Source of the DNA: Pseudoclavibacter caeni
GTDB lineage: Bacteria; Actinomycetota; Actinomycetes; Actinomycetales; Microbacteriaceae
Reading direction: 5' to 3'
DNA: 64,000 nucleotides
Assembly: GCF_008831125.1 (NCBI RefSeq)
Contig: NZ_WBKA01000001.1
Coordinates: forward strand, 248,001-312,000
Below are positions 1 to 64,000 of this stretch, one piece after another. Numbering within the stretch: position 1 is the stretch's first letter; each line of letters opens with the position of its first letter. The translations under genes were made by a program, and so were the position numbers. The notes below the pieces were generated by a model, which did not search any database, was not told the origin of the DNA, and saw only the letters and a program-made list of their open reading frames with translations.

Positions 1-297
1 GTCTGGACGACGAGATCGACGCACGCTGATCGACGCACGCCGACCGTGTCACCCGACACGGTCGGACCACAGCGCCGCGGGAGTGTCCCATTTCGACACA
101 TTCCCGCGGCGCTGTCACGTTCCGCCCCCGGATGCCCGTTCTGTTCCGAGACGCCCCTGCCTACACTCGATCGTGAACCCGGATGTCACCGTCCGCAGAC
201 GAGCAGATTCGCCGAGCGAGCCGACGTCCGGGGCGACGGGCACGGCCATCGGGCGGTGTCCCGCCGATCACTGAGAATGGGCGACAAGGAGGCTCAG

Positions 298-1383
298 TTG
301 AAGGCAGCACGCTATTACGACAACCACGACATCCGCATCGAGGACATCCCCGAGCAGAAGCTCGAGCCCGGCACGGTGCGCATCGACGTGGCCTGGTGCG
401 GCATCTGCGGCACCGACCTGCACGAGTACCTGGACGGGCCGATCTTCTGCCCGCCGAAGGGGCATCCGCATCCGATCTCGGGCGAGGAGAGCCCGGTCAC
501 GCTCGGCCATGAGTTCTCGGGCGTGATCAGCGAGGTCGGCGAGGGCGTCGACGACCTGAAGGTCGGCGACCACGTCGTCGTCGAGCCATACATCGTCGGC
601 GACGACGTGTACACCGGCCCGGAGAGCAAGGACTACCACCTCTCGAAGGACATGAACTTCATCGGTCTGGCCGGACGCGGCGGCGGCCTGTCGGAGAACA
701 TCGTCGTGCGCCGTCGCTGGGTGCACAAGATCGACTCGAAGCTGCCGCTGGACGAGGCCGCGCTCATCGAGCCGCTGTCGGTCGCCTACCACGCGGTCGA
801 GCGCTCGGGCGCGAAGGAGGGCCAGACCGCCCTGGTCGGCGGCGCCGGCCCGATCGGCCTGCTCACCGCCACCGTGCTGCACGCCCTCGGTCTGAAGGTC
901 TACATCTCCGAGCTCAGCCCGCTGCGCCGGCAGAAGGCCCTCGATGCCGGCGTCGTCGACGAGGCGTTCAACCCGGCCGAGGTCGACGTGGTGGAGGAGG
1001 TGCGCAAGCGCACAGACGGCAAGGGCGCCGACGTCGCCTTCGAGTGCACGAGCGTGCAGGTCGTGTTCGACACGCTGATGGACGCGGTGCGCCCGACCGG
1101 CGTGATCGTGGTCGTGTCGATCTGGGGCAGGAAGGCCCAGTTCGACATGCACAAGCTCGTGATGAAGGAGCTCGACGTGCGCGGCACGATCGGCTACGTC
1201 AACACGCACCCCAAGACGATCGCTCTGGTCGAGAGCGGCAAGGTCGACCTCAAGCCGTTCATCACCAAGAAGATCGCGCTCGAGCACCTCGTCGACGAGG
1301 GCTTCGACACGCTGATCAACCACAACGAGACCGCGGTGAAGATCCTGGTCTCGCCGTCGGGCAAGGGCCTCGACGAGAAGTGA
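298..1383 (+). CDS. 2,3-butanediol dehydrogenase-type zinc alcohol dehydrogenase
   Basis: Medium-chain zinc-dependent dehydrogenase of 361 residues. It probably oxidises 2,3-butanediol or acetoin with NAD(H), as in the actinobacterial butanediol dehydrogenase family, which typically starts MKAARYY and has about 350 residues. Visible motifs are the catalytic-zinc region GICGTDLHEYLDGP, then GHEFSGVISEVG, and the Rossmann motif GGAGPIGLLTA. The reading frame is open much further upstream, but I place the start at the TTG at 298. A clear ribosome site (AAGGAGG, 286-292) lies five bases before it, and the protein then begins in register with the family. An in-frame ATG at 277 is the alternative. 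The gene stands alone and is followed by a hairpin. The exact substrate is inferred. Confidence 0.85.
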   Translation: MKAARYYDNHDIRIEDIPEQKLEPGTVRIDVAWCGICGTDLHEYLDGPIFCPPKGHPHPISGEESPVTLGHEFSGVISEVGEGVDDLKVGDHVVVEPYIVGDDVYTGPESKDYHLSKDMNFIGLAGRGGGLSENIVVRRRWVHKIDSKLPLDEAALIEPLSVAYHAVERSGAKEGQTALVGGAGPIGLLTATVLHALGLKVYISELSPLRRQKALDAGVVDEAFNPAEVDVVEEVRKRTDGKGADVAFECTSVQVVFDTLMDAVRPTGVIVVVSIWGRKAQFDMHKLVMKELDVRGTIGYVNTHPKTIALVESGKVDLKPFITKKIALEHLVDEGFDTLINHNETAVKILVSPSGKGLDEK

Positions 1384-1390
1384 GTCAGAC

Positions 1391-1423
1391 GCGGCCGCCC
1401 CGACATCGCTGACGGGCGGCCGC
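1391..1423 (+). terminator. Hairpin after the butanediol dehydrogenase
   Basis: Perfect 10-bp inverted repeat (gcggccgccc at 1391-1400 and gggcggccgc at 1414-1423) with a 13-nt loop, eight bases after the stop codon. There is no U-tract, which is common for terminators in high-GC actinobacteria. Confidence 0.55.
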
Positions 1424-1616
1424 TGACGGCGCCATGACGGCGGGTCACGGGGCAGACGCCTCGTGGCCCGCCGTTCGCGTGTGCGGCTGGAGACGACCGA
1501 GCGCGGGCGCGCGTGCGAGTTGCACGATCCTCCAGTCTGGATGCCACATGAGACGCCGTGGCAACCGCGACAGACACAGGCCTGAGTCGACATCATCCCT
1601 GGTCTGTGTCGGCGAC

Positions 1617-1976
1617 GTGTCTGAGAAGGTGCGGTTCGGGGAAGACGTGCAGTCGTGGGGTCTGGGACTGGATGACGAGACGTACGACCTGGTCGCTGCC
1701 GCGATCACCCGGCTGGAGACCGAAGGGCCCACGCACGGGCGACCGACAGCGGATCGGATCAGAGGTTCTCGCCATCACGACATGAAGGAGCTGCGTCCAA
1801 GATCGGCGGGGCGCAGCGAGATCAGGATTCTGTTCGCGTTCGATCCGAAGCCCCGCGCCATCCCGCCCATCGCAGGAGACAGGGCAGGCAGATGGAGGCA
1901 GTGGCACGGCGTGAACACCCCGATCGCCGATGACCGGTTCGATGAGGGGCTGACGAACGGGGGAGGAATGAGATGA
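1617..1976 (+). CDS. HigB/Gp49-like RelE-superfamily toxin
   Basis: The 119-residue product matches the pattern of phage-derived Gp49/HigB-type toxins: LDDETYDLVAAAITRLE, then GSRHHDMKELRP and GRSEIRILFAFDP, then a GD..GRW segment and a C-terminal IADDRFDE helix. Family members are ribosome-dependent mRNA interferases. I take the GTG at 1617 as start because it leaves about 20 residues before the first conserved helix; no strong ribosome site is seen. The frame is open further upstream, but that part has no family resemblance. The stop codon overlaps the start of the antitoxin-like ORF, the usual toxin-first order of this family. Several positions differ from the usual motif (for example AIPPIAGD where AILLVAGD is typical), so activity is uncertain. 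Confidence 0.65.
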   Translation: MSEKVRFGEDVQSWGLGLDDETYDLVAAAITRLETEGPTHGRPTADRIRGSRHHDMKELRPRSAGRSEIRILFAFDPKPRAIPPIAGDRAGRWRQWHGVNTPIADDRFDEGLTNGGGMR

Positions 1977-2113
1977 GCGTCAGGACGACGACCACCGCTT
2001 GGAGCGACGTGCGCGCCAAGCGCCCCGTCGACGAGGCCCTCGGTGGCATCGTGGAGGTCACTGCCGCCTTCGGCAGCCGCAAGGTCGTTCTCTCCACCAA
2101 GGCGCAGGTCTAG
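1973..2113 (+). pseudogene. Antitoxin remnant with internal deletion (HigA-like, HTH missing)
   Basis: A 46-codon ORF beginning ATG AGC GTC overlaps the toxin stop codon by four bases. Its first half (AWSDVRAKRPVDEA) resembles the N-terminus of HigA/XRE antitoxins. Its second half (ALGGIVEVTAAFGSRKVVL) resembles the beta-strand that normally follows the helix-turn-helix. The roughly 50 residues between them that would form the DNA-binding HTH are absent, and the join is in frame. The simplest reading is an internal deletion that removed the DNA-binding domain. Whether the short product still neutralises the toxin cannot be told from the sequence. Confidence 0.55.
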
Positions 2114-2214
2114 GGTCGATCTTTAAAGGGCGCACCCCTCCACCTCGTGGAGCCTTTCACCGTCACGACAGGAGGGAACACTCGGTCAGGGGATTCGGCT
2201 GCCCCTGGGGATCG

Positions 2215-2287
2215 TGGAGCCTAGGGGAATCGAACCCCTGACCTCCTGCTTGCAAAGCAGGCGCTCTACCAATTGAGCTAAGGCCCC
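2215..2287 (-). tRNA. tRNA-Ala (anticodon UGC)
   Basis: Read on the minus strand, the acceptor stem pairs GGGGCCT (2287-2281) with AGGCTCC (2222-2216), including one G-U pair. The D arm has AGCTCAATTGGTAGAGC. The anticodon stem CCTGC/GCAGG encloses TTTGCAA, giving anticodon TGC. The T arm contains GGTTCGATTCC. The discriminator base is A at 2215, and CCA is not encoded. It follows tRNA-Ile on the same strand. Confidence 0.96.
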
Positions 2288-2409
2288 GTGCCCGAGCCGA
2301 GTGACCGCGGCTCGAGTTTCCTCGCGCTTCCTCCGGACACGACGGAGGAGGCGGGATGCTCATCGCCGGCGGGATCGAGAACCACGTTCACGCGGGATCC
2401 GACCGGAAC

Positions 2410-2486
2410 TGGTGGGCCTACCTGGACTTGAACCAGGGACCTCTTCGTTATCAGCGAAGCGCTCTAACCACCTGAGCTATAGGCCC
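2410..2486 (-). tRNA. tRNA-Ile (anticodon GAU)
   Basis: On the minus strand, acceptor GGGCCTA (2486-2480) pairs with TAGGCCC (2420-2414). The anticodon arm CTTCG-CTGATAA-CGAAG gives anticodon GAT, and the T loop contains GGTTCAAGTCC. The 3' CCA appears to be encoded (2412-2410), unlike in the neighbouring tRNA-Ala. A tRNA-Ile/tRNA-Ala pair after gyrA is a common actinobacterial arrangement. Confidence 0.96.
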
Positions 2487-2560
2487 GTTTCACAGCACCA
2501 GATGAGTTTACAACAGGTCTGGCGCCGCAGGCAAATCACGCCACGGGGGCACGACCGCCC

Positions 2561-2974
2561 TCACCGCACGTTGCTGAACGTGAGCTTCAGACCGCCGACG
2601 ATGCGCGCGATGGCATTGTAGATCACCGCGCACAGCCCGCCGAACAGCGTGCCGAAGATGATGGTGACGATGCCTGCGAGCACTGACAGCCCCATCACCC
2701 GGCCGAAGCTGAAGATGCGCGCGACGTTCTCGGCGCCGTCGCTGCTCGTCGTCGACAGCAGGTCGTTGATCGGCTGGAACAGGCCGAGCTGCGACACGAA
2801 CAGCCAGGTGAGCAGGGCCAGCACGAGGCCCACGATCGCCAGGGCGATCGAGACCAGGAACGAGACCTTGAAAGCCGACCACACGTTCACCGCGACGAGT
2901 CGCAGGTGCACGAGCCGACGGCCCTGCGCCGGCCGGTTCGCCGTGGACCCCGACATGGGGGCGATGCTGTTCAT
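2561..2974 (-). CDS. DUF3566 membrane protein
   Basis: Small integral membrane protein of 137 residues matching the DUF3566 family, which in actinobacteria usually follows gyrA. Two hydrophobic segments are visible: VSFLVSIALAIVGLVLALLT (about residues 39-58) and a C-terminal VLAGIVTIIFGTLFGGLC. Between them lies a polar loop that reads INDLLSTTSSDGAENV. I chose the ATG at 2974, which has GAGAGGA about ten bases upstream. A GTG at 2992 that overlaps the gyrA stop codon as GTGA is an alternative that would couple translation to gyrA. Function is unknown. Confidence 0.8.
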   Translation of the reverse strand: MNSIAPMSGSTANRPAQGRRLVHLRLVAVNVWSAFKVSFLVSIALAIVGLVLALLTWLFVSQLGLFQPINDLLSTTSSDGAENVARIFSFGRVMGLSVLAGIVTIIFGTLFGGLCAVIYNAIARIVGGLKLTFSNVR

Positions 2975-2988
2975 CTTCCTGGTTCCTC

Positions 2989-5550
2989 TCACTGCTGCGC
3001 CGGGGCGGACGCGTCGGCCGCGTCATCCCGCACCACGTCGGCCGTCTCCCCCACGTCCGCCTCGTCGAGTGCGCGCTCCTCGTTGCGCGCCACGGAGATG
3101 ACGCGGTCACGCCCCTCGACTCGGGCGAAGACGACTCCCATCGTATCGCGCCCCTTGGCGGGCACCTCATCGACCGCGGAGCGGATGACCTTGCCTCCGG
3201 CGAGCACCACGAGCACCTCGTCGTGCTCCGACACGATGAGCGCTCCGGCGAGCTCGCCGCGGTCGTCGTTGAGCTTGGCCACCTTGATGCCCTTGCCACC
3301 ACGGCCCTGCACCCGGTACTGGTCGACCGCGGTGCGCTTGGCGTACCCGCCCTGGGTGACGACGAACACGAACTGGTCGCTCGGGTCGACCCCGGCGGGG
3401 ATGACGCTCGCCGACAGCAGGGCGTCGCCCTCGCGGAACGTCATGCCCTTCACCCCGGACGTGTCGCGACCCATCGGGCGCAGCGTGTCGTCGTCGGCGG
3501 TGAAGCGCAGGCTGAGCCCCTGCCGCGACACGAGGATGATGTCGTCGCCGGGATCGGCGAGCATCGCCGAGACGAGCTCGTCGCCCTCGCGCAGGTTCAC
3601 CGCGATGAGCCCAGCCGAGCGAGGCGAGTCGTACGCGTCCAGGCGGGTCTTCTTGACGAGTCCGCGCCGCGTGGCGAGCACGAGGTAGCGCGCCTGATCG
3701 TAGCCGGAGATGTCGATCACCTGCGCGATCGTCTCGTCCGGGGCCAGGGCGAGCAGGTTCGCCACGTGCTGACCCTTCGAGTCGCGGCCGGCCTCCGGCA
3801 CCTCATACGTCTTGGCCCGGTAAACCCGCCCGGTATTCGTGAAGAACAACAGCCAATGGTGGGTGGTGGTCACGAACAGGTGCTCGACGACGTCGTCCGC
3901 GCGCAGCTGGGCGCCCTTGATCCCCTTGCCACCGCGGTGCTGCGAGCGGTAGCTGTCGACCTTCGTGCGCTTGATGTAGCCGCCGCGGGTCATGGTGACG
4001 ACGACCTGCTCCTCGGGGATGAGATCCTCGACCGACATGTCGCCGTCATAGCCGTACTCGATGGTGGTGCGCCGCTCGTCGCCGTACCGGTCGACGATCT
4101 CGCCGAGCTCCTCGCCGACGATCTCGCGCTGCCGGACAGGGCTGGCGAGGATCTCGTGGTACTCGCCGATGCGCTCCTGCAGCTCGGTGTACTCATCGGT
4201 GATCTTCTGCCGCTCGAGGGCGGCCAGCTGGCGCAGCTGCATGTTCAGGATGGCCCGCGCCTGCAGGTCGTCGATGGCCAGCAGCGTCTTCAGGCCCTCG
4301 CGCGCGTCGTCGACGGTGCGCGAGGAGCGGATGAGGGCGATGACCTCGTCGAGCGCGTCGAGCGCCTTCAGATACCCCTCGAGAATGTGGGCGCGCTCCT
4401 CGGCCTTGCGCAGTCGGAAGCGGGTGCGGCGCACGATGACGTCGATCTGGTGATCGATCCACAGCGAGATGAACTGGTCGATGGAGAGCGTGCGGGGCAC
4501 GCCGTCCACCAGGGCGATCATGTTCGCGCCGAAGTTGTCCTGCAGCTGCGTGTGCTTGTACAGGTTGTTGAGCACGACCTTCGCCACGGCGTCGCGCTTG
4601 AGCACGATGACTAGGCGCTGGCCGGTGCGGCCCGAGGTCTCGTCGCGGATGTCGGCGATGCCGCTCACCCGGCCGTCCTTGACGAGCTCGGCGATCTTGA
4701 TCGCGAGGTTGTCGGGGTTGACCTGGTAGGGCAGCTCGGTGATCACCAGACAGGTGCGGTTGTGGATCTCCTCGATGCTCACCACGGCGCGCATCGTGAT
4801 CGAGCCGCGCCCGGTACGGTACGCCTGCTCGATGCCCCTGCGGCCGAGGATCAGCGCGCCGGTGGGGAAGTCCGGGCCCTTGATCCGCTCGATCAGCGCG
4901 TCCTGCAGCTCCTCGCGGGTGGCGTCCGGGTGTGCGAGCGCCCACTGCACGCCGTCGGCGACCTCGCGGAGATTGTGCGGCGGGATGTTCGTGGCCATGC
5001 CGACGGCGATGCCGACCGAGCCGTTGACGAGCAGGTTCGGGAACCGGCTCGGCAGCACGGTCGGCTCCTGGGTCTTGCCGTCGTAGTTGTCCTCGAAGTC
5101 GACGGTTTCCTCGTCGATGTCGCGCACGAGCTCGAGCGCGAGCGGCGCCATCTTCGTCTCGGTGTACCGGGGCGCGGCGGCGGGGTCATTGCCCGGGGAG
5201 CCGAAGTTGCCCTGGCCGAGCGCGAGCGGGTAGCGCATGCTCCACGGCTGCACGAGGCGCACGAGGGTGTCGTAGATGGCCGAGTCGCCGTGCGGGTGGT
5301 ACTGGCCCATGACCTCGCCGACGACGCGCGAGCACTTGTTGAACCCCTTGTCAGGGCGGTACCCGCCGTCGAACATGCCGTAGATGACCCGGCGGTGCAC
5401 CGGCTTGAGCCCGTCGCGCACGTCCGGCAGCGCCCGTCCCACGATCACGCTCATCGCGTAGTCGAGATACGACTTCTGCATCTCGGTGTTGAGATCGACC
5501 GGCGAGATCCTCCCGTGATTGTGCGGGGTCTCGGTCATGTCGTCTGCCAT
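2989..5550 (-). CDS. gyrA: DNA gyrase subunit A
   Basis: The 853-residue protein is a type IIA topoisomerase A subunit, which breaks and rejoins DNA in the A2B2 gyrase that introduces negative supercoils. The catalytic tyrosine is Y129 in AAPRYTE. The quinolone-resistance region reads [11 protein letters not shown] (residues 86-95) with Ser90 and Asp94, the positions equivalent to E. coli Ser83 and Asp87, so it has the susceptible-type residues. The C-terminal wrapping domain carries a GyrA-box-like [10 protein letters not shown] and repeated propeller blades such as [12 protein letters not shown]. The tail is acidic, then alanine-rich. It lies 77 bp downstream of gyrB on the same strand, so the two are probably co-transcribed. 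DUF3566 follows directly. Confidence 0.98.
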
Positions 5551-5627
5551 CGTCCTCTTGTCTCCTGTTCCGGCTGCCTGTGGCGGATGTCGTGGGCGCC
5601 GCCGCGGTCATCGCCGCGGCCGGCGCG

Positions 5628-7574
5628 TCAGATGTCCAGGAAGCGCACGTCCTTGGCGTTCGTCTGGATGAACGTGCGCCGGGCGTCGACGTCCTCGCCC
5701 ATCAGCACCGAGAACACCTCGTCGGCCTTCGCCGCGTCATCGAGCCGCACCTGCAGCAGCGTGCGCGTCTCCGGGTTCATCGTGGTCTCCCACAGCTCCT
5801 CGTAGTTCATCTCGCCGAGGCCCTTGTAGCGCTGGATGCCGGCGTCCTTCGGCAGCCGGTGCCCGGCGGCCCGCCCGGCGGCGAGCAGCTCGTCGCGCTC
5901 CTCGTCGGAGTAGGCGAACTCGTGGTCACGGTCGCTCCACTTCAGTCGGTACAGCGGCGGCTGGGCCAGGAACACGTTGCCGTGCTCGATGAGCGGTCGC
6001 ATGTAGCGGAAGAAGAACGTCAGCAGCAGCGTCGCGATGTGCGCACCGTCGACGTCCGCATCGCTCATCACCACGATCTTGTGGTAGCGCAGCTTGTCGT
6101 AGTCGAACTCCTCGCCGATGCCCGCGCCGAACGCGGTAATCATCGCCTGGATCTCGTTGTTCTGCAGCGCCCGGTCGAGCCGGGCCTTCTCGACGTTGAG
6201 GATCTTGCCGCGCAGCGGCAGGATCGCCTGCGTCTCCGGGTTGCGCCCCTGCACGGCCGAGCCGCCGGCCGAGTCGCCCTCGACCAGGAAGATCTCGCAG
6301 ATCTCGGCGTGCTTCGACGAGCAGTCCTTGAGCTTGCCCGGCATGCCGCCGGACTCCAGCACGCTCTTGCGCCGGGTCGCCTCGCGGGCCTTGCGGGCGG
6401 CGACCCGCGCCTGGGAGGCCTGCATCCCCTTGCGGATGATGTCCTTCGCCTGCTGCGGGTTGCGGTCGAACCAGTCGGTCAGCTGCTCACCGGTGACCTT
6501 CTGCACGAACGCCTTGGCCTCGGTGTTGCCGAGCTTCGTCTTGGTCTGCCCCTCGAACTGGGGCTCGGCGAGCTTGATCGAGATGACCGCGGTGAGCCCC
6601 TCGCGCACGTCGTCGCCGGTGAGGTTGTCGTCCTTGTCCTTGAGGATGCCCTTGTCGCGCCCGTACCGGTTGATCAGCGAGGTCAGCGCCGCGCGGAAGC
6701 CCTCCTCGTGCGTGCCGCCCTCGTACGTGTTGATCGTGTTCGCGTACGTGTGCACGCTCTCCGTGTACCCGGTGGTCCACTGCATGGCGACCTCGAGCGA
6801 CATGCCGCGCTCGGCGTCCTCGGCCTCGAAGTCGATGATCGGGTCGTTGATGACCTCGGCCTTCTTCGCGGCGTTGAGGAACTCGACGTAGTCGGTCAGC
6901 CCCCGGTCGTACCGGTAGCGCACGCTCACCGGCTCCTCGCCGCGCTCGTCGGTGAGCGTGATCGTCAGCCCCTTGTTGAGGAAGGCGACCTGCTGGAACC
7001 GCTGCCGCAGCGTCTCGAAGTCGAAGCGGGTCGTCTCGAAGATCTCCGGGTCCGGCCAGAAGGTCTGCGAGGTGCCCGTCTCGTCGGTCGCCTCGCCCAT
7101 CTCGATCGGGGCGATCGGGGCCCCGCCGTCATGGAACGACTGCCGCCAGACGTGGCCGTCGCGCCGCACCACGGTGTCGACCCGGGTGGAGAGCGCGTTG
7201 ACCACGGAGATGCCGACGCCGTGCAGGCCACCGGAGACCGAGTAACCGCCGCCGCCGAACTTGCCGCCGGCGTGCAGCACCGTCATGACGACCTCGAGCG
7301 TCGAGCGGTGCTCGGTGGGATGCTCCGCGACGGGGATGCCGCGGCCATCGTCGACGACCCGCACGCCGTCGCCCGGCAGCAACGTCACCTCGATGTGCGT
7401 CGCATAGCCGGCCAGCGCCTCGTCCACGCCGTTGTCGACGACCTCGTAGACCAGGTGGTGCAGCCCGCGCGGCCCGGTCGAGCCGATGTACATGCCGGGC
7501 CGCTTCCGCACCGCCTCGAGCCCCTCGAGGACGGTGATGTCGCTGGCATCGTAGGAATGCTGCTCTGGGGTCAT
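5628..7574 (-). CDS. gyrB: DNA gyrase subunit B
   Basis: ATPase subunit of gyrase, 648 residues. The GHKL ATP-binding motifs are [11 protein letters not shown] (Glu44, Asn48), DDGRGIPV and [14 protein letters not shown]. The TOPRIM metal-binding domain shows EGDSAGGSA and DADVDGAHI, and the C-terminal [10 protein letters not shown] motif is present. The start is the ATG at 7574 ([20 protein letters not shown]). The frame stays open upstream, but that stretch has no gyrB character. A CAGGAG sits a little far upstream. About 200 bp separate it from the DciA-like gene, so the gyrB-gyrA pair probably has its own promoter there. Confidence 0.98.
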
Positions 7575-7777
7575 CGCGCTGTGCCGCTCCTGATTCGTCG
7601 ATGCGACCGGCTGTGGAGAGCACCGGTCAAGCCTGCCCATTCTAGCAGCTTGCAGCCCTCTCCGGCGCGATTCCGGCCCTCTCAGCCATTCACCGGGCAC
7701 TCGCGTGGATTCACTCCGGACGCCCTCCACACGGCCGAGACGGCGTGTGACGGCCGGTGACGGCGATTCCGCCTCCG
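7575..7777 (-). promoter_or_regulatory. Likely gyrBA promoter and leader region
   Basis: This 203-bp stretch lies between the end of the DciA-like gene and the start of gyrB, both on the minus strand. No convincing gene lies here. The position indicates the gyrBA promoter, often supercoiling-sensitive in actinobacteria, but I cannot single out a convincing -35/-10 pair. Confidence 0.4.
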
Positions 7778-8251
7778 CTACCCGTAGGTGTCGCGAGGGC
7801 CGCGACCGGGCACCGACCGGATGCCGCGGCGCCACGACGGCGCGTCCGGCCCGATGAAGCGCATGTCGGTGACCTCCACCTCGGGCAGCAGCTCGGCGAT
7901 CCGGCCGAGCAGACGACTCTTCATCAGGCGCAGGTTCGCCGCCCAGGCGGTCGACTGACAACGCACCTCGACCACCGTGCCGTTGAGCCGGGCGCTCGTG
8001 CGCGCGGCGATGTCGTCGCCGACGACCAGACGCCAGTCGACCGCGAGCCGGGCCTTCTCCAGCGTCGGCTCCCAGCCCCGCTCGCGCACCAGCCGGCCCA
8101 TCACCTGGCCGATGCCGTGCGGATCGCGGCCCGGCGCGAACGGCTCGTCCGAGGGTGAGCCGTCGCCCTGCCGGGCGCGCCGGCGCCGGCCGCCGAACAC
8201 GCGGCGCATCCGCAGGTAGACGAGCGACGCCTCGTCGCGGATCTCAGCCAT
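7778..8251 (-). CDS. DciA-like DUF721 protein
   Basis: The 157-residue product belongs to DUF721, the family of DciA, proposed to help load or operate the replicative helicase in bacteria lacking DnaC-type loaders. The conserved core is [15 protein letters not shown], followed by [19 protein letters not shown], typical of the family's KH-like fold. An Arg-rich N-terminal segment ([10 protein letters not shown]) precedes it. The start codon overlaps the recF stop codon by eight bases, so translation is probably coupled. This position between recF and gyrB is standard in actinobacteria. Confidence 0.85.
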
Positions 8252-9413
8252 CCACGGCCTCCGCCCCGCCGCCGACGATCACCCCGTCGCCGCTGAGCCG
8301 GCCGCGGTCGACGTGCACCACGGCAGTCGGCCGGTCGGCGAAGCGCGGCACGTCCTCGAGCACGGCGGCGGTGACGAGCACCTGCTCGTAGCCGGAGGCG
8401 AGCCCGATCAGCCGGCCCCGCCGGGCCGCGTCCAGCTCGGCGAACACGTCGTCGAGGATGAGCACGGGGTCGCCGGCGGGCGACACGGCCCGCAACGCCT
8501 CGGCGCCGGCCAGGCGCAGGGCCAGCGCCAGCGACCACCCCTCGCCGTGGCTCGCGTACTCCCGGGCGGGCAGCCCGTCGATCGCGAGCAGCAGATCGTC
8601 GCGGTGCGGGCCGACCGAGGTGACGCCGCGCTCGAGATCGCGGGGCCGGGCCTCGCGCAGCCGGTCGGCGAACTCGGCGCGCACGGCGGACGCGTCCCCG
8701 GCCCCGGCGAGCGCGGCGACCGTGTTCGTGCGCAGCTCGGCCGTCGCCCCGGCGTCAGTGTCGGCGATCAGGTCGTAGAGACGGGCCAGCGGACCGGCGA
8801 TCGAGCCGACGAGCGCGACCCGCTGCCGCAGGATCGCCGTGCCCAGGTCGACGAGCTGCTCGTCCCACACGTCGAGGGTGCCGAGGCCGCCGGTGCCGAC
8901 CCGCGAGGCCCGGGCGCTCTTCAGCAGCGTGTTGCGCTGCCGCAACACCCGGTCGTAGCCGCTGATCGTCTCGGCGAGGCGGGGGCGCATGGCCACCGCG
9001 AGCTCGTCGAGCATCCGCCGCCGGGTCTCCGGCCCCCCGCGCACCAAGGCGAGGTCCTCAGGCGCGAACAGCACGGTGGCGAGCTGGCCGGCGGCCTCGG
9101 CGACCCGACGCGGGGCGCGGCCCACGCGGACGCGATTGGGCGCGTCCCGGTTCAGCTGCGCGTCGAGCTGCAGCTGCCGCCCCTCGTGCAGCACCGTCGC
9201 CCGCACGATCGCCTGGTCGCATCCGGCCCGGATGAGCGGCACCGTGGTGGGCACGCGGTGCGAGCCGAACACGGACAGATACCGCACCGCCTCGACGAGG
9301 TTCGTCTTGCCCTGGCCGTTGCGCCCGGCGAACACCTGGATGCGCGGCCCGAGCTCGAGGACGGCATGCGTGTAGTTGCGGAAGTCGCGCACCTCCAGCC
9401 GCTGCACGTACAC
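8244..9413 (-). CDS. recF: DNA replication and repair protein RecF
   Basis: SMC-like ABC ATPase of 389 residues that acts with RecO and RecR to load RecA at single-strand gaps. Walker A is GRNGQGKTN (residues 30-38). The ABC-type signature region reads YASHGEGWSLALALRLA, and Walker B is PVLILDDVFAELD. The start is a GTG at 9413, twelve bases after the dnaN stop codon. The N-terminus MYVQRLEVRDFRNY fits the family, although no strong ribosome site is present. Order and tight spacing with dnaN upstream and the DciA-like gene downstream indicate one operon. Confidence 0.97.
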   Translation of the reverse strand: MYVQRLEVRDFRNYTHAVLELGPRIQVFAGRNGQGKTNLVEAVRYLSVFGSHRVPTTVPLIRAGCDQAIVRATVLHEGRQLQLDAQLNRDAPNRVRVGRAPRRVAEAAGQLATVLFAPEDLALVRGGPETRRRMLDELAVAMRPRLAETISGYDRVLRQRNTLLKSARASRVGTGGLGTLDVWDEQLVDLGTAILRQRVALVGSIAGPLARLYDLIADTDAGATAELRTNTVAALAGAGDASAVRAEFADRLREARPRDLERGVTSVGPHRDDLLLAIDGLPAREYASHGEGWSLALALRLAGAEALRAVSPAGDPVLILDDVFAELDAARRGRLIGLASGYEQVLVTAAVLEDVPRFADRPTAVVHVDRGRLSGDGVIVGGGAEAVDG

Positions 9414-9425
9414 GGGTGCCCCGGC

Positions 9426-10565
9426 TCAGCGCAGCAGGAGGTTCGGCTGCAGCAGGTATTTGAAGGCGCCGGCCTCGACGGCGTCGCGGCTGGTCTGCCC
9501 GGTGATGAGCACCGGCCCCGGTTTGTGCGGGTTGTCGGTGCGGGTGAACGCCAGCCGGGCGAACTCGCAGCGGGTGGAGTGCAGCCCGTCGATGAGGAAC
9601 TGCGGCTTCATCGAGATGACGACCTCGTCACCGGTCAGGAACGCCTCGACCTGCTCGCGGGCCTGGGCCTGGTCGCTGCCGATCGCCTCGAGGGTCACGC
9701 CGTCGAGGTTGAAGGTGAACCGCAGCGGGCTCTCGCGGTCGAGCACGAGCGAGACGCGGCGCACCGCGTCGATGAGCTCGGCGGTGTTGACCACCGCGTG
9801 GTTCTCGACGCTCTGCGGGAACAGGCGGCGGACGGGCGGGTAGTTGCCCTTGATGAGCAGCGAGGTGACGGTGCGGCGGTTCGCGCTGAAGGCGATGAGC
9901 TCGCGATCGTCGTTCTTCACGAGCGCGACGCGCACGTTCCCCTGGTGGGCGAACGTCTTGGCGATCTCGCTGAGCGTGCGGGCCGGCACGAGCGCCTCAC
10001 CGGTGGTCTCGCCGGTGTTCTCCCACTCGATGCCGCGCACCGCTACCCGGTACCGGTCGGTGGCGAGGAAGGTGAGCTCGCCGGCGGTGATCTCGATCTC
10101 CACGCCGGTGATGACGGGGGTGACGTCATCACGGGAGGCGGCCACGGCGACCTGGGCCACGGCGTCCGCGAACCGCTCGCCGTCGACGGTGCCCACCCAC
10201 TCCGTGATCTGGGGGAGGGTCGGGTACTCCTCGAGCGGCATCGTGTACAGCTCGAACCGTGCGGAGCCGCTGATGACGAGCAGCCGCCCCTCCTCGAGCG
10301 AGAGAGTGACGTCGTCGTCGGGCAGTTTCGCCGCGATCTCGGCGAGCAGCCGGCCCGAGACCAGGACGCTGCCCTCGCTCTCGATGTCCGCGGCGACGGC
10401 CGTCTGCGAGGAGACCTCGTAGTCGAACGTGGCCAGGTGCAGATCACCGTCATGCGCCTCGAGCAGGATGCCGCTCAGGATCGGCAGCGTCGTCCGCTGC
10501 GGCAGCAGCTTGACCGCGAACGACACGGCCTCGGCGAGCAGGTCACGGTTGATCTGGAGTTTCAC
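9426..10565 (-). CDS. dnaN: DNA polymerase III beta subunit (sliding clamp)
   Basis: Sliding clamp that tethers the replicative polymerase to DNA. The 379-residue length and three-domain character match the family: the N-terminus VKLQINRDLLAEAVSFAVKL, the LPILSGILLEA segment and the C-terminal PVLITG strand are recognisable. I use the GTG at 10565, with GAGG seven bases upstream. An upstream extension in frame adds a basic stretch with no clamp character. It is read divergently away from the oriC gap and starts the dnaN-recF-DciA-like operon. Confidence 0.97.
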   Translation of the reverse strand: MKLQINRDLLAEAVSFAVKLLPQRTTLPILSGILLEAHDGDLHLATFDYEVSSQTAVAADIESEGSVLVSGRLLAEIAAKLPDDDVTLSLEEGRLLVISGSARFELYTMPLEEYPTLPQITEWVGTVDGERFADAVAQVAVAASRDDVTPVITGVEIEITAGELTFLATDRYRVAVRGIEWENTGETTGEALVPARTLSEIAKTFAHQGNVRVALVKNDDRELIAFSANRRTVTSLLIKGNYPPVRRLFPQSVENHAVVNTAELIDAVRRVSLVLDRESPLRFTFNLDGVTLEAIGSDQAQAREQVEAFLTGDEVVISMKPQFLIDGLHSTRCEFARLAFTRTDNPHKPGPVLITGQTSRDAVEAGAFKYLLQPNLLLR

Positions 10566-11030
10566 TGATGCCCTCTTCCCATCTCTGCTCTCGGTTCCGG
10601 CAGCCCGTGCAGGGCGCCGGGCGCGCTTCCCGCCGGCCACGTCGGTGGACGTCGTCACCGGGTGACCGGATCGTCTCCCCGCGATCCCTCGTCATGCCTC
10701 GGATCAGTCGGCAGAGCGGTCCGACGGAGCGGATCGGGTGGCGACCATGCGGGAGCGGCGTGTTGCGCACGTCATCGTGGGCGGACCTGCTAGGAGCAGC
10801 GCAGGGTACATCTTCGCACATTCCTCGGACACCGGCGAAGGCCGGGTGCGTCGGCAGCGCAGGGCCGACGGAGAGGGCACGGTCATGCGATGTCGGGCGG
10901 GGTCCCGACCGATGGCGGAGCAGAGGTTCGTGAAGTTCGAGATCCCTTTGTGATGCTCTCAGGTAATAACAACGGCTGTGCAATCGGTGCATGAACGGCG
11001 GGATCCGCATGCTGGTGCGGAACGACACGT

Positions 11031-11066
11031 GTGTAGTTTGTGCACAGCTTGTGGATGGGGATGTGG
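11031..11066 (+). repeat. oriC-flanking direct repeat, copy 1
   Basis: This 36-bp stretch begins gtgtagtttgtgcacag and ends ggatgtgg. It recurs with a few changes and one extra base at 11259-11295. The two copies bracket the DnaA-box cluster. Confidence 0.7.
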
Positions 11067-11258
11067 AGAGCTGTCGTGGGCGGCGTCCAGTCCTGTGGAT
11101 TGTGCACACGAAGGGGTGTTTTATCCCCAGAAAAGGGTGGTTATCCACAGGACCTGTGGACAACACTGTGGAACTGTGGATGGCAAACCCTGGGGAAAGC
11201 GTTATCCACAGGGTGTGGAGAAACCCGTGGATAACGCTGTTCCACGAGAAGCACACCC

Positions 11259-11295
11259 GTGTAGTTCTGTGCACAGGGTGTGGATGAGGATGTGG
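11259..11295 (+). repeat. oriC-flanking direct repeat, copy 2
   Basis: Second copy of the repeat at 11031-11066, beginning gtgtagttctgtgcacag and ending ggatgtgg. It lies on the dnaA side of the strong DnaA boxes, in the same orientation as copy 1. Confidence 0.7.
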
Positions 11296-11487
11296 ATGGA
11301 TCGAGAGGTCTCGGGACGTGTCGTGTGCACGGGATCGTGTGCTGGATGACGCCGCTGACCGGGCGACCAGACACGCGCCAGATCTCGTCGCCGCGACTGG
11401 AGATATGCCAGAGGGGGCGCCCTCGTGGCGGTGCGCGAGTGCCCCGGCGCATTCCTGGTCGGGGGGCGGCTCGGGACGGGATCGTCC

Positions 11488-12987
11488 CTACCGGTGCGCC
11501 TGCTTCACCGCGGTGGAGATGTCGTTGACCTGGTTGTAGATCGCCCGCTTCTCCTGCATGAGCCGCGAGATCTTGTTGTTGGCGTACATCACCGTGGTGT
11601 GATCGCGGTTGCCGAACAGCTGGCCGATCTTCGGCAGCGACAGGCTCGTCAGCTCGCGGCAGATGTACATGGCGATCTGCCGGGCCAGCGCGATCTGCTG
11701 CGACCGGGAGGTGCCGACGATGTCCTTCACGCTCAGCGAGAAGTAGTTCGCGGTCGTCTCGATGATCGTCTTCGGATCGACGTGGTTGTCGTCGGCGAGC
11801 GTGATCATGTCCTTCAGCGCGGTCTGCGCCAGGGCGAAGTCGATCGGCTTCTGCTCGATGCTCGCGTAGGCGATCACGCGCAGCAGTGTTCCCTCCAACT
11901 CGCGGATGTTCGACGAGACCCGGCTGGCGATGAGCTCCAGGATCTCGTCGGGCACGTCCATCTGCTCGTTCTCGGCCTTGCGGCGGAGGATCGCGATGCG
12001 GGTCTCGAGGTCGGGCGCCTGCACGTCGGTGGTGAGCCCCCACTCGAACCGCGAGGTCATCCGCTCCTGGAACCCGGTCAGCTGCTTCGGCGGCAAGTCG
12101 CTCGTGATCACCAGCTGCTTGTTGTGGTCGTGCAGGTTGTTGAACGTGTGGAAGAAGGCCTCCTGTGTGGAGTCCTTGCCCTGCAGGAACTGGATGTCGT
12201 CGATGAGCAGGATGTCGATGTCGCGGTAGCGCGACTGGAACTCGGCCGCCTCGTTGCGCTGGATCGAGTTGATGAAGTCGTTCGTGAACTCCTCGGAACT
12301 GACGTACAGCACCCGGATGCCGGGGAACAGGCTGATCGCGTAGTGCCCGATCGCGTGCAGCAGATGCGTCTTGCCGAGCCCGGACTCGCCGTAGATGAAC
12401 AGCGGGTTGTACGCCTTCGCAGGGGTCTCCGCGACGGCGAAGGCGGCGGCGTGCGCGAACCGGTTCGAGGCGCCGATGACGAAGCTGTCGAAGGTGTACT
12501 TCGGGTTGAGGCGACTGCCGCCGACCGCGGTCGGCTGGTGCGGACGCGCCGGCGCGGCCGGCGGGGTCACGGTGGCCGGGTCGATGCGCTGCTGCGCGGC
12601 CGCGGGATGCGCGGCCGCCGTTGACTCGACGGGCTCGGCGGCGCGGTCGAGCGCGTGCTGGCTGGGTGCGCGCCTCGGCTGGGGGGACTTCTGCACGAGG
12701 TCGCGCAGCGCCGCGTTGACGATGACGGCGAAGTTCGTGATGTCCTGGTGCTCGGGCTGCACGGCGACCAGCGCGCGCGCCATCGCATCCCGGGCCCGAT
12801 GCTCGATCATCTCGCGGGCGAGCTCGTCAGGCACCTCGAGCAGGATGGTGTCGCCGATGGCGCCCTTGGGATGGATCAGCCCGATGAATCCGGAGAGCTG
12901 GCCGGTGACGTCGGGGTCACCGGCCAGCGCCTGGGCCATGGCGCTCCAGAAGCCCGCCGGGTCGACCGTCGCATCGATCTGCGGCAT
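11488..12987 (-). CDS. dnaA: Chromosomal replication initiator DnaA
   Basis: AAA+ initiator that binds TTATCCACA boxes and opens oriC, 499 residues. An N-terminal oligomerisation domain is followed by a Pro/Ala-rich linker (about residues 100-155). Walker A is GESGLGKT (200-207) and Walker B is ILLIDDIQFLQ. The C-terminal DNA-binding domain has the signature GTSRSQQIALARQIAMY and NRDHTTVMYA. The start is the ATG at 12987 with GGGGAG six bases upstream; a longer in-frame reading runs through the upstream DnaA boxes and is unlikely. It faces away from rpmH and towards oriC. Confidence 0.98.
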   Translation of the reverse strand: MPQIDATVDPAGFWSAMAQALAGDPDVTGQLSGFIGLIHPKGAIGDTILLEVPDELAREMIEHRARDAMARALVAVQPEHQDITNFAVIVNAALRDLVQKSPQPRRAPSQHALDRAAEPVESTAAAHPAAAQQRIDPATVTPPAAPARPHQPTAVGGSRLNPKYTFDSFVIGASNRFAHAAAFAVAETPAKAYNPLFIYGESGLGKTHLLHAIGHYAISLFPGIRVLYVSSEEFTNDFINSIQRNEAAEFQSRYRDIDILLIDDIQFLQGKDSTQEAFFHTFNNLHDHNKQLVITSDLPPKQLTGFQERMTSRFEWGLTTDVQAPDLETRIAILRRKAENEQMDVPDEILELIASRVSSNIRELEGTLLRVIAYASIEQKPIDFALAQTALKDMITLADDNHVDPKTIIETTANYFSLSVKDIVGTSRSQQIALARQIAMYICRELTSLSLPKIGQLFGNRDHTTVMYANNKISRLMQEKRAIYNQVNDISTAVKQAHR

Positions 12988-13010
12988 GCACCACTCCCCG
13001 GACCTCCGTC

Positions 13011-13052
13011 TTTTCCACAGGGTTGTACACAATGGTTTCAACATGTGTATAA
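13011..13052. promoter_or_regulatory. DnaA boxes upstream of dnaA
   Basis: Three box-like 9-mers lie close together just before the dnaA start: TTTTCCACA (13011-13019), TTGTACACA (13023-13031) and, on the minus strand, TTATACACA (13044-13052). They are well placed for autoregulation of dnaA or as the second half of a split origin. Each departs from the consensus by one to three bases. Confidence 0.6.
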
Positions 13053-13201
13053 CCAGCTGGGAAGCCACTCCCCATGAGTCGCTTGTGCCACGCTAGCGCC
13101 GCCGGGACGGGTCTGCAAATCCGAGTTCCCCGGCGGTCGGCGTGTCCATGCCGGCATCCACGGCTGGATCGGAGAGGATGTATGGTCGTCCGCTGCCCGG
13201 T

Positions 13202-13231
13202 TTGACCGACATGGTGCGTTCGGGGTAGGCT
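13202..13231 (+). promoter_or_regulatory. Probable rpmH promoter
   Basis: TTGACC (13202-13207) and TAGGCT (13226-13231) are separated by 18 bp, a plausible vegetative-sigma promoter. It lies about 55 bp before the rpmH start and reads in its direction. Confidence 0.5.
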
Positions 13232-13286
13232 CGATCGCCAGTTGCCAGTCATACCGGCATGCCTTTTTCACCCCTTCGGAGAGATC

Positions 13287-13424
13287 ATGACCAAGAGAAC
13301 GTTTCAGCCCAACAACCGTCGTCGCGCCAAGAAGCACGGCTTCCGCGCCCGCATGAGCACGCGCGCCGGCCGCTCCATCCTCTCCGCCCGTCGTCGCAAG
13401 GGGCGCTCCGAGCTCGCCGCGTAG
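13287..13424 (+). CDS. rpmH: 50S ribosomal protein L34
   Basis: A 45-residue, strongly basic protein of the large ribosomal subunit. [19 protein letters not shown] and the tail [18 protein letters not shown] are diagnostic. I start at the ATG at 13287, with GGAGAG a few bases before it. A longer in-frame reading from 13242 adds residues not found in L34. It heads the block rpmH-rnpA-yidD-yidC-jag-rsmG, with rnpA only six bases away. Confidence 0.98.
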
Positions 13425-13430
13425 CAGCGG

Positions 13431-13781
13431 ATGCTTGATCGCGCGCATCGACTGACCTCCGCGCTCGACTACTCCCGGGTGAGCCGTCAGGGCAGGCGTC
13501 GCGGCACCCGGCACCTGGTCGTCCATGCGCTGGCGATCGAGCCGGACGCGACCAGTCGGGTCGGCTGCATCACGAGCCGCGCCGTCGGCAAGGCCACGGT
13601 GCGCAATCGCGTCAAGCGCCGGCTGCGCGAGATCGCCCGCGAGGTGCTCGCGGAGCATCCGTGTGGCCTGCTCATCGTGCTGCGGGCGAAGCCCGGCGCC
13701 GCCGGCGCCGACCATCAGACGCTCCGCGCCGAGGTCCACCGGGCGATCGATCGTCTCGTCGGGGGATCGGAGCGCGCATGA
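13431..13781 (+). CDS. rnpA: Ribonuclease P protein component
   Basis: Protein subunit of RNase P, which helps the catalytic RNA bind and trim the 5' ends of precursor tRNAs. The product has 116 residues. The family signature VGKATVRNRVKRRLRE lies in the middle, following the N-terminal RLTSALDYSRVSRQGRR segment. It starts six bases after the rpmH stop codon, and its own stop overlaps the yidD start as ATGA, so the three genes are probably translated together. Confidence 0.97.
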   Translation: MLDRAHRLTSALDYSRVSRQGRRRGTRHLVVHALAIEPDATSRVGCITSRAVGKATVRNRVKRRLREIAREVLAEHPCGLLIVLRAKPGAAGADHQTLRAEVHRAIDRLVGGSERA

Positions 13782-14086
13782 CCGCGGCCCTGACCTCCTG
13801 CTCGAACCCGCTGTGCACACTGGGGCGCTGGCTGTGGCTCGCCCCCCGGCGGCTGATGGTGCTGCTGCTGCGCGGGTATCGACGTTTCATCTCTCCGCTG
13901 TACGGCGACGTCTGCCGCTTCTATCCCACCTGCTCGGCCTATGCTCAGGAGGCGTACGAGAGACGTGGCTTCGTCGTCGGCACCGGCCTGACCGTGTGGC
14001 GGCTGCTGCGCTGCCAGCCCTTCAACGCCGGTGGTGTCGACCCGGTGCCCGAGCCACACCGCCACCGCGCGCACGACGCCTGCTGA
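13778..14086 (+). CDS. yidD: Membrane protein insertion efficiency factor YidD
   Basis: The 102-residue protein has the YidD/HLP signature: GYRRFISPLYGDVCRFYPTC, SAYAQEAY, then RLLRCQPFNAGG. YidD is a peripheral inner-face membrane protein thought to assist YidC-dependent insertion. The ATG at 13778 overlaps the rnpA stop codon. An upstream in-frame extension inside rnpA is a shadow. The three conserved cysteines and the amphipathic N-terminus are present. Confidence 0.95.
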   Translation: MTAALTSCSNPLCTLGRWLWLAPRRLMVLLLRGYRRFISPLYGDVCRFYPTCSAYAQEAYERRGFVVGTGLTVWRLLRCQPFNAGGVDPVPEPHRHRAHDAC

Positions 14087-14107
14087 ACCCCCGGACGAAG
14101 GAGAGAC

Positions 14108-15085
14108 GTGGATCTCATCGGCAGCATCCTGTGGCCCATCAAATGGGTCATCGAGCTGATTCTGGTCGCCTGGCACTGGCTGTGGACGTCAGTCGTCGGC
14201 ATGGCCCCCTCGTCCGGCTGGGCGTGGACGCTGTCGATCATCGGCCTCGTGCTCGTCGTGCGTGCCGCCCTCATCCCGCTGTTCGTCAAGCAGATCAAGT
14301 CCTCCCGGGCCTCGATGGAGCTCGCCCCGAAGATGCGGGCGATCCAGCAGAAGTACAAGGGCAAGACCGACCAGCTCTCCCGCCAGGCCATGGCCCAGGA
14401 GCAGATGGCGCTCTACAAGGAGGCCGGCACGAACCCGATGGCCGGGTGCCTGCCGATGCTCGTGCAGCTGCCGGTCTTCTTCGCCCTCTACTCCGTGATC
14501 CACGACGCCGCCACGGGCAAGGCGGGTGTCGGCCTCGTCGACGAGGGGCTCGCCGAGAGCTTCCGTGACAGCTCGATCTTCGGCGCGAAGCTCTCGACGA
14601 CATTCATGAACGCGCTCAACGCCCAGCCGACCGAATGGCAGGTCGTGCTGCTCGCCGCCGTGCTCGTCGTCTTCATGGTCTCCTCGCAGCTCTTCACGAG
14701 CATGCAGATGATGGGCAAGAACATCTCCGAGGAGGCCAAGGCCGCCCCGATGTTCAAGCAGCAGAAGATGCTCATGTACGGCATGCCGTTCATCATGATC
14801 TTCTCGGGCGTCGCCTTCCCGATCGGCCTGCTCGTCTACTGGTTCACCTCGAACATCTGGACGATGGTGCAGCAGGCGATCGTCATCCGGCGCATGCCCA
14901 CCCCGGGCAGCAAGGCCTATTATGACCGGCAGCGCCGGCTGGCCGCGAAGGGGCGGCTGGACGAGAAGGAGCAGCAGGAGCTCGACCGGCACGAGGGGCA
15001 CCCGCAGGGGCAGCGTCAGCAGCCGGTGGGGAAGAGCCGCGCGAAGCGGCAGAGCCAGAAGCGTGGCGGAAAGGGCACACGATGA
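14108..15085 (+). CDS. yidC: Membrane protein insertase YidC
   Basis: The 325-residue Oxa1/YidC/Alb3-family protein inserts and folds membrane proteins. Five hydrophobic segments are seen, with the conserved groove arginine in LVVRAALIPLFVKQIKSS, the motif AGTNPMAGCLPMLVQLPVFFAL, and LPIG-type FPIGLLVYWFTSNIW near the end. The C-terminal tail is highly charged and basic (KSRAKRQSQKRGGKG), as in Gram-positive YidC proteins that contact the ribosome. It starts at a GTG at 14108 preceded by AAGGAG. Its stop codon overlaps the jag start. Confidence 0.96.
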   Translation: MDLIGSILWPIKWVIELILVAWHWLWTSVVGMAPSSGWAWTLSIIGLVLVVRAALIPLFVKQIKSSRASMELAPKMRAIQQKYKGKTDQLSRQAMAQEQMALYKEAGTNPMAGCLPMLVQLPVFFALYSVIHDAATGKAGVGLVDEGLAESFRDSSIFGAKLSTTFMNALNAQPTEWQVVLLAAVLVVFMVSSQLFTSMQMMGKNISEEAKAAPMFKQQKMLMYGMPFIMIFSGVAFPIGLLVYWFTSNIWTMVQQAIVIRRMPTPGSKAYYDRQRRLAAKGRLDEKEQQELDRHEGHPQGQRQQPVGKSRAKRQSQKRGGKGTR

Positions 15086-15636
15086 GCGACGAGCCGATCG
15101 ACGACCAGCACGACGAGCCGGAGCGCACGACGCTCGACATCGAGGGTGATGCGGCGGCCGACTACATCGAGGAGCTGCTCGACATCGCCGACCTCGACGG
15201 CGACATCGACATCGAGGTGCGCGACGGACGCGCCTATGTCTCCGTGCACAGCGATGACGAGGAGGCGAACCTGGGCGTCCTCGCCCGGCAGCCCGTCGTG
15301 GCCGCGCTGCAGGAGCTGACCCGGCTCGCCGTGCAGCGACGCACCGGCGAGTACAGCCGGCTCGTCCTCGACGTCCAGGGGTCGCGTGAGCAGCGCGAGC
15401 AGGAGCTGCGCGACCTGGTCGCCGACGCCGCCGAGCGTCTGCAGGCGGGGGACGCCCGGGTCGCCCTGGCGCCCATGTCATCCTACGAGCGCAAGCTCGT
15501 GCACGACTTCGCCCGCGAGGCGGGGCTGGGCAGCAACTCCGAGGGCGAGGGACATGGTCGCCATGTCGTTCTCTCCCACAGTAACGCGCCTGCGGACGCG
15601 GATGCCGAGGCCGGCGAGCCGGAGGAGGCGCGCTGA
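15082..15636 (+). CDS. Jag/KhpB-family RNA-binding protein (KH and R3H domains)
   Basis: This 184-residue protein has a KH-type domain (about residues 25-95, IEVRDGRAYVSVHSDDE) and a C-terminal R3H domain (SSYERKLVHD then GLGSNSEGEGHGRHVVLS). Jag/KhpB proteins bind RNA and influence cell division and envelope gene expression in Gram-positive bacteria. An acidic N-terminal stretch and acidic tail flank the domains. The start ATG overlaps the yidC stop codon, and rsmG follows after two bases, so all three are co-translated. Confidence 0.92.
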   Translation: MSDEPIDDQHDEPERTTLDIEGDAAADYIEELLDIADLDGDIDIEVRDGRAYVSVHSDDEEANLGVLARQPVVAALQELTRLAVQRRTGEYSRLVLDVQGSREQREQELRDLVADAAERLQAGDARVALAPMSSYERKLVHDFAREAGLGSNSEGEGHGRHVVLSHSNAPADADAEAGEPEEAR

Positions 15637-15638
15637 CC

Positions 15639-16316
15639 ATGGCCGAGGAGTCGCCGCGACGGCCGGCGAACGCGGTCGGGCCGCTCGAACCGGAGCCCGC
15701 GGTGGTGCGCGAGCGTTTCGGCGCCGCCCGTGACCGCCTCGTCCGGCTGGCCGAGGATCTGCACGAGCATGGCGAGCGGCTGGGACTGCTCGGCCCCCGG
15801 GAGTACGAGCGGCTGTGGACGCGGCATCTGCTCAACTGCGCCGTGGTGAGCGAGGCGATCGCCCCGGACGCCCGCGTGGCCGACGTGGGCAGCGGGGCGG
15901 GACTGCCCGGCCTCGTCCTCGCCTGCGTCATGCCCCGGGCGGAGTTCACGCTCATCGAGCCGATGGAGCGGCGCTGCGCCTGGCTCGAGGACGAGAGCGC
16001 CCGGCTCGGTCTTGACAACGTCCGCGTGGTGCGCGCCCGGGCCCAGGACGTGGCCGACGAGATCCTCGTCGATGTGGTAACGGCCCGGGCGGTCAGCGCG
16101 CTCAAGACGCTCATCGGCTGGACGGCGCCGCTGCTGCGGCCCGGCGGCGAGCTCGTGCTGATGAAGGGCCGCTCCGCCGAGCGCGAGATCGAGGCGGCGG
16201 CCAAGGCGATCCGGCGGCACCGGCTGCAGGACGTCCGGGTGCGCCGTCTCGGCGAGGGCTGGCTCGCGGAGCCGACCACGGTGGTGACGGCGCGGGTGCC
16301 GGCGGAGGAGCGGTGA
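15639..16316 (+). CDS. rsmG: 16S rRNA (guanine-N7)-methyltransferase RsmG
   Basis: SAM-dependent methyltransferase that modifies G527 of 16S rRNA; loss of function in the family gives low-level streptomycin resistance. The 225-residue product has the SAM motif VADVGSGAGLPGLVLA and the family segments ERLWTRHLLNCAVV, TARAVSALKTLIGWTAPLL and LLRPGGELVLMKG. The position between jag and parA is conserved in actinobacteria. Confidence 0.96.
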   Translation: MAEESPRRPANAVGPLEPEPAVVRERFGAARDRLVRLAEDLHEHGERLGLLGPREYERLWTRHLLNCAVVSEAIAPDARVADVGSGAGLPGLVLACVMPRAEFTLIEPMERRCAWLEDESARLGLDNVRVVRARAQDVADEILVDVVTARAVSALKTLIGWTAPLLRPGGELVLMKGRSAEREIEAAAKAIRRHRLQDVRVRRLGEGWLAEPTTVVTARVPAEER

Positions 16317-16561
16317 TCGGAGCCGCGGGAACGGAGGTCACGGTGGTGCAGGGACGCGATCGGACGGTGCCGGAGGTCTCCGGCGAGGTCGCCGACGGGC
16401 TCGGTGGACTGGCCCCGGAGCAACAGGAGCCGCTGCCCGGCGAGCGGACCACTCCGGTCGGCCTGGGCTGGCCGCGACAGGCGCCGGTGGGCATGACTCC
16501 GGATGGCACCGTCGAGGGCGACCAGACCGAGCTCGACGGCGCGGTCGAGGGCGGTTACTGA
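16313..16561 (+). CDS. Short ORF after rsmG, doubtful
   Basis: An 82-codon GTG-initiated frame overlaps the rsmG stop codon as GTGA, in the way real genes of this operon overlap. The product is rich in Gly, Pro and acidic residues, with no predicted domain or membrane segment, and I do not recognise it. It may only be an open frame in high-GC leader sequence before parAB. From its end to the parA start (16562-16834) I see only a parS site and a possible -10 element. Confidence 0.25.
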   Translation: MIGAAGTEVTVVQGRDRTVPEVSGEVADGLGGLAPEQQEPLPGERTTPVGLGWPRQAPVGMTPDGTVEGDQTELDGAVEGGY

Positions 16562-16680
16562 GCCAAGCGGCTGTTGAGTCGTCGGCTGCACGGCCGCCCG
16601 CTCGGGATGTCGCCTTGGAAAGGCTTCGCCCCTGATGGAACAGTGTCGGCAGCAGCGCTCCGACGACCTCGCCGCCCGGT

Positions 16681-16694
16681 GTTTCACGTGAAAC
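16681..16694. promoter_or_regulatory. parS site 1 (upstream of parA)
   Basis: A perfect palindromic parS, GTTTCACGTGAAAC, about 140 bp before the parA start. ParB binds this sequence, loads there and spreads, which organises the origin region for segregation. Confidence 0.95.
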
Positions 16695-16834
16695 ATCGCC
16701 GCTCGGTCGCGATCTCGCGGGGTCGGTGTCCGGCGGCGCATCCGGCCGTCGACGCGTCGGCGGGTCGCACTACACTGAGGTCAGGCGTCGACCGACGCTG
16801 GCGATCCAAGACGACGAGTGAGGGTGACGTTCGC

Positions 16835-17725
16835 GTGGAATTCGACGACTCGACCCCGCTGGCACGTGAGCTGGCGCGGCTCTCCGAGCGGCGCAAAGCG
16901 GCCGAGAGCCTCGAGTTCCGGCGCCCCGAGCACACGCGGGTGATCAGCGTCACGAACCAGAAGGGCGGCGTCGGCAAGACGACCACCGCTGTGAATCTCG
17001 GCGCCGCGCTCGCCCGCGGCGGGATGCGCGTGCTCGTCATCGATCTCGACCCGCAGGGCAACGCCTCCAGCGCGCTGGGTGTGAACATCCGCGAAGGGGG
17101 CCCGGGCATCTACGAGGTGCTCATCGGCGAGCACACCCTCGACCAGGTCATCGTGCCGAGCGGGGAGGACCCCAGGCTGCTGTGCGCGCCATCGAGCATC
17201 GATCTGGCCGGCGCCGAGATCGAGCTCGTCACGCTGCCCTCGCGCGAGTATCGGTTGTGGCAGGCGATCGACCGGCTGCTGCAGGACGAGCGCGACGATC
17301 GCATCGACTTCGTGCTCATCGACTGCCCGCCGAGTCTCGGTCTGCTCACGGTCAACGCGTTCGTCGCCGCGCAGGAGGTGCTCATCCCGATCCAGTGTGA
17401 GTACTACGCACTCGAGGGGCTCAGCCAGCTGCTGAAGAACATCCTGCTCGTCAACGACGAGCTCAATCCCGACCTGCGGCTGAGCGCGATCCTGCTGACG
17501 ATGTACGACGGACGCACCAGGCTGTCCGAGGAGGTCGCCCGCGAGGTGCGCGAGCACTTCGGCCGCGAGACGCTCCAGACCATGATCCCGCGCACCGTGC
17601 GGATCTCCGAGGCGCCGAGCTACGGGCAGAGCGTCATCGCGTACGACCCCGGCGGCAAGGGCGCGCTCAGTTACATGGAGGCGGCGTCCGAGCTCAGCCT
17701 GCGAGAGGAGCAGCATGTCCGGTAG
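16835..17725 (+). CDS. parA: Chromosome partitioning ATPase ParA
   Basis: Deviant-Walker ParA ATPase of 296 residues that drives origin segregation together with ParB. The ATP site KGGVGKTTT starts at about residue 43, followed by VLVIDLDPQGNASSALG and DFVLIDCPPSLGLLT. I choose the GTG at 16835. The frame is open to 16574, but that extension runs through the parS site and reads as an arginine-rich shadow. GAGTGAGGG lies about nine bases before the GTG. The last 11 bases overlap the parB start. Confidence 0.96.
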   Translation: MEFDDSTPLARELARLSERRKAAESLEFRRPEHTRVISVTNQKGGVGKTTTAVNLGAALARGGMRVLVIDLDPQGNASSALGVNIREGGPGIYEVLIGEHTLDQVIVPSGEDPRLLCAPSSIDLAGAEIELVTLPSREYRLWQAIDRLLQDERDDRIDFVLIDCPPSLGLLTVNAFVAAQEVLIPIQCEYYALEGLSQLLKNILLVNDELNPDLRLSAILLTMYDGRTRLSEEVAREVREHFGRETLQTMIPRTVRISEAPSYGQSVIAYDPGGKGALSYMEAASELSLREEQHVR

Positions 17726-19016
17726 ACGAGGTGGCCTCGGCCGGGGGATCAGCTCGCTGATCCCGACCCGGGCCGATCGCATCGAGCGCGAGCGGGAGGC
17801 CGCGGACGCACAGGCGGATGCACAGCCGACGGACGCGCAGCCGACTGGGTCCGGCACGGACTCGACGGCGCCCGCGCGCGCCGGACGGCGACCGGTGGAC
17901 GTGTTCTTCGCCGGTGCCGACGCCGAAGCCGACGACGCCCGGCCGAGCCGCTCCGCGGCCCGCGCCGCGCGCGAGATGGCGGCCGCACACCGGGATCCGG
18001 AGGGCCGCTTCCGCCGGTCGACTCGACGGGTGAGGCCTGCCGAGGCGGCCGCGCCGACGCAGGATGTGGCGGGTCAGGCGTCCACGACACCGGCCGTCGG
18101 GCGCAGGAGCGGCGCGGCGCGTCCCGCTGCGTCGGGCGCCGCCGGTGAGCGCATGACGGCGGTGGCGGAGGCGGGTGCTGACGTCGCGGCCGCACAGTCG
18201 GAGCTCGCCGAGGTGCCGGGGCTCACCCTCGTCGAGCTCGACCCCGCCGAGATCGTGCCGAACCCCGTGCAGCCGCGCCATGAGTTCGATCAGGCGGCGC
18301 TCGACGAGCTCACCCACTCGGTGCGCGAGTTCGGGGTGCTGCAGCCGATCGTGGTGCGTCGCCGCGAGGCCGGCGGATACGAGCTCATCATGGGCGAGCG
18401 GCGCCTGCGCGCCGCGAAGGCGGCCCGGCTCGATCGCATCCCCGCGCTCATCCGCGACACGGCCGATGAGGACATGCTCCGCGACGCGCTGCTCGAGAAT
18501 CTGCACCGGGCGAACCTCAACCCGCTGGAGGAGGCGAGCGCCTACCAGCAGCTCATGCAGGATTTCGGCATCACGCAGGAGCAGCTCGCCGAGCGGATCG
18601 GCCGTTCGCGTCCGCAGGTGGCGAACACCCTGCGTCTGCTGAAGCTGCCGGAGGGCGTGCAGCGCAAGGTCGCCGCCGGGGTGCTCACCGCCGGACACGC
18701 CCGCGCCCTGCTCGCGGTGGCGAAGACGCACGACCTCGACCGGCTGGCCGATCGCGTCGTGCGTGAGGGGCTGAGCGTGCGCGAGACCGAGCGGCTCGCC
18801 GCGCAGCCCCAGCGGCAGCGTCACGCGCAGGCGCGCGCCGGGCGGGTGCAGGAGCAGCTGCACGAGGTCGAGGAGCGCATCGAGGAGCGGCTCGACACGA
18901 GCGTGCGGGTGCGGCTGTCGAAGCGGAAGGGGTCGATCACGATCGACTTCGCCACGGTCGCCGACCTCAACCGCATCGTCGGCCTGATGGGTGTCAAGGG
19001 GTTCGGCGAGCACTGA
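17715..19016 (+). CDS. parB: Chromosome partitioning protein ParB
   Basis: CTP-dependent DNA clamp that loads at parS, 433 residues. The N-terminus MSGRRGGLGRGISSLIP is the usual ParA-stimulating tail. A long low-complexity linker (about residues 20-165) precedes the nuclease-like domain with LVELDPAEIVPNPVQPR and the CTP-binding GERRLRAAK. The helix-turn-helix TQEQLAERIGRSRPQVANT and a C-terminal dimerisation domain (VRLSKRKGSITIDF) follow. The protein is longer than many ParBs because of the linker. Six matching parS sites lie in this window. Confidence 0.96.
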   Translation: MSGRRGGLGRGISSLIPTRADRIEREREAADAQADAQPTDAQPTGSGTDSTAPARAGRRPVDVFFAGADAEADDARPSRSAARAAREMAAAHRDPEGRFRRSTRRVRPAEAAAPTQDVAGQASTTPAVGRRSGAARPAASGAAGERMTAVAEAGADVAAAQSELAEVPGLTLVELDPAEIVPNPVQPRHEFDQAALDELTHSVREFGVLQPIVVRRREAGGYELIMGERRLRAAKAARLDRIPALIRDTADEDMLRDALLENLHRANLNPLEEASAYQQLMQDFGITQEQLAERIGRSRPQVANTLRLLKLPEGVQRKVAAGVLTAGHARALLAVAKTHDLDRLADRVVREGLSVRETERLAAQPQRQRHAQARAGRVQEQLHEVEERIEERLDTSVRVRLSKRKGSITIDFATVADLNRIVGLMGVKGFGEH

Positions 19017-19166
19017 CGAGTGCCCTGACGGGATGCGTCAGCGCCGCCGGCGTGGTGGATGCCGCCAGCATGGTGGAGCCGGCGGCGTGCGGTGAACAGC
19101 GCACCCTGGGATGTGGTGGGGGCTCCCGCGGCGCGAGCCGCGGCGGTGATGCGGAGGCGGGGCGGA

Positions 19167-20126
19167 TCAGCCTCGGGCGATCGCGGCGCGGGCGATGTCC
19201 AGGTAGACCTCGCCCTCGTCACGGCCGGTGCCGTGGATCGCGAGCGGGGCGAGGGATGTCTCCGTCACGCCGGGCATGACGTTCGCGTCGATGAACCAGG
19301 GCACGCCCTCCGCGTCGACGATGAAGTCGATGCGGCTGAACTCTCGCATCCCGAGCGTCTGATGCACGGTCACCGCGGCCTGAGCGACGGAGGCGGCCAT
19401 GTCGTCCGCCAGCCGGGCCGGCACGTAGAAGTCGGTCTCGCCGGCGGTGTACCGCGCCTCGTACGTGTAGCGGCCGCGCACCGGGCTGATCTCCACGATC
19501 GGCAGCGCCTGCGGTCCGTCGCCCGTGTCCACGATCGTGACAGCGACCTCGGTGCCTTCGATGTGCCGCTCGACGACGAGCCCGTCGGAGTAGCTGTAGG
19601 CGTCGACGAGCGCGCGCGGCAGGGCGTCGAGCTCGGTGATGATCGAGACGCCCTGGGCCGAGCCGCCCTTGACGGGCTTGAGCACCAGGGGCAGGCCCAG
19701 CCGCTCGGCCAGGGCGCCCAGCACGCTCGTCGCGTCCAGTTCGCTGAACGTCTCGCGGGGAAACACGGCGGCATCGGGGGTCGCCACACCCGCCCGTCGG
19801 GCGAGGGTCTTCGCCGTCGACTTGTCCCAGGCGAGCCGGGCGGCCTCCGGGTCGCTGCCGACGTAGGGGATGCCGGTCAGCTCCAGCACGTCGCGCAGGG
19901 CCCCGTCCTCACCGCTGGCCCCGTGAAGCACCGGCCAGATGACGTCGGGCGCCGCGGACGTGATCGCGTCGAACAGCGTCGCGTTCGGCTCCAGCACGGT
20001 CGCCTGGGCGCCCGCGTGCCGGATCGCCTCGGCGAGACGGGCGCCACCGCGCACCGAGACGTCCCGCTCGTGCGAGATGCCCCCGGCGAGGACGAGCACG
20101 TGCAGCGGTTCGGATGATGCGGTCAT
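19167..20126 (-). CDS. ddl: D-alanine--D-alanine ligase
   Basis: ATP-grasp enzyme that joins two D-alanines for peptidoglycan precursors, in the cytoplasm. The 319-residue protein carries LHGASGEDGALRDVLE, KPVKGGSAQGVS, FSRIDFIVD and a C-terminal FIDANVMPGVTETSL. The last motif departs from the usual EVNTLPG form, but the metal-binding Asn is kept. It ends the minus-strand run murJ-trxB-trxA-aminotransferase-ddl and converges on parB. The 150-bp gap to parB holds only weak hairpins. Confidence 0.93.
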   Translation of the reverse strand: MTASSEPLHVLVLAGGISHERDVSVRGGARLAEAIRHAGAQATVLEPNATLFDAITSAAPDVIWPVLHGASGEDGALRDVLELTGIPYVGSDPEAARLAWDKSTAKTLARRAGVATPDAAVFPRETFSELDATSVLGALAERLGLPLVLKPVKGGSAQGVSIITELDALPRALVDAYSYSDGLVVERHIEGTEVAVTIVDTGDGPQALPIVEISPVRGRYTYEARYTAGETDFYVPARLADDMAASVAQAAVTVHQTLGMREFSRIDFIVDAEGVPWFIDANVMPGVTETSLAPLAIHGTGRDEGEVYLDIARAAIARG

Positions 20127-20197
20127 GTCCTGGCTTTCTCGAGGTCGCGGGTTCTGCGGGCGGCGTGGGCCACGCGCCGACCGCCGGATGGATGCGG

Positions 20198-21529
20198 TCA
20201 GAGCGTGTCCGGCGGCGGGGTCGACACCGCGTGCTGCGTGTCGACGGCAGGCCGTGGGGAGGTGCCGAACGTGTCGAGCAGATCCTGCTCACGGTGGATG
20301 ACCTTCGCCAGTCGCTGGATGCCCACGCCGATCTCCTCGGGGGTGGGGTAGCAGAACGACAGGCGGATGTGGTCCTGACCGGTGCCGTCCGCGTAGAACG
20401 CGGTGCCGGGGGTGTAGGCGACCAGCTCGTGGACGGCGAGCGGCAGCATCTCCTTGGAGTCGAACCCCTCGGGCAGGCCCAGCCAGACGTAGAACCCGCC
20501 GTTGGGATGCGTCTTCGGCAGCGTCGGCAGCTGCTCGTCGAGCGCGTTGATCATCGCGTCCCGCCGATCCCGGTACAGGCCGCGGAAGGTGTCGATCTGC
20601 CCGCGCCAGTCGTTGTGGTCGAGGTACTCGGAGATCATGATCTGCCCGAACGTGGTCGGCGAGAGCACGGCCGACTCGTTGGCGAGCACGATCTTCTCGC
20701 GGATGGCGTGCGGGGCCAGCACGTAGCCGATGCGGAAGCCTGGGGCGAAGATCTTCGAGAACGAGCCGAGGTAGATGACCCCCTCGCTGTCGAGGGAGCG
20801 GATCGCCTCCGGCGGCACCCGGTCGAACCAGAGCAGCCCGTAGGGGTTGTCCTCGAGCACGAGGATGTGATGCCGATGGCAGATGTCGAGCACCTCGCGG
20901 CGGCGCTCCATCGTCATCGTCACGCCCGCCGGGTTGTGGAAGTCGGGGATCGTGTACAGGAACTTGATCGGCCGACCCGCCGCCTCGAGGCGGGCGATCG
21001 TCTCGCGCAGCGCCTGCGGGATGAGTCCGTCGTCGTCCATCGGCACGTGCACGGTCTCGGCCTGATACGAACGGAAGATGCCGAGCGAGCCGACGTAGCT
21101 CGGCCCCTCGGCGAGCACCACGTCACCCGGGTTCAGGAAGATCTGGGAGACCAGGTCGACCGCCTGCTGCGACCCCGTGGTGACCACGACATCGTCCGGG
21201 TGCGCGTGGATGCCCTCGAGGCTCATGATCTCGCAGATCTGCTCGCGGAAGTAGGGGATGCCCTGGCCGGAGCCGTACTGGAGGGCCTCGCCGCGCCGGG
21301 TCGTCGTCGCGATGCGGGCCGCGTCCTGCAGCATCTCCTGCGGCAGGGCGGAGACGAACGGCATGCCGCCGGCGAGGGAGACGACCTCGGGCCTGCTCGC
21401 CACGGCGAAGAGGGCGCGCACCTCCGATGCGCTGAGACCCGCGGTGCGATCGGCATAGCGATCGAGCCACGGATCGAGGCGGATGGACTGCTGCGTGCCG
21501 GTCTGCGCGGGGGACTGTGAAGCGGACAC
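20198..21529 (-). CDS. PLP-dependent class I/II aminotransferase (MocR/LysN-type)
   Basis: Fold-type I aminotransferase of 443 residues. The cofactor lysine is in YLGSFSKIFAPGFRIGY. Other motifs are VVTTGSQQAVDLV, YTIPDFHNPAG and ILVLEDNPYGLLWF. The family resembles 2-aminoadipate/aromatic aminotransferases without a GntR domain. The substrate is not known, but the position between ddl and trxA is conserved in related actinobacteria. The start is a GTG at 21529 with a perfect GGAGG seven bases upstream; the open frame further upstream overlaps trxA antisense and is rejected. Confidence 0.9.
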   Translation of the reverse strand: MSASQSPAQTGTQQSIRLDPWLDRYADRTAGLSASEVRALFAVASRPEVVSLAGGMPFVSALPQEMLQDAARIATTTRRGEALQYGSGQGIPYFREQICEIMSLEGIHAHPDDVVVTTGSQQAVDLVSQIFLNPGDVVLAEGPSYVGSLGIFRSYQAETVHVPMDDDGLIPQALRETIARLEAAGRPIKFLYTIPDFHNPAGVTMTMERRREVLDICHRHHILVLEDNPYGLLWFDRVPPEAIRSLDSEGVIYLGSFSKIFAPGFRIGYVLAPHAIREKIVLANESAVLSPTTFGQIMISEYLDHNDWRGQIDTFRGLYRDRRDAMINALDEQLPTLPKTHPNGGFYVWLGLPEGFDSKEMLPLAVHELVAYTPGTAFYADGTGQDHIRLSFCYPTPEEIGVGIQRLAKVIHREQDLLDTFGTSPRPAVDTQHAVSTPPPDTL

Positions 21530-21609
21530 CGTTGTACCTCCAGTCAGGTTTCCCCCCAGCATAGACCCGGAGGCGAACCGGTGACAGAGGCTCCCGGCGT
21601 GCCGGTCGG

Positions 21610-21933
21610 TCAGCCGACGAATCCGGCGAGATCCCGCTCGAGCTGGGCCTTCGGGCGGGCGCCGATGACCTCCTTGACGACCTCGCCGCCCTTGAACAGC
21701 TTCATCGCCGGGATCGACGTGATGCGGTACTGGCCGGCGAGGGCCGGGTTCTGGTCGACGTTGAGCTTTGCGATGACGATGTCGCCCTCGTGCTCGGCCG
21801 CGTACTCCTCGAGCACCGGGCCCATCATGCGGCACGGGCCGCACCACTCGGCCCAGAAGTCCACGAGCACGGGCACGGGCGAGTCGATGACGAACTGGGT
21901 GAAGTTCGACTCGTTGACGTTGATGACGGTCAT
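21610..21933 (-). CDS. trxA: Thioredoxin
   Basis: A 107-residue thioredoxin, the cytoplasmic disulfide reductant. The active site WAEWCGPC has Cys31 and Cys34. The cis-proline region reads RITSIPAMKLFKGGEV, where an Ala replaces the commoner Thr after the proline. It sits 60 bp downstream of trxB on the same strand, so electron donor and carrier are co-expressed. Confidence 0.97.
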   Translation of the reverse strand: MTVINVNESNFTQFVIDSPVPVLVDFWAEWCGPCRMMGPVLEEYAAEHEGDIVIAKLNVDQNPALAGQYRITSIPAMKLFKGGEVVKEVIGARPKAQLERDLAGFVG

Positions 21934-21993
21934 GATCTGCTCCTTACAGTCTGCGGCGGCCGGGCGGCCGTCAGGTCGTGATGCGCGGCGGGG

Positions 21994-22962
21994 TCAGGCG
22001 TTCGCGGCGGCCGAGGGCTCGGCCTCTGCCGCGTCGGCGAGGGCGGCCAGATGCCGCTCGGCGTCGAGGGCGGCCACACAGCCGGACCCGGCCGCGGTGA
22101 TCGCCTGCCGGTACGAAGGGTCGGTCACGTCGCCGCAGGCGAACACCCCGGGCGCGGACGTGCGCGAGCTGCGCCCGTCGAGGGCGACGGTGCCCTGCGC
22201 GGTCAGGTCGATCTGATCGGCGAACAGATCGGTGCGCGGGTCGTTGCCGATCGCGATGAACAGCCCCTCCAGCTCGAGCGTGCGGCGCTCGCCGGTGACC
22301 GTGTCCTCCAGCTCGACCGACTCCAGCGCGGTGTCGCCGTTCAGGGCGACGACCTGGCTGTTCCAGACGGGGACGATCTTCTCGTCCGCCAGCGCGCGCT
22401 GCTGCATGATGCGCGACGCGCGCAGCTCGTCGCGCCGATGGATCAGGTACACCTTCGAGGCGAACCGGCTGAGGAACGTCGCCTCCTCGAGCGCTGAGTC
22501 GCCGCCACCGACGACGCCGATCACGCGATCGCGGAAGAAGAAGCCGTCGCAGGTGGCACACCAGGAGACGCCGTGGCCGCTCAGGCGGTCCTCGTCCTCC
22601 AGCCCCAGCCGGCGGTAGGCGGACCCGGTGGCGAGGATGACGGTGCGGCTCTCGAAGGTCTTCCCCAGCCCCGTGCGCACGGTCTTCACCTCGCCGAGCA
22701 GGTCGACCCCGGTGACGTCGTCGTAGACGACCTCGGCGCCGAAGCGCTCCGCCTGCTGCTGCATGCGGGCCATGAGGTCGGGGCCCATGATCCCCTCGGG
22801 GAAGCCCGGGAAGTTCTCCACCTCGGTCGTCTTCATCAGCTCGCCGCCGGCCTCGACCGAGCTCGCGATCACCGTCGGATGCAGCCCGGCGCGGGCAGTG
22901 TAGATCGCGGCGGTCCAGCCCGCGGGGCCGGAGCCGATGATGACGACGTCCTGGACGGTCAT
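21994..22962 (-). CDS. trxB: Thioredoxin reductase
   Basis: NADPH- and FAD-dependent reductase of thioredoxin, 322 residues. FAD site: VVIIGSGPAGWTAAIYTARA. Redox disulfide: CATC (Cys135, Cys138). NADPH site: GVVGGGDSALEEATFLS. C-terminal FAD motif: GVFACGDVTDPSYRQAITAAGSGC. The ATG at 22962 has AGGAG just upstream; the longer open frame is rejected. It lies between murJ and trxA on the same strand. The 180 bp between it and murJ shows nothing recognisable. Confidence 0.97.
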   Translation of the reverse strand: MTVQDVVIIGSGPAGWTAAIYTARAGLHPTVIASSVEAGGELMKTTEVENFPGFPEGIMGPDLMARMQQQAERFGAEVVYDDVTGVDLLGEVKTVRTGLGKTFESRTVILATGSAYRRLGLEDEDRLSGHGVSWCATCDGFFFRDRVIGVVGGGDSALEEATFLSRFASKVYLIHRRDELRASRIMQQRALADEKIVPVWNSQVVALNGDTALESVELEDTVTGERRTLELEGLFIAIGNDPRTDLFADQIDLTAQGTVALDGRSSRTSAPGVFACGDVTDPSYRQAITAAGSGCVAALDAERHLAALADAAEAEPSAAANA

Positions 22963-23143
22963 GGAATCTCCTGTGTCTTCTCGTCGCCGCATGCCGGCTC
23001 GATGCCGGGGATGCGCGGTCTGCGTGCGCCTCAAGCCTACGGATCTCGAGACGGCGGTGCCAGAGAGTGCAACAGGGCGACCCGCGGGAGCATTCCCGGC
23101 GCGACCCGCGGCGACACCGGGACGGCGGCGTCGCGACGGGTGG

Positions 23144-24796
23144 TCAGTGACGCCGGAGCCGGCCGGCCAGCCCGACGAGGGGACGCAGCAGCGTGCGCAT
23201 CTCGTCCACATGCAGCACGCGGGTCATCACCAGGTAGACGACGCCCATCACGGCGGCGAGCACCACGCAGGTGGCGATCGCGGCGAGCCTCGTCGACACG
23301 GCGAGCCCGTCGGTGAACCCGCCCAGCGCCCACAGGACGGTGACGCCCGCGGTGGCGGCGACGAGGGCCGCGACGGTCATCCGGGCGTGTGCGCGCAGGA
23401 TGCGGTGGCCGTCGATGCCGCCGAGTCGACGGCGCAGCACGGCGAACATGACCACGGTGTCGAACGTGATCGCCGTGCTGGAGACGAGCACCTCGGCGAA
23501 GACGACCCAGTGTGGATCCGCCTGCGTCGCCGCCCAGTACAGGGGCAGCACGAGTACCATGCGCACCGCCGCGACGAGGAACGGCGTGCGGGTGTCGTTC
23601 ATCGCGTAGAACGCGCGGATCGCGAACAGGTTCGCGCTCACGACGACGAGGAACGGCATGAGCACGGTGAGCATCCGGCCGAACGCGACGGTCTGGGCGA
23701 GGTCGTCGGTGGAGAACACCCGGGCGATGGGCAGGGCGGCCACGGTCATCAGCGCCGCGGCGAACACCGTGACCGCGCCCGTGTGCCGCAGGCTCGCCGA
23801 GAGATCGGCGATGAGCGCGGGCCGGTCATGCTCGGCGGCGTGCTCGCTGAAACGGGTGAAGTACACCGTCGCGATCGACACGGCGATGATCCCGTGCGGC
23901 ACCAGCTGCAGCAGGCTGGCCGTCTCGAAGCTCGTCAGCCCCATGAGCGTGGTGTCACCGGGTGTGCGGTAGGGCTCGGTGGAGTTGGCGACGACCGTCT
24001 TGACGAACGAGTGCACCCAGTCCAGCACGACCATGCCGAGGATCCACCCCGCGGCGACGAACGTCGGACGCAGCCCGGTGTGCCGCCAGTGGAAGTCCGG
24101 CCGATAGCGGAGGTCAGACCGATGCCACCAGGCGAACATGATCAGCGCCTGCGCGGCCACGCCGAGCGTCGCCGACAGACCGAGCGTCGCGATCATCCCG
24201 GGCGTCCAGTCGGCCACCGCCGTGTGGCCGTCTGGATCGGCGCCGAACAGCGCGATGAACGCGACGAACCCGGCGATCGAGATCACGTTGTTGAGCACCG
24301 GCGCCCAGGTGTACGGGCCGAACACGCGGCGGGCGTTGTAGATGCCGCCGAGCAGCGCGTACATGCCGTAGAAGAGCACCTGCGGCATGCACCAGTAGGT
24401 GAAGGCCGTCGCGAGGGCGAGGTTCTCGCCCGACCAGCCGCCCGTGAACGCCCGGGTGATCACGGGCGAGGCCACCATGAGCACCGCGGTCACGATGAGC
24501 AGCCCGGTGAGCACGAGGGTCATGATCCGGTTGATGTAGCCGCGCCCGCCGTCCGGATCCCGCGTTGACTGCACGATCTGCGGCACCAGCACCGCCGTGA
24601 GCACGCCGCCGGCGGTCAGCTGGTACAGCAGCGAGGGGATCTGGTTGCCGGTCATGTACGCGTTCGACGCGGTCGTGCTTACGCCGATCGAGGCGGCGAT
24701 GAGGAACGTCCGCACGAAGCCGAGCACGCGCGAGACGGCGGTGCCGGCCGCCATGATCAGCGAGCTGCGTCCCACCGACGACGAGGATGCGCTCAC
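23144..24796 (-). CDS. murJ: Lipid II flippase MurJ
   Basis: MOP-superfamily flippase that moves lipid II across the cytoplasmic membrane for peptidoglycan synthesis. The 550-residue product has about 14 hydrophobic segments. Characteristic parts are the N-terminal SLIMAAGTAVSRVLGFVRT, TAGGVLTAVLVPQIV and LLQLVPHGIIAVSIATVYF. The GTG at 24796 overlaps the stop codon of the upstream DUF6049-like gene, with a GGAG-rich ribosome site inside that gene. Translational coupling with the DUF6049 protein is likely. Confidence 0.95.
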   Translation of the reverse strand: MSASSSSVGRSSLIMAAGTAVSRVLGFVRTFLIAASIGVSTTASNAYMTGNQIPSLLYQLTAGGVLTAVLVPQIVQSTRDPDGGRGYINRIMTLVLTGLLIVTAVLMVASPVITRAFTGGWSGENLALATAFTYWCMPQVLFYGMYALLGGIYNARRVFGPYTWAPVLNNVISIAGFVAFIALFGADPDGHTAVADWTPGMIATLGLSATLGVAAQALIMFAWWHRSDLRYRPDFHWRHTGLRPTFVAAGWILGMVVLDWVHSFVKTVVANSTEPYRTPGDTTLMGLTSFETASLLQLVPHGIIAVSIATVYFTRFSEHAAEHDRPALIADLSASLRHTGAVTVFAAALMTVAALPIARVFSTDDLAQTVAFGRMLTVLMPFLVVVSANLFAIRAFYAMNDTRTPFLVAAVRMVLVLPLYWAATQADPHWVVFAEVLVSSTAITFDTVVMFAVLRRRLGGIDGHRILRAHARMTVAALVAATAGVTVLWALGGFTDGLAVSTRLAAIATCVVLAAVMGVVYLVMTRVLHVDEMRTLLRPLVGLAGRLRRH

Positions 24797-26949
24797 CGGT
24801 CCGTCTCCTCTCCGGCGCCCGGCCCGCGGCCGTCCGCTCCCTGCCCGGCCGCGTCGGCTGGCTCGATGTCGGCGTGGGGCGGCGGCGTGCGCTCGCCGGC
24901 GGGCGCACGCCCGCGTCCGGTGCCGGCCGGCAGCGCGGCGCCCGCGAGCCGGCTGCGCCGCTCCCGGTGGGCGCGCATCACGCTGCGGAACACTCCGAAG
25001 CCGAACAGCAGGGCCACGGCCCCGGTGGCGATCGCCAGGCCGATGCTCTCCCACTGGGCCTGCACGTCCATGGGGCGGGCGACGATCTCGCCGATCCGGT
25101 CGCCTGTGTCGTTGGTGATGCTGATGTTCAGGGTGACGCTGCCGTTGGCGATCGCCCGCACCGGTACCTGCGCGGTCGCGGAGGTGTGCGCGTCGATGGT
25201 GAGCGGCACGGGGGAGTCGGTGACCACGCGGCCGCTCGACGGGGCGACCCGCACCTGCACCGTCACCGGCTGGCTGGTGTCGTTGCGCACGGCCACGGGG
25301 ATCTGCGAGCTGCCGCTGACGAGCGTGACGTTCGTGGTGGAGGTGATGGCGACCTTCGCCAGCTGGGTCGTGGCGTCGTCCGTGGTCGCCTGCACTGCGC
25401 TCGCCCAGTCGTCGTCGTGCTCGAGCCCCTGGCTGGACAGCGAGCCGATCCGCTCCAGATAGCCGTCGCGCACCCGCTGCGGGTCGGCGGAGATCGAGGC
25501 CAGCAGCTCCGCGTCGGAACGGGCCGTGGCCACGGCCGACAGCGGGGCGAGCTCGTCGTCCGCGCCCTGCGTCCGTTCGGCGGTGATGGTCGTCTGCGGG
25601 GCGTCGGCGACGTTGTCGAGGATGTCCACGCCGGACTGCAGGCGCACGGTGCCGCCCAGGGAGTGCAGGACGTCGCCGAGCAGCTGCGCCTGCTCCGACC
25701 AGCTGCGGGGCAGCACGCTCGTCACCCCGCTGAACGACTGTGTGGAGAGCCCGAGCGCGGTGGCCATGGCCGTGATCCGGGCGGTCGAGGTCGACGACGT
25801 GGTGTCCGCGTCGGTCAGCGCGGTCTGGAAGGCGTTCTGGAGGTTGTGGTTCGCGCCGATGACGGGGGTGTCGCCGATGCGGTGCAGCTGCACGTCGGCG
25901 GAGTCGTCGGCGACCTCGTCGGTGGCGATGACGATCGGCCGGTCGCCGGTGAGGAGCTCCCGCGCCGCCTGACCGAGCCCGCGGTCGCAGGAGCCCAGCA
26001 CGAGGGGCGTGTCTGCGTCGGCGTTCCCGCCGAGCAGCGCGTCGTCGATCGAGGTCACCCCCGCGGCGGCGAGGGCGTTCGCGTCCGCGTCACCCCACAG
26101 CAGGGGCGTGGTGGTGAACCGGTCCAGGCGCTGCAGCCAGGCGCGCATGTCGGCCGTGGCCCGGTCGCCGAGCGCGTCGATGCTGTGGACGATCTTCGGG
26201 TCGACGGCGAGCTCGACGTCGAGGCCATCCAGTGCGTCCAGCTGGCTGCTGAGCGTGCCGCCGGCCGAGACCATCCGCTGTAGCTCGTCGGCGTCATAGA
26301 ACTGGTCGGCCTCGGCGGGGCCGGTGATGGGGGCGATCAGGTCGAGCGGGCGCAGCTCGTCGGCGGTGACGTTCCAGGCGGTCGTGGAGGGCAGCCAGAC
26401 GGTGTCGCTGGCCGCGGAGGTCAGCCTGGCGCCCAGGCCGAGCACGCCGCGGTCGTCGGTGAAGCTCCAGGTCGGCAGGCGCTTCGCGGCCACTGTCACG
26501 TCGAGCGTGGCCGTCGCTCCGGGGTCCACCCGGTCGATCATCCGAGTCGCGATGGTTACGGTGCGCGAGGGCGCCGCATCGTTCGCGTCGAACCAGTCGC
26601 GGATCTGCCCGGTCGTCGTCATCAGCCGGTCGCCGATGGAGAACTCGACGGTCACCCCGGTCAGCGCCTCGGCGGAGGCGTTGGTCACGGTGGCGTGCAG
26701 GGAGAGATCGGTCGAGGCGTCGAGGTGGTCGGGGACGTCCGTCAGCGCGATCTGCACGTCGCGCGCCGACACGCGGGCGGCGGCCGACGCCGCAGTGACG
26801 GCCGGTGAGACGGCCTGCGCGGCCGGCGCGACGTCCGCGGCGGCCGCCCCGGCGAGCGGCCAGGGCGCCGCGAGCAGCAGGGCGACCAGGCCCGCGCGGA
26901 TGCGTCGGGCACCACGCCGGCCTGACAGGCCGGAGAGGGCAGGGCGCAT
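24793..26949 (-). CDS. Secreted, membrane-anchored DUF6049-family protein
   Basis: The 718-residue protein begins with a basic, hydrophobic signal segment (GLVALLLAAPWPLAGAAAAD) and ends with one transmembrane helix (ESIGLAIATGAVALLFGFGV) and a basic cytoplasmic tail. The rest should be outside the cell and reads as beta-sandwich-like repeats (VTNASAEALTGVTVEFSI, VRNDTSQPVTVQVRV) around a larger domain. This fits the DUF6049 proteins encoded next to murJ in actinobacteria, whose role in the envelope is unknown. I use the ATG at 26949 with AAGGA five bases upstream; an ATG at 26964 is possible. It diverges from cca across about 85 bp. Confidence 0.8.
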   Translation of the reverse strand: MRPALSGLSGRRGARRIRAGLVALLLAAPWPLAGAAAADVAPAAQAVSPAVTAASAAARVSARDVQIALTDVPDHLDASTDLSLHATVTNASAEALTGVTVEFSIGDRLMTTTGQIRDWFDANDAAPSRTVTIATRMIDRVDPGATATLDVTVAAKRLPTWSFTDDRGVLGLGARLTSAASDTVWLPSTTAWNVTADELRPLDLIAPITGPAEADQFYDADELQRMVSAGGTLSSQLDALDGLDVELAVDPKIVHSIDALGDRATADMRAWLQRLDRFTTTPLLWGDADANALAAAGVTSIDDALLGGNADADTPLVLGSCDRGLGQAARELLTGDRPIVIATDEVADDSADVQLHRIGDTPVIGANHNLQNAFQTALTDADTTSSTSTARITAMATALGLSTQSFSGVTSVLPRSWSEQAQLLGDVLHSLGGTVRLQSGVDILDNVADAPQTTITAERTQGADDELAPLSAVATARSDAELLASISADPQRVRDGYLERIGSLSSQGLEHDDDWASAVQATTDDATTQLAKVAITSTTNVTLVSGSSQIPVAVRNDTSQPVTVQVRVAPSSGRVVTDSPVPLTIDAHTSATAQVPVRAIANGSVTLNISITNDTGDRIGEIVARPMDVQAQWESIGLAIATGAVALLFGFGVFRSVMRAHRERRSRLAGAALPAGTGRGRAPAGERTPPPHADIEPADAAGQGADGRGPGAGEETDR

Positions 26950-27034
26950 GTGGATCCTTCGCATCGGTGCCACCACTCTACCGGGGTGGTTCGCGGCGTC
27001 CGGCCGGCGCCGGCTGTGGGAAGATTGTCAGGCC

Positions 27035-28507
27035 ATGACAGACTCTCCCAGCGACATCCGCGAGGCCATGCGTGCCCTGCACGCGATGCTCGACTCCCCG
27101 ACCATCCAGCGACTGGGCCGGGCGTTCGCCGCCGGCGGGCAGGAGCTCGCGCTCGTGGGCGGATCCGTGCGCGACGCGTTGCTGGGGCGCGCCGGGGTCG
27201 ATCTCGACTTCACCACGAGCGCGTCGCCGGACGCCTCGCTCGCCCTGCTGCGCCCCCTGTCGACGGCGCACTGGGACATCGGCCGGGCGTTCGGCACGGT
27301 CGGCGCCCGGGTCGACGGCGAGCAGGTGGAGGTGACCACCTACCGGGCCGACTCGTACGACCACCGTACGCGCAAGCCGACCGTGGCGTTCGGCGACAAC
27401 CTGGAGGACGACCTGCGGCGCCGGGACTTCACGGTCAACGCGATCGCCGTGCGACTGCCCGAGCGCACGCTCGTCGACCCGTTCGGCGGGGTGGCCGATC
27501 TGCTCGCGGGCGTGCTGCGCACCCCCGGGCCGGCGTCCGTGTCGTTCGAGGACGACCCGCTGCGGATCATGCGGCTGGCCCGTTTCGTCGCCCAGCTCGG
27601 GTTCACCGTCGACCCCGAGACCTTCGCGGCGGCCCGCCAGCGTGCGGCCACGATCGAGATGGTCTCGGCGGAGCGGGTGCGCGACGAGCTGATCAAGCTG
27701 CTCATGGCCCCGGACCCCGTCGCCGGTCTGCGCCTGCTCGTCGACACCGGCGTCGCCGAGCATGTGCTGCCCGAGCTGCCCGCGCTGCGGCTCGAGATGG
27801 ACGAGCACCATCACCACAAGGACGTCTACGAGCACTCGCTGACCGTGCTGCGGCAGGCGATCGACCTTGAGGGCGAGGGCGGGCCGGATCTCGTGCTGCG
27901 CTTGGCCGCGCTGCTGCACGACATCGGCAAGCCGCGGACGCGGCGGCTCGAGCCCGGCGGCGTCGTCACGTTCCACAACCACGACCTGGTCGGCGCGCGG
28001 ATGGCCACGAAGCGGCTGCGCGCGCTGCGGTTCGACAAGGGCGTGATCAAGCAGGTTTCACGGCTGATCGAGCTGCACATGCGCTTCTTCGGGTACGGCG
28101 AGCACGAGTGGTCGGATGCGGCGGTGCGTCGATATGTGCGCGACGCCGGCCCGCTGCTCGACCGCCTGCACCGGCTCACCCGAGCTGACATGACCACGCG
28201 CAACCGGCGCAAGGCCGCCCGGCTGCGCTCCGCGTATGACGAGCTGGAGTGGCGCATCGAGTACCTGGCCGAGCAGGAGGAGCTCGCGGCGGTGCGGCCC
28301 GAGCTCGACGGGCGGGCGATCATGCGGGTGCTCGACATCAGCCCGGGGCCGGTCGTGGGGCGCGCGTACCAGTTCCTGCTCGACCTGCGCCTCGACGAGG
28401 GGCCGGTCGGCGAGGCGGAGGCTACTCGGCGCCTGCGTGCTTGGTGGGCCGAGCAGCCGGAGGCGGAGGACCCGGACACGACGACGCCCGGACGCGCCGT
28501 CAGCTGA
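27035..28507 (+). CDS. cca: CCA-adding tRNA nucleotidyltransferase
   Basis: Class II nucleotidyltransferase of 490 residues that builds or repairs the 3' CCA of tRNAs. Motifs: LVGGSVRDALLG, the metal site VDLDFTT, RRRDFTVNAIA and the PolyA_pol RNA-binding part FEDDPLRIMRLARFVAQLGF. It is followed by an HD domain with LAALLHDIGKPRT and FHNHDLVGA. The need for this enzyme fits the tRNA-Ala gene, which lacks an encoded CCA. The start is the ATG at 27035; the frame open upstream is antisense to the DUF6049 gene. Confidence 0.93.
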   Translation: MTDSPSDIREAMRALHAMLDSPTIQRLGRAFAAGGQELALVGGSVRDALLGRAGVDLDFTTSASPDASLALLRPLSTAHWDIGRAFGTVGARVDGEQVEVTTYRADSYDHRTRKPTVAFGDNLEDDLRRRDFTVNAIAVRLPERTLVDPFGGVADLLAGVLRTPGPASVSFEDDPLRIMRLARFVAQLGFTVDPETFAAARQRAATIEMVSAERVRDELIKLLMAPDPVAGLRLLVDTGVAEHVLPELPALRLEMDEHHHHKDVYEHSLTVLRQAIDLEGEGGPDLVLRLAALLHDIGKPRTRRLEPGGVVTFHNHDLVGARMATKRLRALRFDKGVIKQVSRLIELHMRFFGYGEHEWSDAAVRRYVRDAGPLLDRLHRLTRADMTTRNRRKAARLRSAYDELEWRIEYLAEQEELAAVRPELDGRAIMRVLDISPGPVVGRAYQFLLDLRLDEGPVGEAEATRRLRAWWAEQPEAEDPDTTTPGRAVS

Positions 28508-28528
28508 CGGATCGCGTCCGGGCGTCGT
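28481..28528 (+). terminator. Strong bidirectional hairpin after cca
   Basis: A perfect 16-bp stem (28481-28496 with 28513-28528) with a 16-nt loop overlaps the cca stop codon. It ends in a short T run and lies between convergent genes, so it can serve both. Confidence 0.8.
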
Positions 28529-28569
28529 TCCCGGAGGCCCGACGGCGGCCGATCACGGCCGCCCGGGGA

Positions 28570-28980
28570 TCACTTGGCGATGATCTCGTCGAGGTGGGCG
28601 ATGGCCGCCTCGAGCTGCTTGATCGCGGCCTCGGAGGCGGCGACGGCGTCCTTGACCTGCTGCTCGGCGTTGTCTGCGCTGTGAGCGACCTGCTCGGCGT
28701 TGATCGCGGCGGCGGCGGCGAGCACGGCGCGCAGGGTGCTCGGGTGGATGTTCGTCACGCGCATGATCGTCTCGATCGCGGTGCGCGAGATGGTCGACGT
28801 CAGCGTCGACACCGACAGGCGGCGCCACTGTGAGGGCTCCGTGCCCGCCTCGGCGGCCAGCAGCGCGGCGTCGGCGGCCTTCTGCAGCGCGTCGCTGACA
28901 TCCTGCAGCTTCTGCACGTCGATGCCGGCGAACTCCTCGGGAAGTTCGATGCTGGACAGGTCAGCCTTCTTAGCGGCCAT
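28570..28980 (-). CDS. Small alanine-rich helical protein of unknown function
   Basis: A 136-residue product that I do not recognise. It is cytoplasmic in character, with no signal or membrane segment. It reads as a mostly helical protein: QKLQDVSDALQKAADAALLA, then a conserved-looking core with RRLSVSTLTSTISRTAIETI, then a long Ala/Gln-rich helix (AAINAEQVAHSADNAEQQV) that could form a coiled coil. An excellent ribosome site (AAAGGAG, six bases before the ATG) and good codon pattern support a real gene. It converges on cca through the shared hairpin and follows the permease on the same strand. Confidence 0.75.
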   Translation of the reverse strand: MAAKKADLSSIELPEEFAGIDVQKLQDVSDALQKAADAALLAAEAGTEPSQWRRLSVSTLTSTISRTAIETIMRVTNIHPSTLRAVLAAAAAINAEQVAHSADNAEQQVKDAVAASEAAIKQLEAAIAHLDEIIAK

Positions 28981-29086
28981 GTGAGCTCCTTTGCGTCCGA
29001 TCGGCGACGTGGTGCCGCCGCTGAATGGCTCTTGAATCCGCTCCTGATCTTACGTCGCGGCCCAGCGGGGCGCGAAACCGACTCCG

Positions 29087-30544
29087 TCAGTCGTCGGGAT
29101 GCGTGCGTCCGTCGTCGAGGCGCGCGTCGGCCGGCGCGGTGTGCGGGGTGATGTCCACGCCCTCGGCGGCCAGCTCGCGTGCGTTGCGCCGGATGCTCGG
29201 CCGCATGAAGGCGTAGATGATCCCGAGCAGCACGAACCAGATCGGCGTGATGATGAGCGCCGCGCGGGTGTCCTCCGCCTGGGCGAGCGCCCAGATGAGG
29301 AAGGCGAAGAACACGAACACGACCACGACGCTCACCCGGCCGCCCGGCAGACGGAAGTGTGAGCGCTCGTGCAGCTCGGGACGCCGGTGCCGGTACACGA
29401 GGTAGCTGATGAGGATCATCGACCAGATGAAGAGGAACAGCACGGATGAGATCGTGGTGACCAGGGTGAAGGCGTTCATCACCGAGTCGCCGGCGTACAG
29501 GAGCACGATGCCGGCGAGCAGGAAGGTCACCGAGAAGAACAGGGCATTCTGCGGTACCTGGCGGCGGCTCAGCGCGCTCAGCCAGTACGGCGCCTCACCC
29601 TGCGTCGCGAGGCCGTAGACCATCCGCGACGTGGAGTAGATGCCGCTGTTGGCCGAGGAGGCCGCCGAGGTGAGCACCACGAAGTTGACCACGTGTGCGG
29701 CGATGCCGAGGCCTGCCATCGTGAACATGTTCACGAACGGGGACTGGGCGGGATCGATGGTGTTCCACGGGCTCACCGTCAGGATCACGAACAGGGATCC
29801 GAGGTAGAAGAGGATGATCCGCCAGGGGATCGAGTCGATCGCCCGCGGCAGCGTCCGCTCGGGGTTCTCGGTCTCTGCGGCCGCGGTGCCGACGAGCTCG
29901 ATGCCGACGAAGGCGAACACCGCGATCTGGAACCCGGCCACGAAGCCGGTGAAGCCGGTCGGGAAGAAACCGCCGGCGTCCCACAGATGTGAGACGGAGG
30001 CGACCGTGCCGTCCGGCGAGCGGTAGTGGGTGACGAGCATGATGATGCCGACGATCACCAGTGCGCTGATCGCGATGATCTTAATCAGAGCGAACCAGAA
30101 CTCCAGCTCGCCGAAGTTGCGCACCGTCGGCAGGTTCAGTGCGAGCAGCAGTGCGATGAGCAGGATCGCCGGCACCCACAGTGGGATGTCCGGGAACCAG
30201 AACTGCGCGTAGCCGGTGATCGCCACCACATCGGCGATGCCGGTGACGATCCAGCACAGCCAGTAGGTCCAGCCGGTGAAGAATGACGCCCACGGGCCCA
30301 GCAGGTCACCCGAGAAGTCCGCGAACGATCGGTAGTCCAGGTTTGACAGCAGCAGCTCGCCGAGTGCGCGCATCACAAAGAAGAGCATCGCGCCGATGAT
30401 CGCGTAGACGAGCAGGATGGATGGGCCGGCCAGATGGATCGTCTTGCCGCTGCCCATGAACAGGCCGGTGCCGATGGCTCCGCCGATGGCGATCAGTTGC
30501 AGATGGCGGTTCTGCAGGTTGCGTGAGAGGGTCTGCTGCTTCAT
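29087..30544 (-). CDS. APC-family amino acid permease, CycA-like (D-Ala/D-Ser/Gly)
   Basis: A 12-helix amino acid/polyamine/organocation transporter of 485 residues. The segment NRHLQLIAIGGAIGTGLFMG and the following GKTIHLAGPSILLVYAI, MRALGELLLSNLDYRSFADF and FTGWTYWLCWIVTGIADV closely follow the CycA (D-serine/D-alanine/glycine) subfamily. Substrate is inferred from that resemblance. The ATG at 30544 has no ribosome site. A TAGACT -10-like element ends nine bases before it, which suggests a nearly leaderless mRNA. It diverges from the LRV-propeller gene; parS site 2 lies between them. Confidence 0.88.
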   Translation of the reverse strand: MKQQTLSRNLQNRHLQLIAIGGAIGTGLFMGSGKTIHLAGPSILLVYAIIGAMLFFVMRALGELLLSNLDYRSFADFSGDLLGPWASFFTGWTYWLCWIVTGIADVVAITGYAQFWFPDIPLWVPAILLIALLLALNLPTVRNFGELEFWFALIKIIAISALVIVGIIMLVTHYRSPDGTVASVSHLWDAGGFFPTGFTGFVAGFQIAVFAFVGIELVGTAAAETENPERTLPRAIDSIPWRIILFYLGSLFVILTVSPWNTIDPAQSPFVNMFTMAGLGIAAHVVNFVVLTSAASSANSGIYSTSRMVYGLATQGEAPYWLSALSRRQVPQNALFFSVTFLLAGIVLLYAGDSVMNAFTLVTTISSVLFLFIWSMILISYLVYRHRRPELHERSHFRLPGGRVSVVVVFVFFAFLIWALAQAEDTRAALIITPIWFVLLGIIYAFMRPSIRRNARELAAEGVDITPHTAPADARLDDGRTHPDD

Positions 30545-30674
30545 TGGACACGGAGTCTAGCCCTCTGCTGCATCACGGGTGTGGTGGACGCCGCCGTTCG
30601 CAGCCGGTTTGGTCGGCGTGCGAGTCGGGCCGAGGTATGGGGCGGAGCATCGCGATGGGTATCCGCGCAGTGGT

Positions 30675-30688
30675 GTTTCACGTGAAAC
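30675..30688. promoter_or_regulatory. parS site 2 (upstream of LRV gene E)
   Basis: Perfect GTTTCACGTGAAAC palindrome in the 250-bp gap between the divergent permease and LRV gene E. It ends 107 bp before the E start codon. It can load ParB. Confidence 0.95.
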
Positions 30689-30795
30689 AACACCGCCATG
30701 GGGGTCTCGCCCCATCGGGATCCGCCAGTGCGCAATCTACGATGGAACAGATGTCGACGCCGACCGGTGTCGAGCGTACGAGCAGGAGGGGGCGC

Positions 30796-33771
30796 ATGAA
30801 CAGCGACGAGCTGCAGCAGCTGCGTGCTTATGCGGGGCATCCGGGAGCCGATCGCGACGTGCTCGCCCGTATCGCCGTGGACCATCCCGACGTGCGGAAG
30901 GATATCCTCGCCAACCCGGGGGTCGACGAGCCGCTCAAGGAGTGGATCCGTCAGCTGCCCGCCGCGCCGACGTCGACAGGGGGACCAAGCGTCGGGACCA
31001 CAGCGGCTGGGATCACCGGAGGGATCTCCGCCGGCGAGGTGTCCACAGCCGGGGCGGGTGGAGTGTCCGGTGTTCCCGAGGTCATCCCGCAGCCCTCGTG
31101 GGGCACGCAGCTCTCGTGGGATGGGTTCGCCGCGTCGGCGCCGCCTCAGCCGGGGGCTCCCCAGCCCGGTCTCGCCCAGCAGACCCCCGGCGCGTGGGGT
31201 GCGCCGACCACGCCACCCGGCTGGAACGGGGGTGTGCCGGATACCCCGACGACCATGCCGATGGGCGTCGCCGGGGTCGCACGCGACGGCTGGTTCCACG
31301 CCCATCGAGGGCTGCTGATCGGCGCCGGCGCCGCGGCGACCGCCGTGGTGACAGGGGTCGCACTCGTGCTCACCGGGGTGATCCCACTGTCTGGACGCAA
31401 CAGAGCGGCCACCAGCGCGATCGCCCAGGACGCGACCAAGGCGATCGGGGCACTGCCCATGGCCGAGGATCCCTACACCACGGAGCCACAGCAGCGCTGG
31501 ACGGTCAACGTCGCAGACCTGCCTGACATCGACGCGGCGGGATTCGTCCCGGGTACCATTGACGACCCCTTGCTGCCCAACGCCATGGCCATGGGTGTCG
31601 GCGACGATGTCGTCCTGCTCGACTACACGACCTCGCTCGATGACAACGACGAAGACGACCGTTCCGCGACGCACGGCGTCGTCGCCCTCGATCGCGCCAC
31701 CGGCGACTACCGGTGGTCGCACCAGTGGCCCACCGACGGCGCGTCCGCGCTCGGTGGCTGTGGCCTCACCCAGGTGGGCGAGGTGTTCGGCTGCGTCACT
31801 GGAGACTCACTGGTGCTGCTGGACGCGGAGACCGGCGAGGTGCGCTCGCAGCAGTCTGCCGGTGATGTGCTTGGCCAGGACGGCGCCAGCCTGCTGCTCG
31901 AGGGCGTTCACGTCGACGCCTCGCGGGACGCGATCGTCGTGACGGGCCAGGGCTCGGATGGCAGCTCAGGGTACCTGCTCGCCGAGGTTCACGCCGATGG
32001 GTCGATCGCCTGGCAGGCCGAGCGCCCGGGCCAGCCGGGTGACCAGGGCGCCGATGACGCCGCTGTCACGGTGGACCAGGCCGGCGACTCGCTGCTCGTG
32101 GAGCTCGGCGAGGACTTCGGGGTCTTCTCACTCGGCTCGGGTGAGCTGCGCGCGGCGGGGACCGGGCAGGTCTGGCTTACCGGTGAGGACGCGCTCGGGT
32201 ACACGGGCACCACCTCGCCGCTCACCGTCAACGCCCTGAGCAACGTCCAGTCGTCAGCCGATGCCGACGGGGCCTCTGCGCCCTTTGCCCCCAGCCAGCG
32301 ACTGGGCCTGCGGCTCTCACAGGATCAGGCGCTCACCCTCCGAGCCACGGACACCGCCACTGGTGAGACACGGTGGTCACGCCAGGGCACCCATGCCGTG
32401 GTGCCGACCGGGCTCGACCAGGTCGTGCCCGTGTGGGACCCGGACAACGGGGGCACGCTCACCGGGGTCAGCGCGACGGACGGCTCGGATCTCTGGCAGC
32501 TCCATCCGGGATCAGGTGCCAGCCCGCTGATCACCGGCGGAGCGGTGCTCGCCACCGGCGGTGCCGCGAGCGTGACGATGCTCGGCACCGATGGCGGGGG
32601 ACGTGCCGCGTCCACCACGACCAGCGAGCAGGCCGGAGTGCCCGCCTGTTCGGACGGCCGGGTGCTGCTCTCCTGGTCGCGCTGGCAGGACGGCTGGATC
32701 AGCGTGTGCTCGGACGACTCGGGGAAGGATCAGGTCGTGCAGCTGCAGCTGCCGGACGGCACCACGCACACCGGCGACCAGATCAGCGTCAACGACGGGT
32801 GGACGCGATTCTGCGGCGCCCTCGACGACGGTGACGTGTGCACCGACTGGCGGGACTCGACGGTGACCTGGCAGCCGAGGGAGGACGACGGCACGGTGTG
32901 GGCCACCAGCGCGGGCTGGTTCAGCGGCAACGGGCGCAGCGGATTCGGCGACTCCGCCCAGGCGCCGGAGACCGTGCCCTCATGCCCGGTCGGCGCCTCG
33001 CCGCTCGGCTGGGGTGTGGAAGGCGACGATTGGGTGCTCGTCTGCGGTGACCGCGACGGCACGCCCACGATGCTGCGCCTGCAGGGCTTCGGCGGGGACG
33101 ATCGCACCGCCGCCGACGTGCACGCCAGCGACGACGAGAACGGTCATGGCGTCTGCGGCGCTGTCGACGGCGCCTCCGTCTGCTTCTTCGCCAACCCGGG
33201 CAGCGTCGTCGTCGACGGCGCCTCCGAACGGGTGCAGACGGGCCTGACCTCGGCCTGGCAGCGTGGGCAGGACGACGCCAGCGCGAGCTCCGGGGCCTTC
33301 GGCGCCCAGCGTCCCTCGGGCAGCGCGCAGAGCCAGGTGCAGTACATCGTCGACGTGCTCGAGCGCTCGAAGGCCGCCCGGACCACCCTGCAGCCGGCGG
33401 TCGACGTCTTCAGCAGCTGCCGGACCGGCCAGTTCTCGCAGGCCCGCGCCACACTGCGCACCGTGACGCAGAACCGGCAGGATCTGCTCGCGGCGATCAG
33501 CTCGGCCCCGGTCGACAGGATCGAGGACGGGGACCGGATGATGGTCCAGCTGCGCACGGCGCTGCAGGCCTCGCTCGACGCCGACAAGGCATACGAGCAA
33601 TGGGCCGACGCGATCATCTCAAGTGGATGCGGGGCTGGATCGGCCTCGTTCGACGCGGGCAACGAGCACTCGGTCGACGCGACCACGGCGAAGCAGGTGT
33701 TCACGGGCACGTGGAACACGTCGATCGCGACACGCTACGGGGTGGCCACGTTCGGACCGAACGACATCTGA
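30796..33771 (+). CDS. LRV protein E: cytoplasmic LRV, one TM helix, PQQ-like propeller
   Basis: The 991-residue protein starts at the ATG at 30796 behind AGGAGGG. Residues 1-55 form an LRV-type helix bundle (DVLARIAVDHPDVRKDILANPGV...LKEWIRQL) related to genes A-D of this window. A Pro/Gly/Ala linker runs to about 165. One transmembrane helix follows (about 172-196, LLIGAGAAATAVVTGVALVL). The outer part resembles PQQ/pyrrolo-quinoline-type beta-propeller repeats: ALDRATGDYRWSHQW, LLDAETGEVRSQQ, ATDTATGETRWSRQ and ATDGSDLWQL. Several cysteine pairs and a helical C-terminal region (VQYIVDVLERSKAARTTLQ) complete it. Orientation (N inside) is inferred from the absent signal peptide. Function is unknown; a surface sensor or ligand-binding protein is possible. 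Confidence 0.8.
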   Translation: MNSDELQQLRAYAGHPGADRDVLARIAVDHPDVRKDILANPGVDEPLKEWIRQLPAAPTSTGGPSVGTTAAGITGGISAGEVSTAGAGGVSGVPEVIPQPSWGTQLSWDGFAASAPPQPGAPQPGLAQQTPGAWGAPTTPPGWNGGVPDTPTTMPMGVAGVARDGWFHAHRGLLIGAGAAATAVVTGVALVLTGVIPLSGRNRAATSAIAQDATKAIGALPMAEDPYTTEPQQRWTVNVADLPDIDAAGFVPGTIDDPLLPNAMAMGVGDDVVLLDYTTSLDDNDEDDRSATHGVVALDRATGDYRWSHQWPTDGASALGGCGLTQVGEVFGCVTGDSLVLLDAETGEVRSQQSAGDVLGQDGASLLLEGVHVDASRDAIVVTGQGSDGSSGYLLAEVHADGSIAWQAERPGQPGDQGADDAAVTVDQAGDSLLVELGEDFGVFSLGSGELRAAGTGQVWLTGEDALGYTGTTSPLTVNALSNVQSSADADGASAPFAPSQRLGLRLSQDQALTLRATDTATGETRWSRQGTHAVVPTGLDQVVPVWDPDNGGTLTGVSATDGSDLWQLHPGSGASPLITGGAVLATGGAASVTMLGTDGGGRAASTTTSEQAGVPACSDGRVLLSWSRWQDGWISVCSDDSGKDQVVQLQLPDGTTHTGDQISVNDGWTRFCGALDDGDVCTDWRDSTVTWQPREDDGTVWATSAGWFSGNGRSGFGDSAQAPETVPSCPVGASPLGWGVEGDDWVLVCGDRDGTPTMLRLQGFGGDDRTAADVHASDDENGHGVCGAVDGASVCFFANPGSVVVDGASERVQTGLTSAWQRGQDDASASSGAFGAQRPSGSAQSQVQYIVDVLERSKAARTTLQPAVDVFSSCRTGQFSQARATLRTVTQNRQDLLAAISSAPVDRIEDGDRMMVQLRTALQASLDADKAYEQWADAIISSGCGAGSASFDAGNEHSVDATTAKQVFTGTWNTSIATRYGVATFGPNDI

Positions 33772-33792
33772 TCCGTCCGGCGGGGACAGGCC

Positions 33793-34431
33793 CGGCGGTC
33801 GCTGCGGATCGGAGCTGCGGCCAGCATTCTCATGGGGCTGCTGCCCGAGCTCATCGACGCCCTGGAACCCGGGACGAGCCCCGTCATCCGCCAGGCCAGC
33901 GAGGCCGAGCAGGCTCGGGGGTTCGCCGACGGGCAGCTGGACGTCGGGCTTCAGCGCACTCGCGGGGAGCGACGGGAGGGGTTCATTCCGCTGCCGCTGG
34001 AGCCGCTGTACGTGGCACGTCGGGCGTCCGGCGGGAGCGCGAAGGCCCCTGAGAGCATGCCGCTCGCGCACTTCGCCGGCAGCCGATTCCTGATCTTCCG
34101 TCGCGAGGTCGCCCCAGTGGCCTATGACGCGATCATCTCGGTGATTCGTCGCAGCGGCGCAAGGTTCCCGATCGTGCACTACTACACGGACGAAGGGGAC
34201 TTCCTGGGCAAGGTGGCCTGCGGCGAGGGCATCGGCATCGTGCCCGAGAGCCTCACCCGGATCACCGCTGCGGCGCTGCGGTACGCGCGGATCGTCGACC
34301 CCGGCGCGACGACGCCGCTCTCCATTCGCTATGCGCCCGACAGCGCGGTGGCCCGCTCTGCAGCACTCGCACTGGCGGAGCGGGCCGCTGCGCAGCGGGT
34401 CAGGCCGCGTCGAGATGACCCGCGATGCTGA
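33793..34431 (+). pseudogene. LysR-family regulator remnant (effector domain only)
   Basis: Open frame encoding a LysR-type substrate-binding domain: RRSLRIGAAASILMGLLPELIDALEP, QLDVGLQRT and the C-terminal GEGIGIVPESL. The N-terminal winged helix-turn-helix (about 85 residues) is missing because the frame begins only about 20 bases after the end of LRV gene E. It therefore cannot bind DNA as a normal LysR regulator. An ATG at 33832 exists inside the domain, without a good ribosome site. Confidence 0.7.
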
Positions 34432-34830
34432 ACCGGCGGCTCCACAGCTCGGGGGTCTCGCCCATCGTCAGCTCGGCGGCGAGCTCTCCGAAGACTGGGG
34501 CGAACTTGAAGCCGTGGCCGGAGAGCCCGGTCACCGTGATGAGCGGGCCGGAGGGACTGCGGTCGATGATCGGCACCTTGCCCCTCGGTGAAGCCCTCCC
34601 GGCGCACGCTGTAATGGGCGGGCTCGGGATGCAGCTCCGCAGTCCAGGAGCACGTCGTGACGACCAGCCGGTCGGCGTACACGACACGTCCGGTGGGGTG
34701 GTCACATGTCCCGGCTCCTCGGTGACACTCAGCACCCGCTCATGGCCGTACAGCTCGGCACCGCCGACCCGAACCTGCTCCTGGGCGCTGAGCACGGCGA
34801 GCTCCGGCCACAGCCCTCGCTGAGACGATC
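34400..34830 (-). pseudogene. FAD-dependent amine oxidase remnant (sarcosine oxidase-like)
   Basis: The minus strand encodes pieces of the C-terminal part of a DAO-family oxidase (monomeric sarcosine oxidase/N-methyltryptophan oxidase type), spread over more than one frame. VRVGGAELYGHERVLSVTEE is in one frame, ADRLVVTTCSWTAELHPEP and RREGFTE in a second. KVPIIDRSPSGPLITVTGLS and GHGFKFAPVFGELAAEL, the FAD-binding C-terminus, are back in the first. At least two frameshifts and loss of the N-terminal half make it non-functional. It overlaps the end of the LysR remnant. Confidence 0.65.
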
Positions 34831-34836
34831 CAGCAC

Positions 34837-35268
34837 GCCGGTGAAGCCGCCGAATGGATGGCGCTCAGCAGGTTCGGCGACATCACCGCGATCGGCGCGC
34901 TTATCGTCGGTCTGCTCGCCGGCATGATCGGCTCTTGGGCGGTGACGTGGAAGACGAAGTGGGGCATCGACGAGACGCTCGACGCTTTCGCGGTGCACGG
35001 CGTCGGCGGCATCGCCGGCACGATCTGCGTGGTGCTCATCGGCTCGTCCGCAGCCCCGGCGGGGATCACGGGCGTGCTGTTCGGCGGGGAGCCCTCGATC
35101 ATCTGGCGAGAGCTTGTCGCCGTGGCGGCCACCTGCCTGTACTCCTTCGGGATGACCGCGCTGATCGCCTGGGCGCTCAAGAAGACGATTGGCATCCGTG
35201 TGGACGAGCAGACGGAGCAGATAGGGCTGGATGAGGCGCTCCATGCGGAGACCGCTTACGCGGACTGA
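34837..35268 (+). pseudogene. Ammonium transporter (AmtB) C-terminal fragment
   Basis: The frame encodes only the last three or four transmembrane segments of an Amt/MEP channel, with the characteristic DAFAVHGVGGIAGT histidine motif and a soluble tail (RVDEQTEQIGLDEALHAE). The first two thirds of the protein, including the other pore histidine, are missing. Upstream sequence belongs to the oxidase remnant. It is a leftover of a lost gene, though an in-frame ATG at 34858 could in principle be used. Confidence 0.75.
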
Positions 35269-35374
35269 TCCTGCGCGACCTCCTGCTCCGGCGATGACGG
35301 AGGATTCCCGAATGGCCGTTGCTGTTCCCGTGTCGGGGTCTGCAGGGCGGTCCGATGCCCCGCGGACGGCGCAT

Positions 35375-35388
35375 GTTTCACGTGAAAC
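35375..35388. promoter_or_regulatory. parS site 3 (end of purT), extended palindrome
   Basis: Perfect GTTTCACGTGAAAC core. The symmetry extends to 26 bp (35369-35394) with GCGCAT/ATGCGC arms. It lies in the gap between the AmtB remnant and the 3' end of purT. Confidence 0.95.
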
Positions 35389-35419
35389 ATGCGCGTGAGG
35401 GGCCGGTGTGCGGCCCGGG

Positions 35420-36709
35420 TCAGACGAGTTCGACGTGCAGGGCATCGGCCACGGCATGGGCTCGTGCGCGTGCCTCGGCGACGTCCGCGCCCCGAGCCAG
35501 GGCCACGGCGACGCGACGGGCGCCGTCCACTCGCGGCTTGCCGAACAGGCGCAACTGTGCGGTCGGGGCGGCGGCGAGGGCCGCGTCCACGCCGCGGCAG
35601 ACCGGCACGCCAGTGCCACGCACCTTGACCGGCACGCTCGCCGCTGCGCCCGGGAAACGCTCGGGCGCGGCCACCGGCAGCCCGAGCACGGCCCGCACGT
35701 GCAGGGCGAACTCGCTGAGATCCTGGCTGACGAGGGTCACCAGGCCAGTGTCGTGCGGTCTGGGTGAGACCTCGCTGAAGATGACCTCGTCGCCGCGCAC
35801 GAACAGCTCGACGCCGAACAGCCCCCAGCCGCCGAGATCGTCGGTGATGGTGCGGGCGATATCCCGTGCTCGGGTAAGCACGGCGGGGGAGAGCGGCGAG
35901 GAGCCGTCGGCTCCCTCGGCGCCAGCGGGATGCTGCCACGACTCGGCGTAGTCACCGTCGACCTGGATGTGGTGCACGGGATCGAGGAAGGTGGTGCCGC
36001 CCGCGTGCCGCACCGTCAGCTGCGTGATCTCCTCGTCGAAGTCGATGAAGCCCTCGATGATGCAGCGGATGCTGTGGCCGGCTGTGGCGTGGCCCCGCGA
36101 CCCGGCCTGCGCGGCCTGCCAGGCCGTGGCGACGTCCTTGCGCGTGCGGATGACGGACTGGCCATGCCCGGAGGACGACATGACCGGTTTGATCACCGCC
36201 GGCAGGCCCAGGTCGGTCACCGCGTCCTCGAGCTCGGCGAGGGAGTCGACGAAGCGGTACGGGCTCGTGGGCAGCCCCAGCGTCTCGGCGGCGAGGCGGC
36301 GGATGCCCTCGCGATCCATCGTCAGCACGGTCGCCCGCGCCGTGGGCACGACTCGCACCGGCCAGGGCTGCTCCGCCTCGAGCTCGGCGAGCGTGCCGGT
36401 GGCGATCGCCTCGATCTCTGGGATGATGAGGTCCGGTCGTTCCGCCTCGATCACCTGACGGAGCGCGTCTCCGTCCTGCATGTCGATGACATGCGCGCGG
36501 TGGGCGACCTGGTGAGCCGGGGCGTGTTCGTAGCGGTCGACGGCGATCGTCTCGACACCGAGCCGCTGCAGCTCGATCACGACCTCCTTGCCGAGCTCGC
36601 CGGAACCGAGCAGCATCGCCCGCTTGGCGTGCGGGGAGAGCGGGGTGCCGATCGTCACACCCTCAGGCGCTGGGCTTGCGGATGCGGTGGTCGTCTTGAG
36701 CGTGCTCAT
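35420..36709 (-). CDS. purT: Formate-dependent phosphoribosylglycinamide formyltransferase
   Basis: ATP-grasp enzyme that makes formyl-GAR from formate, ATP and GAR in purine synthesis, independent of folate. The 429-residue product has the N-terminal [21 protein letters not shown], the ATP loop [15 protein letters not shown], and [16 protein letters not shown]. It is about 35 residues longer than the usual 392, because of an N-terminal Thr/Ala/Pro-rich extension and some insertions such as [14 protein letters not shown]. The ATG at 36709 is the first plausible start; an initiation nearer MLLGSG is less likely because no start codon is well placed. It stands alone between broken genes. Confidence 0.9.
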
Positions 36710-36769
36710 GGTTTCTATTCTGCGCCTGGACCGCGGGCCGGCGTCTCAGGCCTCCAGCGGACACGGCGT

Positions 36770-36908
36770 TCACCGCGACCCAGCCGGGTTGGCGGTGTCG
36801 GTGTTGCTGCTGGTGTCGGTCACGAAGGCGAGGATGTCGCTCGCGCCGTCGACCTGCGGCAGCCGCCGCACCCTCCCGTGCCATAGAACGTAATCGGGGC
36901 CTTATGTT
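36770..36908 (-). pseudogene. Mosaic remnant: glutaredoxin N-terminus joined to an LRV-family fragment
   Basis: Read on the minus strand, 36908-36853 encodes AEHKAPITFYGTGGCGGCRR. This matches the N-terminus and CxxC site of the glutaredoxin-like protein at 41438-41704 (AEHKTPITFYGAGWCGDCRR). It then runs, in another frame, into VDGASDILAFVTDTSSNTDT (36853-36770). That matches the Ca-motif region of LRV gene A (DINGDGADDVLAFVTDTS). It is thus a scrambled leftover of a glutaredoxin/LRV gene pair, with an in-frame stop at 36770-36772. Confidence 0.7.
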
Positions 36909-37123
36909 CAGCAGGTCCTGCATCTGAGTGATCTGTTGGCCGGCGGCCTCGGCGGTGTCGGTGCCCTTGGGGGAGACGTCGCGGATGAGTGCGTTCAGGT
37001 CTCCGCTGGGCCCGCGCTGCCAGGGCGAGTGCGGGTCGCAGAAGTATTCGGGGCACTCGGTCGTGATGGTGAACTCTGCGGCCCGGGCCATCTCGGTGCC
37101 ATGGTCCCAGGTCAGGGATCTGG
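36905..37123 (-). mobile_element. IS30-family transposase fragment
   Basis: The minus strand encodes about 72 residues of the C-terminal catalytic part of an IS30-type DDE transposase: SLTWDHGTEMARAAEFTI, then YFCDPHSPWQRG, then LIRDVSPKGTD and MQDLLN. Only this piece is left, with no N-terminal HTH, no full catalytic core and no visible terminal repeats. It lies exactly between the stop codon of LRV gene A and the glutaredoxin/LRV mosaic, so it may have been involved in the rearrangement there. Confidence 0.75.
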
Positions 37124-38722
37124 TCAGTCGATGTGCTGCTGCTTGTCGGCTACGAGCTCGCCGAGGGCGAGAGTATCGTTCCGCCAGCTGATGCGGTAGG
37201 TCACGTCGCCGCCGGTGGTGTCGTTGGGGCCGTACGTGTACCGGTAGAGTGTGGCCTGAGCCGAGCCGTCGACGGTCTGCGCTCGGGCGAGTGCATATCG
37301 GAGGTACTGGGACCCGTTGAACATGCTGTGGTCGCTGTTCTCCGGGTAGATGCCGGTGTACACGTCAGCCCATGCAGTGGTCGCCGCGTTGTCTTGCACA
37401 AGCACCAGCTGATCGAGCACCTCGAGGGCGGAACCGTCTGCCGTCGGCGTGTATGCGGTGAGTGCGGCATACCAGATGCCGTTGGAGTCGGTGCCGCCGT
37501 GCACGCTGGTGTCGGTCACGAAGGCGAGAACGTCGTCGGCGCCGTCGCCGTTGATGTCGAACACGGCGGTGGTCTCACTCAGCGGCAGTGCGGTGCCCGC
37601 GGCGGAAGTGTCTCCGGTGTAGTAGTTGGGGACCGCAACGCCGATTGACAGTTCTCGCGGCTGCTCGTCGGCATAATACGTCCACCCGCTGGCATCGGGC
37701 GTGGGCGACGTCCAGTTCTCGGCGTAGGCCTTGCCGTCGGTGAAGTTCTTGAGCGTGCTGGGCGTCGACAGATCGGTGCCGTCGCTGAGCACCGTGCGAT
37801 CGTTGTCGGTGAGTGGTGCGGTTTTGAGGAGTTGTCGGAGGGCGTCTTCGGTCAAGGATGCGTGGGGTGGTGTGGTCTGGGTGGTTTCGGTGGCGGGCGT
37901 CTGGGCGTTGTGCCAGGCGGTGTAGCCGGCGGTGCCGCCGCCGGCGGCGAGGGTGACGGCTGCGGCGCCGATGCCGAGCTTCGCGCCGAGCCCGAGGCCG
38001 CCGGCCTTGGCGGCGCCGGCTGCGGCCGCGGTGTGTGCGGCCCCGGTGCTGCCGGCTCCGGCAGCGGATGCTGTGCCTGCGGCGCTGGTGCCGGTGAGAT
38101 TGGCGCCGAGGCCGGTGGCGGATGCTGCGGTCACACCGGTGTGCGCGGCTGCCGCGGGTGCGGCAGCGGCGAGGCCTGCGGCCTCGGCCCCGGTGGCTGA
38201 TGCTGCGCTCGCTCCGGCTGTGCCTGCGGCGCTGGTGCCGGCCAGGCCGATCCCCGTGGCTGCGGCTCCGGCGGCTGCGGCTCCGGCAGCGGCGACCCCG
38301 GGCAGCACGGCCGATGTGAGCACGGTCTCATCGTCGTCATCGTCGTCATCGTCGGGTGGGGTGGCCTGATCGGTCGGTGTGACGGAGTCGGATGACCCCT
38401 CGTGAGGGTCCATTGTCCGGGACACGGCCGATGTGAGCACGGTCTCGTCATCGTCGGGGTCGAGCAGTGCGGGCGTTCCTGTCGGGGCGATGCCGGTGGC
38501 TGCGGTCGGGGTGGCTGTCGTGGCTGTGCCCTGGGCTGTGGTGGCCTGCTGTTGGGTGAGCCAGGCGGCCAGCTGCGGGTACATGGCGGGGTGGGCGAGC
38601 AGGACGGGCGCCAGCTGCGGCAGCTGCGGCACTCACGCGGCCAGCTGCTGCAGCTGTGTCGGAGTCAGCCGCGGATCCCTCGCCCACGCCAGCAGCTGCT
38701 CCGGCGACGGCGTGTTCGGCAT
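37124..38722 (-). pseudogene. LRV protein A, interrupted by a nonsense codon
   Basis: Starting at the ATG at 38722, the frame is the same as gene B for 29 codons and then meets TGA (38635-38633) where B has TGG (Trp30). A GTG follows the stop directly (38632-38630), so a product lacking the first half of the LRV domain could be made by reinitiation. The rest encodes the LRV end, a Thr/Ala linker with two DDETVLTSAV repeats, an Ala/Gly-rich stretch, one transmembrane helix and an outer domain with FDINGDGADDVLAFVTD and LTAYTPTADGSALEV. The outer domain differs strongly from that of B. parS site 4 lies 57 bp before the start. The coding frame after the stop is well kept, so the loss is recent or tolerated. 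Confidence 0.75.
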
Positions 38723-38723
38723 G
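37801..38723 (-). repeat. Long direct repeat, copy in gene A
   Basis: About 923 bp covering the start codon, LRV domain, linker and transmembrane helix of gene A. It is nearly identical to 40202-41124 in gene B, 2,401 bp away. I count five single-base differences, one of which creates the A stop codon. Homology ends abruptly just after the membrane-proximal segment APLTDND and just before the start codon. Confidence 0.92.
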
Positions 38724-38779
38724 GTGATCTCTCTTCTGCTCTTGCGCTCCGGTCGGGTCTCGTCAGGCTGACTCTGGAT

Positions 38780-38793
38780 GTTTCACGTGAAAC
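38780..38793. promoter_or_regulatory. parS site 4 (upstream of LRV gene A), extended palindrome
   Basis: Perfect GTTTCACGTGAAAC core. Symmetry extends to 28 bp (38773-38800) with TCTGGAT/ATCCAGA arms. It begins 57 bp upstream of the gene A start codon. The rest of the gap 38801-39018 shows only short inverted repeats. Confidence 0.95.
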
Positions 38794-39018
38794 ATCCAGA
38801 TAGAGGCTGGCCGGACGGCCTGTCCCTATTCATCCGTCCATGTCGGTGGCGCATGTCCTTGGTGGGTTGAACTCGGTGACGTACCGTCACGTTCCAGCGT
38901 ACCTCACGACTCTATCGCTCGTGTGTCGGCAGCGACCATGGGCCGATCTCCCCATGGCGGCGCCGTGGGATGGGGCAGGCGCGTGCTCCGGCGGATGCCG
39001 GGGACCCGCAGGTCGGGT

Positions 39019-39285
39019 TCACTTCAGCCGGGGCAGCTCCCGTGGGTTCACTCGGCCGAGAGTGAAGTAGGCGATCGGGCCGACCCAGTTGATCGGGATG
39101 GCCAGGGACCAGAGGAACTTCGGCCCGCGGATGTCGCTGCTCGGGCGGCGGGCGAGATCCGTCGCGGCCGCGGCGGCGAGGGCGAGCTGTGCAGCCGTGA
39201 GCGCGGTCACGGTGACGCGCTGCCCGCGGGAGAGCCGCTTCTTCATCTTCCTGGTGGTGTCGGTGCTCTTCGTGTGTGCGTTCAT
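39019..39285 (-). CDS. Small PLDc_N-type membrane protein
   Basis: An 88-residue protein with a basic N-terminus (MKKRLSRGQR), a first hydrophobic helix (VTALTAAQLALAAAAATDLA) and a second segment with the PLDc_N pattern RGPKFLWSLAIPINWVGPIA followed by YFTLGR. This short domain is found alone or at the N-terminus of cardiolipin synthase-like proteins; alone, its role is unknown. It sits between LRV genes A and B on the same strand. The 39286-39527 gap contains nothing I recognise. Confidence 0.7.
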   Translation of the reverse strand: MNAHTKSTDTTRKMKKRLSRGQRVTVTALTAAQLALAAAAATDLARRPSSDIRGPKFLWSLAIPINWVGPIAYFTLGRVNPRELPRLK

Positions 39286-39527
39286 GATGCGAGCCTATCG
39301 CGTAGGCGAGCCCTCATATACCGGTCAATGCAGTGTGCTTTACATCAAGATTGCCGAGGGTGGACGGTTGGATGTGGTGTCCAGGAATCTGCGCCATGAC
39401 TCTGTTCGGCGGTGAACGGTTGCAATGGATGCGGTGCGGCTATGCCGTTCACAGCGCAATCAAGGTGGCCGTGACCATTCATTTCGGCAGAGGCGCTCGG
39501 CATGGCCGAGCAGTGTTCGGTGCAGGT

Positions 39528-41123
39528 TCACCTCGTCTGAAGATCGCTGATCGTCGGGGTGTCGAGGGTGAGCACACCGTCTTGCCAGACGATGGGGTAG
39601 GCGAGCGTTGCGGATACACCGGGTTCGTAGTCGGGTTCCCATTGCACCTGTTGGTAAGCCAATCCCACCTTGATCTGATCGTCTTCGACGGTGAGCGTCT
39701 TCGCCCAGTACATCGTCGTGTATTGTTCGCCTTGCAGCTTGGTCACCGTAGTTGTGTTGAGTGCATCGTCAAGAGCGCTGTTGTATCCCGGCCAGTCTGG
39801 GTCGCTTGCGAGGCCACCGACGGTGTCGCCATAGCCATCGGTGAGCATGAGCTGTCCCAACACCTCCAGCGCCTGGCCGTCAGATGTCGGGGTATATGCA
39901 GTGACAGCAGTGTAGCTGGAGCCCCATTCATCGCTAGGGTATATCGCCAGATTGACCAAGGACACGATGTCATTGACACCATCACCGTTGACATCGGTGA
40001 CGACTGGAGCCCGATATGGATCCTGTGACGTGAGAGTTGCTCGGTTGCTGTCACCGATGGGAGTGAACTCGTCGCGACCATCGTTGGTCAACGCGGCTTG
40101 CATGTCCTGGTAAGTCACGTCGATGAGGCCGTCGGAAAAATGCCTTGGTGTGGTCACACGGTCCATGTTCGAATGGCTGCGATAAGACGTGACCTTGATG
40201 TCGTTGTCGGTGAGTGGTGCGGTTTTGAGGAGTTGTCGGAGGGCGTCTTCGGTCAAGGATGCGTGGGATGGTGTGGTCTGGGTGGTTTCGGTGGCGGGCG
40301 TCTGGGCGTTGTGCCAGGCGGTGTAGCCGGCGGTGCCGCCGCCGGCGGCGAGGGTGACGGCTGCGGCGCCGATGCCGAGCTTCGCGCCGAGCCCGAGGCC
40401 GCCGGCCTTGGCGGCGCCGGCTGCGGCCGCGGTGTGTGCGGCCCCGGTGCTGCCGGCTCCGGCAGCGGATGCTGTGCCTGCGGCGCTGGTGCCGGTGAGA
40501 TTGGCGCCGAGGCCGGTGGCGGATGCTGCGGTCACACCGGTGTGCGCGGCTGCCGCGGGTGCGGCAGCGGCGAGGCCTGCGGCCTCGGCCCCGGTGGCTG
40601 ATGCTGCGCTCGCTCCGGCTGTGCCTGCGGCGCTGGTGCCGGCCAGGCCGATCCCCGTGGCTGCGGCTCCGGCGGCTGCGGCTCCGGCAGCGGCGACCCC
40701 GGGCAGCACGGCCGATGTGAGCACGGTCTCATCGTCGTCATCGTCGTCATCGTCGGGTGGGGTGGCCTGATCGGTCGGTGTGACGGAGTCGGATGACCCC
40801 TCGTGAGGGTCCATTGTCCGGGACACGGCCGATGTGAGCACGGTCTCGTCATCGTCGGGGTCGAGCAGTGCGGGCGTTCCTGTCGGGGCGATGCCGGTGG
40901 CTGCGGTCGGGGTGGCTGTCGTGGCTGTGTCCTGGGCTGTGGTGGCCTGCTGTTGGGTGAGCCAGGCGGCCAGCTGCGGGTACATGGCGGGGTGGGCGAG
41001 CAGGACGGGCGCCAGCTGCGCCAGCTGCGGCACCCACGCGGCCAGCTGCTGCAGCTGTGTCGGAGTCAGCCGCGGATCCCTCGCCCACGCCAGCAGCTGC
41101 TCCGGCGACGGCGTGTGCGGCAT
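39528..41123 (-). CDS. LRV protein B: LRV domain, one TM helix, Ca-motif outer domain
   Basis: The intact 531-residue family member. Residues 1-58 are an LRV-type helical domain (QLLAWARDPRLTPTQLQQLA, then LLAHPAMYPQLAAWLTQQQ). A linker to about 245 holds DDETVLTSAV at 91-100 and 130-139, an Asp run and many Ala/Gly. One transmembrane helix follows (about 246-270). The outer domain starts LTEDALRQLLKTAPLTDND and has DVNGDGVNDIVSLV and VTAYTPTSDGQALEV. The DNA coding this outer domain has visibly lower GC than its surroundings, a sign of separate origin. The start is the ATG at 41123 with GGGGGAGGG upstream, and parS site 5 lies 63 bp before it. Confidence 0.82.
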   Translation of the reverse strand: MPHTPSPEQLLAWARDPRLTPTQLQQLAAWVPQLAQLAPVLLAHPAMYPQLAAWLTQQQATTAQDTATTATPTAATGIAPTGTPALLDPDDDETVLTSAVSRTMDPHEGSSDSVTPTDQATPPDDDDDDDDETVLTSAVLPGVAAAGAAAAGAAATGIGLAGTSAAGTAGASAASATGAEAAGLAAAAPAAAAHTGVTAASATGLGANLTGTSAAGTASAAGAGSTGAAHTAAAAGAAKAGGLGLGAKLGIGAAAVTLAAGGGTAGYTAWHNAQTPATETTQTTPSHASLTEDALRQLLKTAPLTDNDIKVTSYRSHSNMDRVTTPRHFSDGLIDVTYQDMQAALTNDGRDEFTPIGDSNRATLTSQDPYRAPVVTDVNGDGVNDIVSLVNLAIYPSDEWGSSYTAVTAYTPTSDGQALEVLGQLMLTDGYGDTVGGLASDPDWPGYNSALDDALNTTTVTKLQGEQYTTMYWAKTLTVEDDQIKVGLAYQQVQWEPDYEPGVSATLAYPIVWQDGVLTLDTPTISDLQTR

Positions 41124-41124
41124 G
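40202..41124 (-). repeat. Long direct repeat, copy in gene B
   Basis: Partner of the repeat at 37801-38723, covering the start codon through the membrane anchor of gene B. Both copies include an internal 9-bp tandem repeat (tcatcgtcg three times) encoding the Asp run. Confidence 0.92.
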
Positions 41125-41186
41125 GTGGGTCCCTCCCCCTCGGATGCGCTTGCTCGGCTGCCGCATGAACACCGCCGACGATCCTT

Positions 41187-41200
41187 GTTTCACGTGAAAC
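41187..41200. promoter_or_regulatory. parS site 5 (upstream of LRV gene B)
   Basis: Perfect GTTTCACGTGAAAC palindrome beginning 63 bp before the gene B start codon. The flanks are unlike those of the gene A site, although the distances to the start codon are similar. The rest of the gap to the glutaredoxin gene (41201-41437) shows nothing recognisable. Confidence 0.95.
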
Positions 41201-41437
41201 ATCGGCCATGCGGGACATGGCGACGGGCAGAGGCTCTTGCGGCCATCGCGCCGCCGTGAGCGGTGGCGCCGACCGGGACCAGGCCCCGCTGAGGCGTGTC
41301 ACCACGATGGATGGCGCGCTCGGCGGTGTGCCCGGCGCCCATCGTCGTTCTCAGTACCACGGTTCTCCCGCACCCCGGCGCTTCCGGTGCCCCCTGGAAG
41401 CCAGACGCCGGGTGCAGCGGGCGTGCGCCGGGGCAGA

Positions 41438-41704
41438 TCAGTCGATCAGGCCGAGTGCACGCAGGTGCGTCTCGAGCTCCTCGTCGGTCGGCTCGACCTG
41501 GTGCGATCCATCGGAGAAGACGAGCACTGGGATGTTCGTCCGTCCACTGAGCGCGTGTGCCTCCTCGGCGCGATCCGGGTCGGCGACGAGGTCGACATAC
41601 TCGTAGGGCACGGCGAGGCGGTCGAGCAGCGCCTTCGACCTGCGGCAGTCACCGCACCATCCCGCGCCGTAGAACGTGATCGGGGTCTTGTGCTCAGCAG
41701 TCAT
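41438..41704 (-). CDS. Glutaredoxin-like (mycoredoxin-type) protein
   Basis: An 88-residue thioredoxin-fold protein with active site GAGWCGDC (Cys17, Cys20) and TNIPVLVFSDGSHQVEPTDEE, which fits actinobacterial mycoredoxin/glutaredoxin-like proteins that use mycothiol or thioredoxin as reductant. The ATG at 41704 gives the normal N-terminus MTAEHKTPITFYG. It follows LRV gene C on the same strand after 89 bp and could be its operon partner. A scrambled copy of its N-terminus lies at 36853-36908 next to another LRV fragment, which suggests the pair was duplicated together. Confidence 0.85.
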   Translation of the reverse strand: MTAEHKTPITFYGAGWCGDCRRSKALLDRLAVPYEYVDLVADPDRAEEAHALSGRTNIPVLVFSDGSHQVEPTDEELETHLRALGLID

Positions 41705-41793
41705 GGCGTGAGCATAGCCCCTGCGGCCCGGATGGTCAGAGGCATTCCTCAGCCAGGCCGAACGCGCTCGCCCTCGGTCAAGGCGAACAGTGG

Positions 41794-43110
41794 TCATTCT
41801 CCGCCCGGACCGACCGCGGTGAACGTCGTCGCGGCGCCGACGGTGATCCTGTCGTTCTGCCAGACCACCGGGAACACGACATCCTCCTCGCCCTCGCCGG
41901 CAGTGGAGTCGTCTGCAGTGCTGATGACGCGACGGACCGTGAGGGACTTCCCGTCCTGGGACAGGTTCATCGCGGTGTAGTAGCCGGTGCGGTCGGCATG
42001 GATCCCGCCCCCGGCGGCGTAAGCGCTGTCGAGCGCGGCGTCGGCGAACCCCGTGTCGCTCTGCGCGGAGAACAGCTCGTTGGCGTCCATGATGAGCATC
42101 TGGCTGCGCACCGTGAGCGCGCTGCCCTCGGCGTTCGGGGTGTACACGGTGAGCGCTGAGTACTCCTCGGACAAGGCGATGCTGTCCGCCTCGTAGTGCA
42201 CCACTGGGTTCGTGACGATCGTGACCACATCTCTCGTGCCGTCGCCGTCCACGTCGGTGACGACGGGCTGCTGTTCGAGGGGGAGGTGTGGGTAGGCGAG
42301 GCGGGCGAAATGTGCCGCGTTCAGCAGACGACCGTCATTGGTGATGGTGACAGTGTCGGAGTCGGATGCCGGAGACAAGTCCTGCACACTGGCCAGCGAG
42401 CCGGTGAACGCCGCCGGAGGGGTCGCCGTGGCGGAGAGCGGAGCATTCTGCAGGTAGGTCTTGTCCGCATCCCCCAGCGGGGCGGTCTTGAGCAGCTCGA
42501 GCAGCTGGCCATCGCTCACCACCGGCTGCGTGTCCTGCGCCTGGCCTGTGGGAGCGGCGGCGACCCCTCCCTCGCCCTGGGACTGGCCGGCCAGTCCGCC
42601 GTGGTCGTAGAACCAGTATCCGCCGCCGCCGATCAGGGCCACTCCGGCGAGTCCGGCGGCGATCTTCGCGATCAGCGCCCCGATGCCGGACTTCGCGGTG
42701 ACCGGGGCTGTCTGCATCGCGGGCGCGAGTGCGGCGTGTGCGGCGGTGTGGTGCAGGGCGCTCGGCGTCGCCATGCTGATGCCGGCGGCATCCGGTGCGG
42801 CAGCGGTCGACTCGGGCATGCTCGCCGCGAACGCTGCGGTGGCGCTGGCGGCCGCACTCGCGGCGGCCGCGTGGTGATGGTCGTCGGACTGCTCGTCGAG
42901 CCCGGCCAGCCAGGCCCCGAGCTGCGGGTACATGTGCGGATGTGCGTGCAGCGCCGCCCGCACACGCGGGTCGGCGGCATGGTCGGTCGCGATGCGCTGC
43001 AGCGTCTGCGGCGGCAGCGCCGGATTGGACAGCGCCCGCAGTGCGTCCGCGACGGATGGGTGTGGCCCCGATCCGGCAGTGGCGGACGGACCCGGGAACG
43101 GCGTGCTCAC
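41794..43110 (-). CDS. LRV protein C: LRV domain, one TM helix, Ca-motif outer domain
   Basis: Intact 438-residue member starting at a GTG with AAGGGGAG upstream. The N-terminal domain reads LRALSNPALPPQTLQRIATD, then HPHMYPQLGAWLAGL, aligning with B and D. A His/Ala/Ser-rich linker (about 75-150) precedes the transmembrane helix IAAGLAGVALIGGGGYWFY. The outer part begins VVSDGQLLELLKTAPLGDAD and carries TDVDGDGTRDVVTIVTNPV and ALTVYTPNAEGSALTV. This outer domain is closest to that of D. parS site 6 lies 120 bp upstream of the start, and the glutaredoxin-like gene follows. Confidence 0.82.
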   Translation of the reverse strand: MSTPFPGPSATAGSGPHPSVADALRALSNPALPPQTLQRIATDHAADPRVRAALHAHPHMYPQLGAWLAGLDEQSDDHHHAAAASAAASATAAFAASMPESTAAAPDAAGISMATPSALHHTAAHAALAPAMQTAPVTAKSGIGALIAKIAAGLAGVALIGGGGYWFYDHGGLAGQSQGEGGVAAAPTGQAQDTQPVVSDGQLLELLKTAPLGDADKTYLQNAPLSATATPPAAFTGSLASVQDLSPASDSDTVTITNDGRLLNAAHFARLAYPHLPLEQQPVVTDVDGDGTRDVVTIVTNPVVHYEADSIALSEEYSALTVYTPNAEGSALTVRSQMLIMDANELFSAQSDTGFADAALDSAYAAGGGIHADRTGYYTAMNLSQDGKSLTVRRVISTADDSTAGEGEEDVVFPVVWQNDRITVGAATTFTAVGPGGE

Positions 43111-43230
43111 ATGCTCCCCTTCGTGAGATCAAGGGCTGCGGTTGACCCCTGTGGCGAGTGTAATGCAACCCTGCGGCGCGGTCTGTGGGGCGTCCTCCCC
43201 ATCACGCCTGCCGCAGGAAGGCCCCGGGAT

Positions 43231-43244
43231 GTTTCACGTGAAAC
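43231..43244. promoter_or_regulatory. parS site 6 (between LRV gene C and the SPFH gene)
   Basis: Perfect GTTTCACGTGAAAC palindrome in the 172-bp divergent gap. It lies 120 bp before the LRV gene C start and 38 bp before the SPFH gene, close to the latter's -10 element. Confidence 0.95.
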
Positions 43245-43270
43245 ACCCACAGCTGGCGGACGCCGCCCCG

Positions 43271-43283
43271 TAGACTGCCCACA
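43271..43283 (+). promoter_or_regulatory. -10 element giving a leaderless SPFH transcript
   Basis: TAGACT (43271-43276) ends six bases before the ATG at 43283. Transcription would start at or next to the initiation codon. There is no ribosome site. Confidence 0.5.
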
Positions 43284-44185
43284 TGATCGGATTCCTCATC
43301 CTCCTCGTCCTCATCGTGCTCGTGCTGTTCGGCACGCTGTTCACGGTGCAGCAGCAGACGAACGTGATCATCGAGCGGTTCGGCCGGTTCGTCAGGGTGG
43401 CCCGGCCGGGCCTGAACGCGAAGATCCCGCTGATCGAGAAGAAGGCCGGCACGGTGAGCCTGCGCGTCCAGCAGCTCGACCTGCAGATCGAGACGAAGAC
43501 CCGCGACAACGTGTTCGTGCTCGTGCTGGTCTCGGTGCAGTACGCGGTGATCCCGGAGCGGGCGGTCGACGCCTGGTACCGGCTGGAGGATCCCGAGGCG
43601 CAGATCAAGAGTTACGTGTTCGACGCGGTGCGCGCGACGGTGCCGACTCTCACCCTCGATGAGGCGTTCGAACGAAAGGACGACATCGCACAGACGGTCG
43701 GCGCGGCGCTCGTCGGCGAGATGGGTGGCTTCGGCTACCAGATCGTCAAGACGCTGGTAACGGACGTGAACCCAGATGCCTCGGTGAAGGCGGCGATGAA
43801 CAAGATCAACGCCGCCCAGCGGGAGCGGGTCGCCGCCCAGGATCTCGCTGAGGCTGATCGCATCCGCGTGGTCACCGAGGCTCGGGCCGAGGCGGAGGCG
43901 AAGCAACTGCAGGGCGAGGGCATCGCCAATCAGCGCAAGGCGATCATCGATGGCCTGCACGCCTCAATCGCCGAGCTGCAGGAGCAGGGCATCCGCGAGG
44001 CCGATGTGATCAACCTCATTCTGCTCACGCAGTACTTCGACACGCTCACCGCACTGGGCAAAGACGGTGCCACCACGGTGCTGCTGCCCGGCTCACCGCA
44101 GGGCGTCTCACAGCTCGGCGACGAGATTCGCAACGCCCTGCTGGTCGCCGGGGCGGTGCCGAACGTGCACGACGAGAAGAAGTAG
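43283..44185 (+). CDS. SPFH/Band 7 (stomatin-like) membrane protein
   Basis: The 300-residue protein has an N-terminal membrane anchor (IGFLILLVLIVLVLFGTLF), the SPFH/prohibitin domain (NVIIERFGRFVRVARPGLN to about residue 190, including DPEAQIKSYVFDAVRATVP) and a long charged coiled coil (LAEADRIRVVTEARAEAEAK). It closely resembles stomatin/QmcA-type proteins that form membrane scaffolds. No NfeD partner gene is next to it. It diverges from LRV gene C. The ATG appears to be used from a leaderless mRNA. The 420 bp downstream (44186-44606) contain no gene I can support. Confidence 0.92.
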   Translation: MIGFLILLVLIVLVLFGTLFTVQQQTNVIIERFGRFVRVARPGLNAKIPLIEKKAGTVSLRVQQLDLQIETKTRDNVFVLVLVSVQYAVIPERAVDAWYRLEDPEAQIKSYVFDAVRATVPTLTLDEAFERKDDIAQTVGAALVGEMGGFGYQIVKTLVTDVNPDASVKAAMNKINAAQRERVAAQDLAEADRIRVVTEARAEAEAKQLQGEGIANQRKAIIDGLHASIAELQEQGIREADVINLILLTQYFDTLTALGKDGATTVLLPGSPQGVSQLGDEIRNALLVAGAVPNVHDEKK

Positions 44186-44606
44186 GCGCCGGGCGCGCCG
44201 AACCTGCTGGGCCCGGGTGGCGCTGTGGAGGCGCGAGGTGTGGTGTCGTTGGTGTCGGAATGAGGGGCGCATAACCGCATCAACGACACGCAGAATGCGG
44301 GGTGCATCCTGCCGGAAAGTTTGTGCGGGGTTTCTACACGAATACTCGCGGAATGCCCTCTTTGTCAGACTGATTGATACACGCGGGATGGGTGCAGACA
44401 CGACCCACAGGTGCGTCACGGCGCGGTCGGCCCCGCTGCTGGCCGGGTGCCGCCCAGCAGCTGTCAGCTTCGGTGTCGTTCGTGCGGTTCTGCGGGGCGC
44501 TGAAGCGCATGTTCGACACAGAGACGACGCGCCGCCCGGGTGGGGCTGCGCCCTCAGCGTGCGGTCTCGGGCCCCGGGAGCGCGCCCGCCGCGCTGGCAC
44601 ACGGCG

Positions 44607-46108
44607 TCACGACCAGGCCATCGCCCTGATCGGCTCGATCGTCGCGTCGTCGAGGGTGATCGCGTCGCTCTTGAAGCCGATGCGGTAGGTCACCAGGTCG
44701 GTGCCCTGATCGGGGTCGGTGTCGCCGTCGGTGCCCCAGTAGTTCGTGCGGCGCACTGTGAACTCGCTGCCGTCTTCGGAGAGCGAGAGCGCGGTGTACC
44801 CGGAGCCCGAGACCGAGGAGGCGGTATGCGAGCCCCCGGCGGCGAGGTACGCCTCGTCGAGCGCAGCGTCGGCGCTCGCCTGGAGGTCGTAGATGCTGGT
44901 GGCCTCGTCGTAGACGGCCAGCTGCGCACGCACGGTGAGTGCAGAGCCGTCGTCGGTGGGCGTGTAGACGGTGAGCGCCGAGAAGCCGTCGGCCGAGCCG
45001 TTGGAGGAGACGCCTGCCTCGGGCACCGGGTTGGTCACGATGGTCACGATGTCGCGCACCCCGTCGCCGTCGACGTCGCGGATGGCCGGCTGCTGACTGC
45101 GCTTCGCCTGGTACGACGACAGACCGGGGAACTCGGACTCCGTGATCAGCGTGCCGTCATTGACCACACGGACGGTGGACCGTTGAACGAGGCGCTGAGC
45201 ACGGAGCCGGTGTAGTTCGACGGCGCCGTGGCCGAGCCGCCGAGGGCGCTGGCGATCGACGAGATGTAGTCGCGCTCGAGCTGACCGGCCGGCGCCGTCT
45301 GCAGCAGCGCCAGCAGCTCGTCATCGCTCAGGGATGCTGCGGCCGGGCCGGTCTCGGAGGGCTCGACGGGTGGGCTGGTCGCCGCGTCGCCCGAGGTCTC
45401 GCCGCCCCAGGGCAGGCCGCCGTTCAGGGTGAGGTAGCCGGCCGTGCCGCCGCCAGCGACCAGCACGACGGCAACGAGCCCGGCGATGACCTTGCCGGCG
45501 CTGAGACCGCCAGCCTTGGCGCCGACCGTGGCGCCCGCCCTGCCCGCCGCGGCCGCCGCCTGCGCGGCGGAACCGGCTGTGTTGACGGGAGGTATGCCGC
45601 CGAATGCCTGTGACGTTGCGGCGGGGTCGACGTGTGCGGCAGGCGTGAAGGTCTGAGACATCGCCGAGGGGTCGGCGGGAGAGACGGGGGCGCCCGGCGC
45701 ACTGGCGGGTGCGACACCGGAGACCGGGGAGGACGCGGGAGTGGCCGTTGCGCCCGGGGCCCCGGCGAGGTCTGTGCCTGCCGCGGTGCCGGTGCCGGAG
45801 GCCTGACTGGTGGCCAACCCGATGGTGGTGGCCGCCGACGCCCCGATGCCGGAGACTGCGGGCCCGATGTATCGTGCGGCGGAGGGATCGTTCTGCGGCT
45901 GCAGGCCCCGCAGCCACTGCGCCAGCTGCGGATAGGTGTTGGGATGGGCCAGCAGCGGCGCGATCAGCTCAGGATGCTGGGGAGCGTGTGCCGCGATCTG
46001 CTGCAGCTGTGCGGCAGTCGTGGTGAGGTCTCGGACCTGCGCGAGCAGGGCATCCACCGGCGTGCCCGCCGCCCCATTGGCGTTGTTCGGTGCGAACTGG
46101 TCATTCAT
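44607..46108 (-). pseudogene. LRV protein D, split by a frameshift
   Basis: The first frame runs from the ATG at 46108 (MNDQFAPNN) through an LRV domain (LQQIAAHAPQHPELIAPLLA, HPNTYPQLAQWLRGL), an Ala/Pro linker, a transmembrane helix (KVIAGLVAVVLVAGGGTAGY) and LSDDELLALLQTAPAG, then stops at 45146. The outer domain continues in another frame down to 44607: VRVVNDGTLITESEFPG, RDVDGDGVRDIVTIVTNPV, ALTVYTPTDDGSALTV. The shift lies near 45170-45190, within the motif that reads TVTITNDGRL in gene C. A single-base deletion explains it. Both halves are otherwise well preserved. Unlike E, A, B and C, it has no parS upstream; the 234 bp before it hold nothing I recognise. Confidence 0.75.
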
Positions 46109-46342
46109 TGCTCCCCCTGAGCGTTCGGCGACCGGCATGGGTGGGTCGAGCCGTGGCGTGATGTGCCACGGCAAGGGTATCAAAACCCACCGACACGGCC
46201 ACGGCCCGGCGCTCACGCGCCCCCGGGCCGCGTCCACAGCCGGCGGGTTTGCGTGTTGTTTCTGCATGAATAACTCCAGAATGAGTGCAGAATCCTCGCA
46301 CAGAACGCGGTGCACCCTCAGCCCGGCGCCCAGCGCGCAACC

Positions 46343-47450
46343 TCAGACCCGGGGCCACACCTCGTCGGCGATGCGCACGATCTCGGCGAGCTTGGCCCAC
46401 TGCTGGGCCTCGGTGAGCACATTGCCCTCCTCAGTGGAGGCGAACCCGCACTGGGGGCTCAGCGCCAGCTGCTCGATCGGCGCGAACTGCGCAGCCTCGG
46501 TGATACGGGCCCGCACGGCCTCTGGGTCTTCGAGGGCGCCCGACTTCGAGGTGATGAGGCCCAGCACCACGCGCTGGTCGCCGCGGGGCAGGAAGCGCAG
46601 CGGCTCGAAGCCTCCGGCGCGCTCGGTGTCGTATTCGAGGAAGAAGTCGTCGTAGCCCGTCTCGCCGAGCAGCTGCCGCGCCACCGGCTCGTAGCCTCCC
46701 GACGCGATCCACGTGGAGCGGAAGTTGCCGCGGCACACGTGCGTTGTGATGGTCATGTCGGCCGGCCTATCGCGCAGGATCTCGTTGAGCAGCGCCGAGT
46801 ACGCATCAGCCAGACCCTCGGTGTCGAGGCCGCGCTCGCGGGCGCGCTGACGCTCGGTCTCGGAGCACAGGTACGCCCACGCCGTGTCGTCGAACTGCAG
46901 GTAGCGGCAGCCCTCCGCGTAGAAGGCCGCGATCGCGTCGCGCCAGGTCTGGGCGAGGTCGGCGAACAGGGCGTCACGGTCGGGGTAGATGTCACTGTCG
47001 ATGCTCTTGGGGGCGAGACGGAAGTGCATCACCGTGGGCGCCGGGATGCACTGCTTGGCCAGCACGCTCGCGTGGTCGCGCACGAATCGGAAGTGCTCGA
47101 GCATGGGGTGGTCGGCAGGAAAGCCGACCTTGCCGGTGATGTGCACGGCGTGCGGCTTGGGCGCCAGGCCCTTGAACGCCATGCCGGAGTCTTCGGCGAC
47201 GATCTCGACGCCGTCGAGCCCGCCGAAGAAGTCGAAGTGCCAGAAGGCGCGGCGGAACTCGCCGTCGGTTACGGCGTGCAGCCCGACCTGCTCCTGGCGG
47301 CTGATCGCATGGAGGATCGCCTCGTCTTCGACGTGCCGCAGTGCGGTGGCGTCGATCTCGCCGTGCTCGAAGCGGGCACGGGCCTCATGAACGGATGCGG
47401 GGCGCAGCAGGCTGCCGACTTGGTCGGCGCGGAATGGGGGGCTTGGTCAT
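46343..47450 (-). CDS. MetE-like (YxjG/YxjH-type) methyltransferase, likely frameshifted near its start
   Basis: Cobalamin-independent methionine synthase C-terminal-like protein of the YxjG group, about 368 residues. This group includes 5-methyltetrahydropteroyltriglutamate-homocysteine methyltransferase homologues of uncertain substrate. Motifs: FRADQVGSLLRP, VTDGEFRRAFWHFDFF, a His-rich core (THVCRGNFRST) and the zinc-ligand region LALSPQCGFASTEEGN. The family N-terminus (FRADQVG...) is preserved without a start codon. The only well-placed ATG (47450, MTKPP) is out of phase with it by one base because of a run of six C (47441-47436, minus strand). With five C the protein would read MTKPPFRADQVGSLLRP. 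Without correction only the part from 47182 is translatable. Confidence 0.7.
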
Positions 47451-47661
47451 GCACATCAGTGTAGGCCTCGGGGGATGCCCGAGGCTCGCGGCGCATCTCG
47501 GCGCATGTCGGCAGCGGGGTGACTGGGGCATCCATTCATTGAGTGTGCAGTTGTGCTGGTTGCCCGTGTCGAGAGTGTAGAAGAACTGCTTTTGGGCTGG
47601 CCGATAGGCCGTTGTTGTGCACACTCGGTGATGGGTGCAGCCCGGATGGGGACGGCCGGCT
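47451..47661. other. Non-coding gap upstream of the MetE-like gene
   Basis: About 210 bp without a gene. A 9-bp inverted repeat (gagtgtgca at 47541-47549, tgcacactc at 47617-47625) and a TACACT -10-like element on the minus strand (47578-47573) suggest promoter and operator functions for the MetE-like gene. I see no riboswitch that I can name. Confidence 0.35.
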
Positions 47662-47711
47662 GCCGGCAGCGGCCGCGCCCGGGGAGTGCCCGGAGCGCGG
47701 CCGCTGCCGGC
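47662..47711 (-). terminator. Strong hairpin after the zinc alcohol dehydrogenase
   Basis: Perfect 17-bp inverted repeat (47662-47678 with 47695-47711), 16-nt loop, starting 15 bases after the dehydrogenase stop codon. No U-tract. Confidence 0.85.
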
Positions 47712-47726
47712 GGAGGAGTCAGGCGA

Positions 47727-48782
47727 TCAGTGCACGTACACCTTCAGCGCCTTGGTGTTCTTCGCGTCGGCGAACACGTCGTAGGCCTTCTCGAACTCGT
47801 CGAACGAGAACTCGTGGGTCACGAAGCCGCTCACGTCGAGCTTCTTCGCTGCGACGAGGTTGAGCAGCATCTCGAGGGTGGTGGTGTTCACCAGACCCAT
47901 CGTGATGTCGATGTTCTTCGTCCACAGCTTCTCCATGGCGATCTCGACGGGCTTGCCGTGCACGCCGATGTTGGCGACATGGCCGCCGGGGCGCACGATC
48001 TCGGTGGCCAGCTGCAGCGTCGGCGGGATGCCGACGGCCTCGATGGCCACGTCGACGCCCTCGCCGTCGTTGGTGAGGGCCTTGATCTGGTCGATCGCGT
48101 CCACGGCACCGGAGTTGACGCCGTCGGTGGCGCCGAACTTCTTCGCCTCGGCGAGGCGGTTGTCGTCCAGGTCGACCGAGATGATCCTGGCCGGGCCGTA
48201 CAGGCCGGCGGTGGCGACGGCCGACAGGCCGACGGGGCCGGCGCCGATGATCGCGACGGTGTCACCGGGCTTCACCCGGCCGTTCTGCACGCCGATCTCG
48301 AAGCCGGTGGGCAGGATGTCGCTCAGCAGGATCGCGTCGCGGTCGTCCACGCCCTCGGGGATGCGGTAGCACGAGGTCTCGGCGTACGGCACGCGGCAAT
48401 ACTCAGCCTGGGTGCCGTTGATGTAGTGACCGAACGCCCACGCGTCGCCCGAGGCGCCCTCGGGTGCGAGGCAGTGGCTGAGCAGGCCCTTGCGGCAGTT
48501 CGCACAGCGGCCACACGTGGTCATGCAGCTGAGCAGCAGCTTGTCGCCGACCTTGATGTTCTCGACCTCCGAGCCGACCTCGGTGACGACGCCGACGCCC
48601 TCGTGGCCGAGCACGGTGCCGGCCGGGGTCTCCGGCACGTCACCCTTGAGCACGTGCAGGTCAGAGCCGCAGATCGTGGTGGCGGTCATCTTCACGATGA
48701 CGTCCGTGGGCTGCTCGATGACCGGATCCGGCACCTCTTTCCACTCGCGAACGCCAGGACCGCCGTAGACAAGACCCTTCAT
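47727..48782 (-). CDS. Zinc-dependent alcohol dehydrogenase
   Basis: Medium-chain dehydrogenase of 351 residues. The catalytic zinc is bound by TTICGSDLHVLKGD and GHEGVGVVTEVG. The structural zinc cluster is CMTTCGRCANCRKGLLSHC. The NAD site is AIIGAGPVGLSAV with an acidic ISVDLDD, implying NAD rather than NADP. The ATG at 48782 has a perfect AGGAGG five bases before it. It resembles alcohol/isopropanol-type dehydrogenases of actinobacteria. It diverges from an IclR regulator and lies near an AcoR-like regulator, consistent with alcohol- or ketone-inducible expression; that is inference. Confidence 0.9.
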   Translation of the reverse strand: MKGLVYGGPGVREWKEVPDPVIEQPTDVIVKMTATTICGSDLHVLKGDVPETPAGTVLGHEGVGVVTEVGSEVENIKVGDKLLLSCMTTCGRCANCRKGLLSHCLAPEGASGDAWAFGHYINGTQAEYCRVPYAETSCYRIPEGVDDRDAILLSDILPTGFEIGVQNGRVKPGDTVAIIGAGPVGLSAVATAGLYGPARIISVDLDDNRLAEAKKFGATDGVNSGAVDAIDQIKALTNDGEGVDVAIEAVGIPPTLQLATEIVRPGGHVANIGVHGKPVEIAMEKLWTKNIDITMGLVNTTTLEMLLNLVAAKKLDVSGFVTHEFSFDEFEKAYDVFADAKNTKALKVYVH

Positions 48783-48919
48783 GATTCCTCCTGTGGATGC
48801 GGGATGTGCCGGCTGCGTCATCGCCGCCGGCGGGTCGTCGACCCATCTCTCATGGTCTCAGCGGCGGGGGAGGAGCGGGGTGGGGCGGCGCGGTCGGGGT
48901 GTTGCAGGCTGACACACGG

Positions 48920-48933
48920 TATCCTCCACCATG
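48920..48933 (+). promoter_or_regulatory. -10 element of a leaderless IclR transcript
   Basis: TATCCT (48920-48925) ends seven bases before the GTG at 48933. No ribosome site precedes the GTG, so a leaderless mRNA is likely. Confidence 0.4.
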
Positions 48934-49676
48934 TGAGGGAATCGGACGAGGTCGGCGTGCCGGGCGCGCGCAGCGTCCACCGGGTCGCGCTCGTGCTGCG
49001 CGCGCTCGCGGCCGGCGACGGCGAGGCGGACGGCCGGCGCATCGCCTGGATCGCCCGGCGCACCGGGCTCACCGAGCCAACCACGGCACGGCTGCTGCGC
49101 GCGCTCGCGGTCGAGGGGTTCGCCGAGCGACACGCGGACGGCCGCTGGGCGCTCGGCGGCGAGATCGACGCCCTGGCGCGGCTGCGCAGTCGGGTGCCGG
49201 GCGGGTTCTGGGATGCGGCGGACGGGGCGGTGCGCGCGCTGGTGGAGGACACCGGGGCGGTGGTCACCCTCTGGTTCGAGACCGGCGGCACCTGGACGTG
49301 CGTGCGGCATGTCGAGGGGGTGCTCGCTGGTCGGATCGGCCCGGCGGCCGCGCTGGGGATCGCCGGGGGCGCGGCGGTCGAGGCGGCGATGGCGTGCATC
49401 CTCGCCGAGCCCGGCTCGCGCGTGCCGGCCGATGCCGAGCCATTCGACGGCGACCTGACCGCGGGGCGGGCCGTGCGCGCCGGCGGGGTCGTGCTGGTCG
49501 AGCTGGCCGGCGCGGGCGTCGTGGACGCGGGCGGACGCGAGGTGGCCCGGCTGCTCGCGGCGCGTCCCCGGGTCGATGCGAGCGATGACGCCCTCACGGC
49601 GTTCGCGGGGCGGGTGCGCGCGGCCGTGCGGGGGCTCGGTCAGTCGCGCAGCCCGTATTCCGCGAGCCTGCGATAG
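48933..49676 (+). CDS. IclR-family transcriptional regulator
   Basis: A 247-residue product with an N-terminal winged helix (RSVHRVALVLRALAAGDGEA, IAWIARRTGLTEPTTARLLRALAVEGFAE) and a C-terminal effector domain in which LARLRSRVPGG, VVTLWFETGGTW and RIGPAAALG are recognisable. The effector domain is shorter and less conserved than in typical IclR proteins. The long open frame upstream, reaching back through the divergent dehydrogenase, is a shadow. I start at the GTG at 48933; the GTG at 48957 is possible. It probably controls the divergent alcohol dehydrogenase. Its last 37 bp overlap the end of the convergent AcoR-like gene. Confidence 0.75.
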   Translation: MRESDEVGVPGARSVHRVALVLRALAAGDGEADGRRIAWIARRTGLTEPTTARLLRALAVEGFAERHADGRWALGGEIDALARLRSRVPGGFWDAADGAVRALVEDTGAVVTLWFETGGTWTCVRHVEGVLAGRIGPAAALGIAGGAAVEAAMACILAEPGSRVPADAEPFDGDLTAGRAVRAGGVVLVELAGAGVVDAGGREVARLLAARPRVDASDDALTAFAGRVRAAVRGLGQSRSPYSASLR

Positions 49677-51523
49677 AGGGTCGAGCGGGAGAGGCCGAGC
49701 GCCCGGGCGGTCGCGGTGCGGTTGCCGTGGGTGCGGTACAGCGTGGTGATGATCGCGGAGCGCTCCTGCTGCTCGAGCGTGGTGAGCGGTCGCAGCGCGG
49801 CGCTGAACGCGTGCGGGGGCAGATCGGCGACCTGGATCGGCCCGCTGGGCCGGCGGGCGAGTGCGTACCGTAGCGCGTCGGTGAGCTGGTGGATGTTGCC
49901 CGGCCAGTGCCCGGCGGCGATCGTGCGCAGGGCGGACACGGACACCTCGCGGTGGGCGCTCGGCTGCAGCGCCTCGAGCAGGCTCGCCACGATGCCGGGC
50001 AGATCCCGCTGCCGCTGGCGGAGGGCCGGGACGATGACCGTGCGGCCGATGAACGGCAGCATCGGCGCGAGGGGTGACGCCTCGTCGATCTCGCCGCCCT
50101 CGCCGGTGAGCACGAGGCGAACCGGGTCTCCGTGCACGCGCGGGGCGCGCAGGAATCGGGTGACCTCGGCGCGTTCGGCGTCGTCGAGCAGGGTCACGTT
50201 GCGCATCACGAGCACGGGGTCGCCGATGGGGCGGTCGGTGTGCGCGAACGAGGCCAGCGCCCGGCGCACGCCTCTGGCCTCGCGCACGAGCTCAGGGGAG
50301 AGCACGTGGACGTGCAGTCCCTGTGCGGCCGCGACCTCGTTGACCAGTGACACTTTGCCCACGCCGATCTCGCCGAGCAGCAGCGCCGCCTCCTCCCGCT
50401 GCAGGCTCTGGGTGAGCTCGCGCCGGGCGAGACGCCAGGCGCTCGAGACGCTGCCGCGGCCGAGGGGGGTGCCGTCGACGACATCCGGGCCCACGGGCGA
50501 CGCGGTGCGAGCGGTCGGCGCCCTGGCGGGGCGGCCGGCGGACGCCGGGCGCGCGGCGCCGGTCACGGTCGCCTCGACGAGCACGCCGCGGTCGGCACCC
50601 ATGCCGATGCGTCGGGCGGCGACGTCCAGCAGCATCCGGTCGGGTGCCGCGGCAGTGTCGTCCGAGGCGTCCCGCGCGGCCGCCTCGAAGCGGAAGCGCG
50701 CCTGGTCGGCGTCACATGTGGCCGCACGCGCCCGGTGGCACAGGTCGCGGCGAGTCGGCTCGTCGAGCAGGCGCCCGGCCCGTCCGCTGTGCAGGGCCAT
50801 CATGCCGGTGGCGGCGAGCACGAGCCGGCGCGAGCGCCCCGCGGCCTCTGCGTCGGCGCGGGCGAACGCCTCGAACACCCGCCGTTCCACGGGCGAGGAC
50901 GCCTGCAGCAGCTCCGCCTCGATCGCGCGCGCCGTCTGCACCGCGATCGTCTGCATCATCAGGCTCGCGTCGGCCAGCCCGCAGGTGAGGTCGATGACGC
51001 CCTCGAGACGGCCGGTGATCGGGTGGATGATCGGGGCGCCTGCGCAGACGACGTCGAGGAAGCGCTCTTGGAAGTGCGCGGGGCCGGCGACGAAGATCGG
51101 GCGGCGGGTCTCGATGGCGGTGCCGACCCCGTTCGTGCCCACGAACCCCTCGCTGAAGTCGAAGCCGGGGGCGAGATCGATGCCGTTGAGCAGCGACGCG
51201 GCGTCGCGTCCGCTGTCGACCCGGGCGAGCACGTGCGAGTGCGCGTCGGAGAGCACGACGCCGATGTCGAGGCTGCCGAGCGCGTGCACGAGCTGGCGCA
51301 TCGGGTCGCGGGCGCAGCGGCTGAGCGGGGTGTCGTTGGTGATGGTGACGTGGCGGTTCGCGCTGCCGTGCGCGTCCACGCCCGCGTGGGCGGAGCGCTG
51401 CCACGAGCCGATGATCGGCAATGGCACGGTCGCGTCCGTCGGCGGCGTCGGCGTCGTGCCGGGGACGTGGTCCGCGAGGAAACGGCGGCGGGCCTCGGCG
51501 AGTGCTGCGGCGTCGCTGATCAT
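49640..51523 (-). CDS. AcoR-like GAF/Fis-HTH regulator with degenerate AAA domain
   Basis: The 627-residue regulator resembles AcoR-type activators of acetoin and alcohol catabolism. The N-terminal region SRCARDPMRQLVHALG leads into a GAF-type sensor (GFDFSEGFVGTNGVGTAIET, GRLEGVIDLTCG). The central AAA-like domain keeps Walker A (LGEIGVGKV) but lacks the GAFTGA loop that contacts sigma-54. Its Walker B region (DPVLVMRNVTLLDD) lacks the normal acidic pair. The C-terminal Fis-type HTH reads GNRTATARALGLSRSTLYRR. The start is the ATG at 51523. It diverges from the ABC importer and is convergent with the IclR gene. Such regulators in actinobacteria act without sigma-54. Confidence 0.85.
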   Translation of the reverse strand: MISDAAALAEARRRFLADHVPGTTPTPPTDATVPLPIIGSWQRSAHAGVDAHGSANRHVTITNDTPLSRCARDPMRQLVHALGSLDIGVVLSDAHSHVLARVDSGRDAASLLNGIDLAPGFDFSEGFVGTNGVGTAIETRRPIFVAGPAHFQERFLDVVCAGAPIIHPITGRLEGVIDLTCGLADASLMMQTIAVQTARAIEAELLQASSPVERRVFEAFARADAEAAGRSRRLVLAATGMMALHSGRAGRLLDEPTRRDLCHRARAATCDADQARFRFEAAARDASDDTAAAPDRMLLDVAARRIGMGADRGVLVEATVTGAARPASAGRPARAPTARTASPVGPDVVDGTPLGRGSVSSAWRLARRELTQSLQREEAALLLGEIGVGKVSLVNEVAAAQGLHVHVLSPELVREARGVRRALASFAHTDRPIGDPVLVMRNVTLLDDAERAEVTRFLRAPRVHGDPVRLVLTGEGGEIDEASPLAPMLPFIGRTVIVPALRQRQRDLPGIVASLLEALQPSAHREVSVSALRTIAAGHWPGNIHQLTDALRYALARRPSGPIQVADLPPHAFSAALRPLTTLEQQERSAIITTLYRTHGNRTATARALGLSRSTLYRRLAEYGLRD

Positions 51524-51716
51524 GTTCTCATTCTGCCCCTCGGACGCCGGAAGCGGAACCGTGGACCGGCTGTCAGTCCGCCGAGACGCCGTCGCCGGTC
51601 CACCGAGGGGTGGAGTGAACTTGTCTACACCTGTCTGAGACCGTGGTGGGATCGCCTCCCGCGAGGCCCTAGAGTGGGATGAGCAGAACTCGCTCAACAG
51701 AAGAGAGAGGAGCACC

Positions 51717-53333
51717 ATGTCGATTCTGAAGCTGTCGCACCGGCCGGAGTACTCGCCTCGACCGGTCGGCTCGAGCGTCGGCCACAGTCGCGCACGTCGA
51801 TCGGGCAGCGTCGCCCGCGGCGTGCGCCGACTCGTCGCTGGAGCCATCGCGGTCATCGCCGCCGTCTCGCTCACCGCCTGCAGCGCGGGCTCGCAGACGG
51901 CCGCGCCCGCGGCCACGAACTCCACGCTGCACATCGGCCTCTCCGCCGCGCCCTCGGGGCTGGACTTCACCACGACCGGTGGGGCGGCGGTGTTCCAGGC
52001 GCTCGTGGGCAACGTGTACGAGGGGCTCGTGCGCCTCGACGATCAAGGGGAGATCCAGCCGCTGCTCGCGACGGACTGGACGATCAGCGACGACGGGCTG
52101 CGCTACTCGTTCCAGCTGCGTGAGGGGGTGACCTTCCACGACGGCACCCCGTTCGACGCGAACGTGGTCAAGGCGTCGCTGGAGCGGGTGCCACAGTGGA
52201 CGGCGAACACGCCGAAGAACCTCGCGGCGATCGACCACGTCGAGGTGGTCTCGCCCACGCAGGCCGACGTGGTGCTGAAGACGCCGGACAGCGAGCTGCT
52301 GTTCTGGCTGTCGACGGTGCTCGGCGTGATGATCGCGCCGGACTCGGTGGCCGACCTGGCCACGCATCCGAACGGCACCGGGCCCTTCCGATTCAGCTCG
52401 TACGATCCCGGCACGCGCATGGTGATGAACCGCAACGACGACTACTGGGGCGACAAGGCCCAGTCAGCGGAGCTGGACCTCTACTACTACGCCGACGCGT
52501 CATCCGCCGCCAACGCACTGCGCAGCGGCCAGCTCAACGCGCTGTACGCGGCCGAGGCGTTCGACCAGATCGACCAGTTCAAGGGTGACTCGGCGTACAC
52601 GGTCTCGGAGGGCTCGACGCCCACGGTGACCGTGCTCTCCATGAACCAGAAGCGCAACCCGCAGCTCGCGGACGTCCGGGTGCGCCGGGCGATCACACAC
52701 GCGATCGACAAGGACGCGGTGCTCGCCGCCGCCACGAGCGGGCACGGTACGGTGCTCAACGGCCCGAGCGCACCCGGTGACGCCTGGTACGACGCGGACG
52801 ACCAGGCCGCGCAGGAGGCTGGCGCCTACGACCCGGACCAGGCGCGGCAGCTGCTCGCCGAGGCGGGTGCCGAGGGGCTCACGCTCACCTTCACCGTGCC
52901 GAACCGGCCGTACGCGCTGGCGACCGCGCAGGTGATCCAGAGCGATCTGCAGGCGGTCGGCGTGACCGTGAACCTGGAGACGCAGGAGTTCCCGGCGGTG
53001 TGGGTGCAGAAGACCATGGGCGACCAGGACTTCGACCTCTCCGTGGTCGCGCACGTCGAGGCGCACAACATGTTCAACTTCGGCAACGACCAGTACTACT
53101 GGAGCTACTCGAACGCCGAGGTCGACCAGGACCTGGCCGACGCCGTGGCGACGACCGACGACCAGCAGAAGACCGACGCGATGAAGGCCGCCCAGTCGAA
53201 GCTGATCGATGACGCAGCTGCCGTGTGGCTGTACAACGTGCCGAACGTCGTGATCGCGAAGAACACCGAGGGCCTGCCCGAGAACTACTACGGGGCCGGC
53301 TACGAGTTCGCGCAGGTCTCGTTCCACAAGTAG
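51717..53333 (+). CDS. ABC transporter substrate-binding lipoprotein (peptide/nickel type)
   Basis: SBP family 5 lipoprotein of 538 residues. A long basic N-terminus precedes the signal helix and lipobox (AVIAAVSLTAC, Cys at about residue 54). The mature protein has NVYEGLVRLDDQGEIQPLLATDW, LREGVTFHDGTPFDANVVKAS and a typical RRAITHAIDKDAVL. GAGAGGAG lies directly before the ATG. It captures an oligopeptide, nickel chelate or related ligand outside the membrane and passes it to the permeases encoded next. The ligand is not evident. Confidence 0.92.
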   Translation: MSILKLSHRPEYSPRPVGSSVGHSRARRSGSVARGVRRLVAGAIAVIAAVSLTACSAGSQTAAPAATNSTLHIGLSAAPSGLDFTTTGGAAVFQALVGNVYEGLVRLDDQGEIQPLLATDWTISDDGLRYSFQLREGVTFHDGTPFDANVVKASLERVPQWTANTPKNLAAIDHVEVVSPTQADVVLKTPDSELLFWLSTVLGVMIAPDSVADLATHPNGTGPFRFSSYDPGTRMVMNRNDDYWGDKAQSAELDLYYYADASSAANALRSGQLNALYAAEAFDQIDQFKGDSAYTVSEGSTPTVTVLSMNQKRNPQLADVRVRRAITHAIDKDAVLAAATSGHGTVLNGPSAPGDAWYDADDQAAQEAGAYDPDQARQLLAEAGAEGLTLTFTVPNRPYALATAQVIQSDLQAVGVTVNLETQEFPAVWVQKTMGDQDFDLSVVAHVEAHNMFNFGNDQYYWSYSNAEVDQDLADAVATTDDQQKTDAMKAAQSKLIDDAAAVWLYNVPNVVIAKNTEGLPENYYGAGYEFAQVSFHK

Positions 53334-53458
53334 CGTGCGCGCGGGCGTGACGGGCTGGTCGGGCGGATGCCAGGCCGGCCCGCTCCGGTGTGCCGCCGCC
53401 GGCCGTGAGTGAAGGCCATCGGGCGGTCGGCCCCGTCCTCCGCATGCCCGCCCCGCAC

Positions 53459-53471
53459 TAGACTTCCGTCA
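53459..53471 (+). promoter_or_regulatory. -10 element before the DppB-like permease
   Basis: TAGACT (53459-53464) ends six bases before the permease ATG at 53471, with no ribosome site. It indicates a second, leaderless transcript inside the importer locus. Confidence 0.45.
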
Positions 53472-54418
53472 TGTTCACGAGGATTGTGCGTCGCGTCGTC
53501 GCGTTCGCGCTCTCCGCGCTCGCCGCCGCCGTGCTCGCCTTCCTGCTGCTGGCCGTGCTGCCCGGGGACGTCGCCCGCGCCCAGCTCGGCATCGATGCCT
53601 CCGACGCCGACGTCGCCCGGCTGCGCGCGCAGCTCGGCCTCGACCGCCCGCTGCTCGTGCGTCTCGGCGACTGGCTCGGCGGGCTGCTGCACGGAGATCT
53701 GGGCACCTCGTACGCCACGCAGACGCCGGTGGCCCCGCAGGTGCTCGACGCCGCGCAGGTGACGCTCATCCTCGTCCTCGCGGGCCTGCTCGTCGCCTGG
53801 GCGATCGCGCTGGTGCTCGGCACGCTCGCGGGGATGCGCCCCCACCGCCCCGAGGGCGTCGTCGCCGGGCTCGTCGCGCAGGTCGGCATCTCGGTGCCGA
53901 GCTTCCTGGCCGGGCTGCTGCTCGTCATCGTGTTCGCGGTGCGTCTCGGCTGGCTGCCCGCCGGCGGGTGGACGGCCCCCGCGGACGGCGTGAGCGACTT
54001 CCTCGCGCATCTCGCACTGCCTGCCCTCGCACTGGGGCTCGTGCACGGCTCTGTGCTCGCCCGGTGGCTGCGGGGCTCCGTGCGCGACGTCGCGCACGAG
54101 GACTTCCTGCGCACCGCCCGCGCGGTCGGCCTGACCGCGGGGCAGGCCATGTGGCGGCACGGGATGCGCAGTGCGCTCGTGCCCGTCATCGCGGCCAGCG
54201 GCGTCGAGTTCGCCTCGCTCGTCATCGGCGCGGTCGTCATCGAGCAGGTGTTCGTCATCCCCGGTCTCGGGTCGCTGCTGCTGCGCGCGGTCGGCACCCG
54301 CGATCTGGCCATGATCCAGGCGATCGTGCTCGTCGTCGTGGTGCTCGTGCTGCTGGTGAACCTGCTCGTCGACGTGCTGCAGGCGATCGTCGACCCCCGG
54401 CTGCGGGAGCGGGCATGA
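53471..54418 (+). CDS. ABC importer permease, DppB-type
   Basis: Inner-membrane permease of 315 residues with about six transmembrane segments. The N-terminus FTRIVRRVVAFALSALAAAV and LRAQLGLDRPLLVRLGDWL are typical of DppB/OppB. The EAA loop that meets the ATPase reads EDFLRTARAVGLTAGQAMWR. It follows the binding protein after 137 bp, and its stop codon overlaps the next permease as ATGA. Confidence 0.93.
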   Translation: MFTRIVRRVVAFALSALAAAVLAFLLLAVLPGDVARAQLGIDASDADVARLRAQLGLDRPLLVRLGDWLGGLLHGDLGTSYATQTPVAPQVLDAAQVTLILVLAGLLVAWAIALVLGTLAGMRPHRPEGVVAGLVAQVGISVPSFLAGLLLVIVFAVRLGWLPAGGWTAPADGVSDFLAHLALPALALGLVHGSVLARWLRGSVRDVAHEDFLRTARAVGLTAGQAMWRHGMRSALVPVIAASGVEFASLVIGAVVIEQVFVIPGLGSLLLRAVGTRDLAMIQAIVLVVVVLVLLVNLLVDVLQAIVDPRLRERA

Positions 54419-55263
54419 GCGCGCGGGTGGTGCGGCGGCGTGCGGGACGCGTCCCCTTCATCGTCGGCGCCGTGCTCGTCGGCCTGGCTGTCGCCGCCGT
54501 GCTGCTCTCGCTCGTGTGGACGCCGATGGACCCGACCGCCACGGACGCGATCAACCGGCTGCAGGGGCCGAGCGCGGCGCATCCGCTGGGCACCGACACG
54601 CTCGGTCACGACGTCGCCAGCCAGCTGCTCGCGGGCGCCCGGCCGCCCCTGCTCGTCGGGGTCGGCGCCGTGGCCATCTCGTTCGCGCTCGGTCTGCCGT
54701 ACGGGCTGCTCGCCGCCCTCGCCGCCGACTGGTGGCGGGTGCGCTGGGTCGACACGCTGCTCATGCGGGCCAGCGATGTGGCGCAGGCGTTCCCGGCGCT
54801 GCTGCTGGCGATCGTGCTCGCAGCCGTCTACGGCGGGGGAACGGTCACCGCGACCGTCGCGCTCGGCATCGGGGCCGCGCCGGGCGTGGCCCGCATCGTC
54901 CGCAGCGGGGCCCGTCAGGTGCTCTCGCGGGAGTACGCGCTCGCCGCGCGCGCCTCAGGACGCGGCGCGTGGTTCACCGCGGTGCGGCATGTGCTGCCGA
55001 ACATCCGGGGCGGGCTCGCCGTGCAGGCGACCGTCGGGTTCGCGATGGCGGTGCTCGCCGAGGCCGGGCTGTCGTACCTGGGGCTCGGCACCGCCGCGCC
55101 CGCGCCGTCCTGGGGGCGGCTGCTGCAGGAGTCGCAGGGCTCCATCTACGTGCAGCCGCTGCTCGTGGTGTGGCCGGCGCTCGCGATCGGGCTGACCGTG
55201 CTCGGGCTCACCCTGCTCGGCGACGGGCTGCGTGACCGGTTCGACGCGCGGGAGGAGGCGTGA
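54415..55263 (+). CDS. ABC importer permease, DppC-type
   Basis: Second permease, 282 residues. HPLGTDTLGHDVASQLLAGA near the N-terminus is the DppC/OppC hallmark. The EAA loop is REYALAARASGRGAWFTAVR, followed by LPNIRGGLAVQATVGFA and GLSYLGLGTAAPAPSWG. It starts at the ATG overlapping the DppB-like stop codon, and ends in TGATG overlapping the ATPase start. The transmembrane unit is thus translated as a coupled set. Confidence 0.94.
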   Translation: MSARVVRRRAGRVPFIVGAVLVGLAVAAVLLSLVWTPMDPTATDAINRLQGPSAAHPLGTDTLGHDVASQLLAGARPPLLVGVGAVAISFALGLPYGLLAALAADWWRVRWVDTLLMRASDVAQAFPALLLAIVLAAVYGGGTVTATVALGIGAAPGVARIVRSGARQVLSREYALAARASGRGAWFTAVRHVLPNIRGGLAVQATVGFAMAVLAEAGLSYLGLGTAAPAPSWGRLLQESQGSIYVQPLLVVWPALAIGLTVLGLTLLGDGLRDRFDAREEA

Positions 55264-56993
55264 TGGCGGCGGATGCTGACGACGTGCTGCTGCGGGTACG
55301 CGGGCTCACCGTGCGGGCCGGGGAGCGGACGCTCGTCGACGGGATCGACCTCGACCTGCGCCGCGGGGAACGGGTGGGCCTGATCGGCGACTCGGGGTCG
55401 GGCAAGTCGCTCACCTGCCTGTCGATCATGGGGCTGCTCGGCGACGGGCTCGAGCGCGCGGGCACGATCGAGCTCGCGGGCGCCGCGAGTGGTGTGGACG
55501 GCCCGGGCGTGGCTGCTCCGGGCAGCGCGGCCGGCGTGGGTGCCTCGGGTGTCGCAGATCCGGGCGATGCGGCCACGCGGATCGACCTGGCCACGCTCGA
55601 CGACCGGGCGATGGCTCGGCTGCGCGGTCGCCGGCTCGGCATGGTGTTCCAGGAGCCGATGACCGCGCTCGACCCGCTCATGCGGGTGGGCGACCAGGTG
55701 GCCGAGGCGTGCGGCGGGCGTGGCCGTGGCATCCGCACGCGGGTCGCCGACCTGCTTGCCCGCATGGGGCTGCCGGAGCGGGTCGCCCGGGCCTGGCCGC
55801 ACGAGCTCAGCGGCGGCCAGCGGCAGCGCGTGGTGCTCGCGATGGCGATGGCGAACACACCCGACCTGCTGCTCGCCGACGAGCCGACCACCGCCCTCGA
55901 CACGACCGTGCAGCGGCGGATGCTTGATCTGATGCGCGAGCAGGTCGCCGACGCGCACACGTCCCTGCTGTTCGTCACCCACGATCTCGGGGTCGTCGCC
56001 GGGTTGTGTGAGCGGGTGCTCGTCATGGAGCGCGGCCGCGTCGTCGAGGCGGGGCCGATCGGTCGGGTCTTCCGCGCGCCGGGGCATCCCTGCACGCGGC
56101 GGCTGCTGGCGGCCGCGCGCCTCGAGGCCAGGCCGCTGCCCCGCGTGCATGCCGCAGACGGCATACGTGCGGAGACCGCGGGGACGCACCCGGTGCACGC
56201 CTGCGATCCCGTCGAGCCGATCATCCGGGTGGACGGAGTCACCATGGTCTACGGGCCGGTGCACCGGCGCGGGTGGCCGCGCGTCGCGGCGACCCCGGCG
56301 CTCGCGGACGTGACGTTCGACGTGCGGCCGGGGGAGCGGCTCGGGGTGGTCGGGGAATCCGGCAGCGGCAAGTCGACCCTGCTGCGGCTCATCGCCGGGC
56401 TCGACCGGCCCACGGCCGGGCGGGTGACCGTCACCGGGCGCCCCGTCGCCGGCAGCGAGCGGACACTGCGCTGGCTGCGCCGTGTCGTGCAGCTCGTCTT
56501 CCAGGATCCGATGGGCTCGCTCGACCCGCAGATGCGCGTCGGCGACATCGTCGCCGAGGGGCTAGCCAGGCTGCCCCGGGCCGAGCGGCGGCAGCGGGTC
56601 GCCGCACTGCTGCGCCGGGTGGGCCTGCCCGAGGACGCGGCCGGGCGGCATCCGCATCGCTTCAGCGGCGGCCAGCGGCAGCGCATCGCGATCGCCCGTG
56701 CCCTCGCCGTGGCACCGCGCGTGCTGCTCGCCGACGAGGCCGTCTCGGCGCTGGATGTGACCGTGCGCGGGGCGGTGCTCGACCTGCTCGACGAGCTCGT
56801 CGCCGAGCAGGGACTCACCCTCGTGTTCGTGTCGCACGACCTGGGCGTCGTGCGCGCGCTGTGCGACCGGGTCATCGTGATGCACGCGGGCCGGGTGATC
56901 GAGCAGGGGCCCACGGAGCGGGTCTTCAGCGCGCCCGAGCAGGCCTACACGGCCGAGTTGCTCGACGCGATGCCGGTGCTGCCGGGGGCGTGA
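55263..56993 (+). CDS. Fused dual ABC ATPase (DppD-DppF type)
   Basis: The 576-residue protein has two complete nucleotide-binding domains in one chain. The first has Walker A GDSGSGKS, signature LSGGQRQRVVLAMAMA and Walker B DLLLADEPTTALD. The second has GESGSGKSTLLRL, FSGGQRQRIAIARALA and a Walker B ending VLLADEAVSALD. In the second domain the residue after the Glu is Ala, not Pro. The first domain carries an insertion of about 30 Ala/Gly/Ser residues (AASGVDGPGVAAPGSAAG). It energises the peptide/nickel-type importer. ATG at 55263 is preferred to the GTG at 55260. Confidence 0.93.
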   Translation: MAADADDVLLRVRGLTVRAGERTLVDGIDLDLRRGERVGLIGDSGSGKSLTCLSIMGLLGDGLERAGTIELAGAASGVDGPGVAAPGSAAGVGASGVADPGDAATRIDLATLDDRAMARLRGRRLGMVFQEPMTALDPLMRVGDQVAEACGGRGRGIRTRVADLLARMGLPERVARAWPHELSGGQRQRVVLAMAMANTPDLLLADEPTTALDTTVQRRMLDLMREQVADAHTSLLFVTHDLGVVAGLCERVLVMERGRVVEAGPIGRVFRAPGHPCTRRLLAAARLEARPLPRVHAADGIRAETAGTHPVHACDPVEPIIRVDGVTMVYGPVHRRGWPRVAATPALADVTFDVRPGERLGVVGESGSGKSTLLRLIAGLDRPTAGRVTVTGRPVAGSERTLRWLRRVVQLVFQDPMGSLDPQMRVGDIVAEGLARLPRAERRQRVAALLRRVGLPEDAAGRHPHRFSGGQRQRIAIARALAVAPRVLLADEAVSALDVTVRGAVLDLLDELVAEQGLTLVFVSHDLGVVRALCDRVIVMHAGRVIEQGPTERVFSAPEQAYTAELLDAMPVLPGA

Positions 56994-57030
56994 GGTGCCC
57001 AGTGCTGGCTGGCAGACTGCGAAAAGAATG

Positions 57031-57046
57031 TCTCATATGCATGAGA
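57031..57046. promoter_or_regulatory. Possible operator, TCTCAT-N4-ATGAGA
   Basis: A 6-bp inverted repeat around ATGC lies in the 240-bp gap between the ABC importer and the YczE-like gene. It is in an AT-richer patch and could be a repressor site. Nothing else in the gap is recognisable. Confidence 0.35.
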
Positions 57047-57232
57047 TTGTCTCCCAGAGTGTCAACAGCGCTGCAGCCTGGGAGCACGTGGTCGGGGCTG
57101 TGCGCAGGGATGTGGGGCGGTCGTCCATAAGCGCCTGAGAAGTTCTACAATCATTACATTCTCCTTTTCCCCTCCGGTCGCGGACGCGCTGATCCCCGTG
57201 CCGGTCGGGTTCGTCTTCGCATCGAGGTGTTC

Positions 57233-57874
57233 GTGAGCGCTGCCCAGTCCCGTCGGCTTCCCGCCCGTGTGGCCATGCTGATCGTCGGCCTGTTCGTGAT
57301 GACCGTGGGGGTGGTGCTCATCACCCGAAGTGACCTGGGCACTCCGCCGATCTCGGCGGTGCCGTACGTGCTCAGCCTCGCGCTGCCGTTCAGCTACGGC
57401 GAGGTGATGATCGCGTTCAACGCGCTGCTCGTCGTCGTGCAGTGGCCGGTGCTCCGAGGCCGCTTCGGCGCGGCCCAGTGGCTGCAGCTCGTGGTGGGCA
57501 CCGTGTTCGGTGTGTTCATCGACGTCTCGATGGTGCTGTTCACCTGGCTCGACCCGGGCGCGTACTGGCAGCGTCTGGTCGTGCTGCTGATCGGCTGCGT
57601 CGTGCTCGCAGCGGGCATCGTGCTCGAGGTGCGGGCCGGCCTGGCCATGAACCCGGGTGAGGGGCTCGTCGCAGCGCTCGCGCTGCGCACCAGACGAGAG
57701 TTCAGTGCGCTGAAGATCGCCTTCGACGTGTCGCTCGTCATCCTTGCCACAGGGCTGTCGCTGGCCATCCTGCACGGCCTCGTCGGGGTGCGCGAGGGAA
57801 CGGTCATCTCGGCGCTGCTGGTCGGGTTGGTGATCCGGGTGATCACCGCGCTGCTGCCGAGCCACGAGGGGTAG
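57233..57874 (+). CDS. YczE/YyaS/YitT-type membrane protein
   Basis: A 213-residue polytopic protein with five or six hydrophobic segments: VAMLIVGLFVMTVGVVLITR, then SDLGTPPISAVPYVLSLAL, then SYGEVMIAFNALLVVVQW and later LAMNPGEGLVAALALR. The RSDLGTPP and MNPGEGL motifs mark the YczE/YyaS family, whose members often lie beside MocR or antibiotic genes; the function is not established. I use the GTG at 57233, with GAGG about six bases upstream. A GTG at 57227 is an alternative. Confidence 0.82.
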   Translation: MSAAQSRRLPARVAMLIVGLFVMTVGVVLITRSDLGTPPISAVPYVLSLALPFSYGEVMIAFNALLVVVQWPVLRGRFGAAQWLQLVVGTVFGVFIDVSMVLFTWLDPGAYWQRLVVLLIGCVVLAAGIVLEVRAGLAMNPGEGLVAALALRTRREFSALKIAFDVSLVILATGLSLAILHGLVGVREGTVISALLVGLVIRVITALLPSHEG

Positions 57875-58457
57875 GTCGACTCGGCCGGGTGCTGATCGGC
57901 GGGAACACGAGGCAGGCCCCCTCGAGGCTCAGCCACACGAGCGCCGCCCACAGCAGCGTGAGCGCGCCGAGCCAGGCGAGCGTGCCCCCGTCGGCCCCGT
58001 CGCCATCGCGGGCACGAGGTTCACCGTCGCCGTGATCGGCGACGACCTCTGGTACGCCCACACACCGGTCATCACCATGGCCCCGGCGGCCTGGGCGGTG
58101 GCCAGTCGCGCCCTCGGCGGCACCGGCGAGCCGACGCCTGGCCGTCACCGGCGACCCCGACCGGGATGCCGTGGGCGCCGCGCCCCACACGGCGGCCCGC
58201 ACCCCGCTGCAGGCGCTCTCGGCGCTGGAGACGTTCCGGTCAGAGATCGCCGCGCACGCGGGCCGGGCACTGCCCTTCGTTGTCAGCCCGCTGACCACCG
58301 TGTCCCGGCCGCGGCGATGGCCGTGCTGGGGCTCGCAGGAGCCGCATCCGCCCTGCGAACCGTCACCCATGCTGACCCCTCACCGCACTCGAGAGCAACC
58401 GAGGATCGATCTGTGCAACGTCACCCTGACCTGCCCGGACGGGGAAGACCATGTCGG
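57875..58457. other. Degenerate region without an intact gene
   Basis: About 580 bp between the YczE-like and GtrA genes. On the minus strand, pieces resembling a membrane protein appear in two frames: ATAQAAGAMVMTGVWAYQRS near 58100-58050 and LAWLGALTLLWAALVWLSLE near 57980-57915. They suggest a frameshifted remnant that I cannot assign to a family. The remainder (58110-58457) shows open frames without recognisable content. Confidence 0.4.
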
Positions 58458-58952
58458 CTACGCGGCGGTCGTGGTCTTCTCATCCACCGCAGGTTTCGGC
58501 CCGACCGGGAACACGACCCAGTGGTAGAGCACGAACCGCGCGAGTGTGGTGAGCCCGATGCTCAGGATGTTGACGAGATTGATCACGAGCGGCCCGGCCG
58601 GCTGGCCGGTCGCCTGCGCCACGAGCGCGTCACCCGCCCAGACCAGCGCCACGCCGAGGCCGAGGCAGGCCGCGTTCGCCACGAGGAACAGCATCAGCTC
58701 GGCGGTGCGCCCGCGGTGCGCCCGGGAACCGAACGCCCACTGCCGATTGCCGAAGTAGGCGTTGACTGTGGCGATCGCAGTAGCGCCGACCTTCGCCCAG
58801 ACGGCCCCCCAGCCCAGCCAGAGCAGCGCGTTGAACGAGCCGATCTCGATCACGCTGCTGAGCGCGCCGACGGCGAGGAAGCGTCCCGAGGTCGCGAGCA
58901 GCCGCCGCAGGGGCGAGGCCGGGCGCGTGGAGACGGTGGACTGCTGGGACAT
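58458..58952 (-). CDS. GtrA-family membrane protein
   Basis: A 164-residue protein with four hydrophobic segments typical of GtrA: FLAVGALSSVIEIGSFNALL, KVGATAIATVNAYFGNRQWAF, LMLFLVANAACLGLGVALVW and LVINLVNILSIGLTTLARFV. GtrA proteins take part in polyprenyl-phosphate-sugar translocation for glycosylation of cell-surface polymers. It diverges from a GT2 glycosyltransferase, a usual partner. A TAGACT element ends nine bases before the ATG at 58952 with no ribosome site, so the mRNA may be almost leaderless. Confidence 0.88.
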   Translation of the reverse strand: MSQQSTVSTRPASPLRRLLATSGRFLAVGALSSVIEIGSFNALLWLGWGAVWAKVGATAIATVNAYFGNRQWAFGSRAHRGRTAELMLFLVANAACLGLGVALVWAGDALVAQATGQPAGPLVINLVNILSIGLTTLARFVLYHWVVFPVGPKPAVDEKTTTAA

Positions 58953-59035
58953 GACCGGTCAAGTCTAGACGTAGGCTTGGGGTGCTGAGGCCCGGGCATG
59001 GTGGGCTGTTCCGTTCCCTGAGATGAGGAGTGCAT

Positions 59036-59830
59036 GTGGGCCGACGTGTGGCGCTGGTGATGCCGGCGTACAACGAGCAGGACGGCATCGTCGGATTCTT
59101 GGACGAGGTGATCGGTGCGCTCGAGGGTGCAGGGTACGAGGTGACCTGCGTCGTCGTCGACGATCATTCGACGGATAGCATGCCTGAGGTGCTCGATGAC
59201 TACGCGAGGTCGCATCATGAGTTCAGCGTGGTGCACGCGACGCGGAATTGTGGCCATGGGCCCACTGCGCTCAACGCGTACCGTGAGGGACTCGCACGGC
59301 ATCCTGATCTGCTGGTCTTTGTCGACGGTGACGGGCAGTTCCTCGGGGAGGACATCGTGCGCGCCCTGCGACTCGCCGAGCGAACCGATGTGGACGTTGT
59401 CCATGGTGTCCGCACCGGACGCACCGATCCCTGGTACCGACGCATGCTGACCGCGGCGCTCGGTCTGGTGATCGCCGTCGCAGCCGGAGCCCGCGTGCCG
59501 GATGTGAACACGCCGCTGCGGGTGTACCGACCGCAGGCGCTGCGTGCGCTGCTCGGGATCATCCCCGAGGATGCCGTGGTGCCGCACGTCCACTTCTCGC
59601 TGGCCGAGGTGCGCGGCGGTCTCACCCGTGCCGCGCTGCCGGTCCACTCGATCCCCCGTCGGGGAGCGACGGCACAGGGCTCGATGTGGGGCGGACGACG
59701 CGTCCCGCTGCTGCCGCCGCCTCGGCTGCTCGCTTTCGTGCTCGTCGCGCTGCGGGAGCTGTGGCGGTGGTCGCTGCGGCCTGGATCCACGGCTCGGACG
59801 TGCTCCTCGCTCCGCACGGTGTCTCGGTGA
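59036..59830 (+). CDS. GT2-family glycosyltransferase
   Basis: The 264-residue GT-A enzyme resembles dolichyl/polyprenyl-phosphate sugar synthases. Nucleotide-sugar binding: ALVMPAYNEQDGIVGFL and VVVDDHSTDSM. Metal-binding DxD: LLVFVDGDGQFL. Near the end a hydrophobic segment (LLAFVLVALRELWRWSL) may attach it to the membrane. I start at the GTG at 59036, five bases after GAGGAG. With the divergent GtrA it can make and flip a lipid-linked sugar, and the GT-C-like gene that follows could use it. Its stop codon overlaps a GTG of the next frame. Confidence 0.87.
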   Translation: MGRRVALVMPAYNEQDGIVGFLDEVIGALEGAGYEVTCVVVDDHSTDSMPEVLDDYARSHHEFSVVHATRNCGHGPTALNAYREGLARHPDLLVFVDGDGQFLGEDIVRALRLAERTDVDVVHGVRTGRTDPWYRRMLTAALGLVIAVAAGARVPDVNTPLRVYRPQALRALLGIIPEDAVVPHVHFSLAEVRGGLTRAALPVHSIPRRGATAQGSMWGGRRVPLLPPPRLLAFVLVALRELWRWSLRPGSTARTCSSLRTVSR

Positions 59831-59847
59831 GGAAGGCGGTGACGTCC

Positions 59848-61473
59848 ATGCCGGTTCGCACTCGCAGACTGACAGGCACCCTCGCCGCGCTCTTGGTCGC
59901 CGGCGTGTGGGCGGTGGTGCTGTTTCAGAGCGTGTTCGTCCACATGCTCTGGGAGGACGAGGCGTTCAACCTCACGGTCGTGCGCAACCTCGTCGACGGT
60001 CTCGGCTACACCAGCGACGGTGCACTGAGCGGCAATCATCTCGCCCCGTTCGATGCGCGTATCTCGACCGGGCCGGTCGTGCTGCTGCCCGCAGCCCTGC
60101 TGCACTGGCTCGGCATCGACCTCGTGCTCTCCGGCCGTCTGGTGGTCGCTGGGTATGCGCTCGCGCTGGCCGTGGGCCTGTACGTGCTCGGGGTCCGGAT
60201 ACAGCATGCCGGTTTCGTGGGTCGGCCGGTCTCCAGCATGGGGGCGGACAGTTCACGTGTGCGAGGTGACATCAGCTGGGTCGGGCTCGTCGCCGCACTC
60301 GTCCCGCTGACCTTCGACACCTGGCTGACGGTGTCGCCGATCCAGGGGCCGGCGGACGTCCTCGGCGAGTTCCCGGCGGCTGCGCTGCTGGTCTGGGCGC
60401 TGGTCGTGCTGCCCCGGCGACCCGGACTCGCCGGGCTGCTGGTGGGGCTCGCCGTGCAGTCCAAGCTCGTCACCCTGCTCGCAGTGCCCGGGCTCGTGAT
60501 CGCCGTGCTGCTGCAGAGCGGCACGATGCGAACCCGCCTCGGCCGAGTGAGCCATGCCGGGGTTATGGCCATGATCCCCACGGCTCTCTACGAATTCTGG
60601 GTGCTGCTCACGCTCGGCTGGTGGAGCTACCGGTACGAGCATGTGCGTGGGCTGGTCGCGTTCGTGTTGCGCGGCTACGACAGCGGAACCTCACGAGTCG
60701 ACAAGCTGCGGCTGTTCGCCGAGGCGTGGTTCCTGCCCCCCGCGATCGTGGCGGCACTGGGAGTGCTGGTTCTCGGCAGTGGCGTCGTGCTGTCCTGGAG
60801 GAAGGCGCGATCCCGTGCGCAAAACGACGGACGGCGTGTCCGCTCCGGTCTGGTGCGGCTCGGTCCGCGCGCCACGGTTGCCGTCGCCGCGCTCATCGGT
60901 GCGCTGAGCTACCCGCTGTGGTGGGTGAACTCGACCGCGACGCCGTTGTGGATCCGCCATCCAGCGCTGGGGGTCATCACCTTCGTCCCGGTGGTGTTCA
61001 CCGCGGTGCTCGCACTGCTCGGTGAGGCGATCAGCCGGGCGGGCGGCGGTCATGAGCAAGATGCGTCGGACGACGTGGATGCTCCAGCTGGGCGTGGGAT
61101 GTGGGCGGCTGCCATCGCCGTGGTGATCGTCGCCGGCGTCGGAGCCCAGTGCGCGGGGTATGTCCGCGGTCAGGTCGCGCAGCCCGCCGTGTTCACGCTC
61201 GACGAGCAGCGCGTCGAGGCGGAGGCGCTCCGGCCGTCCGCGGATGCCATCGCTGTCCCATGGGGGCTCACCGTGAGCATGGGAGTGCTCACCGGGGCGC
61301 ATGTCGTCAACCTCGACGTCCTCGCCGATCGCGAGGATGTCGGCACCGAGACGTACGAGCAAGACGCGTCGACCGTGCAGGGGGTGGAGCGCATCCTCCC
61401 AGCGGGAGACACGAGCTGCGGCACGCCGCTGGCGCAGGCTGCGCACTTTCAGCGATGTCAGGCAGTGCTCTGA
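59848..61473 (+). CDS. Polytopic GT-C-like glycosyltransferase-type membrane protein
   Basis: A 541-residue protein with about ten hydrophobic helices. After the first helix (LTGTLAALLVAGVWAVVLFQ) comes an acidic loop with MLWEDEAFNLTVVRNLVDGL, which looks like the catalytic DE/DD loop of GT-C enzymes (ArnT/PMT-like) that take sugar from a polyprenyl phosphate outside the membrane. The C-terminal 150 residues are extracellular and contain two Cys near the end (TSCGTPL, FQRCQAVL). ATG at 59848 is used; a GTG at 59827 overlapping the upstream stop codon is possible. Operon with the GT2 gene. Confidence 0.72.
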   Translation: MPVRTRRLTGTLAALLVAGVWAVVLFQSVFVHMLWEDEAFNLTVVRNLVDGLGYTSDGALSGNHLAPFDARISTGPVVLLPAALLHWLGIDLVLSGRLVVAGYALALAVGLYVLGVRIQHAGFVGRPVSSMGADSSRVRGDISWVGLVAALVPLTFDTWLTVSPIQGPADVLGEFPAAALLVWALVVLPRRPGLAGLLVGLAVQSKLVTLLAVPGLVIAVLLQSGTMRTRLGRVSHAGVMAMIPTALYEFWVLLTLGWWSYRYEHVRGLVAFVLRGYDSGTSRVDKLRLFAEAWFLPPAIVAALGVLVLGSGVVLSWRKARSRAQNDGRRVRSGLVRLGPRATVAVAALIGALSYPLWWVNSTATPLWIRHPALGVITFVPVVFTAVLALLGEAISRAGGGHEQDASDDVDAPAGRGMWAAAIAVVIVAGVGAQCAGYVRGQVAQPAVFTLDEQRVEAEALRPSADAIAVPWGLTVSMGVLTGAHVVNLDVLADREDVGTETYEQDASTVQGVERILPAGDTSCGTPLAQAAHFQRCQAVL

Positions 61474-61544
61474 CCTTCTTCGTCCTGTCAGGCATGGGGG
61501 CAGGGGGTGCGCTCTGCTGGTCTGTCGGGGCTGGCCGCCATCAG

Positions 61545-62290
61545 GTGCGGCGCCGGTGGTGGCCGCCGTCTGTGTCTGGGCGAGCGCCGCAGTGAACGCC
61601 TCGTCGAAGACCGGGGCCATCGACTCGACATAGGTGCGGGTAGGTGGTTCGCGTCGAGGTAGACGACCACGCCGCCGATCTCGGCCTGGCACAGGCCGTT
61701 CAGACAGAACTGCTCGGAGAGATCCATAGTGACGAGCTGGGGATCCTCGGCCAAGGGGATGGGGAAGAACGAGTCGTATGATCTCGGGTCCAGCACCGTC
61801 TCGACGGGAACCGCGCAGCGCTCAGCACCGGTGCGGGTGGCCGAGAGCTGTGCCAGGCAGCTGCTCGGCGCCACTGTGAACCGCGGATTGTCGCGCAGGG
61901 CGATGACGGGCACGTCCAGCTCGCGCAGCTGCTCGACACGGGTCAGGAAGCGTGAGTCCCGCTGGATGTCCGGCTAGCCCGAGACTAATCGGTTGCCGGT
62001 CGTGAACACGACGTCAGGGTGTTCACGGCGGATCTCGTCTAGGGCGATCTGGTTCTGTGCGGCGCAGACGGCCGTGGTGGTGGTGTTCACGGCGAGTTCC
62101 GGCTGATCATCAGACTCCGCGTGCATGTCGCATCCGGGGTCGACGATCGCGCGCATGCGCCAGCCGTTCTGCTGTGCCAGATCGCCGAGCAGAGGCGTCC
62201 AGGCGTCGACGTGTGGGCTGCCGGTGACGAAGACGGCCGGTGCGGTGACGTCATCGGCAGCACGAGCATCGAGCTTGCATCCCGAGATCT
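61545..62290 (-). pseudogene. Acyltransferase C-terminal SGNH domain remnant
   Basis: The minus strand encodes the SGNH-hydrolase-like C-terminal part of an OafA/YrhL-type membrane acyltransferase: FVTGSPHVDAWTPLLGDLAQ, IVDPGCDMHAESDDQPE, HPDVVFTTGNRLVSG, VPVIALRDNPRF and LDANHLTRTYVESMAP. A TAG stop interrupts it at 61976-61974, and a one-base deletion near 61640 separates the NHL and TRTY parts. The N-terminal transmembrane half is missing where the IS3 remnant begins. Its place beside the glycan genes suggests it once acetylated the same surface polymer. Confidence 0.7.
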
Positions 62291-62351
62291 GCTGTCCGTA
62301 CCGCTTGATCGTGTGACAGGTCTGAGACCATTCCGGCCATTCCGCGCGTTG

Positions 62352-63117
62352 TTAAGCTGTGTGGAGCCACGTGTTCGTGTTCTGTGGCTTTCGTTTGGCA
62401 AGGTTGATTCCGACGGCGTGGGCGGGCGTGGGTGTGCTCGGTCGGGTATAGAAGCGTTTTGGGTGTGTCTGGAAGTATCGTTGCAGGGCTGTCTCGCGGG
62501 TCTGCCAGGTCTGGTGTCAGGTGCCGTCGTTGAACAGGGCAATGCCGGAGTGCTTGTGCCCGTGGTCGTACTAGGTCACGTATCCGGCGAGCTAGGAGCG
62601 AGCGGTGTCCAGGTCTGTGAATGCCTTGGGACAGCCGGGCCGGTACTTCATGGTTCGGAAGCCAGGCTCGGAGAACGGGTTGTCATCGGAGACGTACGGC
62701 CTGTTGTGGGAGAGCTCGATGCCGTGCCTGGTGAGGTGGTCGCGCAGCAGGTTCGAGGTCATCGCGGAGCCGTTGTCGGCATGCACGACCTGCGGGGCCC
62801 GTGGGTGGCGATCGCGGTGGCGAGCATCTCGACGGCGGACTGGTCGGACTCACGGTGCTCGACTCGTCAGCCGATGCTCCGTCGGGAGAAGATGTCGGTG
62901 ATCTTGTAGGCCTTGATCACGACCCCGCGCTATGGCGCGTGCAGGTCGGTGATGTCCCATGACCAGACCTGACCGGGGCCGTTCACTGTCACCGCCGGCT
63001 TGCTCCGCGGGGTTCTGACCGTCTCCCGGGTCGGGACCTTCGGGCGCAGCATCTGGTCTTCGATGTCGACCGCGATCCGTCGCTAGATGCGGCGTGAGCC
63101 GAGCATGATGCGGCTCT
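62352..63117 (-). mobile_element. Dead IS3-family transposase (OrfB)
   Basis: The minus strand encodes recognisable pieces of an IS3-type integrase core: GPGQVWSWDITDLHAP, KAYKITDIFSRRSIG, HADNGSAMTSNLLRDH, SHNRPYVSDDNPFSE and YDHGHKHSGIALF. At least six stop codons and frame changes interrupt it, for example in DLHAP(stop)RG, RSIG(stop)RVEH and GYVT(stop)YDH. No intact ends are visible. It separates the acyltransferase remnant from the ISL3 element. Confidence 0.82.
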
Positions 63118-63123
63118 TCGCAT

Positions 63124-64000
63124 CTATCGGTGTAGTTGGGGTTTGAAGCCTCCGGTTTCGAGGAGTGCTCGGGTGGTGTAGTTCGTGAGGTTTCTGAACC
63201 CGAGGGCTATCCCGCGGAGGTGTTCGAGGCGCCCGTTGATCGCCTCGGCGGGGCCGTTGGAGGTGTGGGGGCGGTCGAAGTAGGCGAGGATGTCAGCGGC
63301 CCGGTGTTTCAGGGTGCGGCCGAGCGTTCGGAGTTCGGTGAGGGCTGCGGGGACCGCGTTCGAGACCGATTCGATGAGCGTTTCCATCGCGGTCCTGCCG
63401 GCGGTTCGGTCGGGGGCCCGGTAGGCGCAGAGCATGCGCTGGTAGATGCCCCAGGTGGCCTCGACCTCGACGTGCTCCGAGCTCGTGAACAGGATCATGA
63501 GCCGTTCCCGTTGCCGGTCGGTGAGCAGACTGGCCCCGGTGTGCAGGGTGCGTCGGGCCGTGTAGAGCGGGTCTCCGGCCCGGCCACGATGCCCGGTCGT
63601 GGTCTGCTGGACGCGCTGCCGGCAGCGGTCGAGGGCGTCGGCGGCGAGGTGGACGACGTGGAACGGGTCCATCACCGTCGTCGCGTCCGGGAGCTCCTCG
63701 GTGGCGGCGGTCTTGAACCCGGTGAATCCGTCCATCGCGACGACCTCGACGTGCTGCTTCCAGCCGTCGGGGCGTTCGGCGAGCCAGGTCTTGAACGCCT
63801 GTTTCGAGCGGCCGGGGACCATGTCGAGCAGCCGTGAGGGCCCGGTCCGGTTCCTGACGGGGGTGAGGTCGATGATCACGGTCACGTACTTGTCTCCGGC
63901 CCGGGTGTGTCGCCAGACGTGCTCGTCGACACCGATCACGGTGACCCCGTCGAAACGGTGGGGGTCGTCGATCAGGACGCGCCTGCCCTCGCCGGTGATG
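63124..64000 (-). mobile_element. ISL3-family transposase, cut by the window end
   Basis: The open frame runs from the stop codon at 63124 to the end of the window without interruption, so the N-terminal zinc-finger/HTH part lies outside. Visible motifs are GVTVIGVDEHVWRHTRAG, VVAMDGFTGFK, MDPFHVVHLAADALDRCRQ and the C-terminal HTSNGPAEAINGRLEHLRG followed by ALGFRNLTNYTTRALL, diagnostic of ISL3 transposases. The frame is intact, so the element may be active. It abuts the dead IS3 copy, into which it probably inserted. Confidence 0.88.

Follow-up and report, generated by a model that had tools for sequence, protein, structure and literature searches.

Probable gene conversion of the N-terminal module between neighbouring LRV_2 genes with divergent outer domains in Pseudoclavibacter caeni

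Cassette-based antigenic variation is known, for example, from the pilin of Neisseria and from vlsE of Borrelia. For Helicobacter pylori, the original paper on concerted evolution is said to be that of Pride and Blaser from 2002. In the parts of two articles that deal with them (PMC3960876, PMC2795765), the paired genes babA/babB and homA/homB of H. pylori resemble each other at one end within any one strain; over the remainder, the likeness is between strains in babA/babB, and homA/homB diverge. Both patterns were ascribed there to intragenomic gene conversion, and the 3′ segment of both pairs was described as being under concerted evolution within strains.

In this study, we found that two neighbouring genes, A and B, are almost identical in their N-terminal module and have divergent outer domains. 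They lie in the window, the whole 64-kb stretch of P. caeni DNA that was analysed, which sits in a 2.06-Mb genome of 11 contigs; both copies are in one contig of 570 kb. The window holds a set of LRV_2 (PF25591) genes at about 30–46 kb, with E on the plus strand and the four others, A–D, on the minus strand. The order in A–D is LRV_2, an Ala-rich linker, a presumed membrane helix and the outer domain, and an N-in/C-out topology is presumed, like the helix, from the sequence. The genome of the window (G000) was compared with three relatives of the same genus (G001, G002 and G003), with one assembly per species. The features are as follows.

37800 to 38726, minus strand: tract in gene A, with 4 nt upstream of the ATG, LRV_2, an Ala/Asp-rich linker, a presumed TM helix and the start of the outer domain up to LLKTAPLTDND
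40201 to 41127, minus strand: matching tract in gene B, from the ungapped comparison, BLAST and the silent-site test
37124 to 38722, minus strand: gene A, 533 codons including the final stop, with LRV_2, linker, TM and outer domain in its translation
39528 to 41123, minus strand: gene B, intact, 531 amino acids, LRV_2 29.4 bits
37124 to 37799, minus strand: outer domain of A, which groups with G003 position 1
39528 to 40200, minus strand: outer domain of B, GC 0.568
41794 to 43110, minus strand: paralogue C, LRV_2 37.0 bits and an outer domain
44607 to 46108, minus strand: paralogue D, split in two frames (46108-45146 and 45167-44607), LRV_2 36.8 bits
30523 to 33771 as listed, plus strand: related LRV_2 protein E, LRV_2 35.6 bits, true start probably at about 30796
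38780 to 38793, no strand: parS-like palindrome, 57 nt upstream of A
41187 to 41200, no strand: parS-like palindrome, 63 nt upstream of B

The LRV_2 scores of B, C, D and E pass the curated cut-off of 27 bits, and the truncated A open reading frame reaches 25.8 bits, under this value. NCBIfam gave no match for A–D and two for E, far below the cut-off, and the outer domain has no Pfam or NCBIfam match above a cut-off. The C-terminal part of E is different from that of A–D and much longer, and E shares 48% identity with the protein encoded at this place in G003. Gene A has an in-frame TGA at codon 30 (38633 to 38635, with the difference at 38633), which is Trp in B. The reading frame of A is thus either broken within the LRV domain or dependent on a restart at the codon that follows, a GTG at 38632.

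The ungapped comparison at an offset of 2401 indicated that the two tracts match over 927 bp with five differences, and BLAST returned the same 927 columns at 99.46% DNA identity. The sequence-only reading of this region had described near-identical anchor modules of 923 bp with five base differences, and apart from the length this was confirmed. It had placed the beginning of the tract at the start codon, while we found it 4 nt 5′ of the ATG; the other end lies just past codon 307, directly after LLKTAPLTDND. The abrupt ends were read correctly, as the breakpoint analysis proposed for 37801 and 40202 revealed sharp limits: the bases immediately outside differ at both ends, beyond 37800 and 40201 on the outer-domain side, and identity falls to background. 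The 300-bp upstream flanks of A and B do not align, in agreement with the same reading. The differences are sited at 37867, 38529, 38620, 38633 and 38716, and all five alter the protein (A/B: N/H, stop/W, P/A, G/D and P/S), although silent positions had been claimed among them. This excess of non-silent changes is not significant (p = 0.19, with 71% of the possible changes being non-silent). As none of the approximately 263 silent sites in the tract is changed, the event is recent. Codons for the same residue were identical in 302 of 302 cases inside the tract and in 26 of 60 outside. Chance as the source of the likeness was rejected, because the tract is the only self-match of at least 80 bp found in the window at the setting used. 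The proposal of a recent gene conversion between A and B is well supported. Four short regions were scanned for inverted repeats. The pairs in them lay within the tracts or coincided with the parS-like site and none crossed a breakpoint, so these regions gave no sign of the signals of site-specific inversion.

The outer domains have another history. Resemblance between A and B had been thought to be lost beyond the anchor except for a faint motif pattern. Shared motifs do exist, D-(I/V)-N-G-D-G and TAYTP, but the domains are homologous, with 34% identity when the alignment takes in 20 residues from the shared tract and 27% (54/199) when it does not. With G003 position 1, the A outer domain shares 49% identity (46% without the shared tract), and with any other of the nine rows compared at most 34%. 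In the maximum-likelihood tree of ten outer domains, A joins G003 position 1 with a support of 100/99, and a clade of the A and B outer domains was rejected by the AU test (p-AU 0.00064), although those 20 residues were part of the alignment and would bias it towards joining A to B. Paralogue C falls in one clade (99/99) with G003 position 3, G001 gene 2 and D. The placement of B is less firm, as its grouping with G001 gene 1 has a support of just 58/66, and a grouping with G003 position 2 is unsupported in the tree, though not clearly rejected (p-AU 0.076).

The places of the genes agree with this tree for A, C, D and their counterparts. A PurT-like gene adjoins both A and G003 position 1, an SPFH gene adjoins both C and G003 position 3, and a gene of the Meth_synt_2 family precedes both D and G001 gene 2, which is the counterpart of D by DNA similarity as well as by this upstream gene. 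The neighbourhood is kept in G003, with E, an ammonium transporter, the PurT-like gene, two LRV_2 genes, a third LRV_2 gene and the SPFH gene. For A, C and D, the outer segment thus descends by position. Since these outer domains follow their place in related species, they stayed, and it was the anchor of A or of B that was replaced. The claim that an outer domain had been swapped on a constant anchor was therefore not supported, and the earlier interpretation as a whole was partly supported. The low GC of the B outer domain was real: of 1267 sliding windows of equal size along the 64 kb, a single one has so low a value, and this one overlaps the domain. Low GC is also found in the outer domains of G001 gene 1 (0.567) and G003 position 2 (0.581), so it need not signal a fresh import.

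The same kind of event was observed in related species. The silent-site permutation test was run with 5000 permutations on 15 of the 28 possible pairs among eight genes, with D and G001 gene 3 left out owing to their broken frames. The three adjacent within-genome pairs (A/B and one pair each in G001 and G003) were equalled in 0 of 5000 permutations, and their tracts lie at the N-terminal end. The four other within-genome pairs were equalled in 924 to 1590 permutations and the eight between-genome pairs in 492 to 3136, none of the eight being significant. The A/B segment is thus more alike within the genome than between genomes, with abrupt ends. In the adjacent pair of G001, the N-terminal modules are 92% alike over 360 bp, and in that of G003, they are identical at 134 of 135 bp; the outer domains are not alike in either pair, and their sisterhood was rejected (p = 7e-5 in G001 and 0.006 in G003). 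The LRV modules of G001 show 92–93% DNA identity among three genes, one of which is about 20 kb off. The tract of G001 is less pure, with 109 of 133 same-residue codons identical inside it, which suggests that it is older or composite. The tracts also differ in place and length, covering codons 1–307 in A, 1–165 in G001 gene 1 and 4–52 in G003 position 1 (open reading frame as listed). Because silent identity between genomes is merely 40–50% in the eight pairs, the tracts are best taken as separate events.

A direction of the A/B event is hinted at by the anchors. By identity, an anchor of the B type is favoured for A as well as for B, with 52–54% to G003 position 2 and 41% to position 1. The linker is of low complexity and aligns poorly between species. 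Among the aligned rows, the DDDETVL motif is common with G003 position 2 only. Neither placement of donor and recipient was rejected in the anchor tree (p-AU 0.22 and 0.16). From the identities and the motif, B may have been the donor and A the recipient.

We consider it highly probable that the N-terminal module has undergone recurrent gene conversion, a form of concerted evolution, in which one anchor copy was recently written over the other. A and B would be tandem paralogues of long standing that encode membrane proteins with a predicted N-in/C-out orientation. Their outer domains would have diverged earlier than the species of this genus, and at least that of A has kept its locus. Homologous recombination, presumably of the RecA type, would then have overwritten one N-terminal module, ending just past the conserved LLKTAP. 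Such events recur, as N-terminal tracts at other places were found in two further species. Perhaps the module is kept alike within a genome because different outer domains need one inner partner; alternatively, it may simply be the part that is similar enough to recombine.

The exchange of outer-domain cassettes on a constant anchor, as in antigenic variation that varies surface specificity, was proposed in the sequence-only reading, and we regard it as quite unlikely. In its favour, the anchor is near-constant and the outer domains are divergent, no other region of equal size in the window has a GC as low as the B outer domain, which also lacks a firm counterpart elsewhere, and two interrupted members of the array, A and D, might be silent donors. 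Against this stand the firm grouping of the A outer domain with the same-place gene of another species, the sharing of low GC with the relatives' domains and the lack of inverted repeats across the scanned breakpoints. Moreover, a profile search of the genome of the window, which would miss unrelated cassettes, gave five matches at E 0.001, and all of them fall in A–D.

An assembly artefact, in which a chimeric or wrongly resolved repeat put the anchor of B on gene A, is very unlikely in our opinion. The genome is in 11 contigs, a short read would not span 927 bp, and gene A contains a stop codon, all of which would fit such an error. Against it, the five differences speak against a collapsed repeat, both copies lie within the 570-kb contig, and two other genomes show a pattern of this kind with tracts of other lengths. 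That A and B are near neighbours with outer domains of common ancestry would also agree with a recent duplication of the whole gene, followed by very fast divergence of one outer domain under positive selection. Such a history would need the rate to jump at a single base, from no difference among same-residue codons in the tract to 34 of 60 beyond it, and it conflicts with the unalignable upstream flanks and with the grouping of A with another species' gene, which makes it extremely improbable.

Among the 299 genomes searched, the outer-domain profile was found in three of the four genomes of the genus and in one of 295 other genomes of the family, at E 4e-4, so this outer domain on LRV_2 proteins occurs almost only in one genus. 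Neither protein B nor the outer-domain profile had a match in G002. Its interval between the PurT-like and SPFH genes gave no tblastn match and contains instead genes for an IclR-type regulator, a transporter, an aldolase and an aldehyde dehydrogenase, and two LRV_2 matches are located elsewhere in this genome. In G001, a gene cluster that by eye is the same as this one adjoins the array. Scans of named genomes returned no relative with B as query and one record with E, from Pseudoclavibacter sp. 13-3. A literature search of titles and abstract openings revealed nothing on this protein family among the matches listed, and the one paper found to mention Pseudoclavibacter together with gene conversion is a taxonomic work on the phylum.

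The fold of the outer domain was approached by modelling. Two models of modest confidence (pLDDT 69 and 77) gave no Foldseek match to the PDB at E 0.001 or better. In VIA-align, every row was under Z 8 for these two models, which indicates no clear fold; the best rows were pieces of propeller proteins, with Z 7.5 (rmsd 2.7, 107 aligned) and Z 7.2 (rmsd 2.5, 101 aligned), and such values are common. FG-GAP_3 matched B at E 0.003 with 18.5 bits, under its cut-off of 26.9. Together with the Asp-rich DVNGDG motif, this sub-threshold match suggests that the outer domain may bind calcium and be propeller-like. The repeated DDETVLTSA of the A/B linker presumably resembles an acidic phospho-threonine site. 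As a working idea, the array may encode several sensors or binders on the outside that have their inner module in common. It is also conceivable, though doubtful, that the LRV-linker-TM module serves as a common adaptor for signalling or docking, kept in step by repeated conversion, through which several outer sensors would reach one inner partner, and that new sensors can be joined to this adaptor in the array near dnaA.

These findings provide a clear example from three species of recombination that affects the anchor rather than the part presumed to be exposed. A pattern of constant anchor and variable outside need not imply shuffling of outer domains, and the polarity can be read by comparing same-place genes in related species. 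They also point to an outer domain on LRV_2 proteins that is nearly confined to a genus and has no Pfam or NCBIfam match over a cut-off. It is this domain, following LRV_2 in A–D, that sets them apart among the LRV_2 proteins, to whose family (PF25591) B, C, D and E belong by matches over the curated cut-off.

Compared with cassette-based antigenic variation, the A/B case likewise involves recombination between paralogous genes for presumed exposed proteins, but no cassette store was found by the profile and the variable part of A was kept in place. Compared with babA/babB and homA/homB, as far as the cited parts of the articles describe them, one segment is again alike within the genome and the remainder is divergent. 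In those pairs it is the 3′ segment of genes for Gram-negative outer-membrane proteins, whereas here it is the 5′ segment, with LRV_2, linker and presumed TM helix, of actinobacterial genes. Unlike babA/babB, the present case covers three species with one genome each and is known from sequence. The A/B case is thus a further instance of an already known type of event, here in the 5′ segment and in an actinobacterium.

The parS-like palindrome GTTTCACGTGAAAC was found in six exact copies in the window, where 0.04 were expected with up to 2 mismatches. The 12-base core of this palindrome also has six copies genome-wide in the G000 assembly, the genome that holds the window, and all six lie inside the window, which carries dnaA at about 12025-12510 as well.

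Features located in the window:
16681, 30675, 35375, 38780, 41187 and 43231: parS-like palindromes GTTTCACGTGAAAC, exact sequence matches
39019-39285, - strand: gene for an 88-aa PLDc_N (PF13396) protein, between A and B

Four of the six palindromes lie upstream of LRV_2 genes, at most about 125 nt from the likely gene start; these genes are the related gene E and the array paralogues A, B and C. Among the other genomes of the genus, no parS-like palindrome was found near the arrays of G001, and in G003 such palindromes precede the E counterpart and the position 3 gene.

Interruption was seen in three of the array genes (A, D and G001 gene 3). The coding sequence of paralogue D (44607-46108) is broken across two reading frames; G001 gene 3 (L041, about 8117-9240) is likewise split and seems to be without the linker-TM part.

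In the window, GC is lowest in the outer domain of B (39528-40201) when regions of that size are compared. Among the outer domains of the intact array genes within each genome, GC is likewise lowest in that of gene 1 in G001 and in that of position 2 in G003.

A 72-bp repeat with 86% identity was observed at 36843-36914 and 41629-41700, the first copy upstream of the PurT-like gene neighbouring A and the second in the glutaredoxin gene beside C. The copy upstream of the PurT-like gene is perhaps a gene remnant.

In G002, a cluster of regulator, dehydrogenase, transporter, aldolase and aldehyde dehydrogenase genes (L065, 2329-8164) was found at the place of the array, and the cluster adjoining G001 gene 1 in L042 looks like the same one.
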